Shown here one piece after another: positions 1 through 35,313 of a DNA stretch of 35,313 bases (its first letter is position 1; each line of letters begins with the position of its first letter). The notes below the pieces were generated by a model. That model saw nothing but the letters and a program-made list of their open reading frames with translations, was not told the origin of the DNA and made no database searches. The stretch is from Candidatus Dorea gallistercoris (GTDB lineage: Bacteria; Bacillota; Clostridia; Lachnospirales; Lachnospiraceae). The stretch covers positions 1 through 35,313 of the forward strand of contig DXGF01000182.1 in assembly GCA_019114065.1 (NCBI GenBank). Reading direction: 5' to 3'. The translations under genes were made by a program, and so were the position numbers.

Positions 1-2
1 CT

Positions 3-779
3 TGTACACCGAGAGTCTTAGTGCCGGGATTGTGCGCCACACATATAGGCGGGGGGATCCTCATTGCCCGCCTTGCCAGTCGGCTTGCCATGTACACTAC
101 GATACCGTCCAATGTTCCCATTGATGTTATGATCGCGATGGCGGCACAATGTCATCTTGCGTCTGCAAAACACATTGTGCCGATAACGATCGAGTATATG
201 GAGCCCTTCTTTATGCATAATGATAAAGTTGAGGAGTATATCAGCTCTGAAGTAAAAAATACGGAGCAGGAGCGGCAGCAGACACTTATGCGGAAGGCAA
301 TACAGGAAAGCCAAAGGCTTGCGGACAAGGCGAATCCGATAACGGCTCCTTTCGGGGAAGCGGTGGTGGGCGGCAGCAGTCTGGGAGTAGGCTCTCCGAC
401 CAATTGCGCGCGGATCGCACATTTTCTTGCCAAAGGAGAAGTAAAGAAAGTCAAGATAGAACTTTACGCGGAAATGTTCGCCAGACGTGCGATAAATGTT
501 CCAGGTATACTTATGGCAGCAATCGACGGTCATAGTACAAGCAACGTTACGGCTTATAAAAACAGCATGGATACTGCCCGGGAAAAAGGCGTTGAAGTTG
601 AAATTTTAGAAATCCCCGAACATTCCGTGCAGCGAGTCACTATAGAGGCGACAGAGGGAGACTCTATGGTGGAATCCATCAACAGCGCCGGTGCGCGCCT
701 TATCCTAAAGGATGCGAAGCCAAGCTTGAAACGAGCAAAAGAGATAGCGAAGGAACTAGGTATTGTGATCATAGAATAA
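3..779 (+). CDS. Conserved protein of unrecognised family, 5'-truncated by the window edge
   Basis: Frame is open to the left edge (..TPRVLVPGLCATHIGGG..), so the GTG at 21 is probably internal. Segment 'VGSPTNCARIAHFLAKGEVKKVKIELYAEMF' vaguely recalls the serine dehydratase beta N-terminus, but this is not secure. Ends 22 nt before the LarA-like gene. Confidence 0.6.
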   Translation, partial: CTPRVLVPGLCATHIGGGILIARLASRLAMYTTIPSNVPIDVMIAMAAQCHLASAKHIVPITIEYMEPFFMHNDKVEEYISSEVKNTEQERQQTLMRKAIQESQRLADKANPITAPFGEAVVGGSSLGVGSPTNCARIAHFLAKGEVKKVKIELYAEMFARRAINVPGILMAAIDGHSTSNVTAYKNSMDTAREKGVEVEILEIPEHSVQRVTIEATEGDSMVESINSAGARLILKDAKPSLKRAKEIAKELGIVIIE

Positions 780-800
780 AGGGTAAAGGATAACAGCCAT

Positions 801-2069
801 ATGAGTATTGTAAATGCATTGATCAAAGAAACACCGATTCCACGCATGATTCCGGTGGAGCAGCATTTTGAAAGAAATACGATCGTGGATATTGAAGGCA
901 GTATCAGAAAGGCAGTGGACGAGGAAGGAGTTCTGGATCAGATCTATGCGGGGATGTCCATAGCGGTCACAGCGGGAAGTCGGGGAATCTCTAATATTCC
1001 TATTGTTATTCGAACGGTAGTGCGCATGTTGAAAGACAAAGGGGCAAATCCCTTTGTGATCCCCGCGATGGGAAGCCATGGCGGGGCCACAGCAGAAGGG
1101 CAGCTTGCAATCCTGGAGTCCTTAGGTATTACGGAAGAATCTGTTTCCTGTCCGATCCATTCTTCGATGGAAGTCAGAAAAATAGGGGTTACTTTCGATG
1201 GATGTCCTGTACAGATCGATGCTTTTGCGGCTGAGGCAGACGGGATCGTTGTGGTCAATCGTGTTAAGGCCCATACCTCATTTACGGGGCCGGTTGAAAG
1301 CGGTCTTATGAAGATGATGGCAATCGGACTGGCGAAGCAGGCCGGCGCAGAAGTGTGTCATCAAGAGGGATATGCTAAAATTTCACAAAATATTTTAAAA
1401 TATGGAAAGGCAATCCTCAGTCAGGCTAATATACTTTTTGGGGTTGCTTTAATAGAAAACGCATTTGATGATATATGTGAGATCCACGCGGTCAGACCAC
1501 AAGATTTCGAAAGAACAGAAACCAAGTTGCTTAAGAGATCAAAAGAGTTATTGCCACGGATATTGTTTTCAAACTTAGATGTACTGGTTGTAGATAAAAT
1601 GGGAAAAAATATAAGTGGTCTGGGAATGGACCCTCACATTACGGGATGCTTTGCCAGCCCATATGCAAGTGGACCTCCGAGACCTGATAAACTGGTCGTC
1701 TTGGACCTGACAGAAGAATCCCATGGAAACGCGAATGGCATAGGCGTGGCAGATGTTACAACGCGCCGTCTTTTTGATAAGTTCGATCCGGAGGCAACGT
1801 ATCCGAACGCACTTACTGCCACCCTTACTGCCGCGGTACGCATACCATTGGTCATGGATAACCAGCGGCTTGCTATTCAGACAGGGATAAAAACAGCTGC
1901 CGGATTTGATAAGAAGAATATCCGTTTGGTGCGTATTCCAGATACGCTTTCTTTAAATAAGATATGGATATCGGAAGCGCTGTACAGGGAAGCGGCTGAT
2001 ACTCAGGGGATAACAGTGCTTGGGGGACCAGAATATATGGACTTCGATGAAGAAGGTAATTTATTTTGA
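801..2069 (+). CDS. LarA-like / DUF2088 (lactate racemase domain) protein
   Basis: 422 aa with 'GSRGISNIP...VIPAMGSHGGATAEGQ...GIVVVNRVKAHTSFTGPVESGLMKMMAIG...', typical of DUF2088/LarA N-domain proteins. Confidence 0.75.
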   Translation: MSIVNALIKETPIPRMIPVEQHFERNTIVDIEGSIRKAVDEEGVLDQIYAGMSIAVTAGSRGISNIPIVIRTVVRMLKDKGANPFVIPAMGSHGGATAEGQLAILESLGITEESVSCPIHSSMEVRKIGVTFDGCPVQIDAFAAEADGIVVVNRVKAHTSFTGPVESGLMKMMAIGLAKQAGAEVCHQEGYAKISQNILKYGKAILSQANILFGVALIENAFDDICEIHAVRPQDFERTETKLLKRSKELLPRILFSNLDVLVVDKMGKNISGLGMDPHITGCFASPYASGPPRPDKLVVLDLTEESHGNANGIGVADVTTRRLFDKFDPEATYPNALTATLTAAVRIPLVMDNQRLAIQTGIKTAAGFDKKNIRLVRIPDTLSLNKIWISEALYREAADTQGITVLGGPEYMDFDEEGNLF

Positions 2070-2078
2070 CAGGTTACC

Positions 2079-2124
2079 AAAAAATGAACTATCCTGCGAT
2101 CAATTGTAGGATAGTTCATTTTTT
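2079..2124. terminator. Bidirectional intrinsic terminator between convergent genes
   Basis: Perfect 17-bp inverted repeat AAAAAATGAACTATCCT / AGGATAGTTCATTTTTT flanked by A/T tracts, between the + strand LarA-like gene and the - strand GntR gene. Confidence 0.85.
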
Positions 2125-2138
2125 AAGCCATATCCGGA

Positions 2139-2822
2139 TTATTTTTTCTTATTCATGTTTTGTGCTCTTGCTTTGGCAGGCAATGGTTTATTATATTCCA
2201 GAATTGTGCGCTCTCTGACCTGAAGAAGATGTTCTTTTAGAAATTCCTGGGCAAGTTCCACATTATGTTCCTTCATGGCTCTTACAATCTTCAGATGTAT
2301 GGACCTTGATATTTTAAAATGTTCAGGGTCTCGTGCGGAAATGCGGTTTACAATAGCAAATTGTGAAAGGAGCATATTGTAAAATTTCTCAAGACGCAGA
2401 TTACCGCCATAGGATATGATCGAAGAGTGTAAGAGGTTATTGGCATCAAAATACTGCTGTTCTGTTGAATTTTCATCAAGACTCTCAAAGGCATTCTCTA
2501 ATTCAGCAAACATTTCATCGTCCATGTATCTGCAGGCTGATGGCAGAGAATGGAGCTCAAACATGATCCGTAGCTCAAAGATTTCCTCAAGATCCTTCGT
2601 GGTTATATCTGTCACAAAAGTGCCGCGGCCCACATAATGAGATACAAGCCCTTCCCCTTCCATTCGATTCAGCGCTTCTCTTACTGGAGAACGGCTCAGA
2701 CCAAGCTGTTTGCTCAACTCAAGTTCCGGAATTGGTGAACCTAATGGGATATCGCCTGAAAGAATACCATTATATAAGTAATTGTAAACCTTATCAACTG
2801 CCGCAGATGTTCGTTTTGCCAT
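2139..2822 (-). CDS. GntR family (FCD/FadR-type) transcriptional regulator
   Basis: N-terminal wHTH 'DKVYNYLYNGILSGDIPLGSPIPELELSKQLGLSRSPVREALNRMEGEGLV' followed by an FCD-like helical domain. Confidence 0.93.
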   Translation of the reverse strand: MAKRTSAAVDKVYNYLYNGILSGDIPLGSPIPELELSKQLGLSRSPVREALNRMEGEGLVSHYVGRGTFVTDITTKDLEEIFELRIMFELHSLPSACRYMDDEMFAELENAFESLDENSTEQQYFDANNLLHSSIISYGGNLRLEKFYNMLLSQFAIVNRISARDPEHFKISRSIHLKIVRAMKEHNVELAQEFLKEHLLQVRERTILEYNKPLPAKARAQNMNKKK

Positions 2823-2871
2823 GTAATCGCCCCCCTAATCGCATGTGACCGAAATAGTCGCATGCCATTTT

Positions 2872-2891
2872 TTACCAGTATATCATGGTAA
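2872..2891. promoter_or_regulatory. Candidate operator palindrome upstream of the GntR gene
   Basis: TTACCAgtATATcaTGGTAA, an inverted repeat about 50 bp upstream of the GntR start codon. Symmetry is the only evidence. Confidence 0.4.
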
Positions 2892-2949
2892 CGTAAATGT
2901 TTGCAATTATAAGATGTATAGGTATCAAGTATCTGGAGGCGCAGATCCG

Positions 2950-3630
2950 TTATTCCTCTTCTGTGCATTTAAGAGAATCCAAGACGGTTTGGTACCTGTA
3001 AATATCAAATAATGACTCACCTGCGCGGAGACGTTTCATCACGTCAGCTTCCTTTGCAGTCCTGTCATTGGCGGCTTTAAGAACCTGCTGCGCTTCATTT
3101 AGAGGAACAGTCACCACACCATCAGCGTCTGCCACCACAATGTCCCCTGGATTCACGATGACACCGCCGCAGCTGATGGGATGATTGATGGTGCCAAGCG
3201 TCGCTTTAGCGGTGCCGCAGATGGAAATCTGCGCGGAGAATACAGGGAGACCAAGCTTGATGATTTCTTGACTGTCACGCACGGCGCAGTTTAATACGAG
3301 CCCCGCAAGCTTTTTTGTAAGGCATTCAACAGCAAGGACTTCTCCAAAAGGACCATTCGCTATGGCATTGCCCATATCAGCAACGATAACATCACCCTCC
3401 TGAGCCATATTTATGGCTTTGATCAACATTAAATTATCTCCGGTATGACATTGGACTGTAAGCGCGCGCCCCGCAAGACGCATAGATCTGTCCAGTGGTT
3501 TGATAGATGGGGCAAATGCATTTCGCCGTCCCATTGCTTCGTGAATAGTAGCAGAAGCCTGTCCTTGATATTGAGCAAGAATCTCATCATTACATCTTGG
3601 AATTGTTTTTATAATATTTACCATGATCAA
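2950..3630 (-). CDS. RraA family protein (4-hydroxy-4-methyl-2-oxoglutarate aldolase-like)
   Basis: 'GDVIVADMGNAIANGPFGEVLAVECLTKKLAGLVLNCAVRDSQEIIKLGLPVFS...VNPGDIVVADADGVVTVP' is typical of RraA/HMG aldolase. Confidence 0.9.
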   Translation of the reverse strand: MIMVNIIKTIPRCNDEILAQYQGQASATIHEAMGRRNAFAPSIKPLDRSMRLAGRALTVQCHTGDNLMLIKAINMAQEGDVIVADMGNAIANGPFGEVLAVECLTKKLAGLVLNCAVRDSQEIIKLGLPVFSAQISICGTAKATLGTINHPISCGGVIVNPGDIVVADADGVVTVPLNEAQQVLKAANDRTAKEADVMKRLRAGESLFDIYRYQTVLDSLKCTEEE

Positions 3631-3692
3631 TATTCACTCCTATAATAATTTTTGCAGTCATAAGGTATATTTATTGTCGACTTATTGTGTTA

Positions 3693-3721
3693 ATTATAAT
3701 TCCGTGAGAAAAAATTGTCAA
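3693..3721 (-). promoter_or_regulatory. Consensus sigma-A promoter for the RraA-like gene
   Basis: Minus strand reads TTGACA-17 nt-TATAAT (perfect consensus and spacing) upstream of the RraA start. Confidence 0.85.
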
Positions 3722-3816
3722 TATATTAGAGAAGATTTTAATAAAATTTATGAATTTTTTGGGGAAAGATATAAATATTTGTTCTTTTGTGATGGTTGAT
3801 AGAGGTCAAGGAAACT

Positions 3817-3966
3817 ATGGAGCAAGAAAAGGCGACAGACAATAAAATGGGTACGGCGCAGGTAGGGAAATTAATGGTGTCGATCGGGATCCCCATTGTA
3901 TTCTCTATGATGCTTCAGGCGGCGTCCCTATTCGTGCAGATAATCCAGGAATATCAAGAAGTTTAA
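3817..3966 (+). pseudogene. N-terminal remnant of a MATE family efflux transporter
   Basis: Manual translation MEQEKATDNKMGTAQVGKLMVSIGIPIVFSMMLQA- matches the typical MATE N-terminus, then diverges and stops after 49 codons. Confidence 0.6.
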
Positions 3967-4066
3967 GTATACGGAGAAAGAATGATTCTCTAAAGCAGAC
4001 AGGTATTAGACAGAATACGAAAATCATAGGATAATAAGTTAAAAAGAAGTGGAGAAACGCAATTGT

Positions 4067-4228
4067 ATGGAAGGAAACATTTTGATCGTCTGCTATTCTT
4101 ATTCCGGTGAGACCCGCAGGATCGCGGAAATCATAGAAAGGCAGACAGGAGGAAAACGAAGTCAGATCTATCCAAGGCAGCCTTATCCGGCGGTTTTTGA
4201 GCGGCGTCTGAGCCAGGATCAAGATTAG
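4067..4228 (+). pseudogene. N-terminal remnant of a flavodoxin-like protein
   Basis: MEGNILIVCYSYSGETRRIAEIIERQTGGKRSQIYPRQPYPA... carries the flavodoxin FMN-binding loop (YSxSGxTRxIA) but stops at 53 aa. Confidence 0.6.
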
Positions 4229-4291
4229 ACCAGAACAGGAAGGCGGCATGGCTGCGGCAGAATTTTTCGGAAAAATGAAAAGAGGTGTTTT

Positions 4292-5317
4292 ATGAGAAAG
4301 AAAGTTGTGACTATTTTGGTCGCTGCCATAACCAGCGTGGGAATGCTGAATGGATGCAGCGGTACAGGGACGGCGGCAGAAGATGAGAAAACGGCAGAGA
4401 GCATCCAGGAAGAAGCAGAGTCCACTTCTGAAAATACTGACAGAGACGATACATCAAGTTCTCCGACAGTGTATATGACGACAGATATCAGTTCAGAGGG
4501 AATGATCGCTGTCTACCAGGCTCTTCAGGCATCACCGGAGGGAAATATCGCGGTCAAACTCTCCACAGGGGAACCGGGCAGCAATTATCTTCGGACAGAT
4601 CTGATCGGAGATCTGGTGCGGTCTTTTGACGCTCCTACGATCGTGGAATGCAATACGGCATATGGCGGGTCCCGCGCTAATACAGCCATGCACTATCAAG
4701 TGGCAGAAGATCATGGGTATACAGAGATCGCGGATGTGGACATCATGGATGAGGATGGTTCTATGACCCTGCCTGTGACCGGAGGACAAAATCTGGAAGA
4801 AAATTACGTGGGAAGTCATTTTGAAAATTATGATTACTATGTGATACTCTCCCATTTCAAAGGACATTCCATGGCGGGATACGGCGGCGCCATCAAGAAT
4901 ATTTCCATCGGCATCGCTTCCGCGGAAGGGAAAGCCAACATCCACAGTGGCGGCACTGGAGGCAGTATGTGGGGAGGGGATCAGGATGCGTTTCTGGAGT
5001 CAATGGCAGAAGCGGGCAAGTCTGTTGTGGATCATCTGGACGGAAATATCCTGTATATCAATGTTATGAACCGTCTTTCCGTGGACTGTGACTGCGATGG
5101 AGATCCGGCGGAGCCTGATATGCACGATATCGGGATCCTGGCTTCCTATGATCCGGTGGCACTGGATCAGGCCTGTGTCGATCTGGTCTACGCCGCAGAG
5201 GATGGAGATTCCCTGGTGGAGAGCATCGAATCCAGGAATGGCCTGCATACTCTGGAATATGCGGAGGATATCGGACTGGGGAACAGAACTTATGAACTGG
5301 TAAATATTGACAGCTAG
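4292..5317 (+). CDS. DUF362 domain-containing lipoprotein
   Basis: Signal peptide with lipobox (VGMLNGC), acidic linker, then a DUF362 core 'YVILSHFKGHSMAGYGGAIKNISIGIAS...CDCDGDPAEPDMHDIGILASYDPVALDQACVDLVY'. Confidence 0.85.
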   Translation: MRKKVVTILVAAITSVGMLNGCSGTGTAAEDEKTAESIQEEAESTSENTDRDDTSSSPTVYMTTDISSEGMIAVYQALQASPEGNIAVKLSTGEPGSNYLRTDLIGDLVRSFDAPTIVECNTAYGGSRANTAMHYQVAEDHGYTEIADVDIMDEDGSMTLPVTGGQNLEENYVGSHFENYDYYVILSHFKGHSMAGYGGAIKNISIGIASAEGKANIHSGGTGGSMWGGDQDAFLESMAEAGKSVVDHLDGNILYINVMNRLSVDCDCDGDPAEPDMHDIGILASYDPVALDQACVDLVYAAEDGDSLVESIESRNGLHTLEYAEDIGLGNRTYELVNIDS

Positions 5318-5332
5318 GGGCGCAGGGATACC

Positions 5333-6145
5333 ATGGAGATTTTAAGGAGAGAATTTGTTTACATATGGTATTATTTCAGCATCCAGCTTGAGCAGGTGTT
5401 TTTCTACTGGGTGGTGGGAATGGTGATCGGTTCCGCGGTCTCTGTGTTTGGCAAAGGGAAGATTTATTCCGCCTTCCAGGGCTTGGGAAAGAAAAAACTG
5501 GGAGTTTTGGGACTGATCCCTGCCAGTCTGCTTGGGATCGCCTCCCCACTGTGCATGTATGGGACGATCCCGATTGCCGCGTCCTTCTCCCAGAAAGGCA
5601 TGAAGGACGATATACTGGCGTCTTTTATGATGAGTTCTATTCTCCTGAATCCTCAGCTGCTGATCACAAGCGGCATTCTGGGGCCGGAGGCGTTAGCAGT
5701 GAGATTTTTATCCAGCTTACTGGTTGGGATCGGAGCCGGACTATGCGTGAAATTTTTCTACAAGGGCAGAAACATCAGGGCCACAGCTCCATGGTTTCTC
5801 GTGGGAGTGCTTTTGTCCGCCTTGTTCCAGAGGTATGTACCGGCAGAGGCGTTTGCGGAACTTTTCGGGGAGCAGGAAGGCTTCGGCGTGCTGCTGGCGG
5901 CCACTATCGGAGTGCCTCTTTATGCCTGCGGCGGAGGTACCGTCCCCTTATTGCAGCAATGGCTCGTCTCCGGGATGAGCATGGGTTCTGCCGCGGCGTT
6001 TATGGTCACCGGTCCCGCGACCAAGATCACAAATTTGGGGGCGCTGAAGATCGTGCTGGGGGTGAAAAGATTTGTTCTTTATCTGATCTATGTGATTCTG
6101 GTCTCCGTGGTGATCGGACTTGTGGTGGACAGGATCATGACATAA
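5333..6145 (+). CDS. YraQ/ArsP-superfamily permease
   Basis: Multiple hydrophobic helices with 'GIASPLCMYGTIPIAASF...ASFMMSSILLNPQLL' and 'PLYACGGGTVPLLQQWLVSGMSMGSAAAFMVTGPATKI'. Starts 15 nt after the DUF362 gene. Confidence 0.82.
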   Translation: MEILRREFVYIWYYFSIQLEQVFFYWVVGMVIGSAVSVFGKGKIYSAFQGLGKKKLGVLGLIPASLLGIASPLCMYGTIPIAASFSQKGMKDDILASFMMSSILLNPQLLITSGILGPEALAVRFLSSLLVGIGAGLCVKFFYKGRNIRATAPWFLVGVLLSALFQRYVPAEAFAELFGEQEGFGVLLAATIGVPLYACGGGTVPLLQQWLVSGMSMGSAAAFMVTGPATKITNLGALKIVLGVKRFVLYLIYVILVSVVIGLVVDRIMT

Positions 6146-6246
6146 ATCTGCCTGGGCCGGAAGGAACGCAGAAATACCAGTGACTTGTAAAAGTCGCTTT
6201 TATATATAGATATAAATGAAATAGGCAGAGTTGGGAGGCGATAAGC

Positions 6247-7113
6247 GTGGTAGGAAAAACGAAATTGAAAAACGGGATTGAAATGCCGATGGAAGGATTT
6301 GGAGTTTTCCAGGTGCCGGAAGAAGACTGTGAGCAGGTGGTCAGAGACGCCATTGAGGAAGGATATCGTCTGATCGATACGGCAAGCTCGTATCAGAATG
6401 AAGAAGCAGTCGGAAGGGCTATCAGAAACTGCGGTGTGCCCAGGGAAGAGCTGTTTGTCACAACGAAAGCGTATATCCAGCAGATGGGATATGAGAATAC
6501 GAAGACAGCCTTTGAAGAATCGCTGAGAAAGCTTGGTCTTGAATATCTGGACCTTTATCTGATCCATATGCCCTTTGGTGACTATTACGGTTCCTGGAGG
6601 GCGATGGAAAAATTGTATGAACAGGGAAAGATCCGGGCCATTGGCGTGTGTAATTTCCATCCAGACCGCCTGCTGGATCTATGCTATAACGCCAAGATCA
6701 CGCCGCAGATCGATCAGATTGAGCGGCATCCCCACTATCAGAGAGAAGAAGATCTAAAGATCATGGAAGAACTGGGGGTGAAGGCTCAGGCATGGGCGCC
6801 CTTTGCAGAAGGTTTGAAAGGCATGTTTGATGAGCCGGTCCTAAAAGAGATCGGGGACAGACACGGAAAGACCCCGGCACAGATTATCCTGCGGTGGAAT
6901 GTACAGCAGAATGTGATCGTGATCCCCAAGTCTGTCCACAAGGAGCGCATGAGGGAGAATCTTGGTATCTGGGATTTCGAGCTGAGCGCCGCGGATATGG
7001 CGCAGATCGCGTCTTTGGACAAAAGCTGTCCATCCATGCTGGACACAAGGAAGATCAGTGAAGTAAGAAGAGTCTATGATTATCTGAGGAATCCGGTGCT
7101 GACCAGCCTGTGA
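6247..7113 (+). CDS. Aldo/keto reductase
   Basis: 'GFGVFQVPEEDCEQVVRDAIEEGYRLIDTASSYQNEEAVGRAIR...LYLIHMPFGDYYGSWRAMEKLYEQGKIRAIGVCNF...VIPKSV' AKR signatures. Confidence 0.95.
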   Translation: MVGKTKLKNGIEMPMEGFGVFQVPEEDCEQVVRDAIEEGYRLIDTASSYQNEEAVGRAIRNCGVPREELFVTTKAYIQQMGYENTKTAFEESLRKLGLEYLDLYLIHMPFGDYYGSWRAMEKLYEQGKIRAIGVCNFHPDRLLDLCYNAKITPQIDQIERHPHYQREEDLKIMEELGVKAQAWAPFAEGLKGMFDEPVLKEIGDRHGKTPAQIILRWNVQQNVIVIPKSVHKERMRENLGIWDFELSAADMAQIASLDKSCPSMLDTRKISEVRRVYDYLRNPVLTSL

Positions 7114-7231
7114 ATGCCTGTTCGTTCACGTGGGTTTACAAATTAACAGATGAGAATGTTTTATCGACTTATCCCCCTTTTTGTGCTATGATAATACAGT
7201 CATTATCACAGGACAGAAAGGGGTATTTTCT

Positions 7232-9937
7232 ATGGAAGATACGTCTGAAAATAGAACAACAGGATCCTATCTGACCCTGGCGCTCCTCGCCCACGTGGAT
7301 TCGGGCAAGACGACCCTCTCCGAGGGAATCCTTTATCTGTGCGGGAAGCTTCGGAAGCTGGGGCGGGTGGATCATAAGGACGCTTTCCTGGATACGGAAG
7401 AGCTGGAGAAAGACAGAGGGATCACCATCTTCTCCAAGCAGGCGGTGTTCGACCTGGGAGAGAAGCGGGTGACTCTTCTGGACACTCCGGGACATGTGGA
7501 TTTTGCGGCGGAAATGGAGCGGACCCTTCAGGTACTGGATTACGGCGTGCTTGTGATCAACGGAGCGGATGGGATACAGGGACATACCCGGACGCTGTGG
7601 AAGCTTTTGGAGCGTTATCAGATCCCAGTCTTTCTCTTTATCAACAAGATGGACCAGGAAGGGACACAAAGGGAAGCGCTGCTGGAGGAACTGCAGAAGG
7701 GACTGAGCGAAGCCTGTATTGCGTTCGACAGACCAGAGAATCCAGATTTTCTGGAGAGTCTGGCGATGTGTGAGGAAAAAGCGCTGGAAGAATATCTGCA
7801 GACAGATCATCTAAAGCGGAAAACGATTTCCAAAATAATCCGGGAGAGGAAGGTCTTTCCCTGTTATTTTGGATCGGCGCTGAAGCTGGAAGGTGTGCGG
7901 GAACTGCTGGATGGTCTGGAGCGTTATACAGATGGATTTCGCCGGAAGGAAGAGGGGAGAGGCGACTCCCGTTTTGGAGCCAGGGTATATAAGATCAGCA
8001 GAGATGGGCAGGGGAACCGCCTGACCCACATGAAGATCTTAAGCGGCACGCTGAAGGTGAAAGATGTGCTTGGAAGTGACGGAGAGAAGGTGGATCAGAT
8101 CCGCATCTATTCCGGCGATAAATTTGAACTGGCCCAGGAGGCCGGGGCAGGGATGATCTGCGCGGTTACGGGACTTGGACAGACTTATCCAGGGGAGGGG
8201 CTTGGAAAAGAACCGCCGGCCGCTCCGCCAATCCTTGAGCCGGTATTGAGTTATCAGATCTACCTGCCCCAGGGCTGTGAGGTTTCCAAAGCTCTGGCTG
8301 ATCTGAGGCGGTTGGAGGAAGAAGACCCTCTTCTTAGGACCGTGTGGAACGAAGAGTTAGGGGAACTGCATGCCCAGGTCATGGGAGAGGTGCAGATTGA
8401 GATCCTTAAGAGGCTGATCCGGGACCGGTTTGGGCTGGAAGTGGAATTTGGAGCCGGGAGCATCGTTTATAAAGAGACGATCCAAAACAAAGTGGAGGGA
8501 GTGGGACATTTTGAGCCGCTGCGCCATTACGCGGAGGTCCACCTTGTGCTGGAGCCCGGGAAACCGGGAAGCGGTATGGTCTACGGGTCCGACTGCAGTG
8601 AGGATCTGCTGGATAAGAACTGGCAGCGGCTGATCCTGACCCATTTGGAGGAAAAACGGCATCGGGGAGTGCTTATAGGGGCGGAACTGACGGATGTGAA
8701 GATCACGCTGACCGCGGGGAAGGCACATTTAAAGCATACAGAAGGCGGGGATTTCCGCCAGGCCACATACCGGGCGGTCCGCCAGGGACTGATGCAGGCC
8801 CAGAGTGTGCTCCTGGAGCCTTACTATGAGTTCCGGCTGGAGGTGCCAACGGAGAATTTGGGTCGGGCGTTGACGGATATCCAGAGAATGAATGGGGAGT
8901 TCCTTCCGCCAGATGCGAAAGGGGAAATGTCGGTGCTGACCGGGAAGGTGCCGGCGGCCGGGATGAACGGCTATCAGATCGAAGTGGCCGGGTATACCAG
9001 GGGAAGGGGATGTTTATCCTATGTTTTCCAGGGGTACGGACCGTGCCAGGATCAGGAGACGGTGGTGGCGGCCGCTGGCTATGACCCTCTCAGAGACACC
9101 AAGAACCCTTCGGATTCCATTTTCTGCAGCCACGGGGCAGGTTTTAGTGTGCCATGGGATCAGGTAAAGGAATTCATGCACTTGGAGAGTACACTGGAGA
9201 AAGAGCAGAAGAAAAAGGAAGGGCAGGACATTTCCCAGGAGCAGAGAAGGAAGGACAGGACTGTCGCGGCGGTTGCCAAGAGTGAAGGAGAGGAAAAAGA
9301 GCTGGAAGAGATCTTTATCCGTACGTATGGGAAGATCGAGCGGAAGGAGCCTCCCAAAGCCAGCCGGGTGATCGCGGGGGAAGAGAGACGGCGCCGTAAG
9401 AAAGAAGAGAAATTAAGGGAATACCTGCTGGTGGACGGCTACAATGTGATCTTTGCCTGGGAAGACTTAAAGGATTTGGCCAAGGATAACATTGACGGGG
9501 CCAGAAATCGGCTGATGGATATTCTGTGCAACTATCAGGGATTTAAGAAATGTACGGCGATCCTGGTCTTCGATGCCTACAGGGTGGAAGGGGATGTGCT
9601 GGAAATCCAGAAATACCATAATATCCATGTGGTCTATACCAAGGAGGCGGAGACGGCCGATCAGTATATCGAGAAGGTGGTCCATGAGATCGGGCGGAAA
9701 TATCATGTGACCGTGGTGACGTCGGACGGCGTAGAGCAGGTGGTGACCCTGGGACAGGGCGGCACCCTCATCTCAGCCAGAGAATTTCGGGAGGAGGTAG
9801 AACTGGTCCGCCAGGAGATACACCGGGAATGGGAAACAAGAAGAGACAAGAGAAAACAGTATTTGTTTGATTCCATGGATGAAGAGCTGATAGATCAGAT
9901 GGAGGAAGTGCGTTTGGGGAAAAAAGAATTAAAATAA
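7232..9937 (+). CDS. EF-G/TetM-like translation GTPase fused to a C-terminal YacP/Rae1-type NYN ribonuclease domain
   Basis: N-terminal G motifs 'AHVDSGKTTLSEGIL', 'DTPGHVDFAAEMERTL', 'NKMDQEG'. Tet-like C-terminus 'NPSDSIFCSHGAGFSVPWDQVKEFMHLES'. Then a charged linker and a YacP-like domain 'YLLVDGYNVIFAW...TAILVFDAYRVEGDV...VVYTKEAETADQYIEKVV...VTVVTSDGVEQVVTLGQGGTLISAREFREEV'. ATG 7232 preferred over the listed 7181 start. Confidence 0.9.
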   Translation: MEDTSENRTTGSYLTLALLAHVDSGKTTLSEGILYLCGKLRKLGRVDHKDAFLDTEELEKDRGITIFSKQAVFDLGEKRVTLLDTPGHVDFAAEMERTLQVLDYGVLVINGADGIQGHTRTLWKLLERYQIPVFLFINKMDQEGTQREALLEELQKGLSEACIAFDRPENPDFLESLAMCEEKALEEYLQTDHLKRKTISKIIRERKVFPCYFGSALKLEGVRELLDGLERYTDGFRRKEEGRGDSRFGARVYKISRDGQGNRLTHMKILSGTLKVKDVLGSDGEKVDQIRIYSGDKFELAQEAGAGMICAVTGLGQTYPGEGLGKEPPAAPPILEPVLSYQIYLPQGCEVSKALADLRRLEEEDPLLRTVWNEELGELHAQVMGEVQIEILKRLIRDRFGLEVEFGAGSIVYKETIQNKVEGVGHFEPLRHYAEVHLVLEPGKPGSGMVYGSDCSEDLLDKNWQRLILTHLEEKRHRGVLIGAELTDVKITLTAGKAHLKHTEGGDFRQATYRAVRQGLMQAQSVLLEPYYEFRLEVPTENLGRALTDIQRMNGEFLPPDAKGEMSVLTGKVPAAGMNGYQIEVAGYTRGRGCLSYVFQGYGPCQDQETVVAAAGYDPLRDTKNPSDSIFCSHGAGFSVPWDQVKEFMHLESTLEKEQKKKEGQDISQEQRRKDRTVAAVAKSEGEEKELEEIFIRTYGKIERKEPPKASRVIAGEERRRRKKEEKLREYLLVDGYNVIFAWEDLKDLAKDNIDGARNRLMDILCNYQGFKKCTAILVFDAYRVEGDVLEIQKYHNIHVVYTKEAETADQYIEKVVHEIGRKYHVTVVTSDGVEQVVTLGQGGTLISAREFREEVELVRQEIHREWETRRDKRKQYLFDSMDEELIDQMEEVRLGKKELK

Positions 9938-10012
9938 AGAAAGACATAAAAAGTATATTTTGCTGGAACGGGTGGCAGACTAATAGGAAAAGCGAAAAGG
10001 ATGGTAAGAAAT

Positions 10013-10444
10013 ATGGAAAAACAGACGCTGGAACTATTGAAGGAATGCAGCTCGGGCTGCAAGATGGCCATTGACAGCATGGACCAGATCAAAGAATATG
10101 TTCTGGACACGAAGCTTTCGCAGGTGATCGAAGCTGCCAAAAAGCAGCATCTGCAGTTGGAGAAGGAAGTGGACGGACTTCTCCGGGAACAGGGAGAAAG
10201 AGGAAAGGAGCCAGAGAAGATGGCTCAGGCCTTTTCCTGGATCACAACAGAGATGAAGCTGATGATCAAGGACGATAATACACAGATCGCTAAGATCTTG
10301 ATGGATGGGTGCAATATGGGGATCAAGAGCTTAAGTGAGCAGATCAATAAGTACCCGGAGGCCTCCAGAGAAAGCCGGGCGGCCGCGGAGAAGATCGTGA
10401 AATGCGAGGAAAAATTGATGGGGGAATTGAAGAAATTCTTGTAG
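10013..10444 (+). CDS. Hypothetical small helical protein
   Basis: About 143 aa, lysine/glutamate-rich with predicted helical pattern. Follows the GTPase-NYN gene on the same strand. Confidence 0.65.
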   Translation: MEKQTLELLKECSSGCKMAIDSMDQIKEYVLDTKLSQVIEAAKKQHLQLEKEVDGLLREQGERGKEPEKMAQAFSWITTEMKLMIKDDNTQIAKILMDGCNMGIKSLSEQINKYPEASRESRAAAEKIVKCEEKLMGELKKFL

Positions 10445-10543
10445 GTATCCAGCCGCTTGATTTTGTTGCGCCTGCCGGGAAACCCTCCAGAATCCAGCCG
10501 CGGCTGCGTCTGTCGCACTGTCGTGTTGAAAGATTCTGTCGGT

Positions 10544-10603
10544 ACCACGCCAAGAAAATCAAATGTCTGCTTCGCAGCCGCTTGATTTTCTTTTGAGCGT
10601 GGT
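10544..10603 (+). terminator. Likely intrinsic terminator
   Basis: ACCACGC..AGAAAATCAA...TTGATTTTCT..GCGTGGT stem followed by GTTTTAATGTTTTTTT. Confidence 0.65.
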
Positions 10604-10632
10604 GTTTTAATGTTTTTTTCATCTTTTTGTAC

Positions 10633-10638
10633 TATAAT
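10633..10638 (+). promoter_or_regulatory. -10 box (TATAAT) immediately upstream of leader element copy 1
   Basis: Perfect TATAAT 6 nt before the 68-nt repeat. The -35 region is weak. Confidence 0.55.
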
Positions 10639-10644
10639 TATGAA

Positions 10645-10712
10645 AGATGTCAGGGTCAAAAGGCCTAAACCCACATGAGCTTGCTCATAAGTGGGTGAAA
10701 GACCTTGGGACC
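10645..10712 (+). repeat. 68-nt dispersed palindromic element, copy 1 (candidate 5' leader RNA)
   Basis: AGATGTCAGGGTCAAAAGGCCTAAACCCACATGAGCTTGCTCATAAGTGGGTGAAAGACCTTGGGACC. Reverse-complement copy at 27591-27658 has 3 mismatches by eye. Nested stems CCCAC/GTGGG, TGAGC/GCTCA, AAGG/CCTT and GGTC/GACC. Confidence 0.85.
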
Positions 10713-10846
10713 CGTCTCGATATGAGCATAAAAGTGGGATGGATATCCCACGATATGCGAATATTGGGCAGGATTGTGAGAGTGCGCAGCAGGTCACGAT
10801 CCGTAGACATTATGAAAAACATTGCATTGAACAGGGAGGGGATTCT

Positions 10847-11524
10847 ATGCGTCTTTTGGTGGTGGAGGACGAGGTTTATCTGCTGGATATTTTAAAGAAG
10901 AGACTGACGAAGGAACACTATAGTGTGGATACCTGTGAGGATGGGCTGGAGGCCTGGGACTATATCAAGCTGACACAGTATGACGGGATCGTGCTGGACA
11001 TCATGCTGCCGGGAATGGATGGGATTGAGCTCTTAAAGCAGATGCGGAAGGAAGGCGATCACACGCCGGTGTTGCTCCTGACAGCCAGGGACAGCATCGA
11101 GGACCGGGTGACAGGGCTGGATATCGGAGCGGATGATTACCTGATCAAGCCCTTTGCCTTTGAAGAACTGCTGGCCAGGATCCGGGTCATGCTGCGCAGG
11201 CAGGATACTGTCCAGCCCCAGGACGAGGTCTACAGGCTGGCGGATCTGTCTGTGGACTGTAAGAGCCATGCGGTGACACGAGGAGGAAAGCAGATTGAAC
11301 TGTCCTCGAAGGAATTCGCCCTGCTGGAATATCTGATCCGCAATCAGGGCGTAGTCCTGTCCAGAGAACAGATCGAGCAGCATATCTGGAGTTATGATTA
11401 CATGGGAAGCTCCAATATGGTAGATGTGTACATCCGGTATCTGCGCAAGAAGATCGATGACGGGCAGGAGAAAAAGCTGATCCAGACAGTACGGGGTGCG
11501 GGGTATGTCCTTCGGGAATCCTGA
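10847..11524 (+). CDS. OmpR-family response regulator
   Basis: 'MRLLVVEDEVYLLDILKKRL...GIVLDIMLPGMDGIELLKQMR...LLLTARDSIEDRVTGLDIGADDYLIKPFAFEELLARI', then a winged-helix C-terminus. ATG 10847 follows a GGGAGGGG RBS. Confidence 0.95.
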   Translation: MRLLVVEDEVYLLDILKKRLTKEHYSVDTCEDGLEAWDYIKLTQYDGIVLDIMLPGMDGIELLKQMRKEGDHTPVLLLTARDSIEDRVTGLDIGADDYLIKPFAFEELLARIRVMLRRQDTVQPQDEVYRLADLSVDCKSHAVTRGGKQIELSSKEFALLEYLIRNQGVVLSREQIEQHIWSYDYMGSSNMVDVYIRYLRKKIDDGQEKKLIQTVRGAGYVLRES

Positions 11525-11553
11525 TATGACCGCGAAAAGAAAGGGGAGAGGCG

Positions 11554-12933
11554 ATGAAGAAACTTTCGATCAAAATGAAAGTGACCATATGGTATACTGC
11601 TTTTGTGGCGATCGTTGCTCTGGTGGCCTTGAGTGTCGTGGCGCTTTACGCAAGCAGGATGCTCTGGTCCGAGCAGGAGGAGGAGCTCAGGGAGGAAGTG
11701 GCGGAGTTCGTGGAAGAGCTGGAAGTGTCAGGAAGTGTCTATGAGCCGGAGGAAGGCAGATTCTATGACGATGACATTGTGTTCAGCCTATACAATGAGC
11801 AGGGGGAGATCCTGGATGGAAATGTTCCGGCCACTTTTCCACAGGATACGACTTTGAAAAACGGAGTCATACAGACGATTTCTTCCGGTGAGCAGGAATG
11901 GCTCACCTACGATATCGCGATCGATTATGGCGGCGGTCAGATGGTATGGGTACGGGGGATCACCTACATGGGCTTGGTATCTTCTATGTCGGGAGGGATT
12001 CTGATCTTTTCCTGCATTTTATTCCCGGTGCTGGTAGTCCTTGCGGTAGTGGGAGGATTTATGATCACGAAGCGGGCGTTTGCCCCAGTGGAGGATATCC
12101 GCAGGACGGCGGCGGAGATCGCCGGAAGCGGAGACCTGGCCCGCCGTGTGCCCACAGAGGAGGCCGGCGGCGAGATCCGGGAACTGGCGGAGACCTTTAA
12201 CGGGATGCTGGGGACGCTGCAATCCACCCTGGAGGATGAGAAACGTTTCACGGCAGACGTCTCTCATGAGCTTCGGACGCCGGTATCAGTGATCATGGCC
12301 CAGGGAGAATACGCCCTGCTGGAAGATGCTACAGAGGAGGAGAAGAAGGAGGCGCTGGAGGTCATCGTAGGCCAGGCAAAGAAGATGTCCGCTATGATCG
12401 CTCAGCTTTTGGAAATGGCAAGACGGGAGAAGGGGGCGGCCGGAGCAGTCCGCGAGAAGATCGATCTGGGAGAGATCATAGACGGGGTGGCAGAAGAACT
12501 GAAAGACCTGTCCGAGCAGAAACAGATCACGATCATGAGTGAATGTGAGAGAGGGTTGACTGTCTGGGGAGAGCAGACGGCGTTTACCCGGATATTCATG
12601 AATCTTGTGACAAACGCAATTCAATACGGAAAGGAAGGCGGCTATGTGTGGCTGAGAGCCTGGAAGGAAGGAGAACGGATCGTCTGCAGTGTGCGGGATG
12701 ACGGGATCGGGATCGGCCAGGAGGAACTGCCCCACATTTTCCGCAGATTCTACCGGGCGGATAAGTCTAGGACAGGGAAGGGCGAGACCCACGCAGGATT
12801 GGGCCTTTCTATGGTCAAGCATCTGACGGAACACTTCGGAGGGGCTGTCCAGGTGTACAGTCAAAAAGAGAAGGGGACTACGTTTGCGCTGTCTTTTCCT
12901 GCTTTACGAAACGAGGATAATCCGGTACAATAG
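11554..12933 (+). CDS. Sensor histidine kinase (HAMP, HisKA, HATPase_c)
   Basis: Two hydrophobic segments, H-box 'FTADVSHELRTPVSVIMAQGEY', N-box 'NLVTNAIQYG', G-boxes 'DDGIGIGQ' and 'GLGLSMVKHL'. Confidence 0.95.
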   Translation: MKKLSIKMKVTIWYTAFVAIVALVALSVVALYASRMLWSEQEEELREEVAEFVEELEVSGSVYEPEEGRFYDDDIVFSLYNEQGEILDGNVPATFPQDTTLKNGVIQTISSGEQEWLTYDIAIDYGGGQMVWVRGITYMGLVSSMSGGILIFSCILFPVLVVLAVVGGFMITKRAFAPVEDIRRTAAEIAGSGDLARRVPTEEAGGEIRELAETFNGMLGTLQSTLEDEKRFTADVSHELRTPVSVIMAQGEYALLEDATEEEKKEALEVIVGQAKKMSAMIAQLLEMARREKGAAGAVREKIDLGEIIDGVAEELKDLSEQKQITIMSECERGLTVWGEQTAFTRIFMNLVTNAIQYGKEGGYVWLRAWKEGERIVCSVRDDGIGIGQEELPHIFRRFYRADKSRTGKGETHAGLGLSMVKHLTEHFGGAVQVYSQKEKGTTFALSFPALRNEDNPVQ

Positions 12934-12976
12934 AGAGTACAGTTTCAAAGAAGCAAAAAGGAAGGTAGTAGAAATT

Positions 12977-13495
12977 ATGGCAAACCCAATTGTTACGATT
13001 GAAATGGAAAACGGAGATATCATGAAGGCGGAGCTTTATCCTGATATCGCGCCAAACACTGTGAATAATTTTATCTCTCTGGTAAAGAAAGGATATTATA
13101 ACGGACTGATCTTCCACCGGGTGATCAATGGATTTATGATCCAGGGAGGCTGCCCGGAGGGGAAAGGAATCGGCGGACCGGGATATCAGATCAAAGGAGA
13201 ATTTGCCCAGAATGGAGTGGAGAATCCTCTGGAGCATACGGAGGGGGTCCTTTCTATGGCAAGGGCTATGCATCCGGATTCGGCTGGTTCTCAGTTCTTT
13301 ATCATGCATAAAACATCCCCTCATCTGGACGGAGCCTACGCCGCTTTTGGCAAGATCATCGAGGGCATGGATGTGGTCAACAAGATCGCGGAGACCCAGA
13401 CCGACTATCAGGACCGGCCATTAGAGGAACAGAAGATGAAGAAGGTGACGGTGGACACTATGGGAGTAGACTATCCGGAACCAGAGAAAGCATAG
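12977..13495 (+). CDS. Peptidyl-prolyl cis-trans isomerase, cyclophilin type
   Basis: 'IAPNTVNNFISLVKKGYYNGLIFHRVINGFMIQGGCPEGKGIGGPGY...LSMARAMHPDSAGSQFFIM'. ATG 12977 is the likely start. Confidence 0.95.
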   Translation: MANPIVTIEMENGDIMKAELYPDIAPNTVNNFISLVKKGYYNGLIFHRVINGFMIQGGCPEGKGIGGPGYQIKGEFAQNGVENPLEHTEGVLSMARAMHPDSAGSQFFIMHKTSPHLDGAYAAFGKIIEGMDVVNKIAETQTDYQDRPLEEQKMKKVTVDTMGVDYPEPEKA

Positions 13496-13511
13496 AAGGA
13501 TCGTTTGGTAC

Positions 13512-14444
13512 ATGGAACGGTTTTATCAAAATACAGGAGTCAGGGTCATCCTGGCGTTGGTGTGCTGCGCCTTATGGGGCAGCGCATTTCCGTGTGTAAA
13601 AATCGGATATGAGATGTTTGAGATCAGAGGAGCGGGAAGCCAGATCTTATTCGCGGGGTATCGATTTTTCTTGGCGGGAATCCTGACATTTCTGATGGCC
13701 TGCCTGCTGGAGCGGCGAATCGTGAGGATCAAGAAATCTTCTGTACCTTATGTATTTGGGCAGGGAATTTTGCAGACCACGATCCAGTATGTCTGCTTTT
13801 ATATCGGACTTTCCAATACTACTGGGGCAAAAGGTTCCGTGATCAACGCGTCCAACGCTTTTTTTGCGATCATCATGGCGCATTTCCTGTTAAAGTATGA
13901 GAAAGTCACCTGGAAAAAGGCGCTGGGCTGTGTGATCGGGTTTGGCGGAGTGATCGTGATCAATCTGGCGCCTGGCGCCTGGGGAAGTGGTTTTCATCTG
14001 GCGGGAGAAGGGATGATCCTGCTCTGTTCCTTTGCCTATGGGACCAGTTCCGTTACCTTGAAGATGATCTCTGGCAAGGAGAGCCCGGCCGCGATCACCG
14101 CTTATCAGCTTTTGTTCGGCGGCGCTCTTTTGATCCTGATCGGACTGGCGGCAGGAGGAAGGGTGGAGCATTTTACGGCAAGGTCCAGCGGGCTGCTGCT
14201 CTATCTGGCGCTGCTTTCTACGGTAGCCTTTACCCTGTGGGCGGAGCTGTTAAAATATAATCCGGTAGGCCGGGTGGCGGTGTTTGGTTTTAGCATTCCG
14301 GTGTTTGGGGTGGCACTGTCGGCCCTGCTGCTTGGAGAAGACATTTTCCGGCTCCAGAATCTGGCGGCGCTTCTCCTGGTGAGCCTGGGGATCATCGTGG
14401 TAAATCTGCCGCCTTGCAAAAAAAGCAGGGATAACGTAAAATAG
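13512..14444 (+). CDS. EamA/DMT family transporter
   Basis: About 10 TM segments. '[18 protein letters not shown]...[13 protein letters not shown]...[27 protein letters not shown]'. Confidence 0.88.
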
Positions 14445-14467
14445 GAACAACAGCCGCAAGAAGCGTT

Positions 14468-15346
14468 ATGGAGGCGTTGGAATCGATGGATAAGATGGAT
14501 ATGGTGCGCACGCATCAGCTTGTGTTTGAATATGAGAAACGGGATGAGGAAGGCAATGTGACCGGCTCTTCCCGGGCCATTGACAAGGTGGATATTGATG
14601 TGAAAGAGGGCCAGTTTATCGCGATCCTGGGCCACAATGGTTCTGGGAAATCGACGCTGGCAAAGCATATCAACGCGCTTTTGGTGCCGACAGAAGGAAC
14701 GATCTGGGTAGACGGCAAGGATACGAAGGATGGGGAGGAACTCTGGAAGGTGCGGCAGAGCGCCGGCATGGTGTTCCAAAACCCGGATAATCAGATCATT
14801 GGTACGGTGGTAGAAGAGGATGTGGGATTTGGCCCGGAGAACTTAGGCGTCCCTACCGATGAGATCTGGCAGCGGGTGGAAGAAAGCCTGAGAGCGGTGG
14901 GGATGCTTTCTTATCGTCACCATTCTCCCAATAAACTGTCTGGCGGCCAGAAACAGCGGGTGGCGATCGCTGGGGTGGTGGCCATGGAGCCCAAATGCAT
15001 CGTGCTGGACGAGCCTACGGCCATGCTGGATCCAATGGGGCGGAAAGAGGTCCTGGGGACGGTACAGAAGCTGCGGGAACAGAAGAAGGTGACGGTGATC
15101 CTGATCACCCATTACATGGAAGAAGTGGTGGATGCGGATAAGATCTACGTGATGGATCACGGTCATGTGGTCATGGAGGGGACGCCCAGAGAGATTTTCT
15201 CCCGGGTAGACGAATTGAAAAGCTATCGGCTGGACGTGCCCCAGGTGACAATCCTGGCGGATGAGTTGAAGAAACGAGGACTGGATATCCCGGCAGGGAT
15301 CTTGAAGAAGGAAGAGTTGGTGGAAGCCCTATGTCGATCAAAATAG
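14468..15346 (+). CDS. ecfA1: Energy-coupling factor transporter ATPase EcfA1
   Basis: Walker A '[13 protein letters not shown]', '[33 protein letters not shown]'. Position in ecfA1-ecfA2-ecfT-truA. Confidence 0.93.
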
Positions 15347-16185
15347 AACATTTGAATTATATATACAGTCCGGGGACCGCGTATGAGCGGCAGGCCCTGA
15401 AAGATATCTGTCTGGAGCTTCCCCACGGGGAATTCATAGGTATCATCGGTCACACCGGTTCCGGAAAATCCACGCTGATCCAGCATTTAAACGGACTGAT
15501 CCGGGCCACCAGCGGGACGATCTACTACAATGGAGAGGACATTTACCAGGAAGGGTATGACAGGAAGGCTTTGAGAAGTCAGGTAGGTCTGGTCTTCCAG
15601 TACCCGGAACATCAGTTGTTCGAGGTGGATGTGATGACGGATGTCTGCTTCGGCCCTAAGAACCTGGGACTTAGCCCGGAGGAATGTAAGGAGCGGGCGT
15701 TGGAGGCGCTCCGTCTGGTGGGGCTGAAGGAAAAATATTACAAATCTTCGCCCTTTGAATTGTCGGGAGGCCAGAAACGGCGGGCCGCGATCGCCGGAGT
15801 GCTTGCCATGCATCCCAGGGTGCTGGTGCTGGACGAGCCTACGGCCGGGCTGGATCCTAAGGGCCGGGATGATATCCTGGATCAGATCGCTTATCTGCAT
15901 GAGCAGTCAGACATGACCGTGGTCCTAGTGTCCCACAGTATGGAGGATATCGCCAAGTACGCGGACCGCATCGTGGTGATGAATCAGGGAGAGATCCTCT
16001 ATAATGATATACCGAGAAAGGTATTTGCCCACTATCAGGACTTGGAGCAGGTGGGGCTTGCGGCGCCCCAGGTAACTTATATCATGCATGATCTAAGAGA
16101 GAAAGGGTTCCCGGTCAGCGTAAATGTGACCACAGTACAGGAAGCCGCGGATGAGATTATGAAAGCACTGGAGAAGGAAGCATGA
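15331..16185 (+). CDS. ecfA2: Energy-coupling factor transporter ATPase EcfA2
   Basis: Walker A '[17 protein letters not shown]', '[33 protein letters not shown]'. Overlaps ecfA1 by 16 nt. Confidence 0.93.
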
Positions 16186-17006
16186 TTCGAGATATAACGA
16201 TTGGACAATATTATCCCGCAAAAAGTATACTGCACAGACTGGACCCAAGAGTGAAGATCGTCTGCACCCTTCTGTATCTGGTTTCTCTGTTTCTGTTCCG
16301 AAGTATTCCCGGGTATCTGGTGGCAACCCTGTTTCTGGCGGCGGTCATCCGCATGTCGAAAGTACCTTTTTCCTATATCGTTAGAGGACTGAAACCGATC
16401 ATTTTCCTGCTGTTGATAACCGTTTTGTTTAATCTCTTTTTGACCAGAAGCGGAGAAGTGCTCTTTCAGAAGTGGATCTTCACCATCACAGCAGGAGGGC
16501 TCCAGACGGCAGTGTATATGGGAATCCGGCTGATCTACCTGATCCTTGGATCTTCCCTTATGACCTTTACCACGACCCCAAATGAACTGACAGACGGGAT
16601 CGAGGCGTTGCTGGGACCGTTAAAGAAGATCCATGTGCCGGTCCACGAGATAGCCATGATGATGTCCATCGCTCTGCGGTTTATCCCGATCCTTCTGGAA
16701 GAGACCGATAAGATCATGAAGGCACAGATCGCAAGAGGAGCGGATCTGGAAAGCGGGAACCTGATCCAGCGGGCCAAAAGCATGATTCCGATCCTGGTGC
16801 CACTGTTCGTGTCCGCCTTCCGGCGGGCCAACGATCTGGCCATGGCAATGGAATCCCGCTGCTACCAGGGCGGCGAAGGCAGGACCAAGATGAAGCCTTT
16901 GCGGTATCGCGGCAGAGACTATATTGCGTATATTGTTGTAATTGTTTATGTAATTGCGGTGGTTCTCGTCGGGAGGTACGTATCACTGCATGTATGGGTG
17001 TTTTGA
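16182..17006 (+). CDS. ecfT: Energy-coupling factor transporter transmembrane protein EcfT
   Basis: 'GQYYPAKSILHRLDPRVKIVCTLLYLVSLF...QIARGADLESGNLIQRAKSMIPILVPLFVSAFRRANDLAMAMESRCYQGGEGRTKM'. ATGA overlap with ecfA2. Confidence 0.94.
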   Translation: MIRDITIGQYYPAKSILHRLDPRVKIVCTLLYLVSLFLFRSIPGYLVATLFLAAVIRMSKVPFSYIVRGLKPIIFLLLITVLFNLFLTRSGEVLFQKWIFTITAGGLQTAVYMGIRLIYLILGSSLMTFTTTPNELTDGIEALLGPLKKIHVPVHEIAMMMSIALRFIPILLEETDKIMKAQIARGADLESGNLIQRAKSMIPILVPLFVSAFRRANDLAMAMESRCYQGGEGRTKMKPLRYRGRDYIAYIVVIVYVIAVVLVGRYVSLHVWVF

Positions 17007-17023
17007 ATTGTGTTAAATTGTAT

Positions 17024-17062
17024 TTTGGGACGTAGTATTTTTAAAAGATGCTACGTCCCAAA
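17024..17062. other. Perfect 12-bp inverted repeat between ecfT and truA
   Basis: TTTGGGACGTAG ... CTACGTCCCAAA with a 15-nt loop and no downstream T-tract. Confidence 0.6.
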
Positions 17063-17094
17063 TTGAAAGATGCCCTGTACCCAATGGAGGTTCT

Positions 17095-17850
17095 ATGAAA
17101 AGAGTCAGAATTGTTGTCGCTTATGACGGAACGGATTACTGTGGCTGGCAGATCCAGCCTAACGGGATTACGATCGAAGAGGTCCTGAACAAGTGTCTGA
17201 AGGGGCTGACCGGGGAGGAGATCCGGGTGATCGGAGCCAGCCGTACGGATTCTGGGGTGCACGCCCTGGGAAATGTGGCGGTGTTTGACACGGAATCCAG
17301 GATCCCGGCGGAGCGGATGGCCTATGCCATGAACCAGCGGCTGCCAGAGGATATCGTAGTTGTCCGGTCGGATGAGGTGCCCCTTACCTGGCACCCAAGA
17401 TACCAGGATCAGATCAGGAAAACTTACGAGTATCACATTTATAACGCAAAGTCACCGAATCCTCTGCGGCGGCGCTATGCTTCCTTTGTCTCTTTTCCAC
17501 TGGATGTGGGGAAGATGCGGGAAGGGGCGGCGTATCTTGAGGGAACTCATGATTTCGCCAGCTTCTGTTGTATCCGTACCAGCGTAGAGGATACGGTGCG
17601 GACCATTGATGCGATCCAGATCCGCCAGGAGGGGCTGGAGATCACACTGAGGGTCAGTGGAAGCGGCTTTCTATATAACATGGTGCGGATCATCGCCGGG
17701 ACTTTGATCCGGGTAGGCAGAGGCTTCTATACGCCGGAGCGGGTCCGTGAGATCCTGGAAGCGCGGGAGCGGACTGAAGCCGGAGTGACCGCGCCGGCGG
17801 AAGGTTTGGTTTTAGTGGAGGTGTGTTATGGAGAATCGGATTTATTTTGA
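17095..17850 (+). CDS. truA: tRNA pseudouridine(38-40) synthase TruA
   Basis: 'VAYDGTDYCGWQIQPNG...GASRTDSGVHALGNVAVFDT...GSGFLYNMVRIIAGTLIRVG'. Confidence 0.96.
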   Translation: MKRVRIVVAYDGTDYCGWQIQPNGITIEEVLNKCLKGLTGEEIRVIGASRTDSGVHALGNVAVFDTESRIPAERMAYAMNQRLPEDIVVVRSDEVPLTWHPRYQDQIRKTYEYHIYNAKSPNPLRRRYASFVSFPLDVGKMREGAAYLEGTHDFASFCCIRTSVEDTVRTIDAIQIRQEGLEITLRVSGSGFLYNMVRIIAGTLIRVGRGFYTPERVREILEARERTEAGVTAPAEGLVLVEVCYGESDLF

Positions 17851-18982
17851 CAATGGAAGCACGTCCTGGCCTAAGGCGCCCGGTGTGGCGGAGGCGGTGG
17901 GAAAGCTTCTCACCCAGGGCGCTTTTAACATCAACCGGGGGAACTACGAGGGCGCTTACGAGGTAGAAGGGATGGTGCTGGAGACCAGAGACCAGCTTGC
18001 AAAGCTGTTCCAGGCTCCTTCTTCCAGAAATGTGATCTTCACGCCGGGGATTACCTACTCCTTGAACTATTTTATCAAAGGGTTTCTGAAACCGGGGGAC
18101 CACGTGATCATCACCGGGATCGAGCACAATGCGGTCATGCGGCCCCTGTGGCAGATGCAGGCAAAAGGCGTGGCCTTCGATGTGGCGGAGACGGATGAGG
18201 AAGGGACTGTGGATCCTGAGAGTGTGGGGAGACTGATACGTGGCGAGACCAAGGCGGTCATCGCTTCCCATGCATCTAACGTGTGCGGAACGATCGAGCC
18301 AATCCGGGAAATCGGAGAGATCTGCCGCCGTCACCATATTTTCTTCGTGGTGGACAGCGCTCAGAGCGCCGGAACGCTGGAGATCAAGATGGGGGAATGG
18401 GGAATTGACCTTCTTACTTTCACGGGACATAAGGGCCTTTTGGGGCCTCAGGGGATCGGCGGTCTTGTGGTGTCAGAAGAGTTGGACCAGGAAATGGAGC
18501 CCTTGATCGCGGGCGGGACAGGAAGTCAGTCGGATTCCTACGAGATGCCCCGGATGCTCCCTGACAAATATGAAAGCGGGACCATGAACCTGCCGGGGAT
18601 CGCGGGCCTTCACGCCGCGTTGGGCCATCTTCGGGAGACTGGAATCACTAAAATTTATCAAAAGAAAATGGAACTGACCGGATATTTTCTGGAACAGATA
18701 AGGGAAATCCCGGGCTTAAGAGTGGTGGGGAAACAAGGCCTGAAAGACCGGACAGCCGTGGTTTCCATTGATTTTCAGAAAATGGACAACGCACAGGCTG
18801 CTTTTGAGCTGGAACAGCGGTATGGCATCATGACTAGGGTGGGTCTCCACTGCGCTCCGTTGGCCCACAAAACTCTTGGAAGCTATCCCCAGGGAACGGT
18901 GCGGTTCGCGTTTGGCGAAACCAATACCAAAGAGGAGATTGAAGTTTGCGTAAGCGGAATTCGAGAATTATTTTCAGTATAG
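17828..18982 (+). CDS. Cysteine desulfurase-like class V aminotransferase
   Basis: 'IYFDNGSTSWPKAPGVAEAV...NVIFTPGITYSLN...SHASNVCGTIEPI...VDSAQSAGTLEIKMGEWGIDLLTFTGHKGLLGPQGIGGL' with PLP-Lys context. Confidence 0.93.
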   Translation: MENRIYFDNGSTSWPKAPGVAEAVGKLLTQGAFNINRGNYEGAYEVEGMVLETRDQLAKLFQAPSSRNVIFTPGITYSLNYFIKGFLKPGDHVIITGIEHNAVMRPLWQMQAKGVAFDVAETDEEGTVDPESVGRLIRGETKAVIASHASNVCGTIEPIREIGEICRRHHIFFVVDSAQSAGTLEIKMGEWGIDLLTFTGHKGLLGPQGIGGLVVSEELDQEMEPLIAGGTGSQSDSYEMPRMLPDKYESGTMNLPGIAGLHAALGHLRETGITKIYQKKMELTGYFLEQIREIPGLRVVGKQGLKDRTAVVSIDFQKMDNAQAAFELEQRYGIMTRVGLHCAPLAHKTLGSYPQGTVRFAFGETNTKEEIEVCVSGIRELFSV

Positions 18983-19070
18983 AATCGATCAATAAATCCG
19001 AGAAAGCATGAGAAAAATCAATGATCCCACAGCGGGGATCGCATTGTGTTGCTTTGAAAAACGTGTTACG

Positions 19071-19118
19071 GTAAATCTAGTCCAGTAGTCTGGCCAGCGG
19101 CCGGTCTGCTATATTTAC
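19071..19118 (+). other. Structured leader hairpin upstream of the double-cubane reductase
   Basis: GTAAAT..AGTAG.CTGGCC-AGC-GGCCGG.CTGCT..ATTTAC nested stems (two G.U pairs), ending just before the GGAGG RBS. Confidence 0.45.
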
Positions 19119-19142
19119 GAAAGAAGCAAGGAGGAATGTAAA

Positions 19143-20417
19143 ATGGCTGATTACCGTAAGATGTGGGAAGAACTGGGAATGGATCTGGAGACGCACGACC
19201 AATTGTGCGAAGTGCTTCCGCAGGCATTTGGGGATGTCTATCTGTCCCAGGAAAACCGCCCGGAGAGCATGGATTACTACAACATGGTGGTTGCGGATAT
19301 CCATGGGATCCGTCCGGCGGAACTGATCGAGCATCAGAAGGAGGGCGGAAAGGTATTTGGAACCTTCTGTGTATATGTGCCGGACGAGATCGTATTCGCG
19401 GCTGACGCGATCGCCACAGGACTTTGCGGAGGTTCTCAGTTCTGGGTGCCGGGAGGGGAGAAGGTGCTTCCTACCAATACCTGTCCTTTGATCAAAGCGT
19501 CGGTGGGAGCAAGACTGGACCGGACCTGTCCGTTTTTCAGGATCGCGGATATCTATGTGGGAGAGACCACCTGCGATGGAAAGAAGAAGGCTTGGGAGAT
19601 CCTGGGAGAGGATGTTCCGGTCTATGTGATGAATCTTCCTCAGATGAAACGGGCCAAAGATGTGCAGGCATGGGCGGAAGAAATCGCGGATTTCAAGGAT
19701 AAGGTAGAGGAAGTTACGGGAAATAAGGTGACGGCGGAGAAGCTGGCGGAAAGTATACGATTGATCAACGGAAAGAGGAAAGCCCTGGAGCGTCTGTATG
19801 AGACCAGGAAAAACGAGAAGCTTCCGATCAGCGGCCGGGATGCGCTTCTGATCTCTCAGATCGCGTTCTATGATGACCCGGGAAGATTTACCCAGATGAC
19901 CAACAAACTCTGTGACGAACTGGAGCAGCGGGTGAAAGACGGCGTGAGTGTATTTGAGGAAGGGACGAAACGGATCATGCTGACGGGTACACCGCTGGCG
20001 ATCCCCAACTGGAAGCTCCACAATATCGTAGAGACCAGCGGCGGAGCGGTTGTCTGTGAAGAAATGTGCACGGGAACCCGCTACTTCGAGCATCAGGTAG
20101 ACGAGAGCGGCAAGACTTTGGATGAGCAGATCCAAGCGCTGGCCAAGAGATACATGAACATTAATTGCGCCTGCTTCACACCGAACAACGACAGAATCGA
20201 CGACATCCTCCGTCTGGCGAAAGAATACAAGGTGGATGGGATCATCGATGTAAACTTAAAGTTCTGCAACCTGTATGATACAGAAGGGTATTTTGTTGAA
20301 AGAGCTATGAAAGAAGAGGGAATTCCGGTACTTGGCATTGAGACAGACTATACAGACAGCGACGCTCAGCAGCTTCGCACCAGAGTCAGCGCGTTTATTG
20401 AAATGCTGAATAATTAG
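19143..20417 (+). CDS. Double-cubane-cluster anaerobic reductase (2-hydroxyacyl-CoA dehydratase D/HgdB superfamily)
   Basis: 'GTFCVYVPDEIVFAADAIATGLCGGSQF...NTCPLIKASVGARLDRTCPFFRIADIYVGETTCDGKKKAWEIL...CACFTPNNDR...GIIDVNLKFCNLYDTE'. Confidence 0.88.
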   Translation: MADYRKMWEELGMDLETHDQLCEVLPQAFGDVYLSQENRPESMDYYNMVVADIHGIRPAELIEHQKEGGKVFGTFCVYVPDEIVFAADAIATGLCGGSQFWVPGGEKVLPTNTCPLIKASVGARLDRTCPFFRIADIYVGETTCDGKKKAWEILGEDVPVYVMNLPQMKRAKDVQAWAEEIADFKDKVEEVTGNKVTAEKLAESIRLINGKRKALERLYETRKNEKLPISGRDALLISQIAFYDDPGRFTQMTNKLCDELEQRVKDGVSVFEEGTKRIMLTGTPLAIPNWKLHNIVETSGGAVVCEEMCTGTRYFEHQVDESGKTLDEQIQALAKRYMNINCACFTPNNDRIDDILRLAKEYKVDGIIDVNLKFCNLYDTEGYFVERAMKEEGIPVLGIETDYTDSDAQQLRTRVSAFIEMLNN

Positions 20418-20444
20418 GGAAAACTTCTGGAAGGAAGTGGCTGT

Positions 20445-20705
20445 ATGGATCAGATCCAGCATTACGTGTTGTTTCCCAACCATGATAATGGAATGCGTTT
20501 GTATCAGGAACTAAAAAAACTGGGGGTGAAGGCGGTGATCGCGCCTACGCCTCGGTCAGCCAGCAAATGCTGCGGCATTTCTCTGATCGTCCAGGAAGAG
20601 GATCTGGATCAAATCCAGGAGTGTATCCTGGAACATGAGATAGAGATCTTGAAGATCGTGGCGATCGAGCGGGATATCAACGCAAATCGAGACCGATATT
20701 GTTAA
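20445..20705 (+). CDS. DUF3343 / putative Se-S carrier-like protein
   Basis: 86 aa 'YVLFPNHDNGMRLYQELKKLGVKAVIAPTPRSASKCCGISLIV...'. Small size, CC motif and context fit PF11823. Confidence 0.82.
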   Translation: MDQIQHYVLFPNHDNGMRLYQELKKLGVKAVIAPTPRSASKCCGISLIVQEEDLDQIQECILEHEIEILKIVAIERDINANRDRYC

Positions 20706-20728
20706 GATGGAAGGAAGCAGTGATTGGC

Positions 20729-20771
20729 AAAGCCTTGGTTATGAGAAAAATTCTCAAAACCAGGGCTTTTT
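20729..20771 (+). terminator. Intrinsic terminator
   Basis: AAAGCCTTGGTTATGAGAA...TTCTCAAAACCAGGGCTTTTT hairpin. Confidence 0.7.
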
Positions 20772-20893
20772 GGCGCGATACGCCCGGCAAGCGGCCGCCG
20801 AGCCTGCATGAGCGGATATTCGCCGGTGCCCCTGGAAACCCGTTCAGGTTTGTGATAAGATAGAAAACAGAGTTGATAAAAGGAGTGTTGATC

Positions 20894-21970
20894 ATGACAA
20901 AAGTAGATATTATCTCAGGATTTCTGGGAGCCGGGAAGACCACCTTTATCAAAGAACTGATCAATAAGGTGTTTACCGGAGAAAAGCTGGTACTGATTGA
21001 AAATGAATTTGGAGAGATCGGGATTGACGGCGGATTTCTGAAAGATGCGGGGATCGAGATCACGGAAATGAATTCTGGCTGTATCTGCTGTACTCTTGTG
21101 GGCGATTTCAGCACAGCGCTGCAGAAAGTGCTGGAAGAGTATCAGCCGGACCGGGTAATGATCGAGCCATCCGGTGTGGGAAAGCTGTCAGATATCGTAA
21201 AAGCGATCGAGGACGTAAAGAAAAACGCGGATATTGAGATCAACGGCAGGATCACGGTGGTAGATGGGAAAAAAGCAAAGACGTATATGAAGAATTTTGG
21301 AGAGTTTTTCAAGGATCAGGTGGTCCACGCCTCCACGATCGTGATCAGCCGGACCCAGTCCATGTCCCCAGAGAAGATCGAGGAATGTGTGCATCTGCTC
21401 CGGGAAGAAAACGAAGAAGCCACGATCATTTCCACGCCATGGGAAGAATTAGGGAAAGAAGCGATTCTGCGGGCCTTAGAACACGGAGCGGAGATCGAGG
21501 GGATCCTGGAGGGACACAGCCACGAGCATGATCACGAGCATTGCTGCGGCCACGAGCACAGCCACAACCATGACCACGAGCATTGCCACGACCACGAGCA
21601 CAGCCACAACCATGACCACGAGCATTGCTGCGGTCACAAGCATGGTCACGACCATGGACATTGCTGCGGCCACGACCATCACCACCATCACGCGGATGAA
21701 GTGTTTACAAGCTGGGGAAAAGAGACGGCGCATAAATACACGGAGGAAGAGCTGGACTTCATTCTGAAGGCATTGTCTGAGACGGAAGGGTACGGAACCA
21801 TCCTGCGCTCGAAAGGAATTATCCCGATGGCGGATGGAACGTGGAAACAGTTTGACTTAGTGCCGGAAGAATATGAGGCCCGGGAAGGCCAGGCGGATTA
21901 TACCGGCCGGATCTGTGTGATCGGTACGGACTTGAAGGAAGAAGAATTGCTGAAACTGTTCCACGTATAA
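20894..21970 (+). CDS. CobW/G3E family GTP-binding metallochaperone with His/Cys-rich segment
   Basis: 'GFLGAGKTTFIKEL', 'ENEFGEIGIDGGFL', 'NSGCICCTLVGDF' (CxCC), then a long HEHDHEHCCGHEHSHNHDHEHC tract. ATG 20894 is the likely start. Confidence 0.92.
   Translation: MTKVDIISGFLGAGKTTFIKELINKVFTGEKLVLIENEFGEIGIDGGFLKDAGIEITEMNSGCICCTLVGDFSTALQKVLEEYQPDRVMIEPSGVGKLSDIVKAIEDVKKNADIEINGRITVVDGKKAKTYMKNFGEFFKDQVVHASTIVISRTQSMSPEKIEECVHLLREENEEATIISTPWEELGKEAILRALEHGAEIEGILEGHSHEHDHEHCCGHEHSHNHDHEHCHDHEHSHNHDHEHCCGHKHGHDHGHCCGHDHHHHHADEVFTSWGKETAHKYTEEELDFILKALSETEGYGTILRSKGIIPMADGTWKQFDLVPEEYEAREGQADYTGRICVIGTDLKEEELLKLFHV
21551..21634 (+). repeat. Two tandem 42-bp units within the His-rich coding tract
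   Basis: CACGAGCACAGCCACAACCATGACCACGAGCATTGC occurs at 21551 and 21593, each followed by a divergent 6-nt end. Confidence 0.85.
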
Positions 21971-22015
21971 GATGCCTGAGACAAAGCAGGAGAGGTAAGA
22001 AAGGCAGGTGTTCCT

Positions 22016-22957
22016 ATGAGCACACCGGTATTTGTGTGCACTGGATTTTTAGACAGTGGGAAAACCACACTGGTGAAGGATACTCTTATGAAGCAGGACT
22101 GGATCGAGCCGGGCCTGACCCTTTTAATTCTTTGCGAAGAAGGAGAGGAACAATACCCAGAAGAGTATCTGGAAGAAAATGAAATGAAGCTTCTGATCGT
22201 GGAAGAGCCGGAGCAGTTGAACAGAGAATTCTTTATCAATTGCGCGAAAAACTATCATCCAACCCAGGTTGTCATTGAATATAATGGAATGTGGAATCTG
22301 GGAGAGCTGCTGGCGAAGAAATATCCTAAGGGCTGGGAGATCCAGGGCATCTACTCTACAGTAAATGGAACTACATTGGATATGTATCTGAAAAATATGC
22401 GCAATCTTCTGATGGAACAGTTGACGGAGTCCAGTCTGATCGTAGTCAACCGCTGTGACACAAAAGTAGACCGGTCTGGTTTCCGTAGAGCGTTGAAGGT
22501 ACAGAATCCCATGGCCCAGTTGATCTTCGAGGATTTGGAAGGCAATATCATACAGCCGTCAGAGGACGACCTGCCCTATGACGTAAAAGGGGATAAAATC
22601 GTGATCGACGACATGGATTTTGGCGTCTGGTATGTAGATGCCTACGACCATCCGGGTGTTTATCTCCATAAGGAGATCGAGTTTGTGGCCCAGGCGTTCC
22701 GACCCAAGGGAATGGGAGAGGATATGTTTGTCCCTGTGCGTAAGATCATGACCTGCTGTGCCAACGATATGCGATTCTATGGATATCCATGCAAAATAAA
22801 GAACCAAGCCAAAATCCCGCTGAAAAAATGGGTTCGTGTGACGGCAAGATTTGAGATTGAGCCGATGCCGCCCTATGGAAACCGTCAGCCGGTGCTGCAT
22901 CTGGTGCGACTGGAACCGGCCAGGAAACCAGAAGAGGAAGTGGTGTACCTGGGATGA
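22016..22957 (+). CDS. CobW-like GTPase with C-terminal DUF1980/TIGR03943 (YcgQ)-like domain
   Basis: N-terminal P-loop 'GFLDSGKTTLVKD', 'VNRCD'. C-terminal 'FVPVRKIMTCCANDMRFYGYPCKIKNQAKIPLKKWVRVTARFEI' resembles the CC(V)AD...YGF...W(V)xVxG segment of YcgQ proteins. Confidence 0.8.
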   Translation: MSTPVFVCTGFLDSGKTTLVKDTLMKQDWIEPGLTLLILCEEGEEQYPEEYLEENEMKLLIVEEPEQLNREFFINCAKNYHPTQVVIEYNGMWNLGELLAKKYPKGWEIQGIYSTVNGTTLDMYLKNMRNLLMEQLTESSLIVVNRCDTKVDRSGFRRALKVQNPMAQLIFEDLEGNIIQPSEDDLPYDVKGDKIVIDDMDFGVWYVDAYDHPGVYLHKEIEFVAQAFRPKGMGEDMFVPVRKIMTCCANDMRFYGYPCKIKNQAKIPLKKWVRVTARFEIEPMPPYGNRQPVLHLVRLEPARKPEEEVVYLG

Positions 22958-22994
22958 TCCGGGGATAGCGGAAAAAACAAGTTTCTGGATAAAG

Positions 22995-23030
22995 AAAGCA
23001 GTAAATCCTTCACAAAGATTTACTGCTTTT
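22995..23030. terminator. Intrinsic terminator between convergent genes
   Basis: AAAGCAGTAAATC-cttcacaaa-GATTTACTGCTTTT, 13-bp stem. Confidence 0.8.
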
Positions 23031-23039
23031 AAATTCTGT

Positions 23040-23594
23040 CTATACTCCACCGCCGTTTGCCCCGGCACCGGTTCCACCAGAGAAATCACCGCCAGATGAC
23101 GTCCAAGAAGAACCCTCTGTCTCAGTGGAAGCCTGCGCTCCATCGGCCCGTTCCAATGTATCTCTAGTTGTCCGGCATTCCTCTTGTTCTTCTTTCGGAA
23201 CAGCGCTGTCCCATTCCTTCGGATTCTCTTTGGGCTTTCGGGCAGCCATAGCCAGGTGATATGCCTGCGGGTCATTTCTCATCAAATACTGCAGGTCTTT
23301 CAATGGGACCTTATCTCCAGCCTTTATCCTTGCTGCGATCGTGCTGCAGGTCTTTAGTGTTTTCATGGCTTTACTCATGGTGTCCAGTGTCTGTGATTCG
23401 GGAGAATTCCCCAAACGTTCTTCCATCTCCCGTATTCTGTTCTGGGTCTCGAGCATTGCAAGCACCTGCTTTGAAATCGTCAACTGGTCGCTCTTAGCAC
23501 GTCCCAACAAAGAGGACGGAGCCTCGATCCCAGTTCCGCCCAAAACGGAAGTGCGATACCCACGAAACAGACTGCCGGTCATATTGATCTTCAC
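23040..23594 (-). CDS. Hypothetical protein with Gly/Ser-rich C-terminal tail
   Basis: 184 aa from GTG with an upstream GGAGGGAGGG. Lies between a terminator and a promoter-like AT-rich region. Confidence 0.6.
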   Translation of the reverse strand: MKINMTGSLFRGYRTSVLGGTGIEAPSSLLGRAKSDQLTISKQVLAMLETQNRIREMEERLGNSPESQTLDTMSKAMKTLKTCSTIAARIKAGDKVPLKDLQYLMRNDPQAYHLAMAARKPKENPKEWDSAVPKEEQEECRTTRDTLERADGAQASTETEGSSWTSSGGDFSGGTGAGANGGGV

Positions 23595-23933
23595 TGTGCC
23601 AGCCCTCCCTCCAAGATAATCTGAAAAGCGTTACCTTCTCTACATCTGCGTCCAATGTTAATTTTCTGCTTCTATTATATATTGGGATACAGGCGAAAAC
23701 AAGTAGGCAAAAATCAGAACTTTGAATTTATAAAAAACATCTTGTCCGAGTTGAGCTTTTCTGCTATAATCAAAACACTCCTTGGGAGAGCCTTTCTTTG
23801 GCTTATCCCATTTCGTATATATCTTTTATTTCCGGCGGTTTCCGCCAGTTATTTCACATTTTTTGAATACCTTTCCCTGATCAGATAAAGGTTGCGCGCG
23901 CGGATCATGTTTTTTATAATGAGGAGAAGAACT

Positions 23934-24753
23934 ATGAAACAACAACTAAATCTTCAGGATTATCCATCAGGACACGGAAGAGCTGGAGGTCAATACACTG
24001 GAAAATGTCTTATATCTATCCATGAAAAATGACCTGTCTTTCCTGATCGACGCAGAACTGAACCTGTACGAGCACCAGAGTACCTACAATCCGAATATGC
24101 CGATGCGCGGATTGTTGTATTTTGCCGGACTTTACAGCAGACATATCACTGCCAGGGGAATCAATCTCTACAGCAGCACGCCAAAGCAGTTTCCTTTTCC
24201 CCAGCATATTGTATTCTACAATGGGACCAGGGAAGAACCGGACCGGAAGGTGTTAAGGCTGTCAGATCTGTTCCAGGAGACAACGCCGGGGAAAGAGCCC
24301 TGCTTGGAATGTCAGACCACCATACTGAATATCAACTATGGTCATAACCGAAAACTGATGGAAAAGTGCCGAAGGCTGGAAGAGTACGCGATCTTTGTGG
24401 AAACGGTGCGGGACAATCTGGAACAGGGCCTTGAATTGAAGCAGGCGGTGACACGGGCGGCAGAGACTTGTATCACTCGTGGCATTCTGGCGGATATCCT
24501 GAAGGCGCAGAAAGGGGAGGTCGTACAAATGGTACTGGAAAGCTTTGACCAGGAGAAATATGAGAAGGCAATGAAGCAGGAGGGCTATGAAGACGGCTAT
24601 CAGGATGGACAAGAACAGGGAATCTGTCAATTGATCACAACACTGCGGGAGCTTTCCCATACCCGGGAAGAAACCGCCCGGAAGGTTCAGGAGAAATATC
24701 AGCTTACAGAAGATGAGACAGAAGGGTATATGAGACAATACTGGGAAGAATAA
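23934..24753 (+). pseudogene. Rpn/PD-(D/E)XK transposase-like nuclease, N-terminally truncated or frameshifted
   Basis: ORF 24022-24753 'FLIDAELNLYEHQSTYNPNMPMRGLLYFAGLYSRH' matches the Rpn core. Homologous-looking sequence continues upstream of the ATG in frame (QDTEELEVNTLENVLYLS) until a stop at 23947, while the plausible ATG 23934 is in another frame. Confidence 0.6.
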
Positions 24754-24792
24754 TTGGGACCCCATCAGATGCAGAAGGGCATTTTATGAAAG

Positions 24793-24833
24793 AAATCCGC
24801 AATGCAAATAGATTTTTGCACTGCGGATTTTTT
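24793..24833. terminator. Intrinsic terminator between convergent genes
   Basis: AAATCCGCAATGCAAA ... TTTGCACTGCGGATTTTTT. Confidence 0.8.
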
Positions 24834-24843
24834 AAGAGAAGAA

Positions 24844-26334
24844 CTACAGCTTCCTCACAAATCTTAAGAACGCCTCACGCCCTTCTGGAGTGCATTTATA
24901 GACACCGGCGTCTTCCAGGACATGTGTGAACACGATCCCTGTTTCTTTTTTCAGGATGTCCATGATGTTCTCCGAGGTGACAGATGGGTACTTTGGCAGG
25001 AAGGAATCTACCCAGTCGGCGTGTTTTTCGAGGGAGGCACAGCCGCGGATGTCTTTCCCATCCAGGATATACTGGGCCAGGAGTTCCAATTCTTCCTTCA
25101 GCCGGGAAGGAAGCACCGCAAGCCCCATGACTTCGATCAGGCCGATATTTTCTTTCTTGATATGGTGATACTGCGCATGGGGATGATAGACACCCAGAGG
25201 ATGTTCTTCTGTGGTGATATTGTTCCTGAGAGCCAGATCCAGTTCGTAGTCCCCGTCCCGCATCCTGGCGATGGGGGTAATGGTATTGTGAGGCTCCCCG
25301 TCGGTTTCCGCAAAAATGAACGCCGTCTCGTCGGTATAGCCTCTCCACACCTGCAGGATATGATCTGCCAGGTCGATCAGCCGTTTCTCGTCTCGGCATC
25401 GGATGCGGAGGACCGAGAGCGGCCATTTTACGATGCCGGCCTGGACATCTTCGTAGCCCGGGATCGTAACTTCCTGCTCGATGGGAGCCTTTGCCATGGC
25501 AAAAGTATAGTTGCCGCCCTGGAAATGGTCGTGGCTTAGGATAGAGCCGCCCACGATAGGAAGGTCTGCGTTGGAACCCAGGAAATAATGGGGGAACAGC
25601 TTTATGAAGTCGAAGAGCTTGACAAAAGCGGCCCGGTCGATCTTCATGGGAATGTGCTCCCCGTTAAATACGATGCAGTGCTCGTTATAGTATACATAGG
25701 GGGAATACTGGAAGCCCCAGGACTGTCCATTGATCGTGATCGGGATGATCCGGTGGTTTTCTCTGGCCGGATGATCCGCGCGCCCAGCATAGCCCTCATT
25801 TTCCATACAAAGCTGACACTTGGGATAGGAGCCTGCTTTGGTATTTTTGGCCGCGGCAATGGCTTTGGGGTCTTTCTCCGGCTTGGACAGGTTGATGGTG
25901 ATGTCGATCTCGCCATAGGGGCTGTCTACCGTCCATTTCAGATCCTTTTTCACCCGATAGCGGCGAATGTAGTCGCTATCCTGACTGAATTTGTAATAGT
26001 AGTCGGTCGCCTCTCTGGGAGAAACGGCATATTTTTCCCAGAATGTGTGTTGCACCTGGCTGGGCCTTGGGAGCAGGCAGTTCATGAGACGGGTGTCAAA
26101 GAGATCCCGGTAAGTAACGCTGTCAGGAATGAGTTCCCTGCGGACCGCTTCATGAAGCAGGGATCCTAAAATGTTTTCCAGATCGAGACTGGCAGTATCT
26201 ACAGGGAGATCCTCATAATTATCTTCCCGGAAGAGATCCAGCAGAAGGTTGGTGGTATAGATCCGCTCTGTTTCCGGGGTCAGTCCGGTCTGGATTCCAT
26301 ATTCTACTAATTTCTTGATATTTTCATATAGCAT
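24844..26334 (-). CDS. galT: UDP-glucose--hexose-1-phosphate uridylyltransferase (class II GalT)
   Basis: 'YYKFSQDSDYIRRYRVKKDLKW...GEIDITINLSKPEKDPKAIAAAK...CQLCMENEGYAG...HDHFQGGNYTFAMAKAP', the Firmicutes-type GalT. Confidence 0.95.
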   Translation of the reverse strand: MLYENIKKLVEYGIQTGLTPETERIYTTNLLLDLFREDNYEDLPVDTASLDLENILGSLLHEAVRRELIPDSVTYRDLFDTRLMNCLLPRPSQVQHTFWEKYAVSPREATDYYYKFSQDSDYIRRYRVKKDLKWTVDSPYGEIDITINLSKPEKDPKAIAAAKNTKAGSYPKCQLCMENEGYAGRADHPARENHRIIPITINGQSWGFQYSPYVYYNEHCIVFNGEHIPMKIDRAAFVKLFDFIKLFPHYFLGSNADLPIVGGSILSHDHFQGGNYTFAMAKAPIEQEVTIPGYEDVQAGIVKWPLSVLRIRCRDEKRLIDLADHILQVWRGYTDETAFIFAETDGEPHNTITPIARMRDGDYELDLALRNNITTEEHPLGVYHPHAQYHHIKKENIGLIEVMGLAVLPSRLKEELELLAQYILDGKDIRGCASLEKHADWVDSFLPKYPSVTSENIMDILKKETGIVFTHVLEDAGVYKCTPEGREAFLRFVRKL

Positions 26335-26345
26335 TGCTGATCCTC

Positions 26346-27521
26346 CTATGCTTCATCCAATTTCCGCGCGCCATCGCCGATATCCACAATATAAAACTCT
26401 GCGGTGTGTCCGGTTTTATCCTGATAAGCGCGGCCGATTTCTGTGACAAATCGATCGACGGTATCGTTTTCCACAATGCTGACGGTACAGCCGCCAAAGC
26501 CGCCGCCGGTTATGCGGGACCCGATGACGCCTGGCATTGCCTGGGCAAGATCTACCAGAAGGTCGATCTCTGGACAGGACACCTCGTAATCGGTCTTCAG
26601 AGATTCATGGGAGGCGTTCATCAGTTTCCCGAACAAGGAAATGTCGTTCTGGCGGAGCGCCTCTACGGCCTGAATGGTCCGCTGATTTTCATAGACGGCG
26701 TGTTTGGCCCGTTTCCGGCGCACCGGGTCTTTGATGGAGGACTGAAAGGTCTCAAATGCTTCGCAGGACAGATCTCCAAGAGATTGGATATCTGTGACCG
26801 TGCGCAGTTCCGCAAGGGCGGTCTCACATTCCTGGCGCCGGTCGTTGTAGGCAGAATTGACCAAACTGTGCTTTACTTTGCTGTTGGTGATCACGATCTT
26901 GGAAGTCTCCAGCTTTACCGGAGCATACTGGTATTCAAGCGTGCTGGTGTCCAGGAAGATGGCGTGATCCTTCTTCCCCATGGCGCTGGCAAACTGATCC
27001 ATGATCCCGCAGTTGCAGCCGTTGAAATTGTTCTCCGCATCCTGGCCGATCAGGGCGATCTCCTGCATAGACACCTGGTCGAATCCAAAGGTGTCTTTCA
27101 GGATGATCCCGGTCAGGACCTCCAGAGAAGCGGAAGAAGAAAGGCCGGAACCTGCTGGAATATCCCCGCAGATGGCAATATCTAGACCGTGGGTCAGATG
27201 GAGGCCTCTTTTTTCGAAGGCCCACATGACCCCCTTGGGATAGTTGGTCCAGGAGGCTTCCTTGTGGGGGATCAGATCGTCAAGGCTGGTTTCCAGGACG
27301 CCTAGGGAAGAGAAGTTCATGGAGTAAAACCGCAGGGAGCGGTCCGAGCGGTCCCGCACCACCGCGTAAGTGCCAAGGGTCAGAGCGCAGGGAAATACAT
27401 GTCCTCCGTTGTAATCCGTGTGCTCGCCGATCAGATTGACACGGCCTGGGGCGAAGTAGGCGCGGAGGTCTCCCTCTGAGCCGTAAAGGGTTTGGAATTC
27501 TTTTATTAATTTCGCTAACAT
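26346..27521 (-). CDS. galK: Galactokinase
   Basis: 'FAPGRVNLIGEHTDYNGGHVFPCAL', 'GDIPAGSGLSSSASLEVL', 'GSRITGGGFGGCTVSIV'. Start MLAKLIKEF at 27521 with an upstream AGGAG. Confidence 0.96.
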   Translation of the reverse strand: MLAKLIKEFQTLYGSEGDLRAYFAPGRVNLIGEHTDYNGGHVFPCALTLGTYAVVRDRSDRSLRFYSMNFSSLGVLETSLDDLIPHKEASWTNYPKGVMWAFEKRGLHLTHGLDIAICGDIPAGSGLSSSASLEVLTGIILKDTFGFDQVSMQEIALIGQDAENNFNGCNCGIMDQFASAMGKKDHAIFLDTSTLEYQYAPVKLETSKIVITNSKVKHSLVNSAYNDRRQECETALAELRTVTDIQSLGDLSCEAFETFQSSIKDPVRRKRAKHAVYENQRTIQAVEALRQNDISLFGKLMNASHESLKTDYEVSCPEIDLLVDLAQAMPGVIGSRITGGGFGGCTVSIVENDTVDRFVTEIGRAYQDKTGHTAEFYIVDIGDGARKLDEA

Positions 27522-27590
27522 TTTTCCATCTCCTGTCATGAATGATTTGGGGGTTGCATATTGATCTTGCGTACTTTATGATGATGCTGA

Positions 27591-27658
27591 GGTCCCAAGG
27601 TCTTTCACCCACTTATGAGCAAGCTCATGTGGGCTTAGACCTTTTGACCCTGGCATCT
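27591..27658 (-). repeat. 68-nt dispersed palindromic element, copy 2 (candidate 5' leader RNA of galK-galT)
   Basis: Reverse complement AGATGCCAGGGTCAAAAGGTCTAAGCCCACATGAGCTTGCTCATAAGTGGGTGAAAGACCTTGGGACC. 3 differences from 10645-10712. Confidence 0.85.
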
Positions 27659-27664
27659 TAGATG

Positions 27665-27670
27665 ATTATA
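27665..27670 (-). promoter_or_regulatory. -10 box (TATAAT on - strand) 6 nt upstream of leader element copy 2
   Basis: ATTATA on the + strand. Same 6-nt spacing to the element as copy 1. Confidence 0.55.
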
Positions 27671-27736
27671 ATAATAATGAGAAGATTTTAAAAACGCAAT
27701 AAGAATATTGAAGATAAATATAAGGATATTGAGAAG

Positions 27737-28630
27737 ATGCAGATTGATACCGAGAAAAACAGAAAAGAGATCAAGGCTCACGGAAGTTACGCCTTCCCGG
27801 TCAGCGTAGATGTGGAACAGATCCAGGAATATGAACAGGGCGTGTTTCTGTGGCACTGGCATCCAGAGGTGGAGCTGACCTGGGTGATGTCGGGGGAAAT
27901 GGAGTATCATGTCAATGATACTCAATACATTCTGAAAGAAGGGGAGGGACTTTTTGGAAACAGCAATGCTCTTCATTCCGGCTCCCGCAAGGATGGACAG
28001 GATTGCGCCTATCTGTCAGTCACCTTTCATCCAAGATTTCTCTATGGGGAGGAAGGGAGTATCCTCTATTCCAAATATGTAAGGTTCATCACCGAGGGCG
28101 GTCGGTGGCCGTCTCTGAAGCTGGAGCAGACGGTGGCGTGGCAGCAGGAGATCCTGGACCGGATGACAGAGATCTACAGATTGTCCCTGGCGGCGCCGGA
28201 GGACTATGAACTCCAGGTCCACCTGCTGCTGACGGAGATCTGGCAGAGACTGTATCGGTATTTTTCTTCCCTGCCGGAGAAGGAAAGCGGCCCGGAGCGG
28301 GAACTTCAGAGACTGAAGGATATGATCTCCTATATCCAGGAGCATTATGACCAGGAGATCCGCCTGGATGATATCGCCTCACATGTGAATATCTGCAAGA
28401 ATGAGTGCTGCCGTTTCTTTAAGAAGCATATGAAGATGACGATTTTCGACTATGTATTATTTCTAAGGATCCAGAACAGTCTTGTCTTCCTGCGGGAGGG
28501 GGAGAGCATCACCAAGACCGCCAGTCTGGTGGGATTTTCCAGTCCTGCCTACTATGGACAGATCTTCCGGCGGTACATGCGATGCACACCCCGGGAATAT
28601 CAGAAAGGAGAGCGGATGCTCTCCCACTAA
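27737..28630 (+). CDS. AraC family transcriptional regulator with N-terminal cupin
   Basis: 'FLWHWHPEVELTWVMSGEMEYHVND', C-terminal HTH 'IRLDDIASHVNICKNECCRFFKKHMKMTIFDYV...SLVGFSSPAYYGQIFRRYMRCTPREYQK'. Divergent from galK. Confidence 0.95.
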   Translation: MQIDTEKNRKEIKAHGSYAFPVSVDVEQIQEYEQGVFLWHWHPEVELTWVMSGEMEYHVNDTQYILKEGEGLFGNSNALHSGSRKDGQDCAYLSVTFHPRFLYGEEGSILYSKYVRFITEGGRWPSLKLEQTVAWQQEILDRMTEIYRLSLAAPEDYELQVHLLLTEIWQRLYRYFSSLPEKESGPERELQRLKDMISYIQEHYDQEIRLDDIASHVNICKNECCRFFKKHMKMTIFDYVLFLRIQNSLVFLREGESITKTASLVGFSSPAYYGQIFRRYMRCTPREYQKGERMLSH

Positions 28631-29226
28631 TCAGCGTATTTCCGAATCCTGAGAGGAATATTCAGGGAAGCGGCAAGGGCTTTGCAGGCCTGGATCTCAT
28701 CTTCTGGAAGAACATCCACGATCGTGAAACGGACCTGGGGAATCTGTTTGGCGGCCTCTGCGGCAAAGTCCAGCATTCCCTTGTAAGCATCTGGAAACTT
28801 GGGCCGGGTCACCGCGTTATAGGCTTCTTCGTCAGGCGCGTTCAGACTGATGGAAACACAGTCCACTACCTTGGCAAGCTCTGGAACAATATCCCGGCCA
28901 TTCTGAAGGCTTCCCAAGCCATTCGTGTTGACGCGGATGGACACCCCGTATTTGGTTTTGGCGTAACGGGCGGTCTCGATCAAGGTCTCCAGAGCGCAGG
29001 TGGGTTCGCCGTATCCGCAGTAGACCAGTTCTTTGCAGCCCTGGAAGTCAAAGGCATCCATTGCTTCCTTGATTTCTGCCGGGGAAGGCTCCTGCTGGTG
29101 CCACAGAGACGTGGCGTCCCCGATGGCGTCCTCATGGCCACGGATACAGAAGGTGCAGCGGCAGTTGCAGCGGTTTGTGATATTTGCGTAAACTTGGTCT
29201 TTGTAAGTATATAAAATATCAGCCAT
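28627..29226 (-). CDS. Radical SAM protein, TatD-associated type (TIGR04038-like)
   Basis: 'YANITNRCNCRCTFCIRGHEDAIGDATSLWHQQEPS...ELVYCGYGEPTCALE...VNTNGLGSLQNGRDIVPEL' with CxxxCxxC. Confidence 0.88.
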   Translation of the reverse strand: MADILYTYKDQVYANITNRCNCRCTFCIRGHEDAIGDATSLWHQQEPSPAEIKEAMDAFDFQGCKELVYCGYGEPTCALETLIETARYAKTKYGVSIRVNTNGLGSLQNGRDIVPELAKVVDCVSISLNAPDEEAYNAVTRPKFPDAYKGMLDFAAEAAKQIPQVRFTIVDVLPEDEIQACKALAASLNIPLRIRKYAD

Positions 29227-29248
29227 AGATAGATACCTCCTTCTTGGA

Positions 29249-29773
29249 TCATTGATACAGAATACGCTGGGTCCTGGCTTTTAGATGGACTTTATCCAGG
29301 GAGACGCCAAGGACCAGGAAGATCGCGGCGCTTCCCAGAGACTGGATCGCGCTTCCCGTCAGGGAGACGATAGGGGCCAGGAAGGAGCCGAACAGGATTC
29401 CTTCTGCCAGGTAATACCCGGCGGCGGAAAGGATGGCGCTGCAAAAAGGAGCGACCAGATTCCGCCTGCTTAAGATCCGGCCGTCCCGGCTGGTAAACGG
29501 CAGGACGATCAGCATTTTGATCAGAATGGTGGCCGGCGCCCACATAGGCGCGGTGAAAAGGTCCGCCAGCCCCCCGCCAAGGGCCGCCGCGGCAAGGGCG
29601 TATGGCCTTGGAAGAAGCACGGCCGCCAGATAGATTAAAGCGTCTCCAAAATGGATGTAGCCGCCGTTGGCGCCATAGGGTATATGGAACAGCCAGGCGG
29701 TCATGATGGTGATCATGGCCGCGAAAAGCCCTGTGAAGGCGATCAATACCGTTGGTCTTGTGTCAGTTTTCAT
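29249..29773 (-). CDS. ECF transporter S component-like membrane protein
   Basis: 174 aa. 'ALFAAMITIMTAWLFHIPYGANGGYIHFGDALIYLAAVLLPRPYALAAAALGGGLADLFTAPMWAPATILIKMLI', typical of S-component folds. Confidence 0.82.
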   Translation of the reverse strand: MKTDTRPTVLIAFTGLFAAMITIMTAWLFHIPYGANGGYIHFGDALIYLAAVLLPRPYALAAAALGGGLADLFTAPMWAPATILIKMLIVLPFTSRDGRILSRRNLVAPFCSAILSAAGYYLAEGILFGSFLAPIVSLTGSAIQSLGSAAIFLVLGVSLDKVHLKARTQRILYQ

Positions 29774-30668
29774 AAATGTCAGCCTCCTTGTTTCGAAGAT
29801 TGGTCCACTGGTTCTCTTCCGGGATCAGAAGAGACAGGTATTTCTCATAATTGATGCCATCATTGCGGGGAATCCTTTCCTTGACCGTGTCAGCCAGAGC
29901 CATCTCAAGGAAGGTCCCGGCAAGCTGGATGGTGGATCGAAGGTCGCTGTTTCTCGCGGCGCCGGCCGCCAGACAGGAAGCGAACAGATCTCCCGTGCCG
30001 GAATAGCTTCCCCCGATATGAGGGAAAGAAAGGAGCTGGCTTATGGTCTCCGTGATATACAGATTTCCCATCTGTTCTGTATCCTGTTCATCCCGGAACT
30101 GGATGCCGGTCACGACTACGTGCCCGGGACCCTGCCTGCACAGGGAGCGGCCAAGATCTGTGATCTTCCGCAAAAGAGCGGGATGTTCTTCCGTGGCGGA
30201 CACGGAAGAATATTCCTGATCCGTCAGAAGACAGAGCTCTGTCAGATTCGGAGTGATGATATCCGCTGTCAGGGCCAGACGCCGCATTTCCTGAAGGAGA
30301 GGCTGGGTGAAGAGGTCATAGGTCTTCCCATTGTCGCCCATGACCGGATCTACCAGAAGGAAGTTGTCCGGGGAGCGGAAGGTGTCAATAAATTGGAAGA
30401 TCTGATGGATCTGCCTTTCACTTGCAACAAATCCGGTATAGATACCGTCGAAGGTCTGCCCCATTTTCTCCCAATAGCTTCGGAAGATCTCCATCTTATC
30501 TGTATAGTCATCGCAATAATAATCAGGATATCCGGTCTGGGCCGTCAGGACCGCCGTTGGAAGCGGGCATGGCTGGACGCCCATGGCGGAGATGACGGAG
30601 ATGGCGGCTGTCAGAGAACAGCGGCCAAAGCCGGACAGATCGTTGATCACTGCAATTTTTTTGCTCAT
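29763..30668 (-). CDS. pdxY: Pyridoxal/pyridoxamine kinase
   Basis: 'AVINDLSGFGRCSLTAAISVISAMGVQPCPLPTAVLTAQTGYP...LLVDPVMGDNGKTYD...SYSGTGDLFASCL'. Stop overlaps the S-component start. Confidence 0.88.
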   Translation of the reverse strand: MSKKIAVINDLSGFGRCSLTAAISVISAMGVQPCPLPTAVLTAQTGYPDYYCDDYTDKMEIFRSYWEKMGQTFDGIYTGFVASERQIHQIFQFIDTFRSPDNFLLVDPVMGDNGKTYDLFTQPLLQEMRRLALTADIITPNLTELCLLTDQEYSSVSATEEHPALLRKITDLGRSLCRQGPGHVVVTGIQFRDEQDTEQMGNLYITETISQLLSFPHIGGSYSGTGDLFASCLAAGAARNSDLRSTIQLAGTFLEMALADTVKERIPRNDGINYEKYLSLLIPEENQWTNLRNKEADIYEN

Positions 30669-30794
30669 GATTGGGTAACTCCTTTTTGTTTTACAGCAAT
30701 CATAACACTAAAGTGGCTATATTGAAAAGTCCAGATATGATAAAATTGAGCAGGCCAGTTTGAAATGGATAATCGGATAGCAATGAAAAATTTG

Positions 30795-30823
30795 TTGACA
30801 GAAGTTTGAAAGTGGGATATAAT
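30795..30823 (+). promoter_or_regulatory. Consensus sigma-A promoter for tRNA-Arg
   Basis: TTGACA-17 nt-TATAAT, 32 nt before the tRNA. Confidence 0.85.
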
Positions 30824-30855
30824 TAACTCTGCTGTGAAATTCATTTACAGAAAGT

Positions 30856-30929
30856 GTGGGCGTAGCTCAGCTGGATAGAGCGTTTGGCTACGGACCAAAA
30901 GGTCGGGGGTTCGAATCCTCTCGCCCACG
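30856..30929 (+). tRNA. tRNA-Arg (anticodon ACG)
   Basis: Cloverleaf GTGGGCG/CGCCCAC acceptor, GCTC/GAGC D-stem, TTTGG-CTACGGA-CCAAA anticodon arm, TTCGAAT T-loop. CCA not encoded. Confidence 0.96.
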
Positions 30930-30978
30930 TTTTATCCAAGGCATTCTGCGGTGGCAGGGTGTCTTATTTTTTTATTAA

Positions 30979-32490
<1,512 letters not shown>

Positions 32491-32493
32491 AAG

Positions 32494-33927
32494 ATGTACG
32501 ACATTTTGATCATAGGGGCGGGGGTCTCAGGCTGCGGGGCGGCCCGGTATCTTGCCAAATATCAGGCGAAAATCTGTGTTTTGGAGCGGGAGGAAGATGT
32601 GTGCGAAGGAACTTCCAAGGCGAACAGTGGCATCATCCACGCAGGATTTGACGCCAAGCCGGGCTCGCTGAAAGCCAGGATGAATGTGCGGGGTAATCAG
32701 TTGATGGGCCAGGCGGCGGAAGAACTGGATATCCCATTTATCAGAAATGGCTCTCTGGTGGTCTGTACGGATCCGCAAAAGACCGGAGAACTGGAGCGTC
32801 TGTTGGAAAATGGAAGGAAAAATAACGTGCCGGACCTTCAGATCCTTGGAAAGGACGAATTAAAGAAGCAAGAGCCCCATATCTCAGAGGAAGCGGTGGC
32901 GGCTCTCTATGCGCCGACAGGAGGGATCGTCTGCCCTTTTGAACTGAATCTGGCGCTGGCCGAAAATGCCTGGGACAACGGGGTGGAGTTCCGGTTCCGT
33001 GAAGAAGTGAGGGAGATCCAGAAGTGCCGGGAAGGCTACAGGGTCAAAACCAGCGCCGGACACACTTATCAGGGGAAGGTGGTCATCAACGCGGCGGGAG
33101 TGTACGCGGATCATATCCATAACCTGGTCTGCGAGAAGAAAATGGAACTGATCCCAAGGAAGGGCGAGTACATGCTTTTAGATAAACGGGCAGGGGGACA
33201 TGTCTCAAGGACGATCTTCACCCTTCCGGGCCCTTACGGGAAAGGGGTACTGGTAACGCCCACGGTACATGGGAATCTCCTTGTGGGTCCCACAGCGGAA
33301 GATATCCAGGACAAGGAAGGAGTAAATACCACAAGAGCCGGGCTGGAGAAGGTGCGAGAGAAATGCCGGGAGGCAGTCCGCGATGTCCCGCTGAACCAGG
33401 TGATCACTTCTTTTTCCGGACTGCGAGCCCATGAGCCGGGGGATGATTTCGTGATCCATGAGTCAGAGGATGGATTCTTTGACTGCGCCGGGATTGAATC
33501 TCCGGGGCTTACTTCCTGCCTTGCCATAGGGGAACTGCTGGGAGAGCTGGTGAGCGGGAAGCTTCACCTGCCCGGGAGAGAGGACTTTCGGCCCCGCCGA
33601 AGAGGGATCACCAGACCGGAGCGGTTGTCTCTGGCAGAGAGAAACCGGCTGATCCAGGAGAATCCCGCATATGGGAATATTGTCTGCCGGTGTGAGGGGA
33701 TCTCAGAAGGAGAGATCCTGGAAGCCATCCGCCGGCCGCTTGGAGCCAAGACGATGGATGGAGTCAAGCGCAGAGTGCGGGCAGGAATGGGACGCTGTCA
33801 GGGGGGCTTCTGCTCACCGAAAGTGATGGAGCTGCTGGCGCGAGAATGGAAGATGGACCTGCTGGAAGTGCGCAAATCAGGACCGGATTCCAGAATGCTG
33901 GCGGGACATATCAGAGAAGACTGGTAA
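32494..33927 (+). CDS. GlpA-like FAD-dependent glycerol-3-phosphate dehydrogenase with BFD-like [2Fe-2S] domain
   Basis: 'ILIIGAGVSGCGAARYLAKY...GIIHAGFDAKPGSLKARMNVRGN', C-terminal 'NIVCRCEGISEGEILEAIRRPL...RRVRAGMGRCQGGFCSPKV'. Confidence 0.9.
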   Translation: MYDILIIGAGVSGCGAARYLAKYQAKICVLEREEDVCEGTSKANSGIIHAGFDAKPGSLKARMNVRGNQLMGQAAEELDIPFIRNGSLVVCTDPQKTGELERLLENGRKNNVPDLQILGKDELKKQEPHISEEAVAALYAPTGGIVCPFELNLALAENAWDNGVEFRFREEVREIQKCREGYRVKTSAGHTYQGKVVINAAGVYADHIHNLVCEKKMELIPRKGEYMLLDKRAGGHVSRTIFTLPGPYGKGVLVTPTVHGNLLVGPTAEDIQDKEGVNTTRAGLEKVREKCREAVRDVPLNQVITSFSGLRAHEPGDDFVIHESEDGFFDCAGIESPGLTSCLAIGELLGELVSGKLHLPGREDFRPRRRGITRPERLSLAERNRLIQENPAYGNIVCRCEGISEGEILEAIRRPLGAKTMDGVKRRVRAGMGRCQGGFCSPKVMELLAREWKMDLLEVRKSGPDSRMLAGHIREDW

Positions 33928-33942
33928 GGAGGAACAAGAAAA

Positions 33943-34929
33943 GTGGAGTCATTTGACATAGTGATCATCGGCGGCGGTCCGGCGGGGCTTGCGGCGGCTC
34001 TGGCAGCCAGACGCCAGGGAGTGGAGCGGATCTTGATCCTGGAGAGAGATGAAGTCCTGGGAGGAATCTTGAACCAGTGCATCCATAATGGGTTTGGACT
34101 GCATACGTTTAAAGAGGAGCTGACCGGACCGGAGTATGCCTGGCGGTACATCGAGCAGATACAGAAAGAGAAGATCCTGTATCGCCTGTCTTCGATGGTG
34201 GTGGAGATCCAGACGGAAGGAAGCAGGAAGACGGTCACCGTCATGAGCAGAACTAGAGGGATGGAGCAGATCCAGGCCAGGACGCTGATCCTTGCCATGG
34301 GCTGCCGAGAGCGGCCAAGGGGAGCTCTGAATGTGCCAGGCTTCCGGCCGGCCGGGATCTATACCGCAGGGACCGCTCAAAGGCTGGTGAACATGGAAGG
34401 TTATATGCCGGGCAGAGAGATCGTGATCCTAGGGTCCGGGGATATCGGGCTGATCATGGCAAGGAGAATGACGCTGGAAGGCGCGAAAGTAAAAGTGGTG
34501 GCGGAAATTCTCCCCCAGTCAGGCGGTCTGAAGCGGAATATCGTCCAGTGTCTGGAAGACTATGGGATTCCATTAAAATTGAACCATACAGTGGTAGATA
34601 TCCTGGGGAAAGAGCATATCGAAGGCGTCACACTTGCCAGGGTGGATGAAGCGAAGACGCCGATCCCGGGAACGGAAGAATTTTACAGCTGTGATACGCT
34701 GCTCCTTTCAGTAGGGCTGATACCAGAAAATGAACTGACCAGGGAAGCGGGGGCAGAAATGGATGAAAAGACCGGCGGCCCGGTGGTGAACGACCGTCTG
34801 GAGACGACAGTGCCGGGGATGTTTGCCTGTGGGAACGTGCTGCATGTGCATGACCTGGTGGATCATGTGTCACAGGAGGCAGAGAAAGCAGGAGAATGGG
34901 CGGCCCAGTATCTGCGGGAGATAAATTAG
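33943..34929 (+). CDS. NAD(P)/FAD-dependent oxidoreductase of the glycerol operon
   Basis: 'DIVIIGGGPAGLAAALAARRQGVERILILERDEVLGGILNQCIHNGFGLHTFKEELTGPEYA...ETTVPGMFACGNVLHVHDLVDHVSQEAEKAG'. Confidence 0.92.
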   Translation: MESFDIVIIGGGPAGLAAALAARRQGVERILILERDEVLGGILNQCIHNGFGLHTFKEELTGPEYAWRYIEQIQKEKILYRLSSMVVEIQTEGSRKTVTVMSRTRGMEQIQARTLILAMGCRERPRGALNVPGFRPAGIYTAGTAQRLVNMEGYMPGREIVILGSGDIGLIMARRMTLEGAKVKVVAEILPQSGGLKRNIVQCLEDYGIPLKLNHTVVDILGKEHIEGVTLARVDEAKTPIPGTEEFYSCDTLLLSVGLIPENELTREAGAEMDEKTGGPVVNDRLETTVPGMFACGNVLHVHDLVDHVSQEAEKAGEWAAQYLREIN

Positions 34930-34963
34930 CAGATCCTTAAGAAGCGTAAGGAGGAGAAAATAT

Positions 34964-35313
34964 ATGGAAAAAACGCGGATGACCTGTATCATCTGTCCCA
35001 ATGGCTGTCAGATGACAGTAGAGGCCGAGGACGGCGAGGTCGTGGATGTAGAAGGGAACCGGTGTATGCGCGGATATATTTACGCACGGAAAGAGCTTAC
35101 AGACCCTACCAGGACAGTAACGACCACGCTGGAAGTGGAAGGCGGCGCACTGCCCAGGGTTTCTGTCAAGACAGCCGAAGAAATCCCCAAGGATAAGATC
35201 ATGGCCTGTATGGAGCAGACCCGAGGTGTGAAAGTCCAGGCGCCGGTGCGGATCGGAGATGTGCTGATCGCAAATGTGGCCGACACCGGGATCGACCTGG
35301 TGGCCACTGTGAA
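34964..35313 (+). CDS. DUF1667 domain-containing protein (3'-truncated by window end)
   Basis: Manual translation MEKTRMTCIICPNGCQMTVEAEDGEVVDVEGNRCMRGYIYARKELTDPTRTVTTTLEVEGG... with CxxCxxxC. GGAGG RBS at 34950. Not in the ORF track because it runs off the window. Confidence 0.88.
   Translation, partial: MEKTRMTCIICPNGCQMTVEAEDGEVVDVEGNRCMRGYIYARKELTDPTRTVTTTLEVEGGALPRVSVKTAEEIPKDKIMACMEQTRGVKVQAPVRIGDVLIANVADTGIDLVATV

Follow-up and report, generated by a model that had tools for sequence, protein, structure and literature searches.

The Clostridiales-1 RNA of Lachnospiraceae very probably forms the interior of a MITE that may supply leaders at host promoters

The Clostridiales-1 RNA (Rfam RF01699) was described in 2010 as a probable RNA, unlikely to act in cis as a regulator and not a riboswitch (Weinberg et al. 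2010, PMC2864571). The open-access literature searched here yielded no functional work on RF01699 after 2010 and no mention of mobility. No open-access paper was found that links Clostridiales-1 to a MITE, and the open-access papers combining MITE and Lachnospiraceae have titles and abstracts unrelated to the element described here. In eukaryotes, MITEs have been mistaken for microRNA families, according to Rfam (PMC4383904). The present element shares with the Correia or NEMIS repeats of Neisseria the plan of a 100-200 bp MITE, with terminal inverted repeats, a target duplication and a structured transcript (predicted for our element) that enters host messages, and bacterial MITE RNAs participate in regulating neighbouring messages (both reviewed in PMC2229807). 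The folds differ: NEMIS forms one long stem-loop through pairing of its two ends, whereas the Clostridiales-1 element forms a covarying multi-arm junction with conserved internal loops. With the CIR repeats of Caulobacter and Brucella it has in common the dispersal of a small repeat and a phylogenetically conserved multi-arm RNA structure, but for CIR no terminal inverted repeat is listed and duplication is given as undetermined in the same review (PMC2229807), and the hosts differ from Lachnospiraceae.

The window analysed here is a 35,313-nt stretch of DNA from Candidatus Dorea gallistercoris, and it holds two copies of the element. Copy 1 shares the RF01699 fold and matches the model over its full length, with a score that exceeds the curated cut-off. 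The Rfam model, however, covers the interior only. The family defined here is mobile, extends past the model by ~28 nt on the 3' side, up to an inverted end, and has short members that score below the cut-off, such as copy 2. The element fits the bacterial MITE kind, but it is distinct in the multi-arm RNA that it carries, which is conserved throughout a large part of a bacterial family. We consider it very probable that it is a MITE moved in trans, with the selected Clostridiales-1 RNA as its interior, and that this RNA would become a leader where the element lands in sense behind host promoters.

Two copies in the window and the genes behind them

Copy 1 (10645..10812, + strand) contains the complete four-way junction. 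It scored 119.9 bits against RF01699 (cut-off 48), with all 166 model positions (1-166) aligned, and its predicted fold energy was -77.1 kcal/mol (z = -8.95 versus shuffles); the usual 3' terminal hairpin is missing. Copy 2 (27582..27658, - strand) is a 77-bp short form that keeps both inverted ends (end-pair size 77) and in which the first arm is closed by the outer stem, the 3' strand of that stem coming immediately after the arm. Two arms are absent, its score of 40.8 bits lies below the same cut-off of 48, and its predicted fold energy was -42 kcal/mol (z = -6.90 versus shuffles). The earlier note, made from the sequence alone, had reported a 68-nt structured element at 10645-10712 (+) and 27591-27658 (-) with three differences, each copy preceded by a TATAAT 6 nt ahead and able to fold into nested stems. 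The pair was recovered, with no such pair in 100 shuffles, the hexamers are present at 10633-10638 (+) and 27665-27670 (-), and the stems form as described, with the z-scores given above. The 68 nt were nevertheless too short an extent, being the first arm of the four-way junction, and the true ends are at 10812 and 27582; likewise the second copy is real but the two are not the total, as seven family matches were counted in the source genome (2.2 Mb in 195 contigs, 92% complete). The observation was thus correct but incomplete, and the described motif that it had left possible is RF01699.

Downstream of copy 1 is a response-regulator gene (10847..11524, +; Response_reg and Trans_reg_C domains) and then a histidine kinase gene (11554-12933, +; HisKA and HATPase_c domains). 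Copy 2 is followed by the galactokinase gene galK (26346..27539, -; GalKase_gal_bdg, GHMP_kinases_N and GHMP_kinases_C domains). The genes behind the two copies are unrelated, with no sign of a common ligand or pathway. Copy 1 is flanked by the target-site duplication ATTATGAA, on the left at 10637..10644 (+), where it overlaps the last two bases of TATAAT, and on the right at 10809..10816 (+), where the initial bases are possibly part of the end of the element. The left flank of copy 2, ATCATCTA (27659..27666, -), is imperfectly duplicated in the right-end ATCATAAA (27575-27582, -), of which the first base doubles as the last base of the element.

The sites of four insertions (copy 1, copy 2, the copy on contig C26 and a copy in the sister species G001) were compared with empty sites in sister species. 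At the copy 1 site, the upstream DNA and the TATAAT are shared with G001, in which 13 nt, where the window has about 190 nt, separate them from the response-regulator gene. G002 has a TATTATTATAATCATAAAG-like sequence, including the TATAAT, at the copy 2 site and no element. The C26 copy reads AATATTCTA, 196 bp of element and TTCTATAG, as against AATATTCTATAATCC in G001, a perfectly clean junction, and neither G000 nor G002 has the copy found at 704491 in G001. Promoter-like sequence is present without the element at the compared empty sites, and by this comparison the TATAAT at both window loci is host-owned. Since the hexamer is conserved in relatives that lack the insertion, a working promoter is likely at both loci, the TATAAT at 10633..10638 (+) being the probable promoter of the response-regulator gene and that at 27665..27670 (-) the probable galK promoter. 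With the promoter-like sequence belonging to the host, the position of the two copies suggests that they probably became 5' leaders of the response-regulator gene and galK; if transcribed, these leaders would be ~200 nt (copy 1, response regulator and histidine kinase) and ~120 nt (copy 2, galK).

Two further observations concern these loci. At the galK promoter of G001 (L103) there is a short insert with TGAT...ATCA ends, possibly what is left of the same ancestral insertion after decay to a minimal element. A long near-perfect inverted repeat, ACCACGCCAAGAAAATCAA...TTGATTTTCTTTTGAGCGTGGTG, lies immediately upstream of copy 1, at 10529-10612. G001 has this repeat at the corresponding position with 97% conservation, and an 88% relative is found elsewhere, on the other strand, in G002; the repeat is either a bidirectional terminator that has been conserved or one more dispersed palindrome.

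Ends, target sites and distribution of the element family

The Rfam-defined copies were listed with their flanks oriented to the element strand. The extension past the Rfam 3' end is common to many copies and terminates in CTTTTGACCCCAACATCA, which forms terminal inverted repeats of ~18 bp with the 5' end, TGATGCCAGGGTCAAAAG. An end-pair scan of all fetched loci identified 68 full elements of 160-300 bp with both ends, of which 37 were exactly 196 bp, and the shared ends and the 196-bp size class were seen in loci from 36 different stretches. The typical element is 196 bp, exceeding the Rfam model in length, and is non-coding. In 45 of the 68 full elements the ends are directly bordered by an exact direct duplication, 5-6 bp long (10 bp in one case), where permutation of the right flanks (2000 trials) gave 3.7 on average and 11 at most; similarly, the 6-mer flanks were identical on both sides in 30 of 95 Rfam-defined copies versus 8.9 expected. 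A few longer apparent duplications were found, of 8 nt at copy 1 and of 10 or more at one G029 copy. The flanks indicate an insertion target near A|TWWTA|T, AT-rich and roughly palindromic. Besides the 196-bp class there were classes of 38-51 bp (little beyond the two ends), of 68-77 bp (the ends and the first arm, including copy 2) and of about 117-137, 185, 212 and 245 bp. Duplications accompanied 9 of 26 short forms (permuted mean 1.06), and these forms reflect either movement of their own or deletion after insertion.

About eight similar copies in G005 (L078, L079, L080, L081, L088, L089, L093 and L051) form a subfamily with different ends, TGAGCCAAGGGACA...TTTGTCGGGCAACTCA, and several have duplications of their own; end sequences therefore vary between lineages.

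Terminal inverted repeats, a target-site duplication, short non-coding dispersed copies and empty sites are among the features by which bacterial MITEs are recognised, and these were found in this family. Counting against a MITE, both window copies are non-canonical, copy 1 being without the usual 3' end and copy 2 having an imperfect duplication. A shallow search of all fetched loci for inward-facing end pairs 25-4500 bp apart identified no autonomous partner with the same ends, nor were matching ends found, in a similarly shallow search, around rve, DDE_Tnp_1 or Transposase_mut genes. The long end pairs L211, L129, L084 and L127 were rejected as autonomous elements, as they enclose ordinary host genes and represent neighbouring copies or look-alike ends.

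Family matches were present in 24 of 61 genomes (the source genome and 60 relatives), with 17 to 35 copies in several relatives (maximum 35), some in tandem. A first-arm pattern scan of GTDB genomes identified 92 DNA stretches, mostly of Lachnospiraceae, from Mediterraneibacter, Choladousia, Scatomonas, Acetatifactor, Falcatimonas, Kineothrix, Blautia and other genera. Thirteen unannotated human-gut contigs, phage by label only, match the element, and a plasmid search gave no match to it.

The earlier note had named a promoter-linked repeat family as an alternative to a leader RNA. The repeat family is supported by the dispersed copies with target-site duplications, but the promoter linkage is not: a -10-like hexamer occurred 0-7 nt from the 5' end in 38 of 87 distinct copies and at the same place on the opposite strand in 45 of 87, compared with 17 for shuffled flanks, and good -35 matches were few among the 87. 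Because such hexamers are equally frequent on the opposite strand, the TATAAT spacing mostly reflects the AT-rich target preference and not promoter recognition, and promoter-directed insertion was rejected as a general rule. Orientation was scored with genes called by a simple open-reading-frame procedure, and by these approximate counts full elements between tandem genes had no consistent sense position (18 sense versus 15 antisense, p = 0.73), with a further 16 in divergent and 8 in convergent intergenic regions. For copies without the 3' end the corresponding approximate numbers were 24 sense versus 12 antisense (p = 0.065), 17 divergent and 2 convergent. A first next-gene count of 61 sense and 20 antisense was set aside, as divergent regions score as sense in either orientation.

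Selection on the fold and competing explanations

Covariation was strong across 37 diverse copies: 94.1% of cells pair, both sides had changed in 36 of 37 pairs, and the covariation score was 0.601, compared with a highest value of 0.126 when partners were slid and an average of 0.196 for shuffles. The outer stem alone could covary merely as an inverted repeat, but the internal arms covary like the outer stem. With the outer stem left out, G-T mismatches outnumbered A-C mismatches 32 to 12 (p = 0.004, a rough value given that the sequences are related), and this excess suggests that it is the sense strand that folds, RNA being the simplest form. The interior also has conserved internal loops on that strand. 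Given that the internal four-way junction covaries strongly on the sense strand, we regard selection for an RNA fold on this strand as shown at the level of sequence comparison. Covariation of this strength over several arms exceeds the needs of passive transposon DNA, which is a point against a MITE. We tentatively suggest, as a candidate role that is possible although on balance improbable, that the four-way-junction RNA is a working part of the element, required for mobility, copy control or host-factor binding. If this were true, a mobile element would spread in the form of a structured RNA and establish itself as a message leader at existing promoters.

A selected fold with conserved sense-strand loops, together with the Rfam type 'Gene; sRNA', could also be explained by a trans-acting small RNA gene that a mobile element happens to disperse and whose product targets other RNAs or a protein. 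We consider this unlikely, in view of the fact that no promoter lies inside the element before the RNA, which starts at the transposon end, that the terminator-like sites listed include none in the sense direction in the interval from copy 1 to the response-regulator gene, and that the arms kept differ from copy to copy. It is distinctly doubtful, too, that the RNA is a cis-regulatory leader, responsive to a ligand or a protein, that recombination has disseminated and that governs the genes downstream. Both window copies do lie in sense, ahead of start codons and behind a conserved TATAAT, the fold covaries, and copies without the 3' end lean towards sense between tandem genes; conversely, full elements have no orientation bias, the genes behind the window copies are unrelated, the 2010 authors scored Clostridiales-1 as probably not cis-regulatory (PMC2864571), and the ends and duplications show transposon insertion. 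The leader-RNA reading of the earlier note holds for the two window loci, which are structured, in sense, behind host promoter-like sequence, before a start codon and under selection for the fold, but not as a general rule, since orientation is unfixed. Two of the findings that the note had named as speaking against a leader, an Rfam match and dispersed copies with target-site duplications, were obtained, and among the tests that it had proposed, covariation was strong and sense enrichment before genes was not seen in full elements. That a folded strand, of RNA or single-stranded DNA, is the substrate of mobilisation (retroposon-like, or by folded-strand recombination) is very improbable, as the selected four-way junction inside a mobile element, the sense-strand bias and the few longer duplications are set against the hallmark of DNA transposition, namely an inverted repeat at each end and duplications of mostly 5-6 bp, and against the duplications of short forms that lack arms, although deletion after insertion could explain the latter.

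Under the preferred reading, a MITE with the Clostridiales-1 RNA inside, a short non-autonomous DNA transposon inserts at AT-rich, roughly palindromic sites with the 5-6 bp duplications observed, and would be moved by a transposase supplied in trans. Its interior encodes the four-way-junction RNA, the fold of which is kept by selection on the sense strand, and a sense copy landing just behind a host promoter, the position seen at both window loci, would be transcribed as the structured 5' leader of the host message. Based on the precedent of bacterial MITE RNAs and NEMIS, the most likely effect of such a leader would be on message processing or stability rather than that of a ligand-sensing switch. 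NEMIS transcripts are processed by RNase III. An Rfam orphan, for which apparently no function has been assigned since its prediction in 2010, would in this way be recast as the interior of a mobile element with defined boundaries, insertion target and duplication length, and Lachnospiraceae would have a route by which to acquire structured message leaders at existing promoters. The question of why a jumping DNA element retains a strongly selected multi-arm RNA becomes testable, and caution is warranted for copies annotated as sRNA genes, which may be insertions.

Tandem arrays with a period of about 128-146 nt were also observed, at L037:2501-2945, at L045:2501-2909, in L054 and in L096; in these arrays arms three and four recur while the first arm is missing.
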